Shown piece by piece: positions 1 through 64,000 of a stretch of 64,000 nucleotides of DNA. The DNA comes from Fimbriimonas ginsengisoli Gsoil 348 (lineage in GTDB: Bacteria; Armatimonadota; Fimbriimonadia; Fimbriimonadales; Fimbriimonadaceae), in the NCBI RefSeq assembly GCF_000724625.1, contig NZ_CP007139.1, positions 4,340,001 through 4,404,000 on the forward strand, read 5' to 3'. The notes under the pieces were generated by a model that saw only the letters and a list, made by a program, of their open reading frames with translations, had not been told where the DNA came from and did not search any database. The stretch's first letter is position 1, and the number at the start of each line of letters is the position of its first letter. The translations under genes and the position numbers were made by a program.

Positions 1-819
1 GACGTATTCGACTCGAACGGGGTGAAGATTCGGTACGTGACGGCTGGAGAGGGAGAGGCCGTCGTTCTTATCCATGGCTGGATGGGCGACTCCAGTATGT
101 GGGGCCGGGATGCGGCCGGAAACACGAAGCTCGATACCACCGGCTCGAAGGGATTCCAGATAATTGCGCTAGATTGCCGGGGGCATGGGAAGAGCGACAA
201 GCCGCATGACGCGAGCAAGTACGGCGCGGAAATGGCCGCCGACGTGGTGCGCCTGCTCGACCACTTGAAGATCAAAAAGGCGCATCTTATCGGCTACTCG
301 ATGGGCGCGTTCATCGCGGGCAAGGTGGCGGCGACCCATCCGGACAGGGTGCTCAGCGTCATCTATGGCGGACAAGCGCCGCTTATCGTCGGAGTTCCCG
401 CATCCGGCTCGAACGAGGTCGAGGTGTTCGCCAAGGCGGTGGAAGAGGGGAAGGGGCTCGGACCGTACCTTCTGGAAGTAATGCCGCCGGACAAGCCCAA
501 GCTGACCTTAGAGCAAGCGAACTCGATCGCGAAGTATCTCTACGGGGGCAGGGACGTAAAGGCGTTCGCCTTGGCCGGCCAGAGCCTCAGCGATCTTCGA
601 GTGACCGCGGACGACCTGAGAAAGTGCGCGGCGCCGACTCTGTTCATCTACGGAGGAAACGAGTCTGCGCACACTCAAGAGAGTATCGCAGCGGCGCGAA
701 GGGTGCTTGGTCGTGGCGAAGTCAAGGTTATCGAGGGGGGCGACCATATAACCACGCTTGCCAAGCCTGCGTTCGGAGCCTCGATCATGGCGTTCCTTCG
801 TTCTCATATGTCGAAGTAG
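1..819 (+). CDS. alpha/beta hydrolase, 5'-truncated by window edge
   Basis: This is a serine hydrolase of the alpha/beta fold; the substrate is not predictable. The reading frame stays open to base 1, and the residues before the GTG at 22 (DVFDSNG) match the usual beginning of this family, so the true start lies outside the window. Numbering from that GTG, the oxyanion-side motif LIHGW is at about 16-20, the nucleophile elbow GYSMG has its Ser at about 93, and the catalytic His is in GGDHIT near the C-terminus. The usual acid position falls in YGGNES, where no clear Asp is visible. The 3' end overlaps the convergent quinone oxidoreductase gene by 35 bases. Confidence 0.85.
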   Translation, partial: DVFDSNGVKIRYVTAGEGEAVVLIHGWMGDSSMWGRDAAGNTKLDTTGSKGFQIIALDCRGHGKSDKPHDASKYGAEMAADVVRLLDHLKIKKAHLIGYSMGAFIAGKVAATHPDRVLSVIYGGQAPLIVGVPASGSNEVEVFAKAVEEGKGLGPYLLEVMPPDKPKLTLEQANSIAKYLYGGRDVKAFALAGQSLSDLRVTADDLRKCAAPTLFIYGGNESAHTQESIAAARRVLGRGEVKVIEGGDHITTLAKPAFGASIMAFLRSHMSK

Positions 820-1828
820 GCTCGCCTTTTTTCAGGAGGAGGACAACCTTGCCCTTTGCGCGTCCACTCTCGACGTAAGTCAGAGCTTCCTTGACCGCGT
901 CGAATGGGTAGGTTCGGTCGAGAATCGGTCGTATTTTTCCAGAATCGGCAAGCGACGTGATCTTGCCTAACTGATCGCCGTCCGCTCTCATGAATAGGAA
1001 CGAGTAGGTCACGTCACGAGCCTTTGCCTGCTTCCGAATTCCGAAGCTCAGAAGGGCCATGACCATCCTCACGAATCCATTTGCTCCAAGCTCTTTGGCG
1101 AAGGCCGGATCGGGCGGACCGGCTATCCCGATGAGCTTGCCACCCGGCTTTAAGACTCGTAAAGACTTTGCGAGGGTCTTCCCGCCGAGGCTATCCAATA
1201 CGACATCGTAGTCGTGTAGGACATTTTCGAAGTCGTCCTTCTTGTAATCGATGACTACGTCGGCGCCAAGGCTCTTTACCCATTCGATGTTCGCGGTGCT
1301 CGTCGTCGTGGCAACGGTCGCGCCTAGGTGTTTGGCAAGTTGAATTGCGATGCTTCCCACACCTCCGGAACCCGCTTGGATGAAAACCTTCTGCCCCTTC
1401 TGCAGGCCCGCTCGCTCGATCAGCGCTTGCCAGGCGGTTAGGGCGACCAGAGGGAGAGAGGCGGCTTCTTCCATCGTGAACGCTTTAGGCTTCATAGCCA
1501 GGTCCGCCTCATCCACCGCTATCCGTTCCGCGAAACTTCCAATGCGGTCTTTGTTTGGTCGGGAATAAACCTCGTCGCCGGGTTTGAAGCGCTTGACGCG
1601 GGATCCAACACGGAGCACGACTCCGGCCAAGTCGTTCCCGAGGATGAGCGGGAGGCGGTAAGGAAGGATCAGCTTGAATTCACCCTTTCTGATCTTCGAA
1701 TCGAGAAGGTTGATACCTGCGGCGCGGACCTCTACCAACACGTCGTTCTCGAGCAATTCCGGCTCCGGCATTTCGCCGATCCGTCCGCCATCGCGGCTGT
1801 TGTAACGGTCAACGATGAAAGCCTTCAT
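785..1828 (-). CDS. NADP-dependent quinone oxidoreductase-like zinc-free MDR protein
   Basis: This is a 347-residue medium-chain dehydrogenase/reductase of the quinone oxidoreductase type, expected to reduce quinones or activated alkenes with NADPH in the cytosol. The N-terminal GroES-like fold (AGINLLDSKIRKGEF, then LILGNDLAGVV) is followed by the nucleotide-binding stretch GSGGVGSIAIQLAK. The Cys/His zinc ligands of alcohol dehydrogenases are absent. The gene lies 30 bases after the SDR stop, so the two are probably co-transcribed behind the TetR-type regulator. An electrophile- or quinone-stress operon is a reasonable inference. Confidence 0.88.
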   Translation of the reverse strand: MKAFIVDRYNSRDGGRIGEMPEPELLENDVLVEVRAAGINLLDSKIRKGEFKLILPYRLPLILGNDLAGVVLRVGSRVKRFKPGDEVYSRPNKDRIGSFAERIAVDEADLAMKPKAFTMEEAASLPLVALTAWQALIERAGLQKGQKVFIQAGSGGVGSIAIQLAKHLGATVATTTSTANIEWVKSLGADVVIDYKKDDFENVLHDYDVVLDSLGGKTLAKSLRVLKPGGKLIGIAGPPDPAFAKELGANGFVRMVMALLSFGIRKQAKARDVTYSFLFMRADGDQLGKITSLADSGKIRPILDRTYPFDAVKEALTYVESGRAKGKVVLLLKKGEPTSTYENEGTP

Positions 1829-1858
1829 TTCTTTATTCCAAAGGTTCGCACGAATCGC

Positions 1859-2722
1859 CTACTTCTGCAAAGCCGGGGTGGCAGAGGTGGGGGTAGTTGA
1901 AGTATCGAGCCGGAGTTGTTTGCGGAGGCCGGAGTCCATCATTCCGGCGGGCGCAAATCGACGGAGTATTTTCAGGAGACCGGCGCGCCGGCCGGCCGTA
2001 TACCGTACTTTGGGGTGAGCAGCGAGTGCCGCCTTCAGCACGGCGTCGGCGACGATACTGGGCGCGTCTCCGCCATCGACCATCTCCTTCATCGTCTTGC
2101 CGACGGCCTCACGAGCGTCGCGGTACTCCGCGAGGGGAGAATCGGGCTGCAGGGAGTTCGCGTCGAATCCAGTCTTTGTATTTGCCGGCTCGATGATCGA
2201 GACTCGTATCCCCTTCGTGCGTAGCTCGTGATCGAGCGATTCCGAGTATCCCTCGACTGCGTGCTTGGTTGCCGCGTAAAGTGCCATGTACGGCATCGGA
2301 AGGAATCCGAACACGGAGCCGATGTTGACGATGCGTCCGTATCCCCGGCGTCGCATGTGAGGGAGCACCGCGCGGATCATCCGAACCGTACCGAAAAAAT
2401 TCGTATCGAAGATCGCATGCGCCTGGTCCATCGAGCTCTCTTCCGCGCCGGCAGAAGCGACGCCGAAACCGGCGTTGTTCACCAGCAAATCGATGCGGCC
2501 CTCCAACCGGATAACTTGGTCGACCACGGCTTTGGCCGATTCGTCGTTGGTCACGTCGAGGGGAAGCAGTTCGAACGATCGTCGGCTTGCTTGGTCCGCT
2601 CCTCCTTGGGCGCCTCGCCGGCTGGTTCCGTAGACCTTATATCCCGCGGCGACAAGCCGCTCCGCCGTAGCCGCGCCGATCCCTGATGAAGCGCCGGTAA
2701 CCAGTGCAATCTTAGTTTTCAT
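1859..2722 (-). CDS. short-chain dehydrogenase/reductase (classical SDR)
   Basis: This NAD(P)-dependent classical SDR shows the cofactor motif TGASSGIG near the N-terminus, the structural NNAG motif, and a catalytic Ser followed by YAATK (YxxxK). The substrate is unknown. I chose the ATG at 2722 rather than a longer in-frame start at 2767 because AAGGAG (complement of 2729-2734) sits 6 bases upstream. The longer start would also put the palindromic operator at 2751-2770 inside the coding sequence. The gene is first in a likely operon with the quinone oxidoreductase and lies directly downstream of the TetR gene, which presumably controls it. Confidence 0.9.
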   Translation of the reverse strand: MKTKIALVTGASSGIGAATAERLVAAGYKVYGTSRRGAQGGADQASRRSFELLPLDVTNDESAKAVVDQVIRLEGRIDLLVNNAGFGVASAGAEESSMDQAHAIFDTNFFGTVRMIRAVLPHMRRRGYGRIVNIGSVFGFLPMPYMALYAATKHAVEGYSESLDHELRTKGIRVSIIEPANTKTGFDANSLQPDSPLAEYRDAREAVGKTMKEMVDGGDAPSIVADAVLKAALAAHPKVRYTAGRRAGLLKILRRFAPAGMMDSGLRKQLRLDTSTTPTSATPALQK

Positions 2723-2750
2723 CGTCGACTCCTTTATATGAGCTACATCA

Positions 2751-2770
2751 TATATGATAACTATCATATA
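2751..2770. promoter_or_regulatory. palindromic operator before the SDR gene
   Basis: A perfect inverted repeat with 9-base arms (TATATGATA / TATCATATA) and a 2-base centre lies 29 bases before the SDR start, between it and the TetR gene. A related palindrome overlaps the start of the TetR gene (3407-3424); 13 of the central 16 positions match. The arrangement is what is expected for a TetR repressor controlling itself and the adjacent operon. Confidence 0.75.
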
Positions 2771-2813
2771 TTGCTAGCCTTCCGCCTCAATGCCAACATA
2801 TTTACGGGGAGAA

Positions 2814-3422
2814 TCAGTCGCTGGTGGGGGCGAACTGCTTCAGGGCGGCATCGAGAAGGGCGTCGGAAAGCTGGGGATCGTCGACCGCCCGGGCCAGAAC
2901 CAGGGTTCCGACCATGGCCGATACCGTCACCAGTGCCCGTTCGTGGGCGCCTGGTTTGCCCCAATCGGGGGATTGGCGAGCGACGAGATCGATCATCTCC
3001 TTGATGCGCCGGGTAGCCGCTCGCCGGACCTCGGGTGCCTGGCGCGGCATTTCCGAGCCCAAAGCGGCCATGGCGCAGCCCTTTTCTGTACCAAGAACAT
3101 GCTCCTTGGAAAGGTAGGCACTCAGCATCGCGTAGAGCGCCTGCTCCGGCGGCACCGCGGCGGCGATGCTCGCCGCCGCCGCGACCGACTCGGCGCCGGC
3201 TCGGTCCGCCGCTTCGGCGAGCATCGCTTCACGAGAAGAAAAGTGGGCGTAAAAGCCACCATGAGTTAGCCCGGCCTCCTTCATGATGTCGGCCACGGAG
3301 GTTCCGTCGTAGCCGCCTCGACGGATGGCGCGCGAGGCAACTTCGACGATACGGTCGTGGGTGACCTCCTTCTTACGAGGAGTGGGTCGATCTTGAGTAG
3401 ATTTTCGTATGACATGTATCAT
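2814..3422 (-). CDS. TetR/AcrR-family transcriptional regulator
   Basis: This is a 202-residue TetR-type repressor. The N-terminal helix-turn-helix reads DGTSVADIMKEAGLTHGG followed by FYAHFSSREAM, the most conserved part of the family; the C-terminal ligand-binding domain is unassigned. No alternative ATG/GTG/TTG start is visible before the DNA-binding domain, so the ATG at 3422 is used even though no good Shine-Dalgarno precedes it. An operator-like palindrome overlaps this start codon, consistent with autorepression. The gene heads the TetR-SDR-oxidoreductase series, all on the same strand. Confidence 0.9.
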   Translation of the reverse strand: MIHVIRKSTQDRPTPRKKEVTHDRIVEVASRAIRRGGYDGTSVADIMKEAGLTHGGFYAHFSSREAMLAEAADRAGAESVAAAASIAAAVPPEQALYAMLSAYLSKEHVLGTEKGCAMAALGSEMPRQAPEVRRAATRRIKEMIDLVARQSPDWGKPGAHERALVTVSAMVGTLVLARAVDDPQLSDALLDAALKQFAPTSD

Positions 3423-3424
3423 AC
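3407..3424. promoter_or_regulatory. second operator palindrome, overlapping the TetR start codon
   Basis: The inverted repeat GTATGA-N6-TCATAC includes the start codon of the TetR gene. Aligned with the site at 2751-2770, the core TATGAnAnnTATCATA is shared. A bound repressor here would block its own transcription or translation start. Confidence 0.6.
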
Positions 3425-3469
3425 GCCAACCGTAAACGACACCGTGCGGACACCTCCGGTGCGCCGAGC

Positions 3470-3940
3470 CTAGTTATCCACAGTCTCATGACCCAAAAGG
3501 TGACGGACGGAATAGATTTGGCCCGTGTGGTAAGCGACGTGGAATACGGCGTATTCGATTGCCTGGTGCCAACTCCAGCCCTCGCGATGGGGATTCTTGT
3601 CTTCGCCGTCCGGCTGGACCGCCGCAAGGGACGCCTTCACCACCTGGTGAATCCGCTCCACCTCTTGATAGAGCGCTTCCGCGCCGATGTCGAGCACGAG
3701 AGGGGAGTCGACCGAGGAGGTGTAGTACTTGGCGTACTGCTCCAAAAACGGACTGCCGCTGGTGCCGCCGGTCAGACCGAAATCCTCCCAATAGGCGATG
3801 TGCGTCGCCAATTCGCCGATGCTTAAGAGGCGAGGATGCGGGCGTTTCCATACGTCCTCATCGGGAAGCCCTTTGAACCCTTCTCCGAGTTCCCAGTGTC
3901 CCGTATCTAATGCGGCGATGAGCAGATCGAGTTTTGCCAT
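3470..3940 (-). CDS. DinB-family protein
   Basis: This 156-residue protein has the DinB-like four-helix-bundle pattern. A first metal-ligand His lies in ATHIAYWED (about residues 46-54), and the pair of His is in FHVAYHTGQI near the C-terminus. DinB-fold proteins bind a divalent metal; some are thiol-dependent S-transferases, but the activity of this one cannot be told. The gene stands alone, convergent with nothing and upstream of a 310-base gap. Confidence 0.85.
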   Translation of the reverse strand: MAKLDLLIAALDTGHWELGEGFKGLPDEDVWKRPHPRLLSIGELATHIAYWEDFGLTGGTSGSPFLEQYAKYYTSSVDSPLVLDIGAEALYQEVERIHQVVKASLAAVQPDGEDKNPHREGWSWHQAIEYAVFHVAYHTGQIYSVRHLLGHETVDN

Positions 3941-4252
3941 GGCCGCATTTTAATCCAAGCAGCTCACACACGTCTACCTGAATATTAAGAGTGCTAGCGT
4001 GTCTTTCGATGACTCGCCGGCAAGATTCGGGGAGATGGTCTTGATGGCAGGCGTCTCTCGCCCCACTTCCTTGAATCAACTAGCGGCGAAAAGCGCTCGG
4101 GGACAAATCCATACCCGGCAACAAAAAGATCCTTCTCGACGTATCGTTTTCGTGCGAAGGTCGTCATAGATTCAAATAGGGTCCTAGTGAACCCGTTTTG
4201 ACCGATTGGATTGGTCTATAGTAGGTTTGGAGGTATTGCGCCTCAAACTGCC
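3941..4252. other. intergenic region upstream of the large exported protein
   Basis: No convincing gene is present. The stretch holds a GAGTGCTAG word resembling half a CIRCE element without its partner. Closer to the following gene are a TTGACC and a TATAGT box (4198-4203 and 4217-4222) separated by only 13 bases, too close for a standard promoter, and a GGAGGT at 4229-4234. Confidence 0.5.
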
Positions 4253-7200
4253 ATGGGAAGGCGGAATAGGAAGCTGTTTGGGATAGTCGTTGCGGGTGCG
4301 CTGCCATTGGCGGCGGGCGCCCAGGCACCCCTTACGCTTGCCGAGATGAAGTCGGGCGGCGGTGGCGCCGTCGAAGTCGGCGGAACTCCCGCGATCGACA
4401 TCATTACGCTCCGCGCGGTGGGCCCTGGCGCTCCTCTCCGGTACGGCAACGTCGTCCCGAATTCTGAGCGGGTCCAGTTGGACAACGAGCGGCTGCAAGC
4501 CGGTCCCGACTACGCCATGGACTACGCCACCGGCGTCGTCTACCTAAAGCGCGCGCAGCATCTCGGACAGCGGCTGACCGTATCCTACCGCTACAACCCG
4601 AAGCTCGAAGGAAAACAAACGCCGCTTCTCGGCTTCGCTAGCGGCGGGACGTACAAGTTCGATCTCGTTCCCGGCGGCTTCAAGGCGCTGATGGGGATGG
4701 GAATCGCCGAGCGCTCCGCCGACGGCTCGGTGATGCAGAGCAACGTTTTCGGATTCAACAACGCTTTCAAATTCGGCGGGGGCCGGATGAACGGGTTGTT
4801 CATCTACGGCGACCGCACCAAAGCCGACAACCAAGCGGGTCTCAAGTTCGACATGAACGGGACCCCCGGGCAGGCGAGCACCGACGAAGGGAAGTCGCAG
4901 TTCATGCTTCAGAACCTAAGCTCGAACGTTCTGGGCGGTACCGCGCAGTTCGACTACCAGGACATCAGCAAGAACTTCACCAGCTTCGGCGCGGTTAAAG
5001 ACGGCGGTTACGATGATGCCGCGGTCCAACGATTTAGTAGCGAGCGGGGCTTGAAGCGGTTCGGCATGTCGCTCAAGGACATGAAGTTCGGCGGGCTAGA
5101 CCTGAGCCAGTCGTACCGCACGGTTTCCGATGACAAAGGTTCGGTGAGCTGGCGGTCATTCGGCCTGGCTCAAGGCGGCCTCAAACTGACCGCGACCACC
5201 CAGCGGGTCGATCAAAACTTCAGCCGGTTCAAAGACATTGCCGAGGCCGACCGCGATCAGCTCATGCGCGAAGCGGGAATGAGCCGGCAGAACCTTAGCG
5301 GTGAATTCGCCCAAAAGGTAGGCAAGCTTAGCTTTACGTCCAACACGATCCAAGAAGACGCCGCCGGCAACAAGATCAGCCGGCAGGAATACGCCCTCGA
5401 CGTAAGCCACGTCAAGTTCAACCTTGGCCAACAGGACGTCGGCGCCGGGTTCACGCGGTTCGCTAATCTGATGGGGCCCGAGCAGGCGATGTACGGCCGC
5501 GAAGCGGGTATCCACCGGCAGTGGATGAGCATGGAGACCGCCGTCTGCGGAAAGAACACGCCGCTGACGATGTCGCAGTCGATTTTGGGCGACAAGAGCG
5601 GCGGCTTCCGGTCTCAAGAGGTTGCCTTGCAAAGCAAGGGCTGGGCGCTTCTCCACTCCGACCTGTCTTCCGACCGGGGATTCACCCGCATGAACGCGAT
5701 GGCGGACAGCGAGATGGATAACCACATCAAGGCGATCGCTGCGATGTATGGGCCTAACGTCGTCTCAAGTCCCAACGACCGGGCGGCATTTCTCGGCGGC
5801 GTCGGGATTCGGCGGAGCTACACCAGCCTTAGCGCCCAGCCGTTCAAGAAGTGGAACCTCAATTTCGACCAACTCGACTTGAAAGGGCACGAGGACAAGG
5901 GTGGGGTTACGTCGGCATCGCTGACGAGCCCAAACATCCAGGCCAATTACCGCCACCAGGAGCTGGGGAAGAAGTTTTCCGAGTCGACCCTGCTGATGGG
6001 CTTCGAGCAGCAGAAGCTCGGCACCATCTCCGGGTTGGACCGAACCGATTTCGGTTTTAACGCCCAGTTTGGAGCGAGGCATCTGACCTATTCGCGGATG
6101 ACCGCGGACACACCCGGCGGATCGGCCAACCGTACGTCGATGGCATACGTCGATAAGAAGATCGACGTCCAGGTGAACACTCGGGAAGTTCAAAGCGGCT
6201 TCACGAACGCCGGCCAGCTTGTCGACGCCGAGAACGCGATGCTCCAGACCTTGGTTGGCACTCGCGAGACCGACGCCAAGATGAAGTGGGCGCTCTTGCC
6301 AGGCCTCAATCTCGACGCACAGATTTGCGACGCGGTGAACGAGCAGACGAACCAGGTGAACCGCCTCCACCAGATGGCGCTCGACTGGACCCCGAACGGA
6401 ACCACGAAGCTGCAATACTTCCAGCTCGAGCAAGAGAATCACAACCCGCTCAGCACGATGTTCGCGCGCACGCTGGAGCGGCTGAGCGTCTCCAAGAGCT
6501 TCGGCCGGTACGGCGTTTTCAACTACCGGGAAGAGACCGGCACGTTCGATAAGAAGCAGACCGACCTGACGGACTATCGGCGACAATATCTGTCGTACGA
6601 GGCAAAGGTCGACGACCGCACCTCGCTTCGAACCGAACAGACCCTTACCGATTTCGGCAACGGAAGCAAGGAAGACGTCAGCGCCAACACCGTGAGTACC
6701 ACGCTGACCAAGCGGCTGGGTGTGAGTGTCACGGACCTAAAGGTCGATCGCTCCGGCGATTCCAAGTCGACCGAGCAAAACGTCGCCCATCGGAATTACG
6801 GCTTTTGGTACGACTTCGGCCATGGCCTCATCCTCAGCTACGGCTATGCTCGGCAGCTCGTCGAGGATAACAACGGGACCAAGACCTCCGGCGTAAGCAT
6901 CGGCCAAACGAAAGATGCGCCTCCGCCCGATAAGGTGGGAACGGTTGCTCCGGGGACCGTGGGAGACGTCAGCATCGGCGGCGCGTACGGCGCCAACGAG
7001 TGGGATGCCAACCATCGCACCCAGTCGTTCAGCAACATCGCCGTCCAATCGGCGAAGCCGCTCAGCTTTGGCGCGTTTAAGGAAGTCAAATTCAACTTCG
7101 GCCTCGATACGGCAGCGGATAACGCTCAGTGGCTTCGCGAGAATAAGCTGTTCGGGTTCTCAGGAAAGTTGGGGGCGAACTCGTTCAGCTTCGACTACAA

Positions 7201-7813
7201 GGGGCAGATGGATCAGAGCGGGTACCGCGCGATCGATCGAAGCTATCGGCTCCAAACCGATCAGTCGGATAAGAATTGGCTCCGCGCCACGATGTACTAC
7301 AAGATCCGCACGATGCCGTGGGACGAGCAGATCATGATTCGCGACTTCAACATCGCGGCCCGTCCGGCGCACAACCTCGAGATCGCGCATGAGCTGAAGA
7401 CGAATCCCGAAGTGTTCCAGGCGAACGCGCTGCTCGGCTCCGTGGTTCAGGCGGCTCAGAGCAATAAGTGGCGAGTCGACTACAAGAAGAGCGCAAACCT
7501 AACTTTCGGCGGAAGCTGGGAAGAGCTCGTCAACGGGCAGAACAAGGCGCTCTCGACCACATCGGGCATCAACCTGAAGCTGTTCGAGAAGTCGGGTTCG
7601 CCAGTCTCGCTGTTCTACGGTGTGGAGCAGGTTAACCAGACCGGCGGCCTTCGCCGGACGACTCAGCGATACTCGCTCCAGTTCGACCAGCGCCCGGGAC
7701 CGAACCAGCTCCTAAGCCTGTTCGTCGGCAACGTGAGCTACCAGCACAGCATCCCGGACCAGTTCCGAAAGGAAAACTGGACAATGCGGTTGGATTACCA
7801 GTTCCGGTTCTAA
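4253..7813 (+). CDS. large exported beta-rich protein, probably outer-membrane barrel
   Basis: This protein of about 1186 residues begins with a signal peptide (basic MGRRNRK, hydrophobic GIVVAGALPLAAG, cleavage near AQA). The first 100 mature residues contain a short domain (DYATGVVYLKRA, then VSYRYNP). The rest is long alternating polar/hydrophobic strands rich in Gly, Asn, Gln and aromatic residues, with almost no Cys, ending in LDYQFRF. A final aromatic residue is typical of outer-membrane barrels. An in-frame TTG at 4211 extends the frame but lies before the GGAGGT at 4229; the ATG at 4253 is 18 bases after that site, so the start is not certain. I do not recognise the family. Confidence 0.75.
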   Translation: MGRRNRKLFGIVVAGALPLAAGAQAPLTLAEMKSGGGGAVEVGGTPAIDIITLRAVGPGAPLRYGNVVPNSERVQLDNERLQAGPDYAMDYATGVVYLKRAQHLGQRLTVSYRYNPKLEGKQTPLLGFASGGTYKFDLVPGGFKALMGMGIAERSADGSVMQSNVFGFNNAFKFGGGRMNGLFIYGDRTKADNQAGLKFDMNGTPGQASTDEGKSQFMLQNLSSNVLGGTAQFDYQDISKNFTSFGAVKDGGYDDAAVQRFSSERGLKRFGMSLKDMKFGGLDLSQSYRTVSDDKGSVSWRSFGLAQGGLKLTATTQRVDQNFSRFKDIAEADRDQLMREAGMSRQNLSGEFAQKVGKLSFTSNTIQEDAAGNKISRQEYALDVSHVKFNLGQQDVGAGFTRFANLMGPEQAMYGREAGIHRQWMSMETAVCGKNTPLTMSQSILGDKSGGFRSQEVALQSKGWALLHSDLSSDRGFTRMNAMADSEMDNHIKAIAAMYGPNVVSSPNDRAAFLGGVGIRRSYTSLSAQPFKKWNLNFDQLDLKGHEDKGGVTSASLTSPNIQANYRHQELGKKFSESTLLMGFEQQKLGTISGLDRTDFGFNAQFGARHLTYSRMTADTPGGSANRTSMAYVDKKIDVQVNTREVQSGFTNAGQLVDAENAMLQTLVGTRETDAKMKWALLPGLNLDAQICDAVNEQTNQVNRLHQMALDWTPNGTTKLQYFQLEQENHNPLSTMFARTLERLSVSKSFGRYGVFNYREETGTFDKKQTDLTDYRRQYLSYEAKVDDRTSLRTEQTLTDFGNGSKEDVSANTVSTTLTKRLGVSVTDLKVDRSGDSKSTEQNVAHRNYGFWYDFGHGLILSYGYARQLVEDNNGTKTSGVSIGQTKDAPPPDKVGTVAPGTVGDVSIGGAYGANEWDANHRTQSFSNIAVQSAKPLSFGAFKEVKFNFGLDTAADNAQWLRENKLFGFSGKLGANSFSFDYKGQMDQSGYRAIDRSYRLQTDQSDKNWLRATMYYKIRTMPWDEQIMIRDFNIAARPAHNLEIAHELKTNPEVFQANALLGSVVQAAQSNKWRVDYKKSANLTFGGSWEELVNGQNKALSTTSGINLKLFEKSGSPVSLFYGVEQVNQTGGLRRTTQRYSLQFDQRPGPNQLLSLFVGNVSYQHSIPDQFRKENWTMRLDYQFRF

Positions 7814-8416
7814 GATTCCGTTTGCCGAGTTTGCGGGTGGTTCGACCGCGTTTCGATGGAAGGGACGCCGAGGACGATTCGTTATGCAGCCCCAGCAGAG
7901 GTGTGGGGTTTCCTTTACCAGGGCTTCGCCCATCGCTTTAGGAGGTCGCGCTGTCAGCGCTGAGATCGGCGGCGTTTCTGGGAGAAGGCGTGGTGGCGGC
8001 AGGTTCTGCGACCACCTTCGGGGTCGGGACGATGCGGGCGCCTTTCCCCCGGGTCTTCGACCCGCGTCTAAGTTCTTTGACCCCTTCGGGGTCGGGATGG
8101 GTTTACCGCTGGCGGGGGATGTTTGGGGACGCAACCCCTTTGGGGTAGATGGCGCGTCGGTAGCTGTACCAGGGTAGCTCGTGCCTCGCAACCCTTCGCT
8201 ACGGTACGCAACCTCTTCGAGGTTGGGGAAAGGGTTGTCGGTGGCGCGGAGAGTGCAAGTACCATGCAATCCTCCTGAGGGGGACCGTGGCGGTTGTTTT
8301 ACTTGCCCAGCGCTTCGATTCCTTGGAAGATGTTGGCGCCTCCTCGATGTTGGAGAAAGGGATAGAGCCCGGGGTGTTCACGGGGGCTCTAAACGGGTCG
8401 CTGGGGTGAGGGGAAA
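7814..8416. other. 603-base intergenic region with repeat-like sequence
   Basis: The region is composed of short palindromic pieces such as CTTCGGGGTCGGG, CCCCGGGTCTTCGACCCG and CCCCTTCGGGGTCGGG. It includes one copy of the TTCTGCGACC family at 8003. No reading frame here has protein-like composition. It separates the convergent ends of the barrel protein gene and carB. Confidence 0.6.
8003..8030 (+). repeat. TTCTGCGACC-type short hairpin repeat, copy 1
   Basis: GTTCTGCGACCACC is followed by a GGGTCGG close. The same word pair recurs at 26920-26944 and 47247-47270, always between genes. Confidence 0.6.
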
Positions 8417-10315
8417 CTAGGCGGGGACGGCGTCGTCTTCCTGCTCGAATGTGCCGTAGTAGTACGGGGTGTGGCTTTCGAACTCGCCCGCGCAGGTGTC
8501 GACCATCTTGAAGACCGGCATCACCTTTTGGCGCTCGATCTCTCGAAGTACCTGGAAGATGTATTTGCTCCACCGGGAGGCGGCATGGATGAACTCCATT
8601 TCGGTGGGGAAGTCATCGCGCTTCGGAGCCCCGGCTTCGTCGAGGGCCACCTGCAGTTGCTTTCCGGCCTTCGATAGATCGGGCTCCGTCTCGCTCGTGA
8701 GCGGGTAGAGATCCAGGAAACGCGTCTTAAAGTCTTCTCGGTCCTTGTGCTCGGCGACCCAGCGATTCGATTCGGCGCAGACTCGGTGGTAGGCCCTTAG
8801 CATCGCCGAGTTCGCGCCGAGCAGTTCCAAGATGGAGGGGGAAGGGAAGCCGATGAGGAATGCCTCTTCGATCAACCCGCCAAGATTCTCACCTTCGCCC
8901 AAAGCGTCGCGGGTTTGAACCAGCCGCTTTTCAACCGCCAGAAGGTGGTCGATTTTGCGAAGGAACCACTTGTCGACCCGGCTTAGCCGGTTGACCTCGT
9001 CGACGCCGTATCCGCGGCGCAAACCCTCCGCGAGTGCCCATAGGCGCTCGTCGGTCGGCTTTCGGATGGCGAAGCGAAGCTCCTCATCGGGGAGGGCTTG
9101 CATTTTCGGATGGCGCAGATCCTTTTGCTTGATCTCCAATCCGCGGATCGCCTTCATAAAGGCCGCTTCGAAGGAGCGATCGATCGCCATCACTTCGCCA
9201 GTCGCCTTCATCTGGGTGAAGAGCGATCGATCGGCAGTGGCAAACTTGTCGAATGGCCATCGTGGAATTTTGACCACGACGTAGTCGAGAGCCGGTTCGA
9301 AGCAGGCCTTGGTGGTACCCGTAACCTGGTTTTCGATCTCGTCGAGCGTTTTGCCGACCGCGATCTTCGCTGCCACTCGGGCGATCGGATATCCGGTCGC
9401 CTTGGAGGCGAGGGCGGACGAGCGTGACACGCGCGGGTTGACTTCGATGATGTAGTAGTCGAAGCTGTCGGGGTTGAAGGCGAGCTGCACGTTGCATCCC
9501 CCTTCGATTCCCAGCGCCTGAATGATCTTCAGCGACGCCGTGCGCAGCATGTGGTACTCGATGTCGCTGAGCGTTTGGGAGGGGGCAATCACGATGGAGT
9601 CGCCGGTGTGGACCCCCATCGGATCGAGGTTTTCCATGTTGCAGACGGTGATGCAGTTTCCGTTGGAGTCGCGCATCACCTCGTACTCGACCTCTTTCCA
9701 GCCGAGCAGCGATCGCTCGACCATGATCTGGGAGCGCATCGATAGCTTGAGCCCCTTGCGTCCGGTCTCCCACAGCTCGGTTCGATCGTTGGCGATTCCG
9801 CCTCCGGTGCCGCCCAGGGTGTAGGCGGGACGGATGATGCAAGGGTAGGGAACGACGTCTAGAACGGCTTCGAGCTCCGCCTCGCTCTGGATGATCCAGC
9901 TCTCGGGTACCGGCTCCTTAATCTCGCGCATCAGGGACCGAAAGCTTTCGCGGTCTTCCGCCTTCTTAATCGCGCTAAGTGGCGTTCCGAGCACTTTGAC
10001 GTTGTATTTTTCGAGAATCCCCTCGTCGGCAAGCTGGGTGGCGAGGTTGAGTCCGGTTTGGCCGCCGAGGGTGGGAAGCAGGGCGTCCGGGCGCTCGCGG
10101 GCGATGACCCGCTCGCAGAAATCGACGTTCAACGGCTCGATGTAGAGGAAGTCGGCGACGCCCGGATCGGTCATGATCGTCGCGGGGTTGGAGTTGATCA
10201 GGACCACTTGATGGCCCTCCTCTCTCAGGCTTTTACAGGCCTGGGTGCCCGCGTAGTCGAACTCGGCCGCCTGACCGATGACGATGGGGCCGGAGCCAAT
10301 GACAAGGACCTTCAT
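8417..10315 (-). CDS. carB: carbamoyl-phosphate synthase large subunit, N-terminal half (split CarB)
   Basis: This is the first half of the large subunit of carbamoyl-phosphate synthase, which makes carboxyphosphate and carbamate for arginine and pyrimidine synthesis. It has [18 protein letters not shown] at the start, an ATP-grasp core ([10 protein letters not shown], then [19 protein letters not shown]) and the oligomerisation domain ([23 protein letters not shown]). It stops at 632 residues, where a single-chain CarB of about 1070 residues enters its second ATP-grasp domain; it is longer than the equivalent E. coli segment (about 550). The second half is not encoded nearby. Split CarB is known, for example in Aquifex and Methanocaldococcus, so this is probably a functional subunit. 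Confidence 0.93.
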
Positions 10316-10329
10316 TCCAAGGCGACAGT

Positions 10330-11208
10330 CTACCGGACCGGGCCGAGGTGTCCCTTAAGCCAGGTCACGATTTCGTCCATCGCCGCCTGCTCGGGCGGTG
10401 CAAAAAGATTAAGTCCGTGTCGCATCCCTTCCACCATCAGCACCCGGTTTTCTACCCCCAGCGCCGTCAGTCTCTTCGCGGCATCCTCGGATTGGCTGGC
10501 CGGAACGAGCGGGTCGGCCTTCCCTTGAACGAAGAAAGTGGGCGCGGTTGCCTTGCTGGCCGCTTCGATTGGACTCGCCTGTCTCCGGGCGCTCCTATCC
10601 GGCCGGCCCTTTTCGTGCATGAGGGCAGGAACGATTCCGTATTGTTCTCCGGCGGCGGTTAGTGGCGAATTGAGGTCGTGGATCCCGGAAATACTGACGA
10701 CCGTCTGCACCCGGCTGGAGACTCCGCCGATCGGCTTATCCACTGAGCCGAGCCAAAGCGAGAGGTGGCCGCCGGCGCTTACGCCGGCCGCGCCAATCCA
10801 TTTCGGATCGGCTTTCAACTCGCTTGCATGGGACCTTAGGTAGCGGACCGCGGCCTGCACGTCGCGGAGCTCGGTTGGCCAAGCTGCGGCGTTGGCCAGG
10901 GTGTAGTCGGTGGAGGCGGCTAGGAATCCCGCTTTCGCCAAGCTCCGGCCGATCTCGGACATTTGCGAACGATGCCCTCCGACCCACCCGCCGCCATGGA
11001 TGAGCAAGACGATGCGGTGGACCGACTTTTCGGCGGCGGGCTCGTACAAATCCATTGACAGCTGCCGCCCGTCCTCGTTTGTAAAGCTTACGACCCTCGG
11101 AAGCGGGGCATCCATCTTCGGGCCAGAAATCGGCGGCTCCGGGTCGGCGCCCTTACACCCGATAAGACATAGGCAGAGCAGAGCGATAGCAGGGCGCAAG
11201 CGAGTCAT
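10330..11208 (-). CDS. lipoprotein alpha/beta hydrolase (esterase/lipase type)
   Basis: This exported esterase begins with a lipoprotein signal ([12 protein letters not shown], with the Cys as the lipidation site). It carries the hormone-sensitive-lipase-like HGGGW oxyanion motif, the nucleophile in GVSAGG, an acid in [13 protein letters not shown] and the His in MRHGLNLF. The expected location is the outer face of a membrane. The gene lies 5 bases after the STN-domain gene and 14 bases before carB on the same strand, so a transcript may cover all three. The substrate is unknown. Confidence 0.88.
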
Positions 11209-11213
11209 TGTGG

Positions 11214-13328
11214 CTATTGTGGCGGAGGTACGGTTTGGGGAGTGGTCGATTGGTCGCGGATCGTCTTGACAGCCTCGATTCGGGCTCGGTCGACCGCATC
11301 CCGGAAGGCTAATGGAAGATTCTGATAGCTCTCTGATTTGCTTGGGGGGAAGAGCGATTCCGACAGCTCGAAGTCATGGGCGACTCCGGGAGCAAAATCG
11401 ATTCTGAATTTTAGGGTTCGGCTCTTGCCGGTCTGGAAGGCGGTGGTCGCCCGTAACTGACTGGCGCGGCTCTTCTGCGTGGCACTGCCGGCGTCCCCAC
11501 CCAGAATTCGTCCGAATCCGGCGGCGGTTACCGGCGGACCATTCGGCACCAGTCCCGTCGGGCCAGGCCCTAGCGGTACAACAATGGTCTCGACCGTCTC
11601 GCTCACCAACCGGAGCAGGCCGTCGGGCGGCAAACCATTCGGAAGGAGCTCCGTAGGTTCGGGACCGTTCCCCTCCATATCTTGCAACCAGCCTCGCCAG
11701 TAGACCAGGGTGCCGAGCCATCCCTTCGCTGCCTCGGGCAATGAGGAAAACGCGATCGGATGTTCTCGGAGCGCTTGACGCATCTCCGTTGGCAGCAAAC
11801 CGTATAGGCGCAGCTCATCGGTCTTGGTAGTCAGGCTCGAAACGCGACCTCCGCCCGGCAGTAATGCCGAAACGAAGGCGGAGTCCCACGCAATCAGCGG
11901 GTACTCGGAATTCGACCCAGCCACGTAATCGGCCGCGTTTTCGATAGTTAGACCCGACGATTCGGAAACGCTTCGGACGAGCTTGCCGGCAGCTCGCCGG
12001 TTGATACGATATGTGCGCTCTAAGCCAATTGGAACGCTCCGAATGAGAATCCAGCCGGGTTCGCGCACCGCCATCTTTGCCTCGTCGAATTGGTCAAGGA
12101 ACTGCGAGGGCTTCGTGGGCTTCTTCCGAGTAGCAGTGTACACATCCAGCGAGAAATCGGAGATATTCGAAATCAGGTTTACGCCGAGCCGGTCGGCGAG
12201 GGCTACGTAGGCCTTTCCGGGAGATATCGCCAAAGGCTCGTACTGCTCTGGGTGAGTGATCTGCGGCAGAAAGCTCCTCAGCAAATCGGCGCGATTAGGC
12301 GCATTCATGTCCTGGCGAGCTCGGGAGATGAGTCTTAGAAATCCCTCGGCCGTCTCATCGCTTGGAAGCGGCGCCTCATTGGGGTCAGGCTTTTTCGAGG
12401 CGGGAGCAGCCGCCACCTTAGCGTCGTCCTTTCCCAGTACGTCCGGTTCGTTTAGCGCAAATTCGGCGTTCTGAACTTCCTTACCTTTCGAATCCAAAAC
12501 CGAAAGTTTCATCGTTAGCGCGGCACTCTCGGATTCGGTGGTATCGATTGCCAGATTGACTTTGAACTGCTCCGGAAGAGGAGATCCCATGACGGCCGCC
12601 TCACCCTCCTTCGCGATTTGTTCATTGACCAATGGTAGAACCAGCCGATCCCAGATTCTCTGTTCGATCACGTATCGCTGGATTGCCGCCTGTGAACTTA
12701 AGGGAAGGGATCGCTGCATCAACGTTGGGTGATCGGAGTACACGATCCTAGCCGGAGTAGGTAGGTCGATCCAGTCATTTGGGGGGATCGATTCAAGGAT
12801 GCGGTAGAGGGCTCGGGTAGCGGGGGCATCGATAGTGTCGGGCCGGCCGGGAAAATCCCCGGTCTTGCCGCTCTCCATTCCCTTTTCCCACTGCTCCATT
12901 TGCTTTTGAAACGCGGCATCTCCCTCCAGAGCCCGTCTCGCCTCGCGGTCATCATAAACCGGGTGCTTTCTGAACTCTTCATGGAAGGTCACCAGTGCGG
13001 CCTGGAATTGTCTCCTTCGGCTGGCGGTTCGCTCATCTCGCTCCTGCTTTTCGATCTTCATTGACGGCACGAGCTTTCGGATTCCTCCGCTCACTTGCCA
13101 CTCGCCTCCGGATACCAAGGCAACTCGGCTAAGAAGATCGTCCACCGGAACGTCCTTCACGCGGAGGCAAAGCACCTCGTTTGAAAGGACCGGCGCCGCC
13201 TCGAGCTTGACGCCGCTCTGCTGTGAAATTTCACGTAGAACGGCGGGCAACCCGGCGGCCGGGACGGTCAACGAGATCCGGTCGGCTTGACGAAGCGCGT
13301 GAAGGGCAAGAAGAACCGCAAGCGACAC
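11214..13328 (-). CDS. exported protein with an N-terminal STN-like domain, function unknown
   Basis: The 704-residue product has a short signal peptide (MSLAVLLALHALRQA). It is followed by a region typical of the secretin/TonB N-terminal (STN) fold: ISLTVPAAGLPAVLREIS, SGVKLEAAPVLSNEVL, VKDVPVDDLLSRV. No secretin pore or TonB-receptor barrel follows. The remaining residues have no motif I recognise; they include a charged linker and a C-terminal Gly/Pro/Thr-rich stretch. Such STN proteins are common as orphan envelope proteins in this type of genome. It is divergent from exonuclease III across 51 bases. Confidence 0.7.
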   Translation of the reverse strand: MSLAVLLALHALRQADRISLTVPAAGLPAVLREISQQSGVKLEAAPVLSNEVLCLRVKDVPVDDLLSRVALVSGGEWQVSGGIRKLVPSMKIEKQERDERTASRRRQFQAALVTFHEEFRKHPVYDDREARRALEGDAAFQKQMEQWEKGMESGKTGDFPGRPDTIDAPATRALYRILESIPPNDWIDLPTPARIVYSDHPTLMQRSLPLSSQAAIQRYVIEQRIWDRLVLPLVNEQIAKEGEAAVMGSPLPEQFKVNLAIDTTESESAALTMKLSVLDSKGKEVQNAEFALNEPDVLGKDDAKVAAAPASKKPDPNEAPLPSDETAEGFLRLISRARQDMNAPNRADLLRSFLPQITHPEQYEPLAISPGKAYVALADRLGVNLISNISDFSLDVYTATRKKPTKPSQFLDQFDEAKMAVREPGWILIRSVPIGLERTYRINRRAAGKLVRSVSESSGLTIENAADYVAGSNSEYPLIAWDSAFVSALLPGGGRVSSLTTKTDELRLYGLLPTEMRQALREHPIAFSSLPEAAKGWLGTLVYWRGWLQDMEGNGPEPTELLPNGLPPDGLLRLVSETVETIVVPLGPGPTGLVPNGPPVTAAGFGRILGGDAGSATQKSRASQLRATTAFQTGKSRTLKFRIDFAPGVAHDFELSESLFPPSKSESYQNLPLAFRDAVDRARIEAVKTIRDQSTTPQTVPPPQ

Positions 13329-13379
13329 AATCTCAGGACGAGATACAGGCCCGCTTAGTTACCTGTCAAAATCGGCGAG

Positions 13380-14153
13380 ATGAAGGTCGTCACCTATAAC
13401 GCTGCTTCGATTCGCGCCCGGATGCCGCTGCTGGTCGAGTGGTTAGCCGAGAACGAGCCGGACGTCGTTGCGATTCAGGAGACCAAGGTAGAGGACGATA
13501 AGTTTCCAGTCGAGCCGCTCGCCGACCTCGGCTACGAAGTCGCTTTCCACGGTCAGAAGTCGTGGAACGGAGTAGCGACGCTTAGCCGCCGACCGATCGT
13601 CAATTCTCGGTTCGGCTTCGGCGACGAGCTGATGCCGAACGACGCGCGCGTACTGACCTGCGAAATCGACGGCGTGACCTACATCAACACTTACGTGCCG
13701 AACGGCAACACGGTGGGATCCGACAAATTCGAGTACAAGCTCCGCTGGCTAGACCGGTTTCGGCAGTACCTCGACCAAAACTTCCGCACCGACGACCCCC
13801 TCGTCTGGCTAGGCGACATCAATGTCGCTCCCACTCCCGACGACGTTTACGACAGCAAGCGGTTCTACGGCGGCGTCGGCCACCATCCGGACGAGTTTTC
13901 CCGCCTCTCTAAAATCGTCGATTTCGGGCTCACCGACGTCTTCCGCAAGTTCGTGCAGGGCCCCGGCCACTACACCTTTTGGGACTTCACCCTCCCGCGC
14001 GGCGTGGATCGCAACCTCGGTTGGCGCATCGACCATATCTATGCCACGGAGCCGCTGGCACGGCTTTGCACCGACTGCGTCATCGATAAAGCCGCCCGCC
14101 AACTGGAGCGTCCCAGCGATCATACGTTCCTTACCGCCACCTTCGATATGTAA
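13380..14153 (+). CDS. xth: exodeoxyribonuclease III
   Basis: This is an AP endonuclease / 3'-5' exonuclease of the ExoIII family, 257 residues, acting in base-excision repair. Visible motifs are VVTYNAASIRARMP (metal-side Asn), VVAIQETK (metal-binding Glu), WLGDINVAPTPDDVYD (catalytic Asp and Asn), WRIDHIYA and a C-terminal PSDHTFL carrying the catalytic His. Length and motif order match the family. The start codon at 13380 follows a weak GGCGAG ribosome site. Confidence 0.95.
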   Translation: MKVVTYNAASIRARMPLLVEWLAENEPDVVAIQETKVEDDKFPVEPLADLGYEVAFHGQKSWNGVATLSRRPIVNSRFGFGDELMPNDARVLTCEIDGVTYINTYVPNGNTVGSDKFEYKLRWLDRFRQYLDQNFRTDDPLVWLGDINVAPTPDDVYDSKRFYGGVGHHPDEFSRLSKIVDFGLTDVFRKFVQGPGHYTFWDFTLPRGVDRNLGWRIDHIYATEPLARLCTDCVIDKAARQLERPSDHTFLTATFDM

Positions 14154-14195
14154 GCAGGGCAGGGAACCGGGCTGAACTGTAGACGCTCCGATAGG

Positions 14196-14486
14196 GTGAT
14201 GAGCGTTATTTCCTCTCCCCCATACCCGACCCGGATTCAAGCCGAGCAAGTAGCGGGCCTCCTCGTTCAGCAGGGGCTCCCAATGGAGAATATCTTCATT
14301 CGCGACGAGGTCCCAGCGTACGGGCTGAATCTCGGAGCCGGGGTTCCGACCGAGGCGATCGATGCCATGGTCAACGAGCACGACGATGAGGTTCGGCCGG
14401 CCGGAGCCGTCGGCGGTTACGTCGTCGAAGTGGAAACGGGCGGCGATGCTCTCAACGAGCGCGTCGCTCAAGAGGCATTCGGTTAG
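14196..14486 (+). CDS. small hypothetical protein
   Basis: This is a 96-residue acidic protein without signal peptide or membrane segment. The N-terminal half (YPTRIQAEQVAGLLVQQGL) resembles the beta-alpha beginning of small stress or flavin-associated proteins, in which an alternating index of a residue pair is followed by an amphipathic helix. I cannot name the family. It may start at the GTG 14196 or the immediately following ATG 14199. It lies 42 bases after the exonuclease III gene. Confidence 0.6.
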   Translation: MMSVISSPPYPTRIQAEQVAGLLVQQGLPMENIFIRDEVPAYGLNLGAGVPTEAIDAMVNEHDDEVRPAGAVGGYVVEVETGGDALNERVAQEAFG

Positions 14487-14705
14487 CCGTCGCTATCGGC
14501 ATCTTCACCGTCGGTCGTCCCCGTAGAATCGGCATTCCGTCGTTAGTTGTCCGAGGAACGACTCTGATGAAGTACTGGAACTTCGGTGGTGTAAGAGCGA
14601 GGGCGGCAAGAACGGCGAGCATAATAAACCCTTTGCATTAGCAGTGCGAAGGGGCGGCTGGGGAGTTCAGTCGTTATCGGAAAACTTCCTTCCGCCCTGT
14701 TTCCA

Positions 14706-15122
14706 CTACATGACCCGCACGAGATGGACAGGCGGGTCATTGGGCAGCCCCGTGGTGAACGTTAGCTCCCGTCCATCCGGCGAGAGTGAGAAGATTCCGC
14801 TTCTCAAGCTCTCGTCGGTAGGCTTGCGGCCATCGCGATGAGCGTAGATCGCCTCCGCGGCATTTTCCGAAGCGACGTATTCGCCCCGCGCGGTCATCCC
14901 AGGCCCCTTTACGCTGACCCGGCCGTCGCCAGTGAACCGCACGATCCAGTCGTTCGCCACGTAACCTGGCCCCGGCCCCCAATCTCCTTGGAAGCGATTC
15001 GGGGCGGTCTGAGCCATCCTTTGCGGACGCGAGTCTCCGAAGGGCTCGCGAACTTCCTGGCAGCCCGCGAAAATGACAGGAATCAACAGCACGGTGGCAA
15101 ACGGGAGCGCACGCAATAGCAT
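14706..15122 (-). CDS. small lipoprotein of unknown function
   Basis: This 138-residue product has a signal peptide ending in a lipobox (LIPVIFAGC). The mature part contains a beta-rich stretch WIVRFTGDGRVSVKGPGMTARGE followed by FSLSPDGRELTF. That pattern of alternating strands suggests a lipocalin- or META-like small barrel, but no family is recognised. A 219-base stretch without an evident gene separates it from the preceding gene. Confidence 0.65.
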   Translation of the reverse strand: MLLRALPFATVLLIPVIFAGCQEVREPFGDSRPQRMAQTAPNRFQGDWGPGPGYVANDWIVRFTGDGRVSVKGPGMTARGEYVASENAAEAIYAHRDGRKPTDESLRSGIFSLSPDGRELTFTTGLPNDPPVHLVRVM

Positions 15123-15183
15123 CCTGCCCCTTAGGAGTGTGTCGCTTGTTAAGTTTGTTCCACGGCATCCGGTCCGAAAAGCG

Positions 15184-15606
15184 CTACTCTTCGTCGCCCA
15201 CCCAACGCAGATACCGGCGCATCGGGCCGGTGGAGAGCAAGGTGAACCACCATCGGTCGGCTGTTACCAGCTTCGTCCGTTCTCGCATCGCCAGGGCGAA
15301 ATAGACCGACTCGTTGAAAGTGCGCGCCGTCGCGGTCGCAATCTCCAGGGCAGCGGGCGCCAGCTCGCTGGGAGAGACCGTCGTCAGCGGGAGTCGCCGG
15401 AGATTGGCTAACACCTTGTGAGCGTCTTCCCGCTTCATCTCTCCGCTCTTCACCCGTCGCCAAAGGACGGCGCCTACCTGGCCGAAGATCAAATCGGGAA
15501 CCACGACTTCATGGGCGTGGTTCGCCACGCGCAGCGCCTCTTCTGAGAACGCTTCGTGGAAATACCATTTCAGGACGACGCTTGCGTCGACAACGACCCG
15601 ACTCAC
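15184..15606 (-). CDS. VapC-type PIN-domain toxin with atypical active site
   Basis: This is a 140-residue PIN-domain protein, the ribonuclease toxin type of VapBC/FitAB modules. The first acidic residue is in VVVDASVVLKW (Asp7) and the last in LVTADRWW (Asp117). The other two family acids look replaced: the Glu of the usual xxEVANVLW motif is Gln43 in FGQVGAVLW, and the helix that normally reads YDAxYLALA is FNESVYFALA, with Asn98-Glu99. It overlaps the upstream antitoxin gene by four bases (ATGA), so the two are translationally coupled. The toxin may be weak, inactive, or use Glu99. Confidence 0.87.
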   Translation of the reverse strand: MSRVVVDASVVLKWYFHEAFSEEALRVANHAHEVVVPDLIFGQVGAVLWRRVKSGEMKREDAHKVLANLRRLPLTTVSPSELAPAALEIATATARTFNESVYFALAMRERTKLVTADRWWFTLLSTGPMRRYLRWVGDEE

Positions 15607-15821
15607 TTACGCGGAGCCTCGCGTGCAAGCTCGCTGCTATCTGAGTAGGAGCGTCCGGAAAGCGCTTCGCGAATGCGAAGAAGCTCCTCCCAAGGGTCGC
15701 TGGCGGCTTCGCGCAAAATTTCCCGCAACTCCGCCTCCAAGCTCCGCCCGCCGGCTTTCGCCCGCCTTTTGAGGGCGTCAACAATGTTGTCGTCGAGTTG
15801 GCGAATGAGAACCTGAGCCAC
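15603..15821 (-). CDS. FitA/VapB-like ribbon-helix-helix antitoxin
   Basis: This antitoxin is about 72 residues long and begins at a GTG (15821), giving the family start MAQVLIRQLDDNIVDALKRRAK. The ribbon-helix-helix DNA-binding domain is followed by GGRSLEAELREILREA and a C-terminal tail (RSYSDSSELAREAP) expected to wrap the toxin. A longer frame to 15860 exists, but its extra residues do not fit the family. It is the first gene of the pair and presumably represses its own promoter, though no operator was picked out. Confidence 0.85.
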   Translation of the reverse strand: MAQVLIRQLDDNIVDALKRRAKAGGRSLEAELREILREAASDPWEELLRIREALSGRSYSDSSELAREAPRK

Positions 15822-15869
15822 GATAGCAAGACGATAACAGAATGCGCTTCGGTTCCGCAACGGTAAAAA

Positions 15870-16916
15870 CTACCGCGCCGCGGTTTGCGCGGCAAACTCG
15901 TCCAAAACCGTCTCAAACTCCGCCACCGTCGAGCAACGGGTAAGGCGGTCTCGGATCTGCGACGCTCCGACCTCCCCCTTGATGTACAGGGGAATTTGAC
16001 CCCGCAACGCCCGACAAGCCCTAAACTCGGCATCGGCAAACGCAGGATTCGATCGGGCTTCTTCGAAGCTCTCCGCGTCCGCCTCGCACGCTACCATCAT
16101 CCGGAGGTGTTCCGTCGCTACCCGAATCCGCTCCGCTAGAGTTGGCGCGGGCATCGGATCCTGGCCCGTCATAGCTCGCTGAATGTCGCGTAAGGCCCAG
16201 GGGTTGGAGATGGCGGCCCGGCCAACCATGACGCCGTCGCATCCGGTTTCGGTGAGCATCTTGAGCGCGTCTTCCGGCTTCTTGACATCGCCATTCCCGA
16301 TGAGCGGCACCCGAACTGCCTCGCGCATGTCTGAGATCAGCTTCCAGTCGGCCTCACCCTCGAACCCTTGCTTGGCAAACCGCGCGTGCAAGGTGATCAT
16401 CCGGGCGCCGGCGTCTTGAAACCTCCGCGCCAAGTCCGGAGCGGCGAAGAGGGAATAGTCCCAACCCGCACGCACCTTTACCGTTACGGGAACTTTGACC
16501 GCTTTCACTACGCTAGCAACGATTCTCTCAGCGAGTTCAGGGTCCTTCAAAAGAGCGGCTCCGGAGCCGGTTTTGCAAACCTTCGGTACCCAACAACCCA
16601 TATTGATATCGACGATATCGGCGCCCATTTCTTCGGCGATGCGAGCGGTCTCCGCCATAACGTCCGGTTCGCCCCCGAAGATCTGAATCCCCATCGGCCG
16701 TTCGCCGGGATGGATCCGCATCTTCCGGAAGGTTTTCGTCGCGCCATAGTGGATTGCCATCGCGCTTACGAACTCGGTGAACATCAGCCCCGGCTGGGCG
16801 ATCCGCTTGGCAATTAGACGGAACGGAAGATTGGTGACGTCCTCCATCGGAGCAAGGAGCAACGGCACCTCGACTGGGATCGAGCCGATTTTGAAGCCGG
16901 GAGAGGGTTGCGACAT
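15870..16916 (-). CDS. dusB: tRNA-dihydrouridine synthase (DusB-like)
   Basis: This FMN-dependent enzyme reduces uridine to dihydrouridine in tRNA D-loops. The TIM-barrel motifs are present: LLLAPMEDVTNLPFR at the start, PMGIQIFGG, ADIVDINMGC with the catalytic Cys, VTVKVRAGWD, ITLHARF, PLIGNGDV and GVMVGRAA for FMN phosphate. Unusually the catalytic motif reads GCWVPKV instead of GCPxxKV. The 348 residues fit the bacterial DusB length. The next gene on this strand starts 17333, and the spacing of only 6 bases suggests ispH, the DCC protein and dusB form one operon. Confidence 0.92.
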   Translation of the reverse strand: MSQPSPGFKIGSIPVEVPLLLAPMEDVTNLPFRLIAKRIAQPGLMFTEFVSAMAIHYGATKTFRKMRIHPGERPMGIQIFGGEPDVMAETARIAEEMGADIVDINMGCWVPKVCKTGSGAALLKDPELAERIVASVVKAVKVPVTVKVRAGWDYSLFAAPDLARRFQDAGARMITLHARFAKQGFEGEADWKLISDMREAVRVPLIGNGDVKKPEDALKMLTETGCDGVMVGRAAISNPWALRDIQRAMTGQDPMPAPTLAERIRVATEHLRMMVACEADAESFEEARSNPAFADAEFRACRALRGQIPLYIKGEVGASQIRDRLTRCSTVAEFETVLDEFAAQTAAR

Positions 16917-16922
16917 GGCGAA

Positions 16923-17333
16923 TTACGGAAGAAACAAGGCCCTCTCGGCGGGAGTGGGCAGGCGGCAAGAATCTTTCTTGCCGAACCAGCGATAGCGGTT
17001 CTTCGCTACCAAGCGGTAGCCCCAGTCGCGAAGCGGGCGCGGGATCACCATGCCCAGGGCGCCGAGGAAGCCGTAGAATCCGCCGAGGTGGCGCAAGACC
17101 CCCAGGGCGGCGGACGAGCGGACGTGCTTGCCTCGGTCGTCGACGAGCACCACGGTCGACAGTCCCTCTTCGTTTGCGTATTCGGCGACAATCTGTTTTG
17201 CCGTGTCGCCCTGCAGCGACGAATATCGGAAGCGCCGTGCCTTATCGTGACGGATAACCCAATCGACGGAGGCGTTGCACAGGTTGCAGACCCCGTCGAA
17301 GAACAAGGTTGGATGATCTAATGCGGGGATCAT
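16923..17333 (-). CDS. DCC-family thiol-disulfide oxidoreductase-like protein (DUF393)
   Basis: This 136-residue protein has the hallmark of the family near its N-terminus, FFDGVCNLCNASVDWVIRHD, containing a CxxC pair. It is followed by FRYSSLQGD and a C-terminal RPLRDWGYRLVAKNRYRWFG. Family members are described as predicted thiol-disulfide oxidoreductases. The chosen ATG at 17333 overlaps the ispH stop as ATGA, indicating translational coupling; the longer frame to 17642 runs antisense-like through ispH and is not credible. Confidence 0.88.
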   Translation of the reverse strand: MIPALDHPTLFFDGVCNLCNASVDWVIRHDKARRFRYSSLQGDTAKQIVAEYANEEGLSTVVLVDDRGKHVRSSAALGVLRHLGGFYGFLGALGMVIPRPLRDWGYRLVAKNRYRWFGKKDSCRLPTPAERALFLP

Positions 17334-18274
17334 CGGGACATCGCGAGCTGAATCAGATCTCTCGAGGGCTTGAATGTCACATCCTCCTTGATCGTTTCCA
17401 ACACGGTTACCGGCACATCCGGCCGACCTTTGAGAAGTTCGCCGATCACCTCTTCTACGAGCTGTTCCGGGGTGGAAGCGCCGGAAGAGATGCCGATCGT
17501 GCGAAAGTCCGTCTTCCATTCCGGCCGAATTTGATCCGGGCGGAGAAGGAGGTGTGCCTCGGGTCCGATCCCCTCGGCTACCTCGCGAAGGCGATTCGAA
17601 TTCGAGGAGCTTGGGGAACCGACGACCAGAACGAGATCGCACTGCGCGGCCAACTCACGAATCGCCATTTGACGATTCGTCGTCGCGTAGCAAATATCCT
17701 CTTTCTGCGGACGCTCCAGGTGAGGGAACCGGCGCTGCAACACGTCCATCGTGGCCGAGACTTCGTCCACGCTAAGGGTGGTCTGCGTGAGCACCGAAAG
17801 CTTCTCGTGAGGCGGCAACACGAGCCTTTCGGCATCCTCGGGAGTCTCGACGAGGGTCATCCTTCCGGGCGCCTCGCCCATCGTCCCCTCGGCTTCTACA
17901 TGGCCAAGGTGGCCGATGTAAACCATGTAATACCCCTTGGCGGAGTAGTGCTTGGCTTCGTTGTGAACCTTGGTGACGAGAGGGCAGGTGGCGTCGATGA
18001 TCGTCAGGCCGCGTTCCTTGGAATGAGCGCGCACATCGGGCGAAACGCCGTGGGCGGAGAAGACGACGACGGAGCCGCGCGGAACGTCGTCGATATCTTC
18101 GACGAACACCACCCCGCGTTGCTCGAACGAGCGCACGACCCACTCGTTGTGGACGATCGCATGCCGCACGTAGATGGGAGCGCCGTGAATCCGCAGGGCA
18201 AGGTCGACGACCTCGATGGCGTACGCTACGCCGGCACAAAAGCCCCGCGGGGCGGCGAGGATGATTCGCTCCAC
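17330..18274 (-). CDS. ispH: 4-hydroxy-3-methylbut-2-enyl diphosphate reductase
   Basis: This is the last enzyme of the methylerythritol phosphate pathway, an iron-sulphur reductase producing IPP and DMAPP. Expected features are all present: APRGFCAGVAYAI with the first cluster Cys at 13, SAHGVSPDV, DATCPLVTKVHNEA with the second Cys, the catalytic TQTTLSVDE, DICYATTNRQ with the third Cys, and VVGSPSSSNSNRL for substrate binding. The 314 residues match the family. It implies the organism makes isoprenoids through the MEP route. Confidence 0.96.
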   Translation of the reverse strand: MERIILAAPRGFCAGVAYAIEVVDLALRIHGAPIYVRHAIVHNEWVVRSFEQRGVVFVEDIDDVPRGSVVVFSAHGVSPDVRAHSKERGLTIIDATCPLVTKVHNEAKHYSAKGYYMVYIGHLGHVEAEGTMGEAPGRMTLVETPEDAERLVLPPHEKLSVLTQTTLSVDEVSATMDVLQRRFPHLERPQKEDICYATTNRQMAIRELAAQCDLVLVVGSPSSSNSNRLREVAEGIGPEAHLLLRPDQIRPEWKTDFRTIGISSGASTPEQLVEEVIGELLKGRPDVPVTVLETIKEDVTFKPSRDLIQLAMSR

Positions 18275-18380
18275 GTCCGATTCTACTCCGCGGGATGGCC
18301 GTGCGTTTTCTTGATTGCGGTAGAGGCGTTTGCGGGCGGGACGCCCGCGCTTCGGTGGCGCATCCGTCTATATTCGTTCT

Positions 18381-20015
18381 ATGGACGCGCGGATGGTGAA
18401 TCGGATGCTGGAGCAGCGGGTGCGAGACCTTGCGGCAAAGAGCCCCTCGGGATCGCTCGAGGAGCGGCGGCGGACTTTGCGCAAGTCGCTCGGACTGGAA
18501 CCGATGCCGCCGCGGACGGAGCTAAACGCGCAGGTAACCGGCATCCTCATGCGCGACGGTTACCGCATCGATAAGCTTCGATATGAATCTCGTCCCAGGG
18601 TGCTCGTCACCGCGCATCTGTACCGGCCGGAAGGTGAAGGGAAGTGGCCGGTCATCCTGCGTCCCCACGGGCACTGGGACCACAAGAAGAGTGCGCGAAT
18701 CGTTCAGGCCGGCGCTATCGGACTTGCGCTCGCAGGCTTTGCAACCCTCGCCATCGACTCTCCCGGCGTGAGCTGGGACGATAACCCGCAGAACGAGCGG
18801 CGAGAGATGGGGCCGCACGACGACTGGTTCCTCTCTATGGGAATGCCGGTCCTAGGCGTTTATGTGTGGGATGTTCTTCGAGGGCTCGACTACCTGGAGA
18901 CTCGTACGGAGCTCGACACTACCAAGGTCGGGATCACGGGCGCCAGCGGCGGCGGGGCCACGGCGATGTATGCCTTTGCCCTGGACGATCGGATCGCCGC
19001 CGCCGTCCCGGTCGTCTCGGTGGCGAGCTTGGAGATGAACCCAAACCTTGGATGTCTGTGCAACCATCTTCCAGACCTGATGGCGAACGGCGATCGCTCC
19101 GACGTGCTCGGGATGCGAGCCCCGAACGGTGCGGTAATGGTGCTAGCGGCCGAGGTCGATGAGGAGTTTCCGATCGAAGGACATCTCCGAACCGAGGAGA
19201 AGCTCAAGCGGATCTACCGCCACCACCGGTGCGAGCACAAAGTCCGCTTCGAGCGGTTCTGGGGCGGGCACGATTACAACCGTCGGATGCGGGAGGCCGC
19301 CTTGGCATTCTTTACCGAGCACCTCCGAGGCGCGAAACCGGCCCCGTATCTCCCCGAGTCGCGCCCCCTGTTCGACGGAATCCTGAACCCATATCCCACC
19401 GGCACGGAGGACCCCACGAACCCCGCGCTTCTGGTTACCGAGTCTCACGAACGCTCCACCAGGAGCTTCCGGGAGCTGCTCGGCACTGCGTTGGCCGAGC
19501 CGTATCCGGAGCCATTGAACAGCGAGCCGCGGGTTATGTCGTGGCGTCGCTACGGAAATCTGCTCGACGTCAGGCCGGGAGCCATCGTGGCGATCCACGA
19601 CTCGACGGTCGAGAACCCAAAGGAAGCCGGATCGATCGTCCTTCCGATCGAGGAGGTCGACCAGCGCCTCTGCATCATGCTCGGCCTGAGCATGGCCGAG
19701 CTATTCGGCCAGCTCCTTCACACCTTCCTCCCCGGTGGTCCGGAGGGTTGGGAAGTCGCCGGCGCAGGCATCGCCGGGGACGCGCTGACGTCGATGATCG
19801 CGTCCGTTCGAACGCTTGTTTCCACTCCCGAAGCACCGCCGAAGCTGATCGTCGCCGAGGGCCCAGTCGCCAGCCTTGCCGCCCGCTTCCTCGCCCGCTA
19901 CCGTCCCGATCTCGACGTTCAGGCAACCCACCTCTGGACCTCATGGCGCGAAGCTCTCGACCAAAACATCCGCCAAAACGCCCAGCCGAACGCTCGCTAT
20001 CTGGACTGGGTGTAG
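18381..20015 (+). CDS. large alpha/beta hydrolase, acetyl-xylan-esterase/dipeptidyl-peptidase-like
   Basis: This 544-residue hydrolase is counted from the ATG at 18381; an in-frame extension to 18330 is not supported by a ribosome site. The core shows VILRPHGHWDHKK, the nucleophile motif GASGGGATAMYAF, and a probable His in FWGGHDYNRRM. A second, smaller domain follows residue 350, with no motif I recognise. No signal peptide is visible. The last 20 codons recur at 25942-26003 with only synonymous changes, flanking the Rhs island that begins just after this gene. The function is assigned only to fold level. Confidence 0.8.
   Translation: MDARMVNRMLEQRVRDLAAKSPSGSLEERRRTLRKSLGLEPMPPRTELNAQVTGILMRDGYRIDKLRYESRPRVLVTAHLYRPEGEGKWPVILRPHGHWDHKKSARIVQAGAIGLALAGFATLAIDSPGVSWDDNPQNERREMGPHDDWFLSMGMPVLGVYVWDVLRGLDYLETRTELDTTKVGITGASGGGATAMYAFALDDRIAAAVPVVSVASLEMNPNLGCLCNHLPDLMANGDRSDVLGMRAPNGAVMVLAAEVDEEFPIEGHLRTEEKLKRIYRHHRCEHKVRFERFWGGHDYNRRMREAALAFFTEHLRGAKPAPYLPESRPLFDGILNPYPTGTEDPTNPALLVTESHERSTRSFRELLGTALAEPYPEPLNSEPRVMSWRRYGNLLDVRPGAIVAIHDSTVENPKEAGSIVLPIEEVDQRLCIMLGLSMAELFGQLLHTFLPGGPEGWEVAGAGIAGDALTSMIASVRTLVSTPEAPPKLIVAEGPVASLAARFLARYRPDLDVQATHLWTSWREALDQNIRQNAQPNARYLDWV
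19953..20011 (+). repeat. duplicated 3' end of esterase gene, copy A (island left flank)
   Basis: These 59 bases match 25942-26000 at 55 positions. Copy A forms the C-terminus (ALDQNIRQNAQPNARYLDWV) of the intact esterase gene. Both copies end in a stop codon in the same place. Confidence 0.85.
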
Positions 20016-20029
20016 CAACCTTGATAGAC

Positions 20030-20706
20030 TGGGCGACTATGTCACGGACGTTGAATCGGTTGAGGTTTTCTTCTCGCCACTCGTGCAAGTGAAACTGCAT
20101 GCCATCCCGGTCTCCGTCCTTGGCGAACCGTTCGATGATTGAGGCATGCTCTAGCCGCTCAAGTTCGAAGTCTTGAACTTCTCTGGCAGGGTATTTGGCA
20201 TGCCAACCCTCAAAATATTTCCGCATATTTTGAACCTCTCTTAGCGTTTCATCAAACCTATTTAGCCGTGCATACGTGGCAGCCTTGTCAAGAAAGTAGA
20301 TCGAATCCCGGTGCGGTAGTGGGTAGTGGTCAAGAAAATCAATAAACCGTTCTGGACTGCGGAAACGGTCCAACATTGGTAAGCCGATGTCACGCATGAT
20401 CCTCTCGGGATCGAGATCCGGCTCTACCAGAGAATCTTGCACGTAGACTGGGAACGCATCGATTCCCCAAAGTGGGGTTCTTCGGAATTCGCCGACCATA
20501 CGAAAGCCTCACGAACGCATTCGGTATGTGCAGAGGAAAGCCGAATGGCTGCAGCCACCGGCAACGTTGATCCATTGAAGTGTGATCAAAACTGAATCCG
20601 AAAAGGAATTCTTTCACTGGCGCGTGGATGAGGCATGTACCCCTCCTGGCGAAGGAGGAGAAAGTGTCCGATAGAAGGGAAGCAGCCTTCGGTTCGGGTG
20701 CCTAGA
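20030..20706 (-). pseudogene. decayed tandem copy of the putative Rhs immunity gene
   Basis: Across several frames this region encodes a paralogue of the neighbouring 231-residue protein. HPNRRLLPFYR, GTCLIHAPVKEFLFGF, DQRCRWLQPFG and SYGRRIPKNP align with its N-terminal half in two frames. After a further frameshift near 20490, AFPVYVQDSLVEPDLDPERIMRDIGLPMLDRF through NRFNVRDI aligns with the C-terminal half. No continuous frame covers it. Its 3' end runs without a stop into the antisense of the esterase gene, so it is truncated at the island edge. It starts within about 10 bases of the intact copy's stop, a tandem duplication. Confidence 0.8.
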
Positions 20707-20714
20707 TGCCATTG

Positions 20715-21410
20715 TTAAGGGTCCGCGACGTCGCGGAGGTTGTACCGATCCAAGTTTTCTTCACGCCACCGAAGCAACTGAGTCTGCATGGCCTCGCGGT
20801 CTCCGGCCCGGGCGAGGTCTTCGATGACCAAGGCATGCTTGAGCCGTTCAAGTTCGAAATCGTGAAGTTTCTCTCCATCATGCCTTGCAAGCCAATCGTC
20901 TTGGCCCTCGCGGAGATTTCCGATTTCCTCCAGAGCCGCATCAAAATTCCCGAGGCGGGCGTGCGTAGCCGCCTTGTCGAGAAAGTAAATCGACCCCCGA
21001 TTGGGGAGCGGATAGTGATCAAGGAATTCTAAGAACACTTCCGGGTTGCGAAAACGGTCGAGCATCGGCAGACCAATGTCTCGCATGATCCGCTCTGCAT
21101 CAAGATCAGGCTCTATGTGTGAGTCGCGAATATAAACGGGAAATGCGTCGAGCCCTCCATTCGGATTCTTTGGAATCCTTCTCCCATATGAAAGGCTCTC
21201 AAAACACTTCGGAACGTACACTGGGCTGCCAAAGGGCTGGAGCCATCGGCAGCGTTTGTCCATTGCTGTCGGATAAAAATTGAAGCCGAAAATAAACTCT
21301 CCGATGGGAGTATGTATAAGATTCGTTCCACACCCGACATAAGAGTCGAACTCCCGTCCCAAGCTTCTGAAGAACGGGAGTAGCTCTCGATTGGGTCTCG
21401 GTCGCCGCAT
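20715..21410 (-). CDS. putative immunity protein for the Rhs toxin
   Basis: This 231-residue soluble protein has no signal peptide and no family I can name. Its N-terminal part contains LLPFFRSLGREFDSYVG and FIFGFNFYPTAMDKRCRW. The C-terminal part is helical and Glu/Arg/Leu-rich, with KAATHARLGNFDAALEEIGNL resembling one TPR-like helix pair. It starts 21 bases after the stop of the Rhs toxin gene on the same strand and is followed by a broken copy of itself. That position and the tandem copies are typical of polymorphic-toxin immunity genes. The assignment is contextual. Confidence 0.6.
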   Translation of the reverse strand: MRRPRPNRELLPFFRSLGREFDSYVGCGTNLIHTPIGEFIFGFNFYPTAMDKRCRWLQPFGSPVYVPKCFESLSYGRRIPKNPNGGLDAFPVYIRDSHIEPDLDAERIMRDIGLPMLDRFRNPEVFLEFLDHYPLPNRGSIYFLDKAATHARLGNFDAALEEIGNLREGQDDWLARHDGEKLHDFELERLKHALVIEDLARAGDREAMQTQLLRWREENLDRYNLRDVADP

Positions 21411-21431
21411 TTTCGAAATTTACTCCTACCC

Positions 21432-24400
21432 CTAGCGAGGGATCATGAGGCCACTGGTTCCTGGTACCTTGAAGACCGGTGGATTGCCGTATTCTACTGG
21501 AAGCTCTGCCTTGATAGCTCTTATTCTGCTTTCTGGAAGGCGGGCAGCGCCGAACTTGTGGTCGAAGATTGCCAGGACATTATCGAAGTAGCTAAGGACA
21601 ACGTCGCAACGTACGGAACCCTTCTGACCATAATACTTAGCTGGCTCCTTTCCTATAAATGACTGTTCGACCTTCACCGTAACACTTCCAAAATCTGTCG
21701 CCCTGAGCGTATTTGCAACTGAGGTGTGGGCCATCGTTCCGCCAGCGGGACCGCTCTCGGCATCCTTGCCGGTTTGTTCGACGAGAGCGAAAATAAGGGC
21801 GACCGCGCGCTGAACTGCCACGGGTTGCCGTATATACCACGCGTAGCACTGCCAGCCCATCCGCTGGGCCAAAGTTTCGGTGCCCGCTGTGGCGGCTTCT
21901 TCGGCCGCCGCTTCCGAAGCTTCCGCCGCTAACTCGACCGCGCAGTCATCGAGGTCGCCCGCCATTCCGAACCCCGACGGGTCGATGTATCGAAGCGGAT
22001 TGTTGCTTACGTAGGCGTACCAGTTCTTGCCGTCGCCCACCGGGTCGCGGGTGATGAAGCGGCCGGTGCCGGAATCGTAGTATCGATTCCCGAGCAACTT
22101 CAAACCGATCTCGGAGTCGTCCTGGTAGCCCGGCCCGCCCGCGTAGGTTAGCGGACCCGGTGCAACCCCCGTTTGGGAAAGTAAATTCCCGAACGCGTCG
22201 TAGCCGGCGTCAAAAGTCTTGGCCTGTGAGCCGTTCACCGCCAGCGAGTAAGTTCCTTGGCGGTCGCCCAAGTAGTACTGGCCCGATGAGTCGCCCACGC
22301 CGGGCGTGTAGAACTTCACTCCGTCCGAGAGAAGCGAAGAGAGGGGAGAGACTCCGTTCCGCTTGTAGGTTCGAGTGCCAACCGAGGTGCTGCTCTTGCC
22401 AACCCGAGCATTTGCCCCGTTATAGGTGAAGTTGGTCGAGTACGTGCTGCAGTAGGTTAGGCGATCGTCGTAGTCATAAGAAAGATTTGTGGTGGTGGAC
22501 GGCGTCGAAACCTGAGTAGTTCGCCCCGCGAGGTCGTAGGAGAACGTTTTGCTCGAACCAGGCCACGTAATGGAAAGAAGCTTGTCCGCGCCATCGTAGG
22601 TATAGCTCTCGACGACACCGTTCACGGTGCGCGTCAAGCGGTTGTCATTCCCGTCGTAAGTGTACGAGGCCGAGTAGCCTGTTTTGTTCTCGGATGTCAG
22701 GCGGTCGAGACTGTCATAGCCGTAGGTCGTTTGAACGCCGCCTGCGATCTTCGAGCTGAGATTAGATGCTGCGTCGTAGAAATAAGCCTCAGTACGGATA
22801 ACGGTATTGTCGGCTTTCCGGTGCTCGATTTGACTTGATCTACCACGAGTGTCATAGGCAAAGGTCGAGTAGGTTCCGTTACTATGTGTTCGGCGAGAGA
22901 TTCGCCCCGCAGAATCGTAGAGAAGCGTAGTTGTCTTGCCTTGAGCATTAACGAACGAGCCAAGCTGCTGCTGAGTGTTGTACGAGTAAGTAGTGGTTCC
23001 CACCCCCGCTTCCTGCATCGTCACGCGTCTGCCAAGGGAATCGTACGTGTAGTTGATCGTTCCTTGTGGGCTAACGAACTGTGTGACCTCGCCACGGTAG
23101 TTGTAGACCCATGAGTGCGAACCAGTCGCATCGGTCATGCTCTTGACGGGTGGGTGGGGGGTGTTGTAACTACCGTATCCGAAAGTGGTATCGACTCCGG
23201 TCGGGTAGTCGACTTTCGTCAGACGGCCCATTGAGTCATAGGTGTACTTGATCTGATCACCCAAAGGGTTAGTTCGTTGGGAATAGGCTCCGCTTGCGTT
23301 GTAAGCAGCGTATTCGCAAGAGTTATCCGCGAGAAGGGAACTGTAGAACTCACCACGGGGCGTGTATCTGAAAGTTCTTGTAAAGTTCCGACCGTTCGTA
23401 ATCGACGTCAACAAGCCGTCCGCGTTGTAGCCTAAGCTCTCCGTTACGTTCGCTGCGTTCGTCTGACTTGTGCGCCACATGGCGTCGTTGTAGTTAAAGT
23501 TAGTGGTGTGGTTCTTCTCATCGGTGATGGACTTGACATTGCTTTCGGAGTCGTAGGAGACCGTGACGGTCGTGTTATCCGGGTTCGTCAAGGTAATGGG
23601 TCTGTTCCAGTTATCGTACGCGATGGAGGTGGTCTCACCGGCGGCGTTTGTGCAGGAAGTGACGTTTCCAAGTACATCGGAGGAGCTAGTCTCAACATAA
23701 CCATCGTGGTTTGCCGTCAAGATGTTGCCGTTGCTGTCGAAGGTGAAATTATCGTTGTGTCCCCCCGATCCGTGCTGATAAGTTTGGCCGTAAGAACCAA
23801 TGGATTCTGTCCATACGACTTCAGCGCTGGTGTCAATCGTGTCCTTTGACGGTTTCCCGTTTTGGTAGGCGATCGTGTGAGATTGATTCAGCTCGTCCGT
23901 ATAGTAAATTATGTCGTTCGTTGAGTTATAGCCGAAGTCCTTGATTCCATCCGTGGGCGTAATCGTCCTTGTAAGATTTCCATTAACTCCGTATTGGAAC
24001 TGCCAATTGTTCCCGCGCTTGTCGCGGTAGTACGTTACATTTCGAGAGGCGTCGACGGTCGACTGATCGCTATACCCGGCTGGATCCGTTTCACCAACGT
24101 AAACGCCCTGCTCGTAGTGGTGCGTATAAGTCTCCCCACCCGGAAGGGCAAAGGAAGTTGAAGAGCCGTTGTAAGTGTAATTAGTTTGGTTCGCAAGTGG
24201 ATCTTGGAATAATGTCAGTCGACCTGCGGCGTCGTAGTCACATGGCCAAACTTTGCCTCGTAAGTCGGTTTCGGTAAGAATCGGTGCGTTCGGATTATTG
24301 GTGTCCCACCGGTAAGTGAACCGTCGGGCATAACTGACTCCGTCGACGGGCGGGTAAGTGAGTGCCGTCAATGTGTTCTGAGAATAGTTCCGCGTAAGCG

Positions 24401-25517
24401 TCCACGTTCGGTATTGAGGATCGACGATAGAGCTATAGCTTGTGCTGTTACCTTGGTTGAACGTAATGGTTCTGCCGGTCGGATCAACGACAGACGTTAT
24501 CATCATCGTATTTGGGTCGTGATTGACCGTAATAGTGTTGCCGTTACGATCCTTGATATCGATCAAGTAGCCTCGGTTGTTGAAGTCGTAGACGATCTGA
24601 TCTTTTCTGGTGATTTTCCAACCAGTAGTAGAGCGATAGAGGGTCTCATAAACGCCCGGAGGCGCCGTATAAACTCCTGGAGATCGGGACCAACTGGTGT
24701 ACTTATAAGAGGTTCCGTTCTCCCAAGTCACAATGGCCGTCTTTAGTACTGGCGTCGAAGGTGGGTCTGTTGTGTACGAAGCCATGCTATCTTCGAAGAC
24801 TGTAATGTCGAAACTGCTTCGCCAGCTCTTCGGCCATCCAAGAGCGCTAGCGCGTCCAATCGAATTGTGATAGAGGTTGAACTCCATCGAAAGCTTGGCG
24901 CCCCGCACGGGCCAATTCACGATTGGAATCGTAGTAAGCCGGTTACCGGTATTGGTATTCACCATGCCACTATCGTGAGCGCCGCCCCCAGGGCCCCAGT
25001 GCTCCCATCGTGTGCCTCCACCGCCTGGATCCCCGGCCGCACCAGTGGATGTTCCGGTTGTGCCTCCTGAAGTTCCTGTTGTACCTGCGGAGGTGCCTGT
25101 CGTCGACGAACTCGTTCCGGTAGTGCTACCAGTAGTGGTTCCTGTCGACCCGGTCGTACCGGAGGTTGTCCCATCACCGCCGAGTCCTCCGCCATTGGGA
25201 TTTAGCGTTGCCGCAACTGGTGCGGCTTCCGGTAATAACTGGCCATTCTCTTGCAGAGTTTGAACCTTTCCTAGCTCGGTGACAGAACTCGCATCCCAAA
25301 CGCCGCCTCGCCCTGCCTCATCACGAGAGGCATCTGGAGGCTCGTTAAAAGGGACGATATCGTCCGTGTACATCCCCGGCTCACCTTGCGCAACCCGGGC
25401 GCCGTAGCGGAGGACGGAATTTATAGATCCCGGAGCTGACCCGTACAAGACACAGAGGGCGAGCCCGATACAAACACGACGAAACCAGGGCCGAGTCGGC
25501 ATTTTGCAAACTGACAT
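21432..25517 (-). CDS. Rhs/YD-repeat polymorphic toxin with PD-(D/E)XK-like C-terminal domain
   Basis: This is a 1361-residue exported Rhs protein. Order: signal peptide (VCIGLALCVLYGSAPG); a Gly/Ser/Thr low-complexity tract at about 108-168; a DUF6531-like opening (GGAHDSGMVNTNTGNRL); some 800 residues of YD repeats (YDSLGRRVTM, YDSAGRISR, YTYDGNDNRL); then the Rhs core boundary RFITRDPVGDGKNWYAYVSNNPL ending DPSGFG at about 1184. The 177-residue tail is the variable toxin: Asp1305 in VRCDVVL, then IFDHKFGA with Asp1319 and Lys1321, and RLPESRIRAIK. This pattern matches restriction-endonuclease-like (Tox-REase) effectors. Sampled lines are 43-48 % GC, below the neighbours, suggesting transfer. 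No type VI secretion genes are present. Confidence 0.88.
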   Translation of the reverse strand: MSVCKMPTRPWFRRVCIGLALCVLYGSAPGSINSVLRYGARVAQGEPGMYTDDIVPFNEPPDASRDEAGRGGVWDASSVTELGKVQTLQENGQLLPEAAPVAATLNPNGGGLGGDGTTSGTTGSTGTTTGSTTGTSSSTTGTSAGTTGTSGGTTGTSTGAAGDPGGGGTRWEHWGPGGGAHDSGMVNTNTGNRLTTIPIVNWPVRGAKLSMEFNLYHNSIGRASALGWPKSWRSSFDITVFEDSMASYTTDPPSTPVLKTAIVTWENGTSYKYTSWSRSPGVYTAPPGVYETLYRSTTGWKITRKDQIVYDFNNRGYLIDIKDRNGNTITVNHDPNTMMITSVVDPTGRTITFNQGNSTSYSSIVDPQYRTWTLTRNYSQNTLTALTYPPVDGVSYARRFTYRWDTNNPNAPILTETDLRGKVWPCDYDAAGRLTLFQDPLANQTNYTYNGSSTSFALPGGETYTHHYEQGVYVGETDPAGYSDQSTVDASRNVTYYRDKRGNNWQFQYGVNGNLTRTITPTDGIKDFGYNSTNDIIYYTDELNQSHTIAYQNGKPSKDTIDTSAEVVWTESIGSYGQTYQHGSGGHNDNFTFDSNGNILTANHDGYVETSSSDVLGNVTSCTNAAGETTSIAYDNWNRPITLTNPDNTTVTVSYDSESNVKSITDEKNHTTNFNYNDAMWRTSQTNAANVTESLGYNADGLLTSITNGRNFTRTFRYTPRGEFYSSLLADNSCEYAAYNASGAYSQRTNPLGDQIKYTYDSMGRLTKVDYPTGVDTTFGYGSYNTPHPPVKSMTDATGSHSWVYNYRGEVTQFVSPQGTINYTYDSLGRRVTMQEAGVGTTTYSYNTQQQLGSFVNAQGKTTTLLYDSAGRISRRTHSNGTYSTFAYDTRGRSSQIEHRKADNTVIRTEAYFYDAASNLSSKIAGGVQTTYGYDSLDRLTSENKTGYSASYTYDGNDNRLTRTVNGVVESYTYDGADKLLSITWPGSSKTFSYDLAGRTTQVSTPSTTTNLSYDYDDRLTYCSTYSTNFTYNGANARVGKSSTSVGTRTYKRNGVSPLSSLLSDGVKFYTPGVGDSSGQYYLGDRQGTYSLAVNGSQAKTFDAGYDAFGNLLSQTGVAPGPLTYAGGPGYQDDSEIGLKLLGNRYYDSGTGRFITRDPVGDGKNWYAYVSNNPLRYIDPSGFGMAGDLDDCAVELAAEASEAAAEEAATAGTETLAQRMGWQCYAWYIRQPVAVQRAVALIFALVEQTGKDAESGPAGGTMAHTSVANTLRATDFGSVTVKVEQSFIGKEPAKYYGQKGSVRCDVVLSYFDNVLAIFDHKFGAARLPESRIRAIKAELPVEYGNPPVFKVPGTSGLMIPR

Positions 25518-26031
25518 ATTGCACCAATCGCGCCGATTCTAACCGAACGGTCATCAATTTGTTCGTACCTTTAAGTGAGAATTACTATCTTCGGTCGCGG
25601 CTTATGATGCAGAACCTTAGGAATGAGATACCTGTAGAACCGCGGCCTTGGCCGATTGGGGGCGAACGAATCACGGTGCCAAACACCAGGGTCGAAGGTG
25701 TGGACCAAAATGTGCCTAAGCTGGTTGAGTTCCCTCACCAGTCGTCGGTGGCTCCACTTCGGTTGCGTCCTCAGCTCAGCGATAGCTGGTCATGCATCGA
25801 ATGAATTGTCGTTCCGTCGACGGTTCTAACTTTTCGGCAAAGTGATTGCCCGGTAGCACGGAGCTATGAGCCGCCATTTCCCGGTGCCTCTAGAAAGCAC
25901 CCGAAACGCTTCCCATCCCTTGATGGCTATTGTAAGAGCGCGCTCTCGACCAAAACATCCGGCAGAACGCCCAGCCAAACGCTCGCTATCTGGATTGGGT
26001 TTGAACCAGAATCTTAACGAACACTCGTTCA
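25518..26031. other. upstream region of the Rhs gene and right end of the island
   Basis: No convincing gene is present. The short frames here have no protein-like pattern. The region must hold the Rhs promoter and, at 25942-26003, the duplicated end of the esterase gene that marks the island boundary. Confidence 0.5.
25942..26003 (+). repeat. duplicated 3' end of esterase gene, copy B (island right flank)
   Basis: This orphan fragment reads ALDQNIRQNAQPNARYLDWV and a TGA stop, the same 20 residues as the end of the esterase gene at 19953-20015. The differences (CGC/CGG, CAA/CAG, CCG/CCA, GAC/GAT, GTG/GTT) are all synonymous. Homology stops abruptly upstream at the GCT codon. Confidence 0.85.
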
Positions 26032-26916
26032 ATGACGATCGTCTTTGGTTGGATGTTGCAGATGCCTCTGGGTCGGATTGCCTTTCTCACTCTAGTTGCC
26101 GGCCTTGGTGCTTTACTCGCCGGTGGTTGTGGCGGTGGGAGCACGGGACGCTCGTCTGTGTATCCGTTGTCCGTTGCCCGCCTTAAGACGCTCAATCGAG
26201 GGCTGTTCATGTATATGGGGGATTGGGACGAGCGGCTGCCGTTGGCTGACTCCTGGATGGAGGGGCTGACTCCTTATGTCCACGATCCGGAGGCGTTCCA
26301 CTCGCCCGCGCTCGAGGACTCGCACTTTGGATACGCGTTGAATTCGGCAGTCGCCGGTCACACCTTTACCGAGTTTTCAAGCCCGGCATCGGTCGTCACG
26401 TTCTTCGACTCCAGGGTGTTAAGGGCAGACGCGACGGCTTCGCTGGACACAATGCCCACGCCGCCGCGGTACATCACGCGGAATACGATCGCCTATCTGG
26501 ATGGCCACGTTCAGGACGAGATCACCGATCAAACTCCCCCGGCCGACCTGTATCAGGAGTCGCGCACACGCCTCAAACGCGTTGCGCTCGGGATGGCGAT
26601 GTACGGTAGCGATTACGACGACCGGCTTCCTTTCGCCGGCAAGTGGATGGACCAACTCTCGCCTTACGTAACGACTGCCAACAGTTTCCGCTCGCCGGCG
26701 GTGGAGCTTGCGAATCCAGCGAATTACGGCTTTGCCCTAAACCAGGGGATCGCTTCGCACAGCTTCGCCGAGTTCGACAATCCGGCGACGATGATTTCGA
26801 TCTTCGATTCGACGCTCCTGAACAGAAACGCAACTGGTCCGACGACCACGGTGCCGAGTCCGCCCAGATACGGCTTGAACAATACGATCGCGTATCTCGA
26901 CGGGCATGTCCCGTAG
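26032..26916 (+). CDS. exported protein with two tandem pseudopilin-like DGH domains
   Basis: This 294-residue product has a hydrophobic export signal ending LLAGGCGGG, probably a lipoprotein. Two homologous halves follow: LKTLNRGLFMYMGDWDERLPLADSWMEGL through NTIAYLDGHV (about 46-162), and LKRVALGMAMYGSDYDDRLPFAGKWMDQL through NTIAYLDGHV (about 182-293). Each resembles the globular domain of DUF1559-type pseudopilins with the final DGH motif, but the pilin N-terminal helix is gone. In-frame ATGs at 26053 and 26062 could be the real start. The function is unknown; a surface or periplasmic role is inferred. Confidence 0.75.
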   Translation: MTIVFGWMLQMPLGRIAFLTLVAGLGALLAGGCGGGSTGRSSVYPLSVARLKTLNRGLFMYMGDWDERLPLADSWMEGLTPYVHDPEAFHSPALEDSHFGYALNSAVAGHTFTEFSSPASVVTFFDSRVLRADATASLDTMPTPPRYITRNTIAYLDGHVQDEITDQTPPADLYQESRTRLKRVALGMAMYGSDYDDRLPFAGKWMDQLSPYVTTANSFRSPAVELANPANYGFALNQGIASHSFAEFDNPATMISIFDSTLLNRNATGPTTTVPSPPRYGLNNTIAYLDGHVP

Positions 26917-26919
26917 ACG

Positions 26920-26944
26920 GTTCTGCGACCCGCTCCGGGGTCGG
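26920..26944 (+). repeat. TTCTGCGACC-type short hairpin repeat, copy 2
   Basis: GTTCTGCGACCC is followed by CCGGGGTCGG, which can fold back on itself. It is followed by further short hairpins (TTCCCCGGGTAGG / AAACCCGGGG) up to the end of metH. Confidence 0.55.
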
Positions 26945-27061
26945 TTCAGACCGGCACCTCTTCCCCGGGTAGGAAACCCGGGGCTAATTTCTGGCACCCT
27001 TCCAGGGTGGATGCGCGGAAGGGAGAATGCTGGCAGGGGGCCATGTCAGCCTATGCAGGAA

Positions 27062-28756
27062 TTAGCGGATGTTGAAGTACTTCGCGTCGGGATGGTGGAC
27101 GATGATCGCGCTGGTGCTTTGCTCGGGGACTAACATGAATTCCTCGCTTAGCTCCAGGCCGATCTCTTCCGGACGCAGGAGATCGAAGAGCTTTGCCTGA
27201 TCCTCTAAGTTAGGGCAGGCGGGGTAGCCGAAGGAGTAACGAGCGCCGTGGTAGCGGGCACTGAAGAGGAGCCGCATCTCCTCGGGCTCCTGGTCGCCGA
27301 TTCCCATCTCGAGGCGGATCTGACGGTGCCAATACTCGGCCAACGCCTCCGCCGTCTCGACCCCCATGCCGTGTACGTACAGGTAGTCCTGGTAGTCGCC
27401 TCGATCGAAGAGACTCCTTTCCAGCACAGAAGTATCTCCGCCGACGGTGACCACGTGGAAGGCTACGGTATCGACAATTCCGGAGCCTACTGGCTGGAAG
27501 AAATCGCTGAGGCACTGACGCCGGCCGTCTCGCTGGCGAGGGAAGTTGAACCGGGTTCGCTCGGTTCGGGCGTCGTCTTGATAAATGATCAGGTCGTTCC
27601 CTTCGCTGGCGCAAGGGAAGTAGCCCCATTTAACGCGCGGCTTGAGAACCGACGCCAACTCTCGCTTGAGACGCTCGAAGACCGGTTCGACGTTTTCCGC
27701 GAGCCATTGGGTGAATTCCGGGTTGGACATGCCGTCCGGGCGCTTATATTGCCACTGGCCACGGAATAGGGCGATCGGGTTGATGTACTTGTACAGCTCG
27801 AAAATGTCGAACTTGGTGTGCTTGCGGTCGCCGTAGAAAGGGAGCTTCGGCGGTTCGGCGACGGGCTCGACATCGGAGCGCTCGCCGGTGAAGACGTAGA
27901 GCGCGGAGTCGATGACTCCGACCCGGTGGCTCTGCACCCGGGGCGTCGCCTCATCGACTTCTTCCACCGCGGGAGCCGGACGCTCCAAGGTTGCGGTGCC
28001 GGTTCGGCCGAGATCGCCCATGAGGCGCAGCCCCTCGAAAGCGTCCTGGGCGTAAAAGACCTGGCCCTCGTAGATGTCCCTAAGATCTTGCTCGACGTAT
28101 CCTCGGGTAAGCGCGGCTCCGCCGAGAATGACCGGCATATCGCTCAACCCGCGCTGGTTCATCTCCAGCAGGTTGTCGCGCATGATGAGCGTGCTTTTTA
28201 CGAGGAGTCCGCTCATGCCGATGACTTGGCAGCGGTGTTCTTCGGCTTTTTCGAGGATCGAGTTGATCGGTTGCTTGATGCCAATGTTGACGACCCGGTA
28301 GCCGTTGTTCGAAAGGATGATGTCGACGAGGTTCTTGCCGATGTCGTGGACGTCCCCGGCGACGGTGGCCAGCAAGATCGAGCCTTTCTCCGATCCTTCG
28401 ACCTTCTCCATATGCGGCTCCAGGTGGCGCACCGCCGTCTTCATCACCTCCGCGCTCTGGAGCACGAACGGAAGCTGCATCTTGCCGGAGCCGAACAGCT
28501 CACCGACGGTTTTCATACCGTCGAGCAGGATCTCGTTAATGATCTGCAACGGCGGATAGACGGCCATCGCCTCGTCGAGGTCGCGCTCGAGGTTCTTCTT
28601 GATCCCGTCGACGATGTGCTTCTTCAGCCGGTCCTCAACGCCAAGCCCTTCGAACGGATCGGCCGACCCGCTGGAGAGCTTAACCGTCTCAAACCGCGCC
28701 ATCAACTCATGGAGCGGATCGTAGGTACAAACCTTCTCCGGACCGGCTTCAGACAC
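27062..28756 (-). CDS. metH: methionine synthase, cobalamin-binding and activation half (split MetH)
   Basis: This 564-residue protein carries the C-terminal modules of cobalamin-dependent methionine synthase: the four-helix cap (LLDGMKTVGELFGSGKMQLPFVLQSAEVMK), the B12 domain with base-off ligand His in AGDVHDIGKN and downstream GMSGLLVKST and ILGGAALTR, then the AdoMet-dependent reactivation domain (FPRQRDG, RYSFGYPACPNLEDQ). The homocysteine and methyltetrahydrofolate domains are absent and must come from another gene. It therefore serves methyl transfer and reactivation as a separate subunit. No cobalamin riboswitch was recognised upstream. Confidence 0.93.
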   Translation of the reverse strand: MSEAGPEKVCTYDPLHELMARFETVKLSSGSADPFEGLGVEDRLKKHIVDGIKKNLERDLDEAMAVYPPLQIINEILLDGMKTVGELFGSGKMQLPFVLQSAEVMKTAVRHLEPHMEKVEGSEKGSILLATVAGDVHDIGKNLVDIILSNNGYRVVNIGIKQPINSILEKAEEHRCQVIGMSGLLVKSTLIMRDNLLEMNQRGLSDMPVILGGAALTRGYVEQDLRDIYEGQVFYAQDAFEGLRLMGDLGRTGTATLERPAPAVEEVDEATPRVQSHRVGVIDSALYVFTGERSDVEPVAEPPKLPFYGDRKHTKFDIFELYKYINPIALFRGQWQYKRPDGMSNPEFTQWLAENVEPVFERLKRELASVLKPRVKWGYFPCASEGNDLIIYQDDARTERTRFNFPRQRDGRRQCLSDFFQPVGSGIVDTVAFHVVTVGGDTSVLERSLFDRGDYQDYLYVHGMGVETAEALAEYWHRQIRLEMGIGDQEPEEMRLLFSARYHGARYSFGYPACPNLEDQAKLFDLLRPEEIGLELSEEFMLVPEQSTSAIIVHHPDAKYFNIR

Positions 28757-28783
28757 GGTTAAGAAGGATACCGGGGTTCGGAT

Positions 28784-28939
28784 GGGCGTTGAGCGTTAAG
28801 GCGTTGGGCGTTAGGCGGGAAGGGGGTTCGAGTGTTATGGTATTAGGCTGTAGCAGAGGTGGCTGCCTGTCTCATAGGTCTCAGGGGTGCCATCCGTCCC
28901 GTCGACGGAAACGCCCAACGCCTTAACGCCACAACGCCC
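28784..28939. repeat. long inverted repeat of the GGGCGTTA family
   Basis: The arms 28784-28810 and 28912-28939 are complementary over 27-28 bases with one mismatch and one extra base. The repeat unit is GGGCGTT(A/G) with GCGTTAAGGC. It fills the space between metH and the Tat-exported aminotransferase-like gene. The same words occur at 48172-48202 and 50565-50640. Confidence 0.75.
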
Positions 28940-30232
28940 TCATCCAATTCCTTTCGTCGCGGCAATCCGCATCGCCTCCGCGAAGCGATCGATTTCGTCG
29001 ACGGTCGAGTAGACGTTCGGGGTGACTCGGATACCGGACATGTGATCGGTGCCGATCGTTGTCGTGTAGATCGAATGCTTGGCCAGGAGCCAGGCCTGGA
29101 GGTCGCCAGGCTTGATGTCGTCGATGGAAACCAGGGTGAGGGCGCACGAGTGGCGGGGATCAAGGTTGGTCGAGAACTTGACCTTCGGCAGGTCGACGAT
29201 CTTGTCGGTCCATCGATGTCGTAGATAGCGGAACCGGGCCGCTTTGCGCTCGACGCCGATCATCTCGTGGAAGGTGAGGGCCTCTCCGATCGCGTTGTGG
29301 TTAGCCGCTGGGTGGGTGCCGATCTCTTCGAACTTGCGGATATCTCCCTTCTGAGCTTCGCTGGAAGCCATCAGGGACCAGACCTCGGGAATGCGCGATT
29401 TCCGGATGTGGAGAAATCCGGTACCGAGGGGCGCCATCAGCCACTTGTGGAGGGACGTCCCGTAGAAGTCGCAGGCCAAGTCGTCGCGCATAAACGGGAA
29501 CTGGGCAAACGCGTGAGCCCCGTCCACCAGGACGGGGATCCCATGCCGGTTGCCTAGCTCGCAGACCTGACGGACGGGGAAGATCTGACCGTTCAAGAAC
29601 GACACCTGAGAGACGAGGATCAGCTTCGTTTCCTTTGTGATCCCTCTTTCGAAGATGTCGACCAGCTCGCGAGGATCTTTCGGAACCGTCGGCGGGACCA
29701 CCTGAACCATTCGGATGCCGTCACGCCGCTCCCGCTGCTGAAGCGTGGTGATATTCCGGGGGTAGTCGCTGGTGGTCGTCAGCACCTCGGCGCCGCGGGG
29801 GAGATCCAGACCGAAAAGGACATTCTCCAGCGATTCACTCGCGTTGCGGGTGATCGCGATCTCTTCGGCGTCGCAACCAAATGTGCGGGCGAGGCGGCGG
29901 CGAACGGATTCGACTTCCGGTTCGAGCTGCTGCCACATCACCTGGCTGGGAGCCTGATTACTGAACTCGATTTGCCGCCGCAGTACGTCTTGCACGACTC
30001 GCGGTGATGGGGAACAGCCGCCGTTGTTGAAGTTGACCACGTTCCGATCCAGCGAGAACGCTTGCTGAATCCCGCCCCAAAACTCCTCGTCCTGCGCGGC
30101 TACCTCCGGGTCGGCGTCGGTGGTGAGCATCAACCGTTCGACCCGGTCGAGCGTATCGTTTCGGAACGCCGCGAGCGCCACGGCGGCGCTCACGAAGTGG
30201 CGACGTGAAAGCATTTGTCCATCATGCGTCAA
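28940..30232 (-). CDS. Tat-exported PLP-dependent class V aminotransferase / isopenicillin N epimerase-like protein
   Basis: This 430-residue PLP enzyme of the cysteine desulfurase fold has an N-terminal twin-arginine signal (SRRHFVSAAVALAAF), so it is probably exported folded. Conserved features are NFNNGGCSPSP at the active-site entrance, ITRNASESLENVLFG, VLVDGAHAFAQFPF with the PLP-binding Asp and His, and GTSLHKWLMAPLGTGFLH with the Schiff-base Lys. The group contains epimerases and desulfurases, so the substrate is open. It is convergent with the repeat-filled gap after metH and divergent from the next pair. Confidence 0.88.
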   Translation of the reverse strand: MTHDGQMLSRRHFVSAAVALAAFRNDTLDRVERLMLTTDADPEVAAQDEEFWGGIQQAFSLDRNVVNFNNGGCSPSPRVVQDVLRRQIEFSNQAPSQVMWQQLEPEVESVRRRLARTFGCDAEEIAITRNASESLENVLFGLDLPRGAEVLTTTSDYPRNITTLQQRERRDGIRMVQVVPPTVPKDPRELVDIFERGITKETKLILVSQVSFLNGQIFPVRQVCELGNRHGIPVLVDGAHAFAQFPFMRDDLACDFYGTSLHKWLMAPLGTGFLHIRKSRIPEVWSLMASSEAQKGDIRKFEEIGTHPAANHNAIGEALTFHEMIGVERKAARFRYLRHRWTDKIVDLPKVKFSTNLDPRHSCALTLVSIDDIKPGDLQAWLLAKHSIYTTTIGTDHMSGIRVTPNVYSTVDEIDRFAEAMRIAATKGIG

Positions 30233-30269
30233 CTGCTATCCTCCGTGTATCTCTTGAGGGATTTGCTTT

Positions 30270-31268
30270 ATGAAATCGTTGCTTCTAGCCCGCATTGCCA
30301 TTGTTGCTTCATTGCTTGCTCCCTATAGCTTGGTCATCGCCCAAGGCGTGGAGACCGATCCGGCAATTTCTGGCCTGCTTAGCGGGCTTCGAGTCCCGCT
30401 GACGATGCAGGCGGCCGATCTCAGCGCCGACTATCACGCGGTTCGTATTTCTACCGGCGCGGCTCCGGATCCGGTCGCGGGCATGTTGCCGTTCATGATG
30501 CTCGGCGTCTCTACGACGGGAGGGGCGCAAAACCTCGACCTCCAGAAGGCGCTAGCTCTTAGTTGGACGAAAGGGGATATCGTGCTAGTTGGCGCCGAGC
30601 GATTCCTGGTTTCCTATAAGCTCGACCTCAACCCGGTGGATTTTGTCATGAGGACGGCACGCGTTCCGGGTCAAGAGGCGGAGAAGCCGGCACCTTTGCC
30701 CACGGATCTGCGGCTGGCCCTCGTGAAGCTGAACGCGATCCAAGAAATCGAATACGCGCCCAAGATGACTCCCGACAACTTCCGAAGGATTCTCGGTGCG
30801 GGGAGAGCCCCGACAGTGATGGACGCGGTGGGGGAGAGGGCCGACGAAACCGTAACGGTGAGCAACATGAAGCAGGTTGCGCTGTCCCTAGTTATGTACA
30901 CGAACGACTATGACGACGTTCTGCCTTACGCTCAAGGCACTCACGCGGTTCAGTACGTGACCTACCCGTACCTGAAGAACATCAAGGCGTGGGAAACTAG
31001 AAACCCCAATGGAGGGGAGTTTAGATTCAACCTCGCGGTGGGAGGGGTAAGTATGCCCGCGTTCGAGGCCCCGGCGGAAACCCCGATGGTTTACGAATCC
31101 AAAGCCTGGCCGGATGGCAAACGAACCGTGGGTTTCCTGGATGGCCACGTCAAGCGAGTGGATCAGGAAGAGTGGAAAAAGATGCAGAAATTCCTAACCC
31201 GTTGGCTTCCGGCATCGGGCAAGCCTTTTCCTCTCAATTACGGAAAGGACTGGAAACCGGCGGGATAA
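30270..31268 (+). CDS. exported DGH-motif protein (pseudopilin-like C-terminal domain)
   Basis: This 332-residue protein has a Sec signal peptide (LLLARIAIVASLLAPYSLVIAQ). The first 190 residues are of unknown fold. The last 140 match the globular domain of DUF1559-type pseudopilins: SNMKQVALSLVMYTNDYDDVLP, then PMVYESKAWPDGKRTVGFLDGHV. No pilin-type N-terminal helix is present. It lies 10 bases before a smaller gene with the same ending, so the two form an operon of paralogues closed by a strong hairpin at 31800. Confidence 0.8.
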   Translation: MKSLLLARIAIVASLLAPYSLVIAQGVETDPAISGLLSGLRVPLTMQAADLSADYHAVRISTGAAPDPVAGMLPFMMLGVSTTGGAQNLDLQKALALSWTKGDIVLVGAERFLVSYKLDLNPVDFVMRTARVPGQEAEKPAPLPTDLRLALVKLNAIQEIEYAPKMTPDNFRRILGAGRAPTVMDAVGERADETVTVSNMKQVALSLVMYTNDYDDVLPYAQGTHAVQYVTYPYLKNIKAWETRNPNGGEFRFNLAVGGVSMPAFEAPAETPMVYESKAWPDGKRTVGFLDGHVKRVDQEEWKKMQKFLTRWLPASGKPFPLNYGKDWKPAG

Positions 31269-31278
31269 GATAGGCATT

Positions 31279-31788
31279 ATGCGTCGCTCTCTCGTTTTTG
31301 CCCTGTCGGCGGTCGCGGTGGCTTCTGCCGTCGGCTTCCAGCGCCAGCTTAGCCCTCAGTTGCAGGTCAAGCAGATCGGGGCGGTCGTCAACACCAAGGC
31401 GCTGGCGATCGCGCTCAATATGTATGCCGAGGACGCAGACGGGATCTATCCAAACGTTCGTAATCTGAAATCGCTCAAGGTGGTGACTTGGCCCTACGTC
31501 AAGGACAAATCCACCTGGAAAACCGAGAACCCGAAGAGCGAGATCAGGTTCAACAGCTCGGTCGGCGGGGTGGCCAAAGCGTCGATCAAAAACCCCGCGG
31601 AAATCGTAATGTTCTACGAATCGAAGCCGTGGCCGGATGGTCTCCGGGCGGTTTCGTTTGTCGACGGCCACGCCCGCCTCGTTCACACTTTCGACTGGGG
31701 GAAGATCGCCGGCACCCTGGTGAACCGGGATCTCGCGAAGGTGGCGCTGCCGCTACCGGAAGATCTTGGCAAAGCTTGGAAGGACTGA
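31279..31788 (+). CDS. small exported DGH-motif protein, paralogue of its neighbour
   Basis: This 169-residue product has a signal peptide (FALSAVAVASAVGFQ) followed almost directly by the pseudopilin-like domain: VNTKALAIALNMYAEDADGIYP, WPYVKDKSTW, IVMFYESKPWPDGLRAVSFVDGH. The block FYESKPWPDG...DGH is close to the end of the preceding protein, so a tandem duplication followed by loss of the N-terminal part is likely. The function is unknown. Confidence 0.8.
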   Translation: MRRSLVFALSAVAVASAVGFQRQLSPQLQVKQIGAVVNTKALAIALNMYAEDADGIYPNVRNLKSLKVVTWPYVKDKSTWKTENPKSEIRFNSSVGGVAKASIKNPAEIVMFYESKPWPDGLRAVSFVDGHARLVHTFDWGKIAGTLVNRDLAKVALPLPEDLGKAWKD

Positions 31789-31799
31789 GCCAGAAAAAT

Positions 31800-31833
31800 A
31801 GCGACCTCGGGAAGTTGCCTTCCCGAGGTCGCT
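31800..31833. terminator. bidirectional hairpin terminator
   Basis: A perfect 15-base-pair stem (AGCGACCTCGGGAAG / CTTCCCGAGGTCGCT) with a TTGC loop is flanked by A-rich and T-rich sequence. It lies between two convergent genes and can serve both. Confidence 0.85.
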
Positions 31834-31852
31834 ACGCTATTTGAGTGTCCGA

Positions 31853-32569
31853 TTACTGGGTCGTGACCCAGGAATAGGTGCGGTGCGTGTACACCGATGG
31901 ATAGTAGATGGCGTCGGCCATTCGGGCGTCGCCCTTCACCATCCGCACGAGGACGTCCTTCTGCCGGTCGCTGGCGGTGTTGTTCCACCAATCCGTGAGG
32001 ATTCCGGCGGACGTGTCATTCAGGTCGGACTTCAGGATGTCCAGAGCTTCGATATAGCTCAGATCCTTCGGCTTGATCGATTTGGTCATGACCATGCGCA
32101 TCGGCCGCCAACTCGCCTCGGTGTTGGACCAATCCATGTTCGAGGCGTTCCAGTCGGGGGTCGTGGTCGTTGCGACGGTCGTCGTGGTGGTACCGGTGGT
32201 GTCGGTAGTCGTCGTGCTGGTCGTCGTGACCGTGGTATCGGGGAACCGATAGGCCAGCATGCGATCGTTGATCATGATCGCCTGTTTGTGGCTATTCGCA
32301 AGGCCCCACAAGAGCGCGTGTTCGACGCTGGAAGGGGCTCGATCGAGCATCGTAGCGAGGCAATAGCGGTCGCCACCGCTAAGCACGTCGTTCGCTCGCG
32401 ACTCGACGGCTTTTCGAACCTCCATATCCGACTTTCCGGACATGTCCCAATCCTTGTCGCTCCACATCATGGGGCGAGAAGTTTGGTATTCGGTGGTGGT
32501 CATCGTGTTCTGGGCGAACGCCGACATCGAGATCGTGGCTAGCGCGGCCAAGGTAAGTCTTTTCAGCAT
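31853..32569 (-). CDS. exported protein with Thr-rich linker, function unknown
   Basis: This 238-residue product has a clear signal peptide (LKRLTLAALATISMSAFAQ). The body has two helical parts separated by a very Thr-rich linker (TTSTTTTDTTGTTTTTVATT) at about 114-137. The first part includes SSVEHALLWGLANSHKQAIM; the second includes LSYIEALDILKSDL and DRQKDVLVRMVKGDARM. No family is recognised. A surface location is inferred from the signal and linker. Confidence 0.7.
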   Translation of the reverse strand: MLKRLTLAALATISMSAFAQNTMTTTEYQTSRPMMWSDKDWDMSGKSDMEVRKAVESRANDVLSGGDRYCLATMLDRAPSSVEHALLWGLANSHKQAIMINDRMLAYRFPDTTVTTTSTTTTDTTGTTTTTVATTTTPDWNASNMDWSNTEASWRPMRMVMTKSIKPKDLSYIEALDILKSDLNDTSAGILTDWWNNTASDRQKDVLVRMVKGDARMADAIYYPSVYTHRTYSWVTTQ

Positions 32570-32711
32570 AGGGGCTCTCCTCTTTCAGTAGGCGGGCGGG
32601 CAAACGCCACCGCGCCTCACGAAGTTATTGAAGGAGAGACCCCAGCAATTGTTTCAGGCAGTCCTAGGTCCTTTCCCCTTAATCTTCGCTCATTCGTAGT
32701 GCCGGCCAAAG

Positions 32712-34010
32712 TTACGCGGGGCGAACGCCGGTCGCCAACAAAGTGTGCTCCGCGTGACGCAAATGGTGATCGAGGCTGAACAGCTCTTCGACTTCTTCGG
32801 GAGTGAGGCGCTCCCGGACATCGGGATCTTCAGCGACGCTCGACTTGAAGTCGAACCCTTCCCACGCCTTCGCGGCGTTCCGCTGGGCGACTTTGTAGGC
32901 GGCTTCCCGCGACATGCCGGCATGGATGAGGGCGATCATTACATGCTCGCTGAAGACCAAGTCTCCCATCTGACGCAAGTTCTTCGCCATGTTCTCGGGG
33001 AACACGACCAATCCCTTCAGGATCGTCGTCAGCCGTCCCAGCATGAAGTCCGCAAGCTGGCACGAATCGGGGAAGACGATTCGCTCCAAGGAGGAGTTGG
33101 TCAGGTCGCGCTCGTGCCAGGTGGCCACGCTTTCGAGCATCGCGTGGGAGTTACCGCGGAGCAGTCGGGCGAGGCCGCAAACCGTCTCCGAGTTCCAAGG
33201 GTTCCGCTTGTGCGGCATTGCGCTGCTGCCGGTCTGACCCTGGGCGAATGCCTCCTGGACCTCCAGAATCTCCGTCCGCTGCAGGTTCCGCAACTCGGTA
33301 GCGATCCGCTCCAGTCCAGCGCCGAGGAGGGCGAGGACGTTTAGAAAGTTAGCGTGTCGGTCGCGGTTGATGATTTGCGTGCTGGCCGGATCGGGGCGAA
33401 GACCCAGGCGCTCGCAGACGATCGTCTCCATTTCTGGGGACGTGATCGCGTGGATTCCCACCGCGCCGGAGACTTTGCCGACCGCGATGTCCTCGCGTGC
33501 TTGCTTGAGGCGCTCGATGTTTCGCGAGAGCTCGGCGTACCAGTTGGCCGCCTTGAAGCCGAAGGTGATCGGCTCGGCGTGGATGCCGTGGGTCCGCCCA
33601 ATTTCGGGAGTCATCGCGTGTTCGTTCGCGAGCCGCTTGATCTCCGTCCCCAGCGCCTCGGCGCTGCGGATCAGGACATCGCCGGAGTCTCGCAACATCA
33701 TTCCGAGGGCGGTGTCGATCACGTCGTAACTGGTGACACCCATGTGAACGTAACGGCCGGCTTCGCCGATGTTCTCGGAGAGATTCCGGACGAACGCCAT
33801 GAGGTCGTGACGGGTTTCTTTCTCGATCTCGTCGCACCGGGCGAGGTCGAAACTGGATTTCGCGCGTACTGTTTCCAGCGCCTCCGCGGGTACCGCGCCA
33901 AGTTGCGCGTGAGCTTCGACGATCGCGATCTCCACCTCCTGCCACCGCTGGTATTTGGCTTCACGGGACCAAATGGCGTTCATGGCAGGGGTGGTATATC
34001 GCTCAATCAT
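32712..34010 (-). CDS. purB: adenylosuccinate lyase
   Basis: This fumarase-superfamily enzyme acts twice in purine synthesis, releasing fumarate from SAICAR and from adenylosuccinate. It shows the superfamily signature GSSAMPHKRNPWNSE, the substrate motif MGVTSYDVIDTA, the RTHGIHAEPITFG stretch with the general acid His, and NRDRHANFL. Length is 432 residues, as expected. It is transcribed away from rpsJ, from which a long inverted repeat separates it. Confidence 0.96.
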   Translation of the reverse strand: MIERYTTPAMNAIWSREAKYQRWQEVEIAIVEAHAQLGAVPAEALETVRAKSSFDLARCDEIEKETRHDLMAFVRNLSENIGEAGRYVHMGVTSYDVIDTALGMMLRDSGDVLIRSAEALGTEIKRLANEHAMTPEIGRTHGIHAEPITFGFKAANWYAELSRNIERLKQAREDIAVGKVSGAVGIHAITSPEMETIVCERLGLRPDPASTQIINRDRHANFLNVLALLGAGLERIATELRNLQRTEILEVQEAFAQGQTGSSAMPHKRNPWNSETVCGLARLLRGNSHAMLESVATWHERDLTNSSLERIVFPDSCQLADFMLGRLTTILKGLVVFPENMAKNLRQMGDLVFSEHVMIALIHAGMSREAAYKVAQRNAAKAWEGFDFKSSVAEDPDVRERLTPEEVEELFSLDHHLRHAEHTLLATGVRPA

Positions 34011-34020
34011 TCTTCTAAGG

Positions 34021-34114
34021 GTACCCGTGGCGCCGGCTTCCAGCCGGTAGCCTCTTACCCGGCAAACCGTGACGGAGAAGGGCTACCGGCTGGAAGCCGG
34101 CGCCACGATGGTAC
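34021..34114. repeat. 94-base palindromic element between purB and rpsJ
   Basis: The arms 34026-34052 and 34081-34107 are perfectly complementary over 27 bases (beginning CGTGGCGCCGGC). After a 2-base bulge, GTACC/GGTAC extends the stem. The loop is 28 bases. The words GGCTTCCAGCC and GGCACTGG-like pieces recur in the intergenic elements near 40800 and 63430. Confidence 0.8.
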
Positions 34115-34220
34115 AATGATTGCCGCCGAGAGGTTGGGGCGCTGATTGCCGGCGTTCGGAATTCACGGTCGAAACTCGTTCGGGCGCGTTTGCGCCTGAG
34201 ACGGACAAGAGAAAGTATCA

Positions 34221-34532
34221 ATGGCAGGAATTAAAATTCGCATTAGGCTTCGCGCCTACGATCACCGTATTATTGACAGCTCGGCGGAGAAGATCGTCGA
34301 CCAGGCGAAGCGCACCGGCGCCCGTGTTTCGGGCCCGATCCCGCTTCCTACCCACATCCGCAAGTTCTGCGTCATCCGCGGCCCGCACATCGACAAGGAG
34401 TCGATGGAGCACTTCGAGCTTCGGACCCACAACCGGCTCATCGACATCCTCGAGCCGACCAACAAGACGATCGATGCGCTAATGCGCCTCGACCTCCCGA
34501 GCGGCGTCGACATCGAAATCAAGTCGGCGTAA
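34221..34532 (+). CDS. rpsJ: 30S ribosomal protein S10
   Basis: This 103-residue ribosomal protein S10 is part of the 30S head and also acts in NusB-dependent antitermination. Motifs [40 protein letters not shown] and [12 protein letters not shown] are characteristic. A GAGAAAG lies upstream of the ATG. The gene stands alone with its own terminator and no rplC or tuf neighbour, unlike the usual S10 operon. Confidence 0.97.
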
Positions 34533-34544
34533 GACCAACAAAGC

Positions 34545-34585
34545 AAAAAGACGACCCGCTCTAAGTAGAGCGGGGCGTCTTTTTT
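34545..34585. terminator. bidirectional intrinsic terminator after rpsJ
   Basis: The stem AAAAAGACG-A-CCCGCTCT / AGAGCGGG-G-CGTCTTTTT has an AAGT loop, with T- and A-tracts on both sides. It serves rpsJ and the convergent foldase gene. Confidence 0.92.
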
Positions 34586-34601
34586 GTTGGGGCGAGGTGG
34601 T

Positions 34602-35570
34602 TTAACCGCCTTGCTTCAGATAGGCGTCGATGAACTTTCGGTAAGCGTCGGCGAAGTTCGGCTCCTTGATGTCGATCTTGGCATCCAGACGCATCGCCTT
34701 CATTTCTTTGTCGATGTTGTTCTTGACATTGCCTCGGTCCATCATGAGCTTCTTGCGAACTCGTACCTTTAGCTTATCGTCGAGGGAGAGCTTCTTCGCC
34801 GCGATGATGTTCTCGACGAGGAACTTCACGTACGCGGTTTCCCCGCCCTGAAGCTGGGTAGGAATCCAGTCGGTGGTGCCGCCGATCTTTGTCGCCGCGA
34901 TGGCGTTTCGGACCGAGGCGCCCAGCATCGTTTCCGGCACTTGGCCATATTCGCCGCCGATCCCCTTGGTGAGGTCGGTGCTGTACTTCTTCGCGGTGTC
35001 GGCGAAGGAGGTTCCGCCCGACAGGGCGCTGTCCACCGCGCTCTTGTCGGCGTCGGCCTTCACGACGATGACCCGGAGCTGATACTTCTTTGGGATCGTG
35101 AACTCGTCGGGGTGGGCGTTGAAGTAGCTGGCGACCTCTTGATCGGTCACCGTCACGCCGAAGGTTTGGATTTTGAATTGGGCGAGCTCGTAACGAATTT
35201 GGTAGCGGAGGTCGTCCAGACTGCGGCCGGTGCCGATCCAGAGCTCATCGAGGTTCGGGGTCTCTTCCTTCCGATTGCGGTACTCGGCGTCGACCTCCAT
35301 GTCGGTTGGCGAGACGCCCTTCTTCTTTGCGAGCTGGAATACGAGCCGCTCGGTGATGAGCTGCTCGATGGTTAGGAAGCCGGGGGGGAATTCGCTGATC
35401 GTAGCGCCGGTCTTTTTGCCAACGCCGGGAAGGAACTCCATGCGGTGGTAATACTCGCCCCCCTTGATCTCCTCACCGTTGACGATAACGACGGTGCGGG
35501 CAGGGTCGACTTGGGCGAATGCCGCGGTAGCGGCGAGCACGGCGAGTGCCGCGATGAACATCTTCTTCAA
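34602..35570 (-). CDS. exported SurA/PpiC-type peptidyl-prolyl isomerase-like foldase
   Basis: This periplasmic chaperone/foldase candidate has a signal peptide [18 protein letters not shown], a SurA-like N-terminal domain ([41 protein letters not shown]), and a parvulin-like segment ([47 protein letters not shown]). The TTG at 35570 is preferred because GGAGGA lies 6-7 bases upstream. An ATG at 35561 is too far from that site, and the longest frame to 35618 has no support. The C-terminal 70 residues are highly Lys-rich and helical. Confidence 0.82.
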
Positions 35571-35813
35571 ATGGGGTCCTCCGGAAAGCGGGCTGATAGC
35601 TCTTATTACACCCAGCAACGCTCACTATGACGCCCGTTCCCGCTCGAAACTTCGACTAATTCCCATCTTTCCCGGCAAAAGGGTTCATGGCGCCGGTCGC
35701 TCATCCGGTTCTTCCAAGACCGCGCATCTTGCGAAGAGCTCCAATAATCGCCGTTTCGCACGGCAAAAACTCTAGTACAATTGCCTGGAAAGGTCAACGA
35801 AGGAGGAACCCTG

Positions 35814-36563
35814 ATGCTTCAGAAACTTACTTTGTCGTTGCTTGCTTTGCTTTTGGCCGCCAGCGTCCACCCCGCAAGCGATCCAGTCAGAAAGCACATT
35901 CGCCCTGTGAAGACGAACTGGAAGATCACCGGCCAGCTTGTCGAGGCCTGCTCCTGTAACGCCGCTTGCCCGTGTTGGTTTGGCTCGATGCCGAGCCGCA
36001 TGGCATGCAGTGGCAATCAGGTCGTGTTTATCAAATCCGGCAGATACGGCTCCGTCCCGCTCGACGGATTGGCCGTCGCCCAATTCGTGAAGAGTCCCGA
36101 TGGGAAGTCGATGCTGGAGTCGTTCGGGAGCTGGGATCTCGATAGCGTCTATATCGACGAGCGAGCCAATCCGCAGCAACGGGCCGCGCTGGTCGATGTC
36201 GCCAAGCACCTGTTCGCGCCTAGTGCGAAGAGTCGCGAGATCAGGTACGTGCCCATCAGTCGCCGGATGGAAGGGAAGGAGTTCCTCGTGAGTGTCGGCA
36301 AGGTCAGCGACATCTCAGGTCATCTGATCGACGGCGGCTTCACTGGCGCGCCAAAGATCGTCAACCCACCCTTGGCCGACCCGACCCACCGGTCGTTCCA
36401 GCAGGGCGTCGCCACTCGGTTGACTTTCACGGATATGGGTCAGAACTGGGACTTCAAGAACACCAACTTCATGGTCAACGACTTCACCGTCGACAACGCC
36501 GAGTACGAGAAGTACGAAGCCGCCATGGCCGAGAAGATGAAGAAGGCAAACAAGCCGCACTAA
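35814..36563 (+). CDS. DUF1326-domain exported protein
   Basis: This protein of about 249 residues has a signal peptide (LTLSLLALLLAASVHPAS). After it comes the DUF1326 signature: WKITGQLVEACSCNAACPCWFG followed by a further Cys in MACSGN. The domain binds neither a known cofactor nor a known partner to my knowledge, but the Cys-rich head suggests metal or redox chemistry. The ATG at 35814 is chosen because AAGGAGG lies at the correct distance; the frame to 35781 would begin ahead of it. Confidence 0.82.
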   Translation: MLQKLTLSLLALLLAASVHPASDPVRKHIRPVKTNWKITGQLVEACSCNAACPCWFGSMPSRMACSGNQVVFIKSGRYGSVPLDGLAVAQFVKSPDGKSMLESFGSWDLDSVYIDERANPQQRAALVDVAKHLFAPSAKSREIRYVPISRRMEGKEFLVSVGKVSDISGHLIDGGFTGAPKIVNPPLADPTHRSFQQGVATRLTFTDMGQNWDFKNTNFMVNDFTVDNAEYEKYEAAMAEKMKKANKPH

Positions 36564-36925
36564 TCGCGGTCACAGGCTGGCCGGGCAGCGCCGGCCAGCA
36601 TCTTGGGCCTCAATCGAGAATGGGATCGAATGGAGCCCACTTATTCTTGAACCCTTTCGACGCACAGTAGACGTTCCGTGACACGATCCCGTAGAGTCCG
36701 GAACTCGTTCGTAATCTTCTGATGGAATGCAGCATCGAGTGCGATAGTGTCTCCGCTTTTTGCTCCGCCCAGATACTGCGGCGCAACGTGATAGGTTGCG
36801 AGACTTGACGTGAAGGGCTTTGGCGAAACCTGCTGCGTGGCTTGGTGGAGATTATGGTTTGGGCGCGAGTTACGAGCGCCTTAAGAATATCTATCGACAT
36901 CTCGAAAAGGTCAGGGCGTGATCCT
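36564..36925. other. 362-base gap between DUF1326 gene and hrcA, with a possible gene relic
   Basis: A GC-rich hairpin (36576-36599, GCTGGCCG / CGGCCAGC) may terminate the DUF1326 transcript. The remainder contains only interrupted frames. The most protein-like on the minus strand is an open stretch at 36641-36880 ending DTIALDAAFHQKITNEF... with no start codon. Confidence 0.45.
36641..36880 (-). pseudogene. possible C-terminal relic of an unidentified gene
   Basis: An open frame of about 79 codons between two stops has protein-like content (LATYHVAPQYLGGAKSGD, then TIALDAAFHQKITNEFRTL) but no start codon. No family was recognised. A different frame on the same strand is also open here, so the call is weak. 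Confidence 0.25.
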
Positions 36926-37960
36926 CTAGCCGAAGAACCGGGTTAGGGAATCGCTTAGCGCTTTCGCGGTGTAGCTAACGAGCGGGATGCTGGCGTCGTA
37001 GCGCATGCGGGTGGGGCCGACGAGGGCGACTACGCCGGCTTCGTTTTCCCCTACAAAGAAGCTGTGGCGGACGACCGAGAGTTGGCGCATTCGCTCGTTC
37101 CGATTTTCGCGGCCAATGATCACCGGCCGAACGGCTTCGCCGGGGGTTACGGCTTCGTAGAGGATTGCCGACTCGGACATTTGGTGCAGCAAGTCGGCTA
37201 GCATGCCGGCATCGCGCTGAAATTCGGGTTGAGCGAAGAGGAACTCCTCCCCCTCAGTGATCATCTTTCCCCGGGTTAGCTCGCGGGCGATCGAGCGGAT
37301 CGTTGTCGTGAGCACCCCCATCAGCTTGTCCACGGCCGGATTTCCGAGCGTTCCGCTCGTTTTGATCTTGCTGAGGTTCCGCAGGTCCTTACCGCCGATA
37401 GACAGTGTGAGGGCCTCGTTGGTTTTGCCGATATCCTCGAGGGTAAGACCGGGCGGGCATTCGATCATGCGGTTTTCAACGTGACCGTTGCTCAGCACCA
37501 GCACCAGGAGCGCCTGCGAGGGGCCGAGGGCGCTGAAGACGGCCGTGCGTACGGTCACGCTGGTGTCGCGAACGGTGGTCGCCACACCCAACAAATGGGT
37601 GACCCGGCTCAAGGCGCGCATCGTGTCGCGAAGCAAGGTGTGGAGCGCTTCGCCATCGTCGGTGGCGTCGCGCAGACGCTGCTTCTCGGCTTCACCGGGG
37701 TGGCGCTGGACGATCAGGCGGTCAACGTAATAGCGGTATCCGAGATCGCTGGGGATGCGGCCGGCGCTGGTGTGAGGCTGCTCCAGAAATCCGAGCTCCG
37801 ACATCTCGGCCATCTCGTTCCGGATCGTCGCCGACTTGACCCCTAAGTCGTACTTCTGCACCAACATCTCGCTGGCGACCGGCTCGGCCGTCGTGATGTA
37901 TTCCAGAACGATCGCCTGGAGGACCGTTTGTTTCCGCGAGTCGAGTTCAGGCATCTTCAA
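36926..37960 (-). CDS. hrcA: heat-inducible transcription repressor HrcA
   Basis: HrcA represses chaperone operons by binding CIRCE operators. The N-terminal winged helix is visible as KQTVLQAIVLEYITTAEPVAS and KSATIRNEMAEMSELGFLEQPHTSAGRIPSDLGYRYYVD. The C-terminal half has the GAF-like and dimerisation regions (FLFAQPEF, VIIGRENRNERMRQLSVV, VALVGPTRMRYD). Length 344 is typical. No grpE, dnaK or dnaJ is adjacent and no CIRCE element was found in the 11 bases separating it from the divergent gene. The ATG at 37954 is an equally good start. Confidence 0.95.
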   Translation of the reverse strand: MKMPELDSRKQTVLQAIVLEYITTAEPVASEMLVQKYDLGVKSATIRNEMAEMSELGFLEQPHTSAGRIPSDLGYRYYVDRLIVQRHPGEAEKQRLRDATDDGEALHTLLRDTMRALSRVTHLLGVATTVRDTSVTVRTAVFSALGPSQALLVLVLSNGHVENRMIECPPGLTLEDIGKTNEALTLSIGGKDLRNLSKIKTSGTLGNPAVDKLMGVLTTTIRSIARELTRGKMITEGEEFLFAQPEFQRDAGMLADLLHQMSESAILYEAVTPGEAVRPVIIGRENRNERMRQLSVVRHSFFVGENEAGVVALVGPTRMRYDASIPLVSYTAKALSDSLTRFFG

Positions 37961-37971
37961 AGATTGTACGC

Positions 37972-38403
37972 ATGGCGGGCACCACTTGCTTCACCGGGTA
38001 TACGACATCGATGCCAGAAGAGCACGATTTGGTCTCAATGGGCGTGGCGGCCGCATTGGCGCGAGAATTGGCGTCGGACGCGAAGGAGTTCGTGCCCGGC
38101 CTGTGCCGGGTGCTCCAGCAGGGGCTTCCGGAGTCGACGGAAGTCATTCTCTCCGGAGGATTCCTGTCCCGCAAGACGGTTTCGGGAGTGCGGGTTTCGC
38201 TAGGCGACTTCCAATACGAGATCGATTCCGGCGCGAAAGGGCAAATCCGAGCCACCCGAACTCACGTTGTCCGCGGTATCAGCCTTAAAAGCGAGCCGCT
38301 CGATATCGAAACATGGATCGAAGAAGTCGGCGCCGCGATCGAGGAGCGAATGAGGTCGAATGCGCGAACCAAGGCCGCGCTTAGCGGCCTCCTCAACCTC
38401 TGA
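37972..38403 (+). CDS. hypothetical protein upstream of the YbjQ-like gene
   Basis: This 143-residue soluble protein has no signal peptide and no family I recognise. It contains MGVAAALARELASDAKEF, a beta-rich middle (TVSGVRVSLGDFQYEIDSG) and a C-terminal helix (WIEEVGAAIEERMRSNARTKAAL). It is divergent from hrcA and 26 bases ahead of the YbjQ-like protein on the same strand, so the two may act together. Confidence 0.7.
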   Translation: MAGTTCFTGYTTSMPEEHDLVSMGVAAALARELASDAKEFVPGLCRVLQQGLPESTEVILSGGFLSRKTVSGVRVSLGDFQYEIDSGAKGQIRATRTHVVRGISLKSEPLDIETWIEEVGAAIEERMRSNARTKAALSGLLNL

Positions 38404-38429
38404 CCTCCAACCGTTGTAAGATTGAGCAA

Positions 38430-39251
38430 ATGCCATACGAGCCAGGTCAGGTTGAGGGGTTACCGGAATCCGCCAAGCGGCGGCTGCAGAATATGCGGGG
38501 CGGGGAAGGGCGGAAGCCGCTCTTTACCAGCGATCTTTCCGTCAACGAATTCGCGCTGATTCGGGAAGCCGGCTTCGATCCGGTCGGCCTGGTCATGGGA
38601 AGCTCGATCTACCACATCGGAATTCAGATCGCCAGCTTCTACCAGAACCAGGAGCTCGACGTTCTAAGCCAGGCGATGTACGAAGCGCGGGAGTTCGCCA
38701 TGACGCGGATGGAGGAGGAGGCCGATCTATTGGGAGCCGACGGAGTCGTCGGCGTGCGCTTGGAAGTCTCGCGCTACGAGTGGGGAGCCTCGATGGCCGA
38801 GTTTATGGCGATCGGCACCGCCGTCAAGCACCGCAGCGGTGGAAACTACCGAACGAACGACAAGCGTCCATTCACCTCCGACCTTAGCGGCCAAGACTTC
38901 TGGACCTTGCTGCGCACCGGATTTCGGCCGGTTTCCATGGTCATGGGCTCGTGTGTCTACCACGTCGCTCACCAAGGAATCCGGCAGGCGCTGAAGCAGG
39001 CGGGCCGGAATATCGAAATGACGAACTACACGCAGGCGCTCTACTACGCCCGGGAGCTGGCGATGTCCAGAATGCAGGCCGAGGCGGAGAGGGAAGGAGC
39101 CGCCGGGATCGTCGGAGTCCAAGTCAAGGAGAATAGCCACGGCTGGGACAGCCATGTGATCGAGTATTTCGCGGTCGGAACCGCGGTAACTCCCGACGAA
39201 GGGGCGGCCACCTTGCCGGCGCCTACCCCGACGATCTCGCTAAACGGCTAG
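38430..39251 (+). CDS. tandem YbjQ/UPF0145-like protein
   Basis: This 273-residue protein consists of two copies of a YbjQ-like (heavy-metal-binding domain) unit. The first has LFTSDLSVNEFALIREAGFDPVG, then YEAREFAMTRMEEEADLLGADGVVGV. The second has PFTSDLSGQDFWTLLRTGFRPVS, then YYARELAMSRMQAEAEREGAAGIVGV. Standard YbjQ proteins are single-unit pentamers of about 100 residues; their function is unknown. A short hydrophilic N-terminal lead and a Pro/Thr tail flank the units. A palindromic terminator follows directly. Confidence 0.82.
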   Translation: MPYEPGQVEGLPESAKRRLQNMRGGEGRKPLFTSDLSVNEFALIREAGFDPVGLVMGSSIYHIGIQIASFYQNQELDVLSQAMYEAREFAMTRMEEEADLLGADGVVGVRLEVSRYEWGASMAEFMAIGTAVKHRSGGNYRTNDKRPFTSDLSGQDFWTLLRTGFRPVSMVMGSCVYHVAHQGIRQALKQAGRNIEMTNYTQALYYARELAMSRMQAEAEREGAAGIVGVQVKENSHGWDSHVIEYFAVGTAVTPDEGAATLPAPTPTISLNG

Positions 39252-39277
39252 CGGTTGGCGAGTACTCGCCAACCGCT
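39250..39277. terminator. palindromic bidirectional terminator
   Basis: A perfect 28-base palindrome with arms AGCGGTTGGCGAG / CTCGCCAACCGCT is centred on GTAC-containing sequence. It separates two convergent genes (39251 and 39290). Confidence 0.75.
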
Positions 39278-39289
39278 GCATTGGTCAGA

Positions 39290-39733
39290 TCAGCCCTTTT
39301 TGAAGACGATCTTGGCCGCCGGACCGCCGTGGGTCGGTGGGGTCATGGTAATCGTCTTGCCGTCCGCGCTCAAAGTCGCGGTCTGCGGCTCGCCGCCCAT
39401 TCCGGAAGGCTTCTTCGGCGACTTCAGGGTAATCGTACGGCCGCTCTGCGACCAATCGCCGGTCTGCCCCTTAGAGTTCGCCGGAACCATTCCGCCTTTG
39501 GCGTTGATCGTGTAGGTCTTGTTCTTGTTGAAGACGAGGGTGATCGTCATCTTCTTGGCCATCGCCATCATCTGGGTGGCCATCTGGCGCTGCTGAGGCG
39601 GAGTGTTGGCGGGCATCGCCGGCATGGACATTTCAAGATGTCCGGACCAGGTACCAACGGGGCTTTGCGCGAGTGCGGAGGTTCCAAGGGCCGCGACCGC
39701 GAAGACGACCGCCGAAAACTTGTAGGAAATCAT
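39290..39733 (-). CDS. small exported protein of unknown function
   Basis: This 147-residue product has a signal peptide (FSAVVFAVAALGTSALAQ). After it, VGTWSGHLEM starts a lipocalin-like beta-rich fold (ITLVFNKNKTYTINAKGG, GDWSQSGRTITLKSP, ATLSADGKTITMT). A Met-rich helix (MATQMMAMAKKM) interrupts the strands. It is probably a small periplasmic beta-barrel protein; the ligand is unknown. Confidence 0.68.
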   Translation of the reverse strand: MISYKFSAVVFAVAALGTSALAQSPVGTWSGHLEMSMPAMPANTPPQQRQMATQMMAMAKKMTITLVFNKNKTYTINAKGGMVPANSKGQTGDWSQSGRTITLKSPKKPSGMGGEPQTATLSADGKTITMTPPTHGGPAAKIVFKKG

Positions 39734-39902
39734 GACGATCCTGTATACCCCTCGTCCCCGCCCATCGTTTCACTGCCGGGAAAAGTAATCGCAGATAGCA
39801 AATTTGTCGCCGCTTACGCGTGTAAGTTTTCGCGACTGGTGAAGATGCCTAATTCTTCTGCCAATATCGTATTTCGGCGCGGGTTTGCGCCTGTGAATTG
39901 CA

Positions 39903-40796
39903 ATGCCTTTTTGCTATCCGGGTCCGTCGCCCCGCCGCTTCCGTGGTTTTACGCTAGTTGAGCTTCTGGTGGTGATGGCGATTGTCGCGGTGCTCGCCGC
40001 GGTTCTCTTCCCGGTCTTTGGCCAAGGTCGAGACGCCGCCAAAAGCGCCGATGACCTCACCAACCTCAAGCAGCTTTCACAGGGCGCGTCGATTTATCTT
40101 TTGGACGCAGACGGGGTGTTCGCGCCCGTTGGTTCGCCGGCCTCCGATCTTAGTTGGTCGCCGGCCCGGGACGCGTCCGTAGATGCCTCCGGCAACGCCT
40201 GGAACGGCTGGGGACTCCGGTTGGCCCCCTACGTCAAGAGCTACGACGTATTCCGCTCGCCGTATTTTTCCAAGAAGGGGAGCTACACCGGCGCGTGCGC
40301 CCACGCCACCGGCATGGACCTGACGAACAATTACGCGATGAACTGGATGCTCGGCAGCGATGGCAGCTTCGGCAGCGGCTCAGACAAGAACGATTCCTTT
40401 GCCTGGTCGCCCGATGGGACCCACCGTTTCAGCCGTCCGATGAACAACGTGGAAGTGATGTCGCCCGCAAACACGATCGCATTCATGCTTTCCAGCACGG
40501 TGGCCCCTTCCGCTCAGAGTTGGGGTTGCTTGTACTCGACGCTTCAGGCCAGCGACTTTGATAACCAGCTTCAGCAGTACACGCTCTATAACCAAGGTGC
40601 GAACCTCGCATTTGCGGACGGGCATGCCAGCTTCTTTGCCGACGAGCGAATGAACCCGGCTTCGAAAGGAAATCCCCGGGCGTGGACGATCTTCCACTTT
40701 AAATCCCGAGGAGTCTGGATGGAGCCGACGATGCCGGAAAGCAGCATGGGCTACACCAACCTCGATCCAGACGGCAAATCCGCCGGCGCCCTCTAA
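39903..40796 (+). CDS. prepilin-like protein with type IV N-terminus and DGH domain
   Basis: This 297-residue pseudopilin has the prepilin peptidase motif RRFRG/FTLVELLVVMAIVAVLAAVLFPVF: cleavage after Gly, Phe at +1 for methylation, Glu at +5. The globular part carries NLKQLSQGASIYLLDADG, then FADGHASFF, the DGH motif of DUF1559-type proteins. It is one of two true prepilins in this window; the other is at 44480. Roles in a type II-like secretion or pilus apparatus are inferred. Confidence 0.9.
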   Translation: MPFCYPGPSPRRFRGFTLVELLVVMAIVAVLAAVLFPVFGQGRDAAKSADDLTNLKQLSQGASIYLLDADGVFAPVGSPASDLSWSPARDASVDASGNAWNGWGLRLAPYVKSYDVFRSPYFSKKGSYTGACAHATGMDLTNNYAMNWMLGSDGSFGSGSDKNDSFAWSPDGTHRFSRPMNNVEVMSPANTIAFMLSSTVAPSAQSWGCLYSTLQASDFDNQLQQYTLYNQGANLAFADGHASFFADERMNPASKGNPRAWTIFHFKSRGVWMEPTMPESSMGYTNLDPDGKSAGAL

Positions 40797-41100
40797 CGCC
40801 TGGCATGGGCTTCCAGCCCATGCGTTTCACGACCATCCTGGCCGTGTAACCGTAGCAACGGCTCCCAGCCGATGATCCCAGGGTGATCCTGGTCGCCTAG
40901 ATCGGCCCTGTCCTGGATGGTCATCAACAAAATAGATTGACAAAGTAGGTTCACCCGTAGCCCGGGGATTTATCCCCGGTTGAACCTTGAACCGCGGCTA
41001 AAGCCACGGGCTACGGGTGAAATCAGATTAGGGAAATGTAAACCAATTTGGCCATGCCCTGGAAGGATATGGGACCCACTGGCAAGATGCCAGTGCCACG
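40797..41100. other. 304-base repeat-rich gap
   Basis: The gap opens with the hairpin ATGGGCTTCCAGCCCAT (40805-40821), continues with unremarkable sequence, and holds the 116-base repeat with the nested hairpin core. It ends with the words CCAGTGCCACG that close the phosphoesterase gene. No gene is present. Confidence 0.6.
40935..41050 (+). repeat. cloverleaf-like repeat, copy 1
   Basis: The core 40950-41021 has terminal arms TTCACCCGTAGCCC / GGGCTACGGGTGAA (perfect, 14 base pairs). These enclose two inner hairpins, CCGGGGATTTATCCCCGG and CCGCGGCTAAAGCCACGG. The flanks GATTGACAAAGTAGG and GGGAAATGTAA are shared with copy 2 at 57955-58070. Confidence 0.85.
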
Positions 41101-43533
41101 TTAGTCGACTTCTTCGGCCGTTATGAGTCTCTTGGCCTTCAACCCTTTTCCGTGGGCGCCGGCGTACTTGGCCGGGTACGGGGTCTGCTTGCCTGCCAAC
41201 CGCCACAGGGTTCGGTTGAGGCGATCGGCATCGACTTGGTCGGGACGGTCCAATCGCATCGCCGTCTCCTTACCGCCCCGGTTAAGCTCGTCCAAAGGAA
41301 CGCGGTTCGGCAACGCCGTGTAAGGAGTGAGGTTCGCCACGTTTTGGAAGCAGTCATCCATCGGGTTAGCCTCGGCATCGTTGCGGTTCATTGGCGGCAG
41401 ACCGAGGATCAGCTCCATCGTGCGGACAACCGAGGTTTGGTTATAGAAGCGTGAAATAGTCGTCGCCCGCTTCGTATAAGGACTTGCAATCAAGCACAGG
41501 CTGCGGTGGCCATCGACGTGATCGAATCCGTCCTGCGGATCGTCTTCGATCACAAAAACGACGGTGGAGGGCCAGAAACGGCTGTGGCTGATCGCCTCGA
41601 TCGAACGTCCCAGGGCCAAATCGTTATCCGCGACGTGTGCCCGCGGGGTTGGGGCGCCCGCGCTGCCTCCGCTCGTGTGGTCTTGAGGAAGGTACAGGAT
41701 GGTTAGGCGAGGCATCGCGCCTTTCTCCTCCCATTCCTTAAGCCGCCGCACGAAGCGGTCGGCCCTGAGCACGTCCGGAATCCCCAGGTTCCACCCCGGA
41801 AAATCGCGATCCGAGACCTCGCGAAGCCGCCGAACTCCGATGTTCTGTTTGAACTTGGGCTGCTCGCCGGCAAGAAAAGCTTGGTAGAGCTGTGTCCATG
41901 ACCGGTGCGGATCCGGCTCGGCGTAGTCGAATTCGCCGAAGTTGTACACGCTCAGGCCGTGATCCAACGCGCTATCCCATAGGTAGCCGGAATGCGAAGT
42001 AGCGAGCGGGTCGTCCCCGAACGGGTAGCTTCGGGTCCAGCCGCCATGGCTTCGCTCGAAGTAAGTCGTTGCGTTCGCCTCCGTCGTCCAAGCGTGGCCG
42101 TCCGCGCTGTTGATGCCGTTGCAATAGTAGTTGTCCAAAAGCGCGAACTGCCGGGCGAGGGCGTGGTGGTTCGGGGTGACGTTGTCGCCATACATCACCA
42201 GGTCTGGGTCGCCGTCGCCGGTTTTTATGTCCCCAAGGATCTGATCGTAGGTCCGATTCTCCTTAATCACGTAAACCACGTGTTGGAACAGGCTGGGTTC
42301 ACCCGGACGGCGGGGAACCGGTACGGCGGCAGGTACAGAACGGCGTGGTCCGCTCGAGAGGTCGGAAATCTTGCTAGCGTTGAAAGCCGGCCTTGGGTCG
42401 AAGCTTACGCTTCCGGTGAAATCGCCCACGGAACGCTTTGGACTATGCCCGGAACGACTCCCGATCCCTTTCGAAGTGACCACCAGCAAACCATGATCGG
42501 CCGCCCTTACGACGGTGGGATACCAGGCGGTGTGAATGGAACCGATCCACCGCCTATCCCTTAGATTGAACGCGGCGACCTTGTCCAGCCCGCTGTAGGC
42601 GACGAGCAGGCGATCTCCGTCGACGGCTAAAGAGCTGGGCGCCCCTCCTTCTTGCTTCGAGCCGCGGAATCTTCCCTGAGGCATCATCGAGGCACGATCG
42701 AAGGCTACGACATCCGTGCTGTTGGCACAGGCCACCAAGACGTTTCGTCCCTGGAGAACGACCTCCGTCGGCTGAAGCGGAGTCCGCGCCCTCCCCACGA
42801 CCTCGCCCGACCGCAAATCGATTTTGCATAGAGAACCGAAGGTACCGATCCCCCGCTTATCCACCGGAACGTCGGTCCCCGAGGCAGGCGCGGTTTCGCT
42901 GCCGACCGGGGTCCGGATGGACCAGCAGCTTACGAACAGAGCCCCCTTTCCATCTTCTACCAATGAGTAAGGAGCGACGTCGACCTCGATCCGTTTCTCC
43001 ACGCTGCCGCTGTCGAGGTTCACGATCTGAACCGAGTTATCGCGGTGCACGGCGACGGCCAACTGTCGGTTGTCGACGAAACGTAGCCCGCAAGGGTACG
43101 GTGCGCCTCCCGCTTTTGCCGGGGCCAGCTTAATGGGAGAAAGGGGAGTGAGCTTATCCCCGACCCGCGACCAAAGGTAGATCGAGTCGTTAGCGTTAGA
43201 GGCGGCGATTGTCTTTCCGCCGGGAGAGGCGGCGATTCCGGTGAGGGAAGCGCCTCCAGGTAGCTTCTCTTCGGCAACCGTCTTGCCGTCGCTCAGGCGG
43301 AAAACAGTGATGCCGTCCGAGTGTTTAACGGCGGCGAATCCGCCCGGGAGGACGACCGCGTCCACGCCGCCTCCGGCAATCATTGCCGTCCTGCCGGTGG
43401 CAGCGACCGCCCGTCCAGTGGGAACGACGATGCCGTCCCTAGTCTTGTCGCCCACTCGGAGGTCTCTCATAACCACCGTCGTCCCAACCGCGAGGCTTGC
43501 CAAGGCCGCCACCGCAAAAGCGATACGCTTCAT
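41101..43533 (-). CDS. beta-propeller phosphoesterase (AcpA/phospholipase C-type)
   Basis: This 810-residue exported protein begins with a hydrophobic signal (FAVAALASLAVGTTVVM). Residues about 50-370 form WD/YVTN-like blades (VKHSDGITVFRLSDGK, LRFVDNRQLAVAVHRDNSVQIVNLDSG). From about residue 435 a PF04185-type phosphoesterase domain follows: VVYVIKENRTYDQILGD, FALLDNYYCNGINSADGHAWT, YLPQDHTSG, FVIEDDPQDGFDHVDGHRS. The domain uses metals and a Thr nucleophile in this family; RTYDQ is the usual location. A close paralogue lies at 50661, 7 kb away and in the opposite orientation. Confidence 0.85.
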   Translation of the reverse strand: MKRIAFAVAALASLAVGTTVVMRDLRVGDKTRDGIVVPTGRAVAATGRTAMIAGGGVDAVVLPGGFAAVKHSDGITVFRLSDGKTVAEEKLPGGASLTGIAASPGGKTIAASNANDSIYLWSRVGDKLTPLSPIKLAPAKAGGAPYPCGLRFVDNRQLAVAVHRDNSVQIVNLDSGSVEKRIEVDVAPYSLVEDGKGALFVSCWSIRTPVGSETAPASGTDVPVDKRGIGTFGSLCKIDLRSGEVVGRARTPLQPTEVVLQGRNVLVACANSTDVVAFDRASMMPQGRFRGSKQEGGAPSSLAVDGDRLLVAYSGLDKVAAFNLRDRRWIGSIHTAWYPTVVRAADHGLLVVTSKGIGSRSGHSPKRSVGDFTGSVSFDPRPAFNASKISDLSSGPRRSVPAAVPVPRRPGEPSLFQHVVYVIKENRTYDQILGDIKTGDGDPDLVMYGDNVTPNHHALARQFALLDNYYCNGINSADGHAWTTEANATTYFERSHGGWTRSYPFGDDPLATSHSGYLWDSALDHGLSVYNFGEFDYAEPDPHRSWTQLYQAFLAGEQPKFKQNIGVRRLREVSDRDFPGWNLGIPDVLRADRFVRRLKEWEEKGAMPRLTILYLPQDHTSGGSAGAPTPRAHVADNDLALGRSIEAISHSRFWPSTVVFVIEDDPQDGFDHVDGHRSLCLIASPYTKRATTISRFYNQTSVVRTMELILGLPPMNRNDAEANPMDDCFQNVANLTPYTALPNRVPLDELNRGGKETAMRLDRPDQVDADRLNRTLWRLAGKQTPYPAKYAGAHGKGLKAKRLITAEEVD

Positions 43534-43604
43534 TCCCCAGACTTTGCCTTATATCGAACGCCGATGGCCACGTAATATCCTGCGTTGGGAGCGTCTTAAC
43601 TTCA

Positions 43605-44234
43605 ATGCCGATCTTTCAGATTCCCTCCGTCTATCTACCAACGCCGGAGATCTTCTACCAACGGCAGATTCGCCCGGGCGAGGTAACGCGGTATTCGGTC
43701 GAGAGCGAGTGGAGCAGCCCGAACGGACACGCGAAGTATTCGTACGAAATGCGGCTGGAGAACGAGAAAGCTGGGCCGGAGAAGCTCCAACGGATCGTCG
43801 TAGCGAGGTTGGAAAATCTCCGAGCGCAGATGGATGACCAAGTGGTGAGTCGCCGACTCTTCGGCGTGATCCCCTTCGAGCTCGGACCATCCGGTCCACC
43901 ACAGAAGCTAAACGGGGGCGGTGCGTTGAACACCTACGTCTACCCGCTCCTAGCCTTTATTCTTCCTTCCTCGCCGCCCGGTCCGGAGGGGACGTTCGAG
44001 TTGGCATCCTACATGGTGGAGGGGGTTGGCGCGCTGAAGGTCACGGGATGCGTCATCGGCTTTAGGCCCGAGGGGATGGAGCTCGCCGAGCAGGTCGTCT
44101 TTGGCGGGGGCAACTCCGCGCCGGTGATGACGGTTCATTCCTGGTACCGGGTTGGCCGCGGCCAACTACTTCGCGCCGAGGGAACCTATGCCGAGATGTC
44201 GGGCACCCTCTCGTTTCGCATCAAAAAGCTTTAG
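43605..44234 (+). CDS. hypothetical protein
   Basis: This 209-residue protein is counted from the ATG at 43605. The frame extends back to 43497, but that part overlaps the divergent phosphoesterase start and reads poorly. No signal peptide or membrane segment is visible. It has beta-rich stretches (YSVESEWSSPNGHAKYSYEMRLEN, AEQVVFGGGNSAPVMTVHSWY, TYAEMSGTLSFRIKKL) resembling a lipid- or ligand-binding barrel, but no family is recognised. Confidence 0.68.
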   Translation: MPIFQIPSVYLPTPEIFYQRQIRPGEVTRYSVESEWSSPNGHAKYSYEMRLENEKAGPEKLQRIVVARLENLRAQMDDQVVSRRLFGVIPFELGPSGPPQKLNGGGALNTYVYPLLAFILPSSPPGPEGTFELASYMVEGVGALKVTGCVIGFRPEGMELAEQVVFGGGNSAPVMTVHSWYRVGRGQLLRAEGTYAEMSGTLSFRIKKL

Positions 44235-44239
44235 GATCG

Positions 44240-44276
44240 AAAACCTGCGCTCGATGGATGTCGGGCGGCAGGTTTT
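44240..44276. terminator. bidirectional terminator hairpin
   Basis: The arms AAAACCTGC / GCAGGTTTT, with a 19-base loop, lie between convergent genes. Confidence 0.65.
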
Positions 44277-44283
44277 CTGTCTG

Positions 44284-44493
44284 TCAGGGCCGTTGTTCCG
44301 CGTCGACCTGCGCCTTCTGGCTGGGGTCGATTTGCGAACCGTCCGGCTTGATCGGCACGTTCGACGGCGCCGGCGCCGCTACCGCCGATCGATCGACCGG
44401 CTTCGAAACATCCGGGTCCTCTTTGGCGCCGCAGCCTGCCGCCGCCATGACGGCGGCAGTCAGCAGGATCGGCAGGAATTTACTGCCAGTCAC
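44284..44493 (-). CDS. small lipoprotein coupled to the prepilin gene
   Basis: This product of about 69 residues has a lipoprotein signal [15 protein letters not shown] and a short, charged mature part ([25 protein letters not shown]). I begin it at the GTG 44493, which overlaps the end of the prepilin gene by 14 bases; a longer frame to 44526 lacks a plausible signal start. The coupling suggests a partner of the prepilin, perhaps a pilotin-like role; this is inference. Confidence 0.65.
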
Positions 44494-45340
44494 GCGCCCA
44501 CCCGGGATTTCCCTCGGGAGTGCCACCTCCCAGCAGCGCCCCCCGCCACGCGCCGTTCTCCATGATCACTTTGTTGGAGACCATATTCATCGTGGTGATC
44601 GACTTCACGTGGCCATCCGCATAGCCGACATTGGACTTTCGCCCCGTGTGGAACGGAAGTCTCGTCACATTCGCGCCGGCTGCCGCCGACGGGGCCACGA
44701 CGCCCGTACCGATCTGGTGCGATCCCCAAACGCCGACGTTCTGAATCGCTCCCGTACCGGCCGAGTCGATGTACGCCGGCGGGCGCATGAGCTGCGGGCC
44801 ATCGGCGATCACGTAGATCTCTGCGGGCCGTCCAAGAGTCGTTGCGTTGGCCGGTTTCGTGTATTGCGTGTCGTTAAACGGCGCAAAGCTTGCGTTGAGC
44901 GGGCCCGCGTTGATCTGCGGACAGTTGTGGGTACCGCCCAGCGAATAGTAGTTGTAAGCGTAATTGTTGGTGATAGCACTGGTCGACGACTTGATCGACG
45001 GGCACTCCCACACTCCGCTCAGCTTTCCGGTCGCCGGGTCTACGCCGTTCTTGATGTACGGCGCGATTCGGTTGTTATATAGGTAGCCGGTGTCGAACGA
45101 TCCTCCCCCGTTGATCGGGGTCTCCGTGTTGCACGCATTGGTGGTCCAAGGAACGAAGGTGTCGTCGCTATCTCCCAGATACATTTGGAAGCCAAGGTTG
45201 ATTTGCTTCAGATTGCTCATGCAGGCGGTCTTCTTAGCCGCCGCTTTCGCTTGGGCGAAAACAGGGAAGAGGATGGCCGCCAGGATCGCGATGATTGCGA
45301 TCACGACAAGCAGTTCGATGAGGGTAAAGGCTTTACGCAT
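44480..45340 (-). CDS. prepilin-like protein with DUF1559-type C-terminal domain
   Basis: This 286-residue pseudopilin begins [28 protein letters not shown], with a very short leader and Ala instead of Gly before the cleavage site. The globular part has the usual [21 protein letters not shown], then YADGHVKS (DGH motif). The ATG at 45340 has GAGGAG 10 bases upstream; the longer frame to 45382 is not needed. The downstream overlapping small lipoprotein is probably co-translated. Confidence 0.92.
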
Positions 45341-45795
45341 AGAATAAGATCTCCTCGTGGCGTCAATGGCACGCGAAGGCACACGCCCGCGTGCTCGTTC
45401 TGATTAGGAAACGAGAACGGCTAAGCTAGCCGGCGGGCAGGGATGCGAGGCGGAAAGCCGCCGTCGACATGGAAGTACTCATATAGGATCGCCAAAACGA
45501 TCCCGTACTCACCGATCCCGCCCTGAAAAGCGGGACCTCAATGACGTTCGCCAAGGCGGCACTAGCCGCGGGCGTCGCCAGACATATTCGCATTCATGAG
45601 GTCCTTGGGCTCCGGCCTACTGAGTTTTCGGTGGCAGGTCCTCAATGGGACATCATACACCGACTTTCATTAACATTGGAAAAAGAAGCGCCGCTGAGAG
45701 TTCGGAAGTGAAAAGCTGTTGCCTCAGCACGTTAGGACCTTGTCGCATCTATGCTCGTAATAAAGCTAGGCTGCATTGATTAATGGAGAGATCAA
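45341..45795. other. 455-base region between prepilin and metY genes
   Basis: No gene is visible. It must contain divergent promoters for the prepilin and metY genes. Several weak stem candidates exist (for example GGCGGAAAGCCGCC and a TGAGG/CCTCA pair around 45600-45640), but none fits a SAM or other riboswitch consensus that I can recall. Confidence 0.5.
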
Positions 45796-47112
45796 ATGGC
45801 AAGCGATAACAACATTCCGAAGAATTTCGAAACCCTCGCCCTGCACGGCGGCCAGACGGTGGACCCTGGGACGAAGGCTCGCGCGGTTCCAATCTATCAA
45901 ACCACGAGCTATGTTTTCGACGACACCTCGCACGCGGCGAGGCTGTTCGCCCTGGAAGAGTTCGGAAATCTTTACACGCGGGTGATGAATCCGACAACCG
46001 ACGTCTTCGAGCAGCGGATGGCGGCGCTTGAAGGTGGAACCCACGCAGTGGCGACGGCGAGCGGGCAAGCCGCCGAAACCCTCGCTATCACGATGATCGC
46101 GGAGGCGGGGGATGAGGTCATTTCCAGCACATCGCTTTATGGAGGCACTTACAACCTGTTTCACTACACTTTGCCCAAATACGGGATCAAAGTGAAGTTC
46201 GTCGACCCGAGCGATCCGGAAAACTTCCGCCGGGCGATCACTGATAAGACCAAGTTGATCTATGGCGAGTCGGTCGGGAATCCGCGCCTCGACACCTTCC
46301 CGTTCGCGGAAGTCTCCGCTATCGCCAAGCAAGCGGGGATTCCGATCATGATCGACAACACCTTCCCCACGCCGTACTTGCTCAAGCCGTTCGAGCATGG
46401 GGCGAACATCGTGGTTCACTCGGCCACGAAGTTCATCGGCGGCCACGGCACTTCCATCGGCGGCGTGGTGATCGACGGAGGAAACTTCGACTGGGGCGCG
46501 AGTGGCCGGTTCAAGAACTTCACCGATCCGGATCCGAGCTACCACGGGCTGAAGTTCTGGGAGGTCTTCGGAAACTTCCCCGGGCTCGGAAACGTGGCAT
46601 TCGGCCTCAAGGCACGGGTCCAGGGACTGCGCGACACGGGTGGCTGCATTTCGCCGTTCAACTCGTTCCTCCTCCTTCAAGGGCTGGAGACGCTTCACCT
46701 CCGTATGGAGCGTCACTCGACTAACGGGAAGCGGGTGGCCGAGTTCCTTCAGGGCCACCCGCAGGTGAAGTGGGTGACGTATCCGGGGCTATCGAGCCAC
46801 CCAGACCATGCAACGGCGGCCAAGTACCACTACCGTGGTCAATACGGGGCAATCATTGGGTTCGGAATCGAAGGAGGATACGATGCGGCGCTCAAGTTCA
46901 TCGACGGTCTCCAGATCTTCAGCCTGCTCGCCAACGTCGGCGACGCCAAGTCGCTGGTGATCCACCCGGCGAGCACCACGCACCAGCAGCTCTCCGAGGC
47001 GGAACAGCAAAGCGCGGGGGTAACCCCCGACTTTATTCGGCTCAGTGTCGGATTGGAGAATGTGGACGACATTTTGGCCGACCTGGATCAGGCCCTCTCG
47101 CTGAGTAAGTAG
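45796..47112 (+). CDS. metY: O-acetylhomoserine aminocarboxypropyltransferase (MetY)
   Basis: This 438-residue PLP enzyme of the Cys/Met metabolism family makes homocysteine from O-acetylhomoserine and sulfide. The family pattern is complete: LHGGQTVDPGTKARAVPIYQTTSYVF at the start, YTRVMNPTTDVFEQR, ATASGQAAETL, VDNTFPTPYL-like IDNTFPTPYLLKPFEHGA, and SATKFIGGHGTSIGG with the PLP Lys. The length and IGGHG..GG insertion favour MetY over MetB/MetC. A GGAGAG lies before the ATG. It probably supplies homocysteine to the split MetH. Confidence 0.95.
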   Translation: MASDNNIPKNFETLALHGGQTVDPGTKARAVPIYQTTSYVFDDTSHAARLFALEEFGNLYTRVMNPTTDVFEQRMAALEGGTHAVATASGQAAETLAITMIAEAGDEVISSTSLYGGTYNLFHYTLPKYGIKVKFVDPSDPENFRRAITDKTKLIYGESVGNPRLDTFPFAEVSAIAKQAGIPIMIDNTFPTPYLLKPFEHGANIVVHSATKFIGGHGTSIGGVVIDGGNFDWGASGRFKNFTDPDPSYHGLKFWEVFGNFPGLGNVAFGLKARVQGLRDTGGCISPFNSFLLLQGLETLHLRMERHSTNGKRVAEFLQGHPQVKWVTYPGLSSHPDHATAAKYHYRGQYGAIIGFGIEGGYDAALKFIDGLQIFSLLANVGDAKSLVIHPASTTHQQLSEAEQQSAGVTPDFIRLSVGLENVDDILADLDQALSLSK

Positions 47113-47128
47113 GTGCGGCGCGTCCGGA

Positions 47129-47390
47129 GCCCCCTCCTCGTCGCACGACGAGTTAGTGGCTTGCCGACCTTGTTCTAGTTGCGATGAGGAGGGGGTTGGG
47201 GGGTGGAGAAGTCCGGATCTCAACATCCCTCCCGCCGCCTGGGATTGTTCTGCGACCCTCCGGGTCGGGAATTTGGTGCTTCCGTTCCAGGGGTCTTCGA
47301 CGCCCTGGCTAAGGTCTTTGACCCGGCGGGTCACTGAGTTCTCCACCCCCAACCCCCTGCTCATCGCACGAACATCGACGAGGAGGGGGC
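47129..47390. repeat. 262-base nested palindromic element
   Basis: The outer arms GCCCCCTCCTCGTCG / CGACGAGGAGGGGGC (47129-47143, 47376-47390) are perfectly complementary. Inner arms around 47194-47210 and 47339-47356 (GGGTTGGGGG(G)TGGAGAA / TTCTCCACCCCCAACCC) pair with one extra G. A TTCTGCGACC-type piece (47247-47270) and a GGTCTTTGACCCG word sit inside. It ends just before the carboxylase gene. Confidence 0.85.
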
Positions 47391-47397
47391 CCGGCGG

Positions 47398-49005
47398 CTA
47401 CATCCTGAACATGCTGAATCCGGCCGGCTGGACTGGGGCACTCGCCGCGGCCTCGATTCCCAAAGCGAGAACGCGGCGGGTGTCGACGGGGTCGATGATC
47501 CCGTCGTCCCACAGCCTCGCCGTCGAGTAATAGCAACTCGATTCCTCCGCGTACTTGGCCAAAGTCGGCGCCCGGAAGGCGTCCTGCTCGTCCGTCGACA
47601 TCGTTTCGCCCCGGGCGGCGAGCTGGTCCAGCTTTACGGTGAGCAGGACGTTCGATGCCTGCTCGCCTCCCATCACCGAGATTCGTGCGTTCGGCCACAT
47701 CCAAAGCTGGCGAGGCTGATAGGCACGACCGCACATGCCGTAATTTCCGGCTCCGTACGAGCCGCCGACGATGACGGTGAACTTCGGCACATTCGCCGTC
47801 GAGACCGCGGTCACCAACTTGGCGCCGTTCTTGGCGATCCCTTCGTTTTCATACTTCCGCCCGATCATAAACCCGGTGATGTTTTGGAAGAACACGAGCG
47901 GAACGCCCCGCTGGCAGCAGAGCTCGATGAAATGCGCTCCCTTAAGCGAGGATTCCGAGAAGAGGATCCCGTCGTTGGCGAGAATGCCGACCAAGTGTCC
48001 GTGGATTCGGGCAAAGCCGCAGATGAGGGTGGTTCCGTAGCGAGCTTTGAACTCGTGTAGACGGCTGCCGTCAAGAATTCTTGCCAACACCTCACGCATC
48101 TTCATCGGCGTCTTCGCATCGGTGGGGACGAGGGAGTAGAGCTCTTCCGGACTGTACAGGGGATCGGCGGGGGCGTTGGGCGTTAGGCGCTGGGCGTTAG
48201 GCTCGCCGAGAGCTTCGACGATATTCCTTACTATTTCCAGCGCGTGCGCGTCGTCATCCGCGAGGTGATCGGCCACGCCGGATAATCGCGTATGCACGTC
48301 GGCTCCGCCGAGATCTTCGGCCGAGACCTCTTCGCCCGTAGCCGCTCTGACGAGCGGTGGGCCGCCCAGGAAGATCGTTCCTTGCTCCTTCACGATGACC
48401 GTCTCGTCGCTCATCGCCGGCACATATGCGCCGCCGGCGGTGCATGAGCCCATGACGGAGGCGATTTGGGGGACGCCTTTCGACGAGAGCTGGGCCTGAT
48501 TGTAGAAAATCCGCCCGAAATGGTCTCGGTCTGGGAAGACTTCGCTCTGCAGCGGCAAAAACGCTCCGCCGGAGTCGACCAGGTAGATACACGGAAGCCG
48601 GTTTTCCAACGCGATCTCTTGGGCGCGAAGGTGCTTCTTTACCGTGATCGGAAAATAGGTGCCTCCCTTAACGGTGGCGTCGTTCGCTACAAGGATGCAT
48701 TCGCGGTTGTGGATCCGGCCAATGCCGGTGACGATGCCCGCCCCCGTCGCTTCGTCGCCATACATTCCGTTTGCGGCGAGGGTGGAAAATTCGAGAAACG
48801 GGGCGCCGTCATCGAGGAGGGCATCGATTCTCTCGCGGGCCAAAAGCTTCCCCCGCTTCTTGTGCTTGGCTACCGCGTCCGGGCCGCCGCCGAGCATCGC
48901 GCGTTCCATGCGCGCCCGGTAATCGGCCAGCACGGTATCCATCGCCGCCCGGTTCGCCCGGTGCTCGGAATCGTCGACATTGACCTGAGAGACCAGCGGA
49001 TCCAT
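47398..49005 (-). CDS. acyl-CoA carboxylase beta subunit (methylcrotonyl-CoA carboxylase-type)
   Basis: This is the carboxyltransferase subunit of a biotin-dependent acyl-CoA carboxylase. Visible motifs: [138 protein letters not shown]. This closely follows MccB/methylcrotonyl-type enzymes of leucine breakdown. At about residues 268-278 ([11 protein letters not shown]) an in-frame insertion matches an intergenic repeat family. The alpha (biotin) subunit is not in the window. Confidence 0.93.
48172..48202. repeat. intragenic GGCGTTAGG repeat within the carboxylase gene
   Basis: GGCGTTGGGCGTTAGG and CGCTGGGCGTTAGGC lie in tandem inside the coding region. They are read in frame and add about ten residues. 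The same words form the intergenic repeats at 28784-28939 and 50565-50640. Confidence 0.75.
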
Positions 49006-49124
49006 CGCGGGAAAGGTTACCGCCCTGGGGATGGGCGTTGGAGTTTTGGGGTTTTAAGGTGTTGGGGTTCCTGATTTAGATGACTTGGAGCCGCAAATCA
49101 GTCGTACTCTAGACATCGACAGCC

Positions 49125-50519
49125 ATGAAGAAGCTTCTTGCGTCGATTGCGCTTCTCGCCTGCGGGACGGCATACCTGCAGGCGCAATCCTGGTGGGCGA
49201 TCGATTTTTCCAGGCCGTTGTATAAGGCAATCGACGCGGTTGGCCCCTCTCCAGCGCAGATCCGACAAATTAGAACCGAATTAGGGAGCGGAAGCTATGA
49301 CGCCCGTCTAAGAGCGCTCGGCTCGATCTATATGTTGGGCCGTCCTGGGCTAGCAAAGGACCTGCTGGATACGGTAACTGATCGCGATACTCGGCTGAGA
49401 CTGCCCGCCGCTCTGTTGTATTTCACGTTCTTCGAGCGATGCGAAGAGAATCTTCCAACCGGGGAGCTAGCTGAGCGCACAGCCAGGTGGAAAACCATCT
49501 GTGACCTGTGGCATGCGTCCGGTTTTCCTGACCGCGATGTTGGTCCAGAGTGGTTTACAAGGTTCGCCAACGAACCTAAGACTCTATTGGCAGGCAGACG
49601 AGCGGTCGAAGATCTGCTTCGTGAAGATAACTGGCGGGCGAAAGAAACGCCGAGTGACCGTTCGGAGGACCAGGAACAAAGAGACGATCTTCCAACGGGA
49701 TGCGGAAGCTATGACCGTGGTCCGGAGCGACGGCTCGCTTGGGCTTACAAGTGCTGGCCGGAACTCTTTGTGCAGGTCATTCAGGCGGAGAAAGAGGCCA
49801 AGGCTGCATTGATGGATGCCATTGACGGTCCGGTTTCTCCGGCGCTGCGCACGATCCTGCTCCGCGCTTCCTTTAATTGCGACTGGAGGGTCCGTAGTTC
49901 TGCCTGTCGGTCGTTGCGATACACCCCATCTGCCGAGGTGGACACCGTCCTATGGCGACTTAGTCGTGACCCTTGGGCACGGGTACGGGAAACCAGCATA
50001 GATTGCATGGTCGACCGGCACCCCGACAGCGTGTGGCCCTTCTTGGTGAAGTGTGCTGACGATAGAGTGAGTCGTTTGAGAGGTTGGATCGCCAAATACA
50101 TGGTGGAGGCTGACGCATTCAGATCGTTTACTTGGGCAAGGGAAAGAGTCCAAAGCAAGAATGCGAACGAGGCCGACACGGCAAGACTGGTCCTCGTCGA
50201 AAGCATTGGAAAGGTGATCGGCGTCGAAAAGTTTATCTGTGCCTACCTGGTCAATCCAAAAATGCCGAACCGAGAATTTTTGGGTCGACAAATCCTCGGC
50301 GAAGATTTTCCTGAAATCCGCCCGGTGCTCGATTCATGGCTGCACGATCCAGACCCTATGATGCGGATCCTTTGGTGCGATTATGTTTGCTGCCACGAAG
50401 ACGTCGCGGCCATTCCCGAACTTAAACGGCTTATCCAAGTGAGTTCCGACGAAGTTAAGAAGAGCGCAATGGAAGCGTTGGAGCGTATCACCTCCCTCCA
50501 GGGGCGAGGCGATTCGTAA
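49125..50519 (+). CDS. exported HEAT-like repeat protein
   Basis: This 464-residue product has a signal peptide (KKLLASIALLACGTAYLQAQ). The body is helical, with HEAT-type pairs visible at LRALGSIYMLGRPGLAKDLLDTV, RSSACRSLRYTPSAEVDTVLWRL and TSIDCMVDRHPDSVWPFLV; another pair is in MMRILWCDYVCCHEDVAAIPEL. The middle section has a charged loop (SDRSEDQEQRDD). No enzymatic motif. Protein binding at the cell surface is inferred. Confidence 0.65.
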   Translation: MKKLLASIALLACGTAYLQAQSWWAIDFSRPLYKAIDAVGPSPAQIRQIRTELGSGSYDARLRALGSIYMLGRPGLAKDLLDTVTDRDTRLRLPAALLYFTFFERCEENLPTGELAERTARWKTICDLWHASGFPDRDVGPEWFTRFANEPKTLLAGRRAVEDLLREDNWRAKETPSDRSEDQEQRDDLPTGCGSYDRGPERRLAWAYKCWPELFVQVIQAEKEAKAALMDAIDGPVSPALRTILLRASFNCDWRVRSSACRSLRYTPSAEVDTVLWRLSRDPWARVRETSIDCMVDRHPDSVWPFLVKCADDRVSRLRGWIAKYMVEADAFRSFTWARERVQSKNANEADTARLVLVESIGKVIGVEKFICAYLVNPKMPNREFLGRQILGEDFPEIRPVLDSWLHDPDPMMRILWCDYVCCHEDVAAIPELKRLIQVSSDEVKKSAMEALERITSLQGRGDS

Positions 50520-50564
50520 GCTCCCAGCCATCGCGCAAGACAACCCGCTCCCCACGCCTCCGGC

Positions 50565-50640
50565 CCTAACAGCCCAACACCCCGCGAAGCAAACACCCTA
50601 ACACCCTAAGCGCTACCAACGCCTAACGCCTAACGCGCCC
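50565..50640. repeat. degenerate CCTAACGC tandem tract
   Basis: The words CCCTAAC, CACCCTAACACCCTAAG and CAACGCCTAACGCCTAACGC repeat in imperfect tandem between the HEAT-like gene and the second phosphoesterase. This is the complement of the GGCGTTAGG family. Confidence 0.65.
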
Positions 50641-50660
50641 CAAAGGTGTAACCTTGGGGA

Positions 50661-53213
50661 ATGGGGGCAGGGAAGATTCTTGTAATCGGCGCCGTCGTAG
50701 CCGGATTAGGGGCGAGCGCGCTTACTTTGCTGAGCAGAAGGGACGACAAGCGGCGCATCGTGACCGGCAAATACATCTCGCCACAGGGCGAACAGACCGA
50801 GGTCGGCAGCTTTCCGATTAATATTGCGTTAAGTCCGGATCGGAGATATTTCGTCGTCACCAACGTCGGATTTCGGCAGCAGCTCTCGGTGCTCGATTCG
50901 GTCACCGGAAAGCTCTTGAGCCGAACTCAGTTCTTGGCTCGGGCCAAGCAGGATAAGGCGCTTTACTACGGTCTGGCTTTTCGCCAGGAAGGTAGCCGTA
51001 CGCTCCTTTATGCTTCGCAAGGGTCGGAAGACGTCGTCGGCGTCTTCGAGCTCTCCTCCGACGGTCAGCTCGAAAGGGTCTCTCGGTTCGCCGATCCTCC
51101 CCCCGCCTACAAGAACAAGATTCCACACCATGTGGCCGGCGTCGCCGTCAGCGCCGACGGCCGCACGCTCTTCGCCGTGAATAACCAGAGCCACGCCGAG
51201 AACGGCTTCACCGGCTCGGTTAGCTTCATCGATACCGGGAATGGAACGGTGACGAAAGAAGTGAAGGTCCCGGCGTTCCCGTATTCGGTAGTTGCGGTCG
51301 TTCGCGGCCCGATGGCGGGGAAGCGGATCTATGTCAGTTGCGAGCGCGACGGGGTCGTCGCCTCGATCGATACCGAGTCGGGCGCCGTCACTACCATCCG
51401 GACCGGCGGCGGGCCGACTTCACTGTTGCTGAACCGGGATAACACCGCCCTATACGTTTCCAACTCGAATGGAGACACCGTTTCTGCCCTCGACGTCGCC
51501 ACCAATCGCGTAACGGATACTCTGCTGCTCCGGCAAGGGGACCTACGCGGCATACCGGGCGCGACTCCGCTCGGGATGGTGCTCGCTCCAGATCAGGAGA
51601 CCCTTTACGTCGCCTTGGGCGACATGAATGCGGTAGCCGTAGTCGACGTCAAGGCCCACCGGGTCCGCGGACTGGTCGACGCCGGCTGGTATCCCACCGC
51701 AGTAGCGCTCTCTCCCGATGGACGACACCTGTTCGTCGCCAACGCCAAGGGCGTCCAAACCAGAAATCCGAACGACAAGCCGGTCCGCGACTGGGGTCAA
51801 TACCATCCGAACATCATCGAAGGCACGGTTTCTCACCTGCTCCTCAGCGACGTGGAGAAAGGTTTGGCCGCTTCAACCGCCCGTGTGTTGGATAACAACC
51901 TCGCGACCGGCCATGCGGCCACGGCGATTAGCCGGCAATTCACACGCCCGCCGGTGAAGCACGTGGTTTACGTCATTAAAGAGAACCGGACGTACGATCA
52001 GGTGTTCGGCGACATATCCCGGGCAAACGGGGACGCCAGCCTTTGCTTGTTCCCTCGGGAGGTCACGCCGAACCAACACGCCCTCGCCGACCGGTTCGCG
52101 CTGCTCGACAACTTCTACGTCTGCGCCGAGGTTTCGGCGGACGGCTGGAACTGGTCGACCTCCGGCATGGGCAATGCATATACGGAGCGGAACGTGCCGT
52201 ACAACTACAGCGGTCGCGGCCGCGCCTACGATTTCGAAGGAACGAACAACGGAACCTCCGTCGATCTGGAAGGAATGCGCGACGTTGCCACCTCCGCCGG
52301 CGGATACCTCTGGGATCAGGCGGCGAAAGCCCGCAAGTCGTACCGAAACTACGGGTTCTTCGTGGAAGGGAAGCCGGGGAAGGCCGGCGAGGCCGAACAT
52401 GAAGAGGCGACAAAGCGGGCGTTGACCCGTCAGACCTGCACCGACTTTCGGGAGTTCGATATGGCGTACCCGGACAGCGACGCTTGGCGAAAGCTCGGCG
52501 TCGCCCCGGCGCCCCGGCAACTCAAGGCGTATGGTTCCCACAAGGATGGTTGCCGAATGGACACGTTCCACCGCGAGTTCAACGCCTACGTGGCAAAAGG
52601 AGAGTTTCCGTCGCTCGTCACCATTCGACTGCCGCGCAACCACACCGTGGGAACCGCCGATGGAATGGGCTCCGCACGCGCAATGGTGGCGGACAACGAT
52701 TACGCGGTCGGCCAACTGGTCGACCTGATCAGTCACAGCCCGTTTTGGAAAGACACCGTCATCTGTGTTCTCGAAGACGACGCGCAGGCCGGTTTCGACC
52801 ATGTCGACTGCCACCGCTCACCTGCCCTGGTTATCAGTCCGTACATCGAGCGTGGGAAGCTCGACAGCCGTTTCTACAACACCGACAGCATGCTGCGAAC
52901 GATCGAGCTGCTGATCGGCCTGAGGCCGATGAACACCTATGACGTCATTGCCCCGCCGATCGACGTCTTTAGTGGTCGGGCCGCAAACATGGACCCGTAC
53001 GCGGCTATCTTGCCCGCAAAGGAGATCGTCGGGGAAGTGAACCGGCGCGATGCCTATCGATCGAGGGATAGCGCGCGGCTTATCAGCCGGATGAGCGAGG
53101 AGTCGTTGGCCGACTTCGAGTTAAACGACATTCTTTGGGGCTCCATCAAGGGAGCTAACGCGCCCAGGCCACAATTACGAGGGGTAAGGTGGAACGCTAG
53201 GGATTTAGACTGA
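50661..53213 (+). CDS. beta-propeller phosphoesterase, second copy
   Basis: This 850-residue protein has the same architecture as the one at 41101. A hydrophobic N-terminus (ILVIGAVVAGLGASALTLL) is followed by YVTN-type blades (PINIALSPDRRYFVVTNVG, RTLFAVNNQSHAENGF, TALYVSNSNGDTVSALDVATNRV, GWYPTAVALSPDGRHLFVANAKG). The phosphoesterase domain then has VVYVIKENRTYDQVFGDI, NFYVCAEVSADGWNWST, RLPRNHTVGTADG and VLEDDAQAGFDHVDCHRS. Sequence divergence between the two copies is large, so the duplication is old. Phosphorus acquisition from organic phosphates is an inference. Confidence 0.85.
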   Translation: MGAGKILVIGAVVAGLGASALTLLSRRDDKRRIVTGKYISPQGEQTEVGSFPINIALSPDRRYFVVTNVGFRQQLSVLDSVTGKLLSRTQFLARAKQDKALYYGLAFRQEGSRTLLYASQGSEDVVGVFELSSDGQLERVSRFADPPPAYKNKIPHHVAGVAVSADGRTLFAVNNQSHAENGFTGSVSFIDTGNGTVTKEVKVPAFPYSVVAVVRGPMAGKRIYVSCERDGVVASIDTESGAVTTIRTGGGPTSLLLNRDNTALYVSNSNGDTVSALDVATNRVTDTLLLRQGDLRGIPGATPLGMVLAPDQETLYVALGDMNAVAVVDVKAHRVRGLVDAGWYPTAVALSPDGRHLFVANAKGVQTRNPNDKPVRDWGQYHPNIIEGTVSHLLLSDVEKGLAASTARVLDNNLATGHAATAISRQFTRPPVKHVVYVIKENRTYDQVFGDISRANGDASLCLFPREVTPNQHALADRFALLDNFYVCAEVSADGWNWSTSGMGNAYTERNVPYNYSGRGRAYDFEGTNNGTSVDLEGMRDVATSAGGYLWDQAAKARKSYRNYGFFVEGKPGKAGEAEHEEATKRALTRQTCTDFREFDMAYPDSDAWRKLGVAPAPRQLKAYGSHKDGCRMDTFHREFNAYVAKGEFPSLVTIRLPRNHTVGTADGMGSARAMVADNDYAVGQLVDLISHSPFWKDTVICVLEDDAQAGFDHVDCHRSPALVISPYIERGKLDSRFYNTDSMLRTIELLIGLRPMNTYDVIAPPIDVFSGRAANMDPYAAILPAKEIVGEVNRRDAYRSRDSARLISRMSEESLADFELNDILWGSIKGANAPRPQLRGVRWNARDLD

Positions 53214-53245
53214 ACAACCATCAAACATAGCCGGTAAAACGAGAG

Positions 53246-53270
53246 AGGGCCTCCTCAAAGAAGAGACCCT
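53246..53270. terminator. possible bidirectional terminator
   Basis: The stem AGGGcCTCcTC / GAaGAGaCCCT has two internal mismatches and an AAA loop. It is placed between convergent genes. Confidence 0.45.
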
Positions 53271-53297
53271 TTCGTAGAGACCAGGCGCCGGCGCCGT

Positions 53298-53546
53298 TTA
53301 GATGGAACTTGATGCTTCGACCCGACGGATCAGGCCAGCAGCTAGAAGGGCGGTCTTCAACCCGGCCAGCTCACGCTCTTCTTTTTGCTCGCCCCGCAAA
53401 AAAGAACGTCCCGCGACGTGGAAATCCGCCACGACTTCGTACCCCTGCGGGAGCTGAACGGGCGGCTCGATAACTTGCATATCACGTTTATGATCTATCA
53501 CCAGACGAGCACCGGTAGCGGCATTCGGCCCTTTTGTGGGGGACAT
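53298..53546 (-). CDS. small hypothetical protein
   Basis: This 82-residue, probably cytoplasmic protein has a basic N-terminus and the stretch ARLVIDHKRDMQVIEPPVQLPQG followed by a helical end (ELAGLKTALLAAGLIRRV). No family is recognised. It fits the space between convergent terminator and the diguanylate cyclase gene. Coding status rests only on length and composition. Confidence 0.45.
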   Translation of the reverse strand: MSPTKGPNAATGARLVIDHKRDMQVIEPPVQLPQGYEVVADFHVAGRSFLRGEQKEERELAGLKTALLAAGLIRRVEASSSI

Positions 53547-53618
53547 CGCAAGAGCCTAACCCTAACCAGGGAGTATTGCCGGGACGGCCTAGCGGCAAGG
53601 ATCGGGATAATTTAAACA

Positions 53619-55307
53619 TTGAAACAAGAGGGAACAGCCGAAGATGTCTCGCCGGAGCCGACCCCCTATGTTCCGCGCCTTATCGCGTCTAACAACATGT
53701 TGGAGGCGCTTCTCGAATCAATGCCCTTTATCGCCTTCGTAAAGGACGAAAACAGCCGCTATTTGTACGCCAACCTTGAGTTCGAGCGGCTAATGGAGCG
53801 CCCAAGATCTGAAATCGTCGGGGCTACCGATAGTGACCTCTTCAGTGAGGAAGGCGCGCGCCGCAATGTCAGGAACGATCGTCAAGTACTGGCGACCGGG
53901 GAAGTGCTTCGCACCAACGAAACCCTCCAGCCTGGCGGAGTTCCCAGGGAATTCACATCGGTCAAGTTCGCCTTTGAGGTGGGCGGGCGGCGTCTCGTCG
54001 GCGGAATGGTTTACGATGTCACCGAGCAGCGTCGCATCCAGCGGGCGGTTACCGACAGCCAGGCGCGGTTAAAAGCGGCCTTGGAAGCCGGCTACGACGC
54101 GTTCTTTATTTTGGACGCCGTCCGCGACGATAGGCATGAAATCGTGGATTTCGTGATCGTCGACGTGAACCGAAATGGCGAGCGGGTTCTCGAGCGGACT
54201 CGCTGGGAGCTCGTCGGACATCGACTTACCGTGCTCCTGCCGGAGCGCGCCGAGGCGGGAATCATCGGCCGTTTCGCAAGGGTCCTCGAAACTCGCACCC
54301 CCTCCGAGGAAGAGTTCACGATGGTGAATAAGGCGGGAGAGACGCAGTGGTATCGCAACCAAGTCGTCCCGCTCGGCGAGGGGATCGCGATTACGCTTCG
54401 GGAGATCACCGGTCAAAAACAGGCCGACGCGATGGCCCGCCAGCACACCCAGGTACTCGAGAATTCCCTCGGTGGAATCGCGTTGGTATCCAAGGAAGGC
54501 CTCTTTACATTTGTCAACGGAGAGTTCTGCCGGATGCTCGGGATGGTCCCCGAAGAGCTGGTTGGCCAGCCCTGGGATGTCGCCGTGCGAACCGACGACT
54601 TACCAAAGGCCCAGAACGCCGCCGAACAGCTCGCCCAATTGCCTCGCGTTGAGCTAGAGGTCCGCGGACGGCGGCAAGATAAGGCCACCTTGGTTATGCG
54701 CTGCGTCTTCATCTCCGTTTCTCGCGACGCGGAGCCAGACGGCTTTTATTTCTTCGCAATGGACGTTACCGAGCAGCGGCGTTACGAACGGATGCTGGAG
54801 GAGGCTAATGTTCGACTCCGAGAGCAGGCCGCCACCGACGCCTTGACCGGTGTTCGTAATCGCCGAGAATTCGACCTTCGCCTCGAGCAAGAGATCATCG
54901 AAGCAAAGCGATACGAGCGGGACCTTGCCGTTGTGATGATGGATGTCGACAAATTCAAGGCCTTCAACGACGAGTTCGGCCACCCGGCCGGCGACGACGT
55001 GCTTCGCCGGGTCGCGGGGATCGTGGTGATGGCGGCCCGCGGCATCGACGTAGTAGCCCGTTACGGCGGGGAAGAGTTCGTGGTCCTCCTGCCCGACACC
55101 GATCTAAACGGTGCTCGGCAACTCGCGGAGCGTTTCCGGCGCGCCCTCGAGGGTGCGAGCTGGCCGTTGCGGCAAATCACCGCCAGTTTCGGGTGCGCCG
55201 CTCTTGGAGAGGGGAAATCGAATCCGGAGAGCCTTATCGCGGCCGCCGATCGCGCTCTCTACGCCGCCAAGGCTGAAGGACGCAATCGAGTTTGCGTAGA
55301 GGAATAA
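53619..55307 (+). CDS. PAS-domain diguanylate cyclase
   Basis: This 562-residue signalling protein makes cyclic di-GMP. Three PAS-type sensor segments come first: MLEALLESMPFIAFVKDENSRYLYAN, then the segment at about 145-265 (VILDVNRNGERVL-like, ends ITLREITGQKQ), and ENSLGGIALVSKEGLFTFVNGEF ending FFAMDVTEQRR. The catalytic GGDEF domain follows (TDALTGVRNRREFDLRLEQE, MDVDKFKAFNDEFGH) with GGEEF at about 484-488. The inhibitory I-site RGID lies 5 residues before it. No membrane segment is present. The TTG at 53619 is the longest start and lacks a clear ribosome site; ATG at 53697 would still keep the first PAS. Confidence 0.9.
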   Translation: MKQEGTAEDVSPEPTPYVPRLIASNNMLEALLESMPFIAFVKDENSRYLYANLEFERLMERPRSEIVGATDSDLFSEEGARRNVRNDRQVLATGEVLRTNETLQPGGVPREFTSVKFAFEVGGRRLVGGMVYDVTEQRRIQRAVTDSQARLKAALEAGYDAFFILDAVRDDRHEIVDFVIVDVNRNGERVLERTRWELVGHRLTVLLPERAEAGIIGRFARVLETRTPSEEEFTMVNKAGETQWYRNQVVPLGEGIAITLREITGQKQADAMARQHTQVLENSLGGIALVSKEGLFTFVNGEFCRMLGMVPEELVGQPWDVAVRTDDLPKAQNAAEQLAQLPRVELEVRGRRQDKATLVMRCVFISVSRDAEPDGFYFFAMDVTEQRRYERMLEEANVRLREQAATDALTGVRNRREFDLRLEQEIIEAKRYERDLAVVMMDVDKFKAFNDEFGHPAGDDVLRRVAGIVVMAARGIDVVARYGGEEFVVLLPDTDLNGARQLAERFRRALEGASWPLRQITASFGCAALGEGKSNPESLIAAADRALYAAKAEGRNRVCVEE

Positions 55308-55310
55308 AAA

Positions 55311-55387
55311 TGGTCGGGGCGACAGGATTCGAACCTGCGGCCTCATGCTCCCAAAGCACGCGCTCTACCAAGCTGAGCTACGCCCCG
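55311..55387 (-). tRNA. tRNA-Pro(UGG)
   Basis: The gene folds as a standard cloverleaf: acceptor CGGGGCG/CGCCCCG, D-arm GCTC...GAGC, anticodon stem CGTGC/GCATG with the loop TTTGGGA (anticodon TGG) and T-arm loop TTCGAAT. The CCA end is encoded and is followed by a T-run that may terminate transcription. It lies 3 bases after the end of the convergent diguanylate cyclase gene. Confidence 0.97.
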
Positions 55388-55499
55388 ACACGGGGATAGA
55401 GGGTACCCGTTCGGCCTCGCAGTTAGTGTCCAAACCCCATCGAGTTTCGTGGCACAGGCGGCTCGCCCGAGTAACAAACCTATTGTTATTCCCTAACCA

Positions 55500-56363
55500 C
55501 TAGGATGGGTTAATGTCCGCCGCCGCATCCGCCGCCTCCACATCCATGCCCGCCGCACCCATGTCCGCCACATCCGTGTCCTCCGCACCCGTGGCCGCCA
55601 TGTCCCCCGTCACCTCCGCCGTGATGTCCGTCGCTGGGGCTTCCTCCATCGGAGCCACACCCGCCCGAGAGGTCCCAACTCCCTCCGGCCCCCCCGCCCC
55701 CTTCCAACCGGTCTTGGGTAAGAAGGCGATTAAGAAGAGGATCACCGCGACGAACGCCGCCATCATCAGCAGCGGCACGATCGTCTCCGCGTCCCCGGTC
55801 TCGCCGCATCCCACCGCCGCTCCGGTGGCGATCCCGAAGAGGCTGAGAAAAGCGAAGGCCCGCTTCGCGCGGGCCTTGGGGATCATCCAATATTCTGCTG
55901 TCGTTCGTTCGGGAAGCGGCTTCCCGAACCTCGACTCGGTCGGAGGCCAGATGTCGATCGGCGGTTCGCAGTCGAATAGCCTCCGGTACGACTCCAGTGT
56001 TCGGTCGTACCAGTCGTCGAACTTCGCGCTTTCTTCCGGTCCTCCCTTCGTCGGCTCGTGGTGCAGCGGCCCTGGAAGGACTTGACCGCATAGGCGATCC
56101 CAATAGGAGCGAGTGTAGGTCAGGTGAAGGTGCCAAGCCTGGTCCACCTGGTCGGAAGGGCTGCAGGGGTGTCCAGCGGCAAAGCAGAGGAAAAGAAACT
56201 TTCGATACTCTTCGACCACCCGGTGGGTGTAGGGGTGGCTCCAGCCGTTTTCTCGTGCCAGGCGTCCACGGAAGCCAAGGATCTGTCCCGTTTCGTCGAT
56301 TTGGAAGCTCGCGAGCTTCGTCCAGAGCTCACTCTGGTTTTCGTTTAGTGTCATCGAAGTCAT
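55500..56363 (-). CDS. membrane protein with Gly/Cys-rich tail, apparently frameshifted
   Basis: The frame encodes 287 residues: a helical domain containing SPSDQVDQAWHLHLTYTRSYWDRLCG (typical of glycine-rich-domain proteins), then two membrane segments (AFAFLSLFGIATGAAVG and VPLLMMAAFVAVILFLIAFL). After FLPKTGWKG the frame becomes Ala/Thr/Glu-rich. The -1 frame instead gives GGGGAGGSWDLSGGCGSDGG and then repeated GHGCGG units ending GGGGCGGGH. The Gly/Cys tail is what the family normally has, so the frame probably changes at the G7 run (complement of 55689-55695). Confidence 0.7.
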   Translation of the reverse strand: MTSMTLNENQSELWTKLASFQIDETGQILGFRGRLARENGWSHPYTHRVVEEYRKFLFLCFAAGHPCSPSDQVDQAWHLHLTYTRSYWDRLCGQVLPGPLHHEPTKGGPEESAKFDDWYDRTLESYRRLFDCEPPIDIWPPTESRFGKPLPERTTAEYWMIPKARAKRAFAFLSLFGIATGAAVGCGETGDAETIVPLLMMAAFVAVILFLIAFLPKTGWKGAGGPEGVGTSRAGVAPMEEAPATDITAEVTGDMAATGAEDTDVADMGAAGMDVEAADAAADINPS

Positions 56364-56441
56364 GATACGACAGTCTCAAATCGCTCCAAAGGCCCTTAAT
56401 GGTCGGTTAATATTCGAGTTGCAGATTCTCTCAGTTGCGGC

Positions 56442-57707
56442 ATGACGTACCAAGAAGCGCTCGACTACATCGCCTCGCTCGCTCCACGGGGCTGGCGGCT
56501 TGGTCTTGACCGGATGGGAGCCTTCTGCGAGGCCGCTGGGCTTTCGGAGACGCTTCGATCTATCAACTACGTCCACATCGCCGGTACGAACGGAAAGGGA
56601 TCGACTACCGCCTTCACGCAGTCGCTTCTGGTCGAAGCAGGGAAGCGAACCGGCGCCTTCTTCTCCCCCTACGTCGTCGATCCCCGCGAGCGTGTTCAGT
56701 TCGGACGATCGATGATCGGCAAGGAGGAACTGGCCGAGGTGACCGAGGCGCTTATCCCGATCGCGGAGCAGTTCACCGAGACCGAGTTTGGGGGGATCAC
56801 CGAGTTTGAATTTAAGACCGCTGTCGGCTTCGAATATTGGCGCCGGAAGAAATGCGACTGGGTCGCGCTCGAAGTCGGCTTGGGAGGCCGGTACGATGCC
56901 ACGAATGTAGTGACGCCGGCGGTAAGCGTGATTACCAGCATAGGACTCGATCACGTCGCGATCCTCGGGAGCACGTTGGCAGCGATCGCCAGAGAGAAAG
57001 CAGGAATTATCAAACCGGGAGTGCCGGTCGTCGTCGGGATATTGCCGCCGGAGGCGATGGAGGTCGTTGAAGAGGTCGCCGCCGATTGCGGTTCCCAGAT
57101 CTGGCGCTACGGCAGGGAAGTGCTTTGGGAACGAAGCGGCACCGTGGTTACTCCGGCAGGGCACTACGACGGCCTTGTGCCGGGTCTAAAGGGAGATATT
57201 CAGCGGCACAACCTTGCGCTCGCGATCGCCGCGCTCGATGCCGCAAGAGTTCGCTTAGATCCCGAGCCGGCGCGTTTGGGGGCGTCGAGGGCGTTCGCGC
57301 CCGGGCGATTCCAGGTGGTTGAGGCTCTCGGAACCACCTTCGTGTTCGACGGAGCCCACAACACCGAAGCGGCTCGCAATCTGACGGAGGTGTTCCAAAG
57401 TGACTTCTGCTTCTTCGGCGCCCGGATCGTGACTAATATGGTTCGAGGGCATGAGCTCGACGACTTCTACCGCGAGATCCTGCCAATTATCCAAACGGCC
57501 CACGTAGTGCCGATAGGGGTCCCGAGGGCTTACCCGGTCGAAGAAACTCTGTCGGCAATTCGCCAACTCGGCAAGTCTGCCCAAGGGCACGAAACGCTGG
57601 AAGAGGGCCTGAAAGCGGCTGCCCTAGAAGCCGGGCCAGACGAACTTGTACTCGTTACCGGAAGCTACTACCTCGTAGGTGAAGCCCTTCGCCTACTCCT
57701 CCCCTAG
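56442..57707 (+). CDS. folC: dihydrofolate synthase/folylpolyglutamate synthase
   Basis: This 421-residue Mur-ligase-family enzyme adds glutamate to dihydropteroate and to folates. Motifs: HIAGTNGKGSTTAF (ATP P-loop, about 46-59), FFSPYVVDPRERVQ, VALEVGLGGRYDATNVV, SIGLDHVAILGSTLAAIAREKAGIIK, HNLALAIAAL, and VFDGAHNTEAARNL in the C-terminal domain. Length and order match. A strong hairpin 49 bases downstream is the likely terminator. Confidence 0.94.
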   Translation: MTYQEALDYIASLAPRGWRLGLDRMGAFCEAAGLSETLRSINYVHIAGTNGKGSTTAFTQSLLVEAGKRTGAFFSPYVVDPRERVQFGRSMIGKEELAEVTEALIPIAEQFTETEFGGITEFEFKTAVGFEYWRRKKCDWVALEVGLGGRYDATNVVTPAVSVITSIGLDHVAILGSTLAAIAREKAGIIKPGVPVVVGILPPEAMEVVEEVAADCGSQIWRYGREVLWERSGTVVTPAGHYDGLVPGLKGDIQRHNLALAIAALDAARVRLDPEPARLGASRAFAPGRFQVVEALGTTFVFDGAHNTEAARNLTEVFQSDFCFFGARIVTNMVRGHELDDFYREILPIIQTAHVVPIGVPRAYPVEETLSAIRQLGKSAQGHETLEEGLKAAALEAGPDELVLVTGSYYLVGEALRLLLP

Positions 57708-57756
57708 TTTCGCTACATGGCACCTTCCGTCCGGAGTTAACACAAAGGCGCTAAGG

Positions 57757-57795
57757 CAGTAGAGTAGGGGCGGCAAACCCGCCCCTACTCTACTG
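57757..57795. terminator. strong hairpin, likely folC terminator
   Basis: Perfect arms CAGTAGAGTAGGGGCGG / CCGCCCCTACTCTACTG enclose a 5-base loop CAAAC. No T-run follows, so it could also be a repeat element. Confidence 0.55.
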
Positions 57796-57954
57796 TCTCT
57801 GTGTTTGTCTCCTCTCAGGGCTCGCCAGGCAAAAACTGGTTGGATTTAGGCTTCCAGCCGGCAGTCCGAGCAACTTCGTAGCGAAGCGAGAGACTCTATT
57901 TAGGTCTATATTTCGCTTGCCCGTAGCCCGGGGACTATGGTTTTTAACCAAATG

Positions 57955-58070
57955 GATTGACAAAGTAGGTTCACGCGTAGCCCGGGGACTTATCCCCGGT
58001 AGAACCCTGAACCGCGGCTAAAGCCACGGGCTACGGGTGAAATTGGACGAGGGAAATGTAAGCCTAATTT
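57955..58070 (+). repeat. cloverleaf-like repeat, copy 2
   Basis: The core 57970-58041 is nearly identical to 40950-41021, differing by a few bases, with one changed base in the terminal stem (TTCACGCGTAGCCC). The inner hairpins and flanks are conserved. Confidence 0.85.
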
Positions 58071-58099
58071 GCCAATGACCATGAAGCCCATGCCACGTT

Positions 58100-58777
58100 T
58101 TAATCCAACCACGCCGCGACGGCGGCATCCAACATCGGCTCGGTCAGCCGACCGGTAAAGGTGTTTTGCTGGCTGGGGTGGTAACTCGCGACGATCAACA
58201 AACCACTTGAAAGCCTATTCGTCGCCCCGTGCGAGAACGCCGGTTTTCGTTCGCCGAGCGTTCGGTGCACGTTATCCCAGGCTATGCCGCCTAAGCACAA
58301 GATCGATTTCCACTCCCGCAACGCCAGCACGCGCTGCAGGAAGACATTGCAGTTGGCCAGCTCGTCGGGGAGCGGCTTGTTATCGGGCGGCGCACAATGG
58401 GCCGTTGCGGCTATGAGTGCCCCGCGAAGCTCCAGTCCGTCGCCAACATGGGTGCTGCTTGCCTGGCTGGCAACCCCGGCGGTGTGCAGAGCCCGATAGA
58501 TCCAATCTCCGCTCCGGTCTCCGGTAAACATTCTCCCGGTCCGATTGCCGCCGTGGGCGGCCGGGGCGAGGCCGACGATAAGACGCTCCGCGTCTGGGTC
58601 TCCGAACAAAGGCACCGGTCGGCCCCAGTACGTCTCGGCGGCGAACGACTTGCGTTTCTCGCGGGCAACCCGTTCTCGCCACTCTACCAAACGCGGACAA
58701 CGCCGGCATTCGACGATCTCCTCGTTCAACACCGCAATCGGATTCATATCCGATCGTTCTACGCCGTATACACTCAT
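58100..58777 (-). CDS. uracil-DNA glycosylase, family 5 (UdgB-like)
   Basis: This 225-residue iron-sulphur DNA glycosylase removes uracil or deaminated bases. The family-5 hallmark GLAPAAHGGNRTGRMFTGDRSGDWIYRAL is present, with the iron-sulphur Cys pair in ECRRCPRLVEWRE near the N-terminus and further Cys in AHCAPPDNKP and ILCLGGIAW. The C-terminal motif VASYHPSQQNTFTGRL carries the conserved His. It may start at 58777 or at the ATG 58747. It is divergent from the zinc-ribbon gene with only 5 bases between the outer starts. Confidence 0.92.
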   Translation of the reverse strand: MSVYGVERSDMNPIAVLNEEIVECRRCPRLVEWRERVAREKRKSFAAETYWGRPVPLFGDPDAERLIVGLAPAAHGGNRTGRMFTGDRSGDWIYRALHTAGVASQASSTHVGDGLELRGALIAATAHCAPPDNKPLPDELANCNVFLQRVLALREWKSILCLGGIAWDNVHRTLGERKPAFSHGATNRLSSGLLIVASYHPSQQNTFTGRLTEPMLDAAVAAWLD

Positions 58778-58782
58778 GAGAG

Positions 58783-59130
58783 ATGCCCGTTTACGAGTAC
58801 GAACCAGCGGACCACGACTGCCTGATGTGTGACGGCCGCGTCGACGTCATCCAGGGCGTCGATGAGGAGCCGCTTAAGTATTGCCCGCACTGCGGCCTAG
58901 ACGTGCGGCGGGTGATCAGCCGCGCCACATTCAAGGTTGCCGGCGCGCTTCCGCAGATGGACAAAGCGGGGAAGAAGGGGTTCACTACGTACAAGCGGGC
59001 GGAGAAAGGAGTTTGGGAACGGATCGACGGCGTGGGTCCGGATGTCATCGCGGGCACCAAGGAAGACATTGCCGCGGTCGAAGCGGAGAAAAAGGGGCCG
59101 AAGAAAGTTATCGACCTAGGCGATGCCTAG
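58783..59130 (+). CDS. FmdB-type zinc-ribbon protein
   Basis: This 115-residue regulatory-type protein begins MPVYEYEPADHDCLMC. Its two CxxC knuckles (CLMC and CPHC about 25 residues apart) form a small zinc ribbon as in the FmdB family. The rest is Lys/Glu-rich with VIAGTKEDIAAVEAEKKGPKK. The function is unknown; DNA or RNA contact is inferred from the family description. Its end overlaps the convergent ArgC-like gene by 15 bases. Confidence 0.85.
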   Translation: MPVYEYEPADHDCLMCDGRVDVIQGVDEEPLKYCPHCGLDVRRVISRATFKVAGALPQMDKAGKKGFTTYKRAEKGVWERIDGVGPDVIAGTKEDIAAVEAEKKGPKKVIDLGDA

Positions 59131-59826
59131 CGTTTCTTCGAAGCCGGCCATGACGTTCATCGCGTGTACCATCTGGCTCGCTCCCGCCTTTCCTTTGAGA
59201 TCGGCCAAGACGCGGATGGTCAGCAGGCTATTCGGCGCGTCGGGAGCGAGCAAGAGGCGGTAGACCGCATACGGCGTCCCCCTGACGAGGGATGGATCCC
59301 ATACCGAATCCTCATCGCGTCGCACGAAGAACGAGCGGCCAAACCGTTCCTCGTAGAGGGCATCGATGTCGTCCAAATCGTCGGGCGTTCGGATCTCGAC
59401 CATCGCGGTAATCGCCACCACGCCGTCGAGATCGACCGGCTCCACGTGGAGATTCGCTCCGCCGTCCCAACCGGCCGAAGTAAGGAACGAGCTGAGCTCG
59501 CCTCCGTCTACCGCGTGGCTCGAAATGACGCTCGGGGTCTCCTGGACAAGGCTCGCCCAAGCCACTGGACCGACCGCGATGAGGGCAAGAGTGGAAACCG
59601 GCGCGGGAACGGAGACGGTGTCGGCACAGACCACAGGATTGTTGTCCATGAGCTCCACCAGGCCGAACTGCTCGGCCGTCGCATCGCCGACGCGCACCTC
59701 GCGACGCCAGGAACCCTGGTAAAAAATGATCCCCGCCACATCGCCCGTCTCCGTTCGACTAACGCGCGGATGGCGCGCCAGGAGAACGGAGACCGCGGGA
59801 TCGGCGCAGATGGCGAGATCGATCAT
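59116..59826 (-). CDS. truncated ArgC-like semialdehyde-dehydrogenase protein
   Basis: The 236-residue product matches the C-terminal half of N-acetyl-gamma-glutamyl-phosphate reductases (ArgC): YEERFGRSFFVRRD, GTPYAVYRLLL and the final DLKGKAGASQMVHAMNVMAGFEETLGI. The N-terminal Rossmann NADP domain (normally about 150 residues, GASGYTGxE motif) is missing, and no catalytic GCYPT Cys is seen. It is therefore unlikely to be an active reductase alone. Its stop overlaps the zinc-ribbon gene end; upstream the next gene on this strand begins 5 bases away. Confidence 0.7.
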   Translation of the reverse strand: MIDLAICADPAVSVLLARHPRVSRTETGDVAGIIFYQGSWRREVRVGDATAEQFGLVELMDNNPVVCADTVSVPAPVSTLALIAVGPVAWASLVQETPSVISSHAVDGGELSSFLTSAGWDGGANLHVEPVDLDGVVAITAMVEIRTPDDLDDIDALYEERFGRSFFVRRDEDSVWDPSLVRGTPYAVYRLLLAPDAPNSLLTIRVLADLKGKAGASQMVHAMNVMAGFEETLGIA

Positions 59827-59830
59827 CGGA

Positions 59831-60490
59831 TCACCCCCGCGTCATTAACGATGTCACGGTGATCGGATTTGCCCCCAGTCCCTTGATGGAGAGCTTCATC
59901 TCGTTACTGTTCAATGTACCGTCGCTCGCGAGCAGCGTAATTCGTCCCGTTCCGGTTGCGAAGCCACTGAGCGTGTAGGTTAGAACTGCCACCGACTTGC
60001 CACCGACCATTTTGAGACCGGCGAAGCGATAGGTGGCGTTCAACTTCCCACCTCCCATACCAGTGGAGACCGGAACACTCCCCGACCAGGTCTGCCCGAC
60101 TTTGACCGGCTTCTTGGGGAGTGTCGCGCCCAGGTTAGTCGGCGTCTCCGAGTCCTTCGGCTGATTCCGGTCGTCGAGACGAACCACCGCCGTTTGGCCG
60201 GGGTTGACGATGCGATTTCCGCTCTTCACCTGCCCTAATTTGATCTGAACGAGGGCGTAGCCGTCCTTCACGTTCAACACGTTCATGGTGATGGGCATCT
60301 TGAATTGGAGCTTGCCGCCGGCCATCTCCTTGCCAAGTCCGCCGGCGGTATTGGAACTGTCGAGGTGGATCGATTGACCCTTCGTGTATTTGACGCGCAG
60401 CATGTAGCCGCCACGGACGCGTGTGACCTGAGCCTGCCCACTAACCGCGAGAGCGCCCAAGGCAAGGATCGAAAGCAAGCCTTTCTTCAT
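59831..60490 (-). CDS. exported protein of unknown function
   Basis: This 219-residue product has a signal peptide (KKGLLSILALGALAVSGQAQ). The mature part is beta-rich (YMLRVKYTKGQSIHLDSS, KMPITMNVLNVKDGYALVQIKLG, VKVGQTWSGSVPVSTG, SVAVLTYTLSGFATGTGRITLL), similar in style to DUF6263-type proteins. Such proteins are usually periplasmic; nothing more can be said. It is the middle gene of a probable same-strand run with the FKBP lipoprotein. Confidence 0.65.
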   Translation of the reverse strand: MKKGLLSILALGALAVSGQAQVTRVRGGYMLRVKYTKGQSIHLDSSNTAGGLGKEMAGGKLQFKMPITMNVLNVKDGYALVQIKLGQVKSGNRIVNPGQTAVVRLDDRNQPKDSETPTNLGATLPKKPVKVGQTWSGSVPVSTGMGGGKLNATYRFAGLKMVGGKSVAVLTYTLSGFATGTGRITLLASDGTLNSNEMKLSIKGLGANPITVTSLMTRG

Positions 60491-60514
60491 TTACGTTTTC
60501 TACGCCCTGAATTC

Positions 60515-61306
60515 CTAGCCGACCTTCAAAAGGTCGACATCGAAGATAACGGGGCAATTCTGGGGCACCTTTTGATTTCCGTTCGGAAGTCCCACCCTGG
60601 GCGGAATGATCAAGTTTCGCTTTCCACCGACTTTCATCCCGATGATCGCTTGCTCGAGCGAGTCCATTGCCTCACCCTTACCAATCGTGATCGTAACGGT
60701 TTTCTTGTCTTCAACCACCTCGCCGCCCGGAATGGACATCGTGTAGCGGATCGTGACCTTGCTCCCGTTCTTTGCCGCCGCGCCGGTGCCAACCTTGATA
60801 TCCTTGCCCTGAACGAGGTCCTGCTCGTTCTGCTTCACCAAGCCGACCGCCTCGATATCGAAGTAGAGGTCGGTCTTGGGCGGGATGCTGGAACTGCCGT
60901 TTTCGCCGTAACCGAGCTTCCAGGGGATCGAGAGCTTTCGCTCGCCGCCCACCTTCATGCCGAGGAGTCCTTTTTCCCAACCGGGAACGACGCTCCCTTC
61001 GCCCAGCACGACTCCGAACGGCTTGTTCTCGTGGTCCTTGGTCGAATCGAATTTTTTGCCGTCGGCGAAGGTTCCGGTGTAGTGAACCCAGATGGTGTCT
61101 CCCACCGCGGCCGCCTTGCCCGTTCCGACCTTGACATCCAGGATCTTGAGTTCCTTAAGCCCGGCCGAACTCGTGGCCGGCGTCGAGCCATTTTTTGGCG
61201 TGGTACCCGTGGTGCCGGCATCGGCTGGCGTGGTCGGGGTCTTGTCTCCGCAACCGGCGAGGACGAGCGAGGCAAAAACTGTGTAAGCCATTGGCTTGCA
61301 GCGCAT
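60515..61306 (-). CDS. lipoprotein with two FKBP-type peptidyl-prolyl isomerase domains
   Basis: This 263-residue lipoprotein has the signal FASLVLAGC and a Thr/Pro linker. Two FKBP domains follow: the first has GDTIWVHYTGTFADGKKFDST, then VVPGWEKGLLGMKVGGERKLSIP and LYFDIEAVGL; the second has GSKVTIRYTMSIPGGEVVED, then LEQAIIGMKVGGKRNLIIPP and VIFDVDLLKV. The first retains most active-site aromatics (Tyr, Phe, Trp); the second lacks the WEKGL Trp and may be non-catalytic. An outer-envelope folding role is inferred. An in-frame ATG at 61291 is an alternative start. Confidence 0.88.
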   Translation of the reverse strand: MRCKPMAYTVFASLVLAGCGDKTPTTPADAGTTGTTPKNGSTPATSSAGLKELKILDVKVGTGKAAAVGDTIWVHYTGTFADGKKFDSTKDHENKPFGVVLGEGSVVPGWEKGLLGMKVGGERKLSIPWKLGYGENGSSSIPPKTDLYFDIEAVGLVKQNEQDLVQGKDIKVGTGAAAKNGSKVTIRYTMSIPGGEVVEDKKTVTITIGKGEAMDSLEQAIIGMKVGGKRNLIIPPRVGLPNGNQKVPQNCPVIFDVDLLKVG

Positions 61307-61358
61307 GCAGCTAATCTACCCTCGGTTGTGGTCTCTCAGCGAGTACACTCCTCCCTCC

Positions 61359-61841
61359 ATGGCGAAGAAGGGCAATACCAAAGAAGGAAAGGCTCCGCAC
61401 TCGATTCAGAATCGCCGTGCGCGGTACGACTACGCCATCCAGGAGAACTTCGAGGCGGGCATCGCGCTGGTAGGTTCCGAAGTGAAGAGCATCTACCTCG
61501 GCAAGGCGCATCTGACCGACGCCTACTGCCGTGTCGTCAACAACGAGATGTGGCTGATCAACATGGACATCGAGCCATATGAGCAAGCCTCGGTATTCGC
61601 TCACGAGCGGCGGCGAGACCGGAAGTTGCTCCTACATCGCCGGGAGATCGACGTGCTGCAGCGGAAATCTCAAGAGAAGGGACTGACCATGGTTCCGCTG
61701 GCGGCGTACTTCAAAAACGGGCGAGTCAAGATCGATATCGGCCTCGGCCGCGGCAAGGCGCATTACGACAAGCGGGACAAGATCGCGAAAGACGACGAGC
61801 GCCGGGAAATAGAACGCGCGAAAGCAGGGAAAGAGTTCTAA
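61359..61841 (+). CDS. smpB: SsrA-binding protein SmpB
   Basis: SmpB binds tmRNA and rescues stalled ribosomes. The ATG at 61359 gives MAKKGNTKEGKAPHSIQNRRARYDYAI, and the frame continues with FEAGIALVGSEVKSIYLGKAHLTDAYCRV, NMDIEPYEQASVFAHERRRDRKLLLHR and the basic tail KIDIGLGRGKAHYDKRDKIAKDD. 160 residues is the usual length. The frame extends to 61296 but that part overlaps the FKBP gene and is not needed. Confidence 0.96.
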   Translation: MAKKGNTKEGKAPHSIQNRRARYDYAIQENFEAGIALVGSEVKSIYLGKAHLTDAYCRVVNNEMWLINMDIEPYEQASVFAHERRRDRKLLLHRREIDVLQRKSQEKGLTMVPLAAYFKNGRVKIDIGLGRGKAHYDKRDKIAKDDERREIERAKAGKEF

Positions 61842-61853
61842 GGTAGTCGGCGG

Positions 61854-62131
61854 TTAGCCTTCTGAGCGCCCCTTGAGCATCTTAACGCCTTCAATATCGA
61901 CCGGCCACCCGGCTGCTAGCTTTGTATCGATCAGGTTTGCCCGGCCAATAACCTCGATGGTAACGCCAAGGTAGGTCAATGTCTCCCGGTCAGAATCGAC
62001 GGGTTGAGACCAATGATTAGGTCCATCATGTCTACGAATACGTCCATCCTCTCGGGCTTGGAAAGGGACTGAAACCACTCCGCCTTAGCCCGCGCGGACT
62101 CTTGCTCACGATCGTGGCTAATGGATTCGTT
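61854..62131 (-). pseudogene. collapsed nucleotidyltransferase toxin-antitoxin locus
   Basis: Two frames are joined. The first (from the ATG at 62131) is the N-terminus of the small protein that commonly precedes nucleotidyltransferase toxins: MNESISHDREQESARAKAEWFQSLSKP, then ERMDVFVDMMDLIIGLNPSI. Near 61990 it breaks. The second frame gives the usual end of a nucleotidyltransferase: LTYLGVTIEVIGRANLIDTKLAAGWPVD, then IEGVKMLKG. The body of the toxin gene, normally about 100 codons or more, is missing. The locus sits between smpB and rimM. Confidence 0.6.
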
Positions 62132-62203
62132 CATAGGCGGCCGACTGCTGGGGTCTAACTTAGGGTAGCACACGGTTTGAGGGTGGTAGGCGGCCCTGTC
62201 CTG

Positions 62204-62704
62204 CTAGCTTTCTTCCCCGGGTAGCATGCCCGGAATCAGTTCGACCGTAATCGCCCCACCCTGAATGTCGATCTTCTTCACGAACTGCTTGACCACCGGG
62301 ATCAGGACCTCGCCTACGACTAGAACGTCATGCGTAGGCATCGGCATTACTTCGCTCACTATGCCGAGGTTCGTGCCGCCGACGGTCACCACTTGAAGGC
62401 CGATCAGGTCCTTGGTTAGATACTCGTCGTCGTCGAGATCCGGGCGGTCGGCGATGATCGCCTCGAGATATTCCCATTGAAGGGCCTCGGCGGCGCTGAT
62501 GTCGTCGACGCCGGTAACCTTGATGAGCGGGCGGTTCTTGTGCTCGCGGTATGACTTAACCGTCACCCACTCGCCTTTGAGTCGAAGCCGAGCCCCCTTC
62601 TGGAACCGCTCCCAAAACTCAGTCAGCGGCTGAACCTTCATCTCGCCACGCAACCCGAAGGCGCCGACGATTTGACCGATTCGGGAGGGAGTAGCTTCGC
62701 TCAT
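62204..62704 (-). CDS. rimM: ribosome maturation factor RimM
   Basis: RimM helps 30S maturation and binds S19. The 166-residue product, started at the ATG 62704, has the N-terminal barrel RIGQIVGAFGLRGEMKVQPLTEF and LIKVTGVDDISAAEALQWEYLEA. The C-terminal PRC-like part is DDDEYLTKDLIGLQV, then LGIVSEVMPMPTHDVLVV, followed by LIPVVKQFVKKID. The frame to 62728 is not needed. Gene order rpsP-khpA-rimM is the usual one, but trmD and rplS do not follow. Confidence 0.93.
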   Translation of the reverse strand: MSEATPSRIGQIVGAFGLRGEMKVQPLTEFWERFQKGARLRLKGEWVTVKSYREHKNRPLIKVTGVDDISAAEALQWEYLEAIIADRPDLDDDEYLTKDLIGLQVVTVGGTNLGIVSEVMPMPTHDVLVVGEVLIPVVKQFVKKIDIQGGAITVELIPGMLPGEES

Positions 62705-62769
62705 AAAAGAAAACGAGCCCGCGAGCATCGGATCGGCTCGGAGGCTCGCAGGGAAGTCGGAATTAAAAA

Positions 62770-63009
62770 CTAATCGGTGACGATCTTGACGAACGCCTTT
62801 TCTCGGGATTTGGCGGCAACGGCGCTAACCACGCAACGGATGGCGCTAACCACGCGGCCACTCTTCCCGATCACTTTGCCCACATCTTCGGGCGACACCC
62901 GCACGTAGAAGGTCCGGGTCCCCATCTCGTGCTCTTCATCGATTTGGATCTCGTCCGGGTTCTCGACCACGGACCGCACCAGCGTCTCTACGAACGGGCG
63001 ATAGCTCAT
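62770..63009 (-). CDS. khpA: KH-domain RNA-binding protein KhpA
   Basis: This 79-residue KH-type RNA-binding protein has the GxxG loop GKVIGKSGRVVSAIRCVV in the expected context (YVRVSPEDVGKVIGKSG). KhpA works with Jag/KhpB and is a general RNA chaperone in related bacteria. It overlaps the rpsP stop by one base and lies between rpsP and rimM, as in many genomes. Confidence 0.93.
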   Translation of the reverse strand: MSYRPFVETLVRSVVENPDEIQIDEEHEMGTRTFYVRVSPEDVGKVIGKSGRVVSAIRCVVSAVAAKSREKAFVKIVTD

Positions 63010-63350
63010 CAGGCGTTCTCGGCGGGGGTAGCGGCCACTGAGATAGCGGCGGTTCGCTTGTCGAGGAAGGCGTACTTCTTCTTCTGGTTGGGGCGTTGCT
63101 CCAGGAACTTGGGCAGAATGCCGACCTTGTTCAGGATGTATGCCGCGGTCTCCGTCGGCTCGGCGCCCTGAAGAAGCCAGTGGATCGCGCGATCCTCCTT
63201 TACTTCCATTAGCTTGGGCTGGGCCACGGGATCGTACGTGCCGATCGTCTCGACAAAAGCGCCGTTGCGGCCGGTGCTGCTCTCAGCCACCACTACGCGA
63301 TAAAACGGTCGCCCTTTGGCACCCATTCTCCGAAGTCGGATCTTTACCAT
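63009..63350 (-). CDS. rpsP: 30S ribosomal protein S16
   Basis: This is ribosomal protein S16, 113 residues: MVKIRLRRMGAKGRPFYRVVVAESSTGRNG, then GTYDP and RAIHWLLQGAEPTETA. The C-terminal tail is Lys- and Ala-rich and longer than in E. coli. It heads the rpsP-khpA-rimM run downstream of ffh. A palindromic repeat at 63428-63550 separates it from ffh. Confidence 0.96.
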   Translation of the reverse strand: MVKIRLRRMGAKGRPFYRVVVAESSTGRNGAFVETIGTYDPVAQPKLMEVKEDRAIHWLLQGAEPTETAAYILNKVGILPKFLEQRPNQKKKYAFLDKRTAAISVAATPAENA

Positions 63351-63427
63351 CTACTCTGTTTTCCTCTCCATAGCCGCGACAAACACGCAATGCGGCCGCT
63401 GCGAACCGCTTATTATACCAACCATCG

Positions 63428-63550
63428 TGGCATGGGCTTCTAGCCCATATGTATCCGGGGCATCTTGCCCGAGCAAAACCAGGTCGCTTTCCAAAACTCC
63501 CGCCAGACGCGAGCCGCGTCTGGTACCCACGGGCGGGCCGCCCGTGCCAC
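63428..63550. repeat. nested palindromic element between rpsP and ffh
   Basis: The outer arms GTGGCATGGGC / GCCCGTGCCAC (63428-63438, 63540-63550) pair with one G-T. Inside are the hairpins ATGGGCTtctAGCCCAT, CCAGACGCgagccGCGTCTGG and CACGGGCgggccGCCCGTG. The style matches elements near 34.0 kb and 40.8 kb. Confidence 0.75.
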
Positions 63551-63553
63551 AGC

Positions 63554-64000
63554 CTATCTCTTTCGCCCTTTTTTCATGAACTGCTTCTGCATCTTTCCAA
63601 GCTGCTTCATGTTCCGACGCATCTCGTAAAGCTGCCGAATGAGGTGGTTCACCTCTTCGACGCTGGTCCCAGAGCCGGCGGCGATCCGTTTCCGGCGCGA
63701 GCTGTTGATAATGTCCGGATTCGACCGCTCTTTGGCGGTCATCGAGAAGATCACCGCTTCGATCCGGTTAACCCCTTTATCGTCGATCGCCTCCAGCGCC
63801 TCCTCCGGAATCTGCGCGCCGAGGCCGGGGATCATTTTGAGGACATTCTTGATCGGGCCCATCTTCCGCATCATGCGGAACTGATCGAGCATCGTATTGA
63901 AGTCGAAATCACCGCGCTTGAACTGGGCTTCCAGCCCGGTCATGTCTTCGCCTTCGAAGGCGAGCTCGGCTTTCTCGATGATTCCGAGCACGTCCCCCAT
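63554..64000 (-). CDS. ffh: signal recognition particle protein Ffh, C-terminal part
   Basis: The visible 148 residues are the end of the NG domain and the Met-rich M domain: GMGDVLGIIEKAELAF-like start, FKRGDFDFNTMLDQFRMMRKMGPIKNVLKMIPG, VIFSMTAKERSNPDIINSSRRKRIAAGSGTSVEEVNHLIRQ, and the Lys/Arg/Met tail. The gene continues beyond the window end; Ffh is normally about 450 residues. It carries membrane proteins to the translocon together with 4.5S RNA. Confidence 0.93.
   Translation of the reverse strand: MGDVLGIIEKAELAFEGEDMTGLEAQFKRGDFDFNTMLDQFRMMRKMGPIKNVLKMIPGLGAQIPEEALEAIDDKGVNRIEAVIFSMTAKERSNPDIINSSRRKRIAAGSGTSVEEVNHLIRQLYEMRRNMKQLGKMQKQFMKKGRKR

What the first reader, a model, noticed from the sequence alone, without database searches (positions are those of the whole stretch)
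19953..26003. Rhs island flanked by two versions of the end of an esterase gene that differ only synonymously
The last 20 codons of the esterase gene recur 5.9 kb away, with 5 codon changes, all silent, and the same stop position. Homology begins sharply at the Ala codon. This fits an element that carries a matching 3' end and restores the target gene on insertion, displacing the native end, although no integrase is present. All differences being synonymous argues that both ends once functioned in a gene.
Basis: partly seen in the sequence, partly recalled or inferred. Interest (0 to 1): 0.75.

Follow-up and report, generated by a model that had tools for sequence, protein, structure and literature searches.

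The report
Toxin island beside leftover gene end
A foreign toxin-and-immunity cluster in a soil bacterium sits between an intact enzyme gene and the last 63 letters of a second, once-working version of that gene, most likely a scar of DNA taken up from a relative rather than a new kind of self-inserting element.

Summary
Esterase codons 541-560 plus stop (window 19953-20015) recur at 25942-26004 with 7 differences in 63 nt, all silent, even the stop (TAG/TGA). Chance of that is about 4e-5, so both ends belonged to working genes. No homology extends beyond the repeat, and no other copy exists in the genome (Fimbriimonas ginsengisoli-sized contig, 5,231,762 bp).

Between the copies lies a low-GC (51-55%) Rhs toxin/immunity locus. 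Its immunity family occurs in no other of 291 phylum genomes. The locus is not a clean element: its outer immunity gene is a frameshifted pseudogene lacking its own stop. No tyrosine integrase lies within about 540 kb.

I favour capture of donor DNA (donor esterase 3' end plus Rhs locus) by one-sided homologous recombination, leaving the native gene's tail as a stump. A close rival is that copy B is the remnant of a decayed second esterase gene. In 1.23 Mb sampled, three other genes have nearby partial copies (four in all) that keep 3'-terminal sequence; those scored have dS far above dN, so silent divergence is not special to this island. The "element that restores its target" reading is possible but unsupported. 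No relative close enough to decide is held; the nearest esterases are 54-60% identical.

The parts
17330..18274 (-). ispH (lytB), conserved divergent neighbour of the esterase
   Evidence: Pfam LYTB E 9e-91; the ispH-esterase pair is kept in G004, G005, G025
18330..20015 (+). Esterase / alpha-beta hydrolase gene, intact, stop TAG
   Evidence: Pfam AXE1 and GCE_fung above cut-off; alignment with five orthologues
19953..20015 (+). Copy A: functional 3' end of the esterase (codons 541-560 plus stop)
20016..20674 (-). Immunity-like pseudogene (imm1): front end missing, frameshifted, own stop lost at the junction with the esterase
   Evidence: matches P0004 residues 80-229 and 17-91 in two frames at 61% and 57%; ORF reads on into antisense esterase
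20715..21410 (-). Immunity-like gene (imm2), 231 aa, no known family
   Evidence: no significant Pfam/NCBIfam hit; found in no other of 291 phylum genomes
21432..25517 (-). Rhs/YD-repeat protein, 1361 aa, with Rhs_assc_core and a private C-terminal tip
   Evidence: RHS_repeat E 6e-39, TIGR03696 E 3.5e-17
25518..25941 (.). Non-coding low-GC stretch between the Rhs start and copy B; single copy in the genome; no integrase remnant found in its ORFs
25942..26004 (+). Copy B: stump of a second version of the esterase 3' end, stop TGA, not part of any current gene (in-frame TAA four codons upstream)
   Evidence: sequence
26032..26916 (+). Lipoprotein-like gene after copy B (no family); first gene beyond the island

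Best explanation
Copy B is the stump of a second, formerly working version of the esterase, and the island is imported DNA. The most likely course is homology-anchored capture. A fragment from a related lineage carried that lineage's esterase 3' end followed by its Rhs toxin/immunity locus. It recombined by homology inside the resident esterase and was joined without homology, at its far end, to the resident gene 60 coding bases before its stop. A single crossover with a circularised fragment would give the same product. The upstream gene then has a donor 3' end (copy A) and works, and the resident tail (copy B) is left behind the island. Shown: silent-only divergence, sharp borders, low-GC island unique to this genome, no nearby integrase. 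Inferred: donor origin of A, order of events, the recombination route.
For: All 7 differences are silent, P about 4e-5, as between orthologues of two lineages (dS 0.49, dN 0). Homology breaks off abruptly at a codon inside the gene and no other esterase relic lies in the island, as a one-sided non-homologous join predicts. The island is compositionally foreign and its immunity family is absent from 290 other phylum genomes. No integrase within about 540 kb. A and B share a derived C-terminus (WV*) where orthologues have WPF, so the two versions split after this lineage left its relatives. Literature: this type of recombination has been proposed for stacking effector-immunity modules and for Rhs loci (PMC5361080), and single crossovers that duplicate part of the anchor gene were recovered experimentally in E. 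coli (PMC3240628).
Against: No donor or empty-site genome is available, so chimerism of the esterase is unproven. The process is rare in the laboratory (PMC3240628). In the sampled 1.23 Mb three other genes have nearby partial copies, with dS well above dN where scored, and two of these relics look like decayed fuller copies, so decay of a second gene needs no special recombination. No clear microhomology at 25941/25942.
Confidence: 0.45

Rival explanations
1. Copy B is the remnant of a complete second esterase gene (tandem paralogue or imported extra copy) that was maintained under selection and then lost about 96% of its length by deletion; the Rhs locus lies between by separate insertion.
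For: The same genome has other genes with nearby partial copies: a VOC gene (81 shared codons, dS 1.05, dN 0.04), an S51-peptidase-like gene (two partial copies: dS 0.32, dN 0.03; and 18 codons with 10 silent and 1 non-silent change) and a 746-aa gene (41 C-terminal residues at 71%, plus 57 nt of upstream sequence). All keep 3'-terminal sequence; the S51 small relic and the 746-aa gene relic also keep sequence from the front side.
Against: The esterase relic keeps no front end. It needs three events (duplication, insertion, deletion) and long selection on two near-identical proteins. No tandem esterase is seen in G004, G005, G016 or G025.
Confidence: 0.35
2. Site-specific integrative element that targets the esterase 3' end, carries a matching end and restores the gene (as e14/phage 21 at icd), now without its integrase.
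For: The first 20 nt are identical, as an att core would be, and differences lie only 3' of it (P 0.09). The prophage of F. ginsengisoli Gsoil 348 is reported to have a 20-nt core inside a gene whose end it replaces (PMC4072686).
Against: No integrase in the island or within about 540 kb; the left border truncates a pseudogene; no sibling element at the genome's other Rhs loci or in the sampled 1.23 Mb.
Confidence: 0.12
3. Recent partial duplication of the gene end with neutral drift of the spare copy.
For: A short direct repeat is all that is seen.
Against: Neutral change would almost surely have hit non-silent sites: P 4e-5 for 7 changes, 0.004 if only four fell on the spare copy.
Confidence: 0.03

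Closest known systems
Homology-facilitated illegitimate recombination (Acinetobacter, S. pneumoniae, P. stutzeri, E. coli; PMC3240628)
   Same: Foreign DNA next to a homologous anchor gene, one sharp non-homologous border, no recombinase; single-crossover variants duplicate part of the anchor gene.
   Different: Here the anchor is inferred, not observed; no clear microhomology; donor unknown.
Stacked effector-immunity modules with orphan immunity genes (V. cholerae T6SS, Rhs loci; PMC5361080)
   Same: Rhs protein with private tip, adjacent immunity-like gene, and a decayed orphan immunity gene behind it.
   Different: The insertion border lies in an unrelated enzyme gene rather than in the Rhs/T6SS locus; no T6SS was looked for here.
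Phage e14 / 21 in E. coli icd (from memory), and the prophage of F. ginsengisoli Gsoil 348 (PMC4072686)
   Same: Island bordered by two versions of a gene's 3' end, with the upstream gene kept whole.
   Different: Those carry a recombinase; this island has none and its left edge is a broken gene.
Partial duplicate genes in the same genome (VOC, S51-like, 746-aa gene)
   Same: Partial nearby copy with the 3' end kept and, where scored, dS well above dN.
   Different: Relics with both ends preserved show internal deletion; the esterase stump has only its tail.

Membership tests
Rhs toxin/immunity locus | YD/RHS repeats plus Rhs-associated core followed by a variable C-terminal tip | tested here: met
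   RHS_repeat, YD_repeat_2x, Rhs_assc_core over cut-off; tip (178 aa) has no family
Rhs toxin/immunity locus | Toxic tip neutralised by the downstream immunity protein | not testable with these tools
   No family hit; activity not assayable in silico
Site-specific integrative element in a gene 3' end | Integrase encoded in the element | tested here: not met
   No integrase family in island proteins; PF00589 only at 2.41, 2.67, 4.91 Mb. Serine recombinases not searched genome-wide.
Site-specific integrative element in a gene 3' end | Identical core with element-borne gene end restoring the reading frame | tested here: inconclusive
   20-nt identical run then 7 silent differences, but an equally clean start has P 0.09
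Homology-facilitated illegitimate recombination product | Homologous anchor on one side, foreign insert, non-homologous join on the other | tested here: inconclusive
   Gene on left, foreign island, sharp join at right; crossover point not visible without the donor
Homology-facilitated illegitimate recombination product | Deletion of recipient DNA and 3-10 bp microhomology at the join | tested here: inconclusive
   Empty site unknown; no clear microhomology at 25941/25942
Decayed second gene copy | Further remnants of the second gene near the stump | tested here: not met
   No other esterase match at 20016-27061, DNA or protein level
Decayed second gene copy | Tandem gene present in relatives | tested here: inconclusive
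   Not seen in four relatives, but they are only 53-60% identical

The most novel reading that the evidence does not exclude
The Rhs island is a unit mobilised in trans that targets this gene end and carries a matched, synonymously recoded 3' end, so that toxin/immunity modules could spread without their own recombinase.
Probability: 0.06. Interest if true: 0.6.

Novelty: new member of a known kind. Interest (0 to 1): 0.3.

Why it matters
It is a readable scar of how a toxin/immunity locus entered a chromosome in a little-studied phylum (Armatimonadota), and it shows that silent-only differences between a gene and a nearby relic are a useful sign that both copies once worked. It also warns that such a signature alone does not prove a target-restoring element, since partial gene copies elsewhere in the same genome show mostly silent divergence too.

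Tried and rejected
Searched for a closer relative: 61 related genomes, all 20 genus genomes held, genome contigs by protein and by back-translated tail, viral contigs by tail and by imm2, plasmids by imm2: nothing. Looked for gene-end duplicates at the other Rhs loci: none. Looked for integrase remnants in the 424 nt before copy B: none. Asked where the ancestral downstream genes folB-nusA went: they lie at 3.73 Mb, so the esterase neighbourhood is rearranged and gives no empty site. I first took the VOC pair as a second case of the same island architecture; the stretch before residue 58 of its relic suggested, by eye in another reading frame, the gene's N-terminus with an internal deletion (and notebook entry), but a DNA-level search found only the 276-nt 3' match, so that point is weak and the notebook wording overstates it. 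One phrogs search failed on a bad coordinate and was not repeated.

Full report
Observation. The repeat is exactly as described. Copy A is the last 20 codons and stop of an intact 561-codon esterase-like gene; copy B stands alone 5.99 kb downstream, with an in-frame stop four codons upstream. All seven differences in 63 nt are silent, including a two-base change between stop codons. Random changes would be all silent about 4 times in 100,000. There is no similarity outside the repeat and no third copy in the genome. The contig length (5,231,762 bp) equals that published for Fimbriimonas ginsengisoli Gsoil 348 (PMC4072686).

What lies between. On the minus strand: a 1361-aa Rhs protein with core and private tip, a 231-aa immunity-like gene, and a frameshifted, front-truncated relative of that gene whose own stop is missing where it meets the esterase. 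GC is 51-55% in the island against 59-64% for the esterase and the genes beyond copy B. The immunity-like family was found only in this genome among 291 of the phylum. So the island is most likely a horizontally acquired toxin/immunity locus with an orphan immunity pseudogene; toxicity and immunity are inferred from the architecture, not shown.

Relatives. The ispH-esterase pair is conserved in three relatives. In G004 and G005 the esterase is followed by convergent folB, then nusA and infB (gene names by inspection of the translations); in this genome folB and nusA are at 3.73 Mb. Identity of orthologues is 54-60% within the genus, too low to say which copy is resident. All orthologues end in WPF, some with a short extension, where A and B both end in WV, so A and B share a recent ancestor.

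Base rate. In 1.23 Mb of the same chromosome, fetched in stretches, I searched for nearby partial copies of genes. Besides the Rhs tips and intergenic repeats there are partial copies of a VOC gene, an S51-like peptidase gene (two) and a 746-aa gene. The VOC and S51 copies differ from the parent mostly silently (VOC dS 1.05, dN 0.04; S51 0.32, 0.03; small S51 relic 10 silent and 1 non-silent change); the 746-aa pair was not scored for dS/dN. All keep 3'-terminal sequence. The S51 small relic and the 746-aa gene relic also keep a piece from the front side, so they look like decayed fuller copies. None is known to flank a mobile island, although a 732-aa gene lies between the VOC pair. Hence mostly silent divergence marks formerly working second copies in general.

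Mechanism. Neutral drift of a spare end is very unlikely. Three readings remain. (1) Import of a donor esterase end plus Rhs locus by homology on one side and a non-homologous join on the other, leaving the resident tail; this needs one event and explains the sharp border, the absence of other esterase remnants and the absence of an integrase. (2) Decay of a full second gene, with precedents in this genome but needing three events and leaving no front remnant here. (3) An integrative element that swaps the gene end, for which the 20-nt identical start is the only positive hint (P 0.09); no tyrosine integrase is within about 540 kb. I rank them 0.45, 0.35, 0.12.

Literature. One-sided recombination of this type is described in PMC3240628, including partial duplications of the anchor gene by single crossover, and has been proposed for effector-immunity stacking and Rhs loci in PMC5361080. 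The e14-icd comparison is from memory.

Limits. Serine recombinases and transposases were not searched genome-wide.

Noticed in passing
L102:4460-8175 (G000 4728460-4732175): VOC/glyoxalase-like gene with a nearby 3' partial copy (81 codons, dS 1.05, dN 0.04) and a 732-aa gene between them.
   Followed up: partly
L100:10896-11570, L101:6336-6401, L102:3265-3765: S51-peptidase-like gene with two partial copies 15 and 32 kb away; the smaller keeps only a few bases of the front and the last 18-22 codons.
   Followed up: partly
L069:1715-4907: 746-aa gene followed 0.6 kb on by a miniature relic made of 57 nt of its upstream region and about 41 of its last codons.
   Followed up: partly
L045:7149-11124: Array of three orphan Rhs core-plus-tip fragments, 74-84% alike over 300 nt, spaced 1.8-1.9 kb.
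   Followed up: no
L084:16732-17310 and L111:13182-14138: Two unrelated genes (pyrE-like and a B12-binding regulator-like gene) share their last 40 nt; a short palindromic repeat appears to supply both C-termini (VASAPSR*).
   Followed up: no
window 40917-41054 and 57937-58074: 138-nt interspersed repeat (88%), partly self-complementary, in two copies 17 kb apart.
   Followed up: no
window 25935-25946: Perfect 12-nt palindrome AGAGCGCGCTCT spans the border where copy B begins; probably chance.
   Followed up: no
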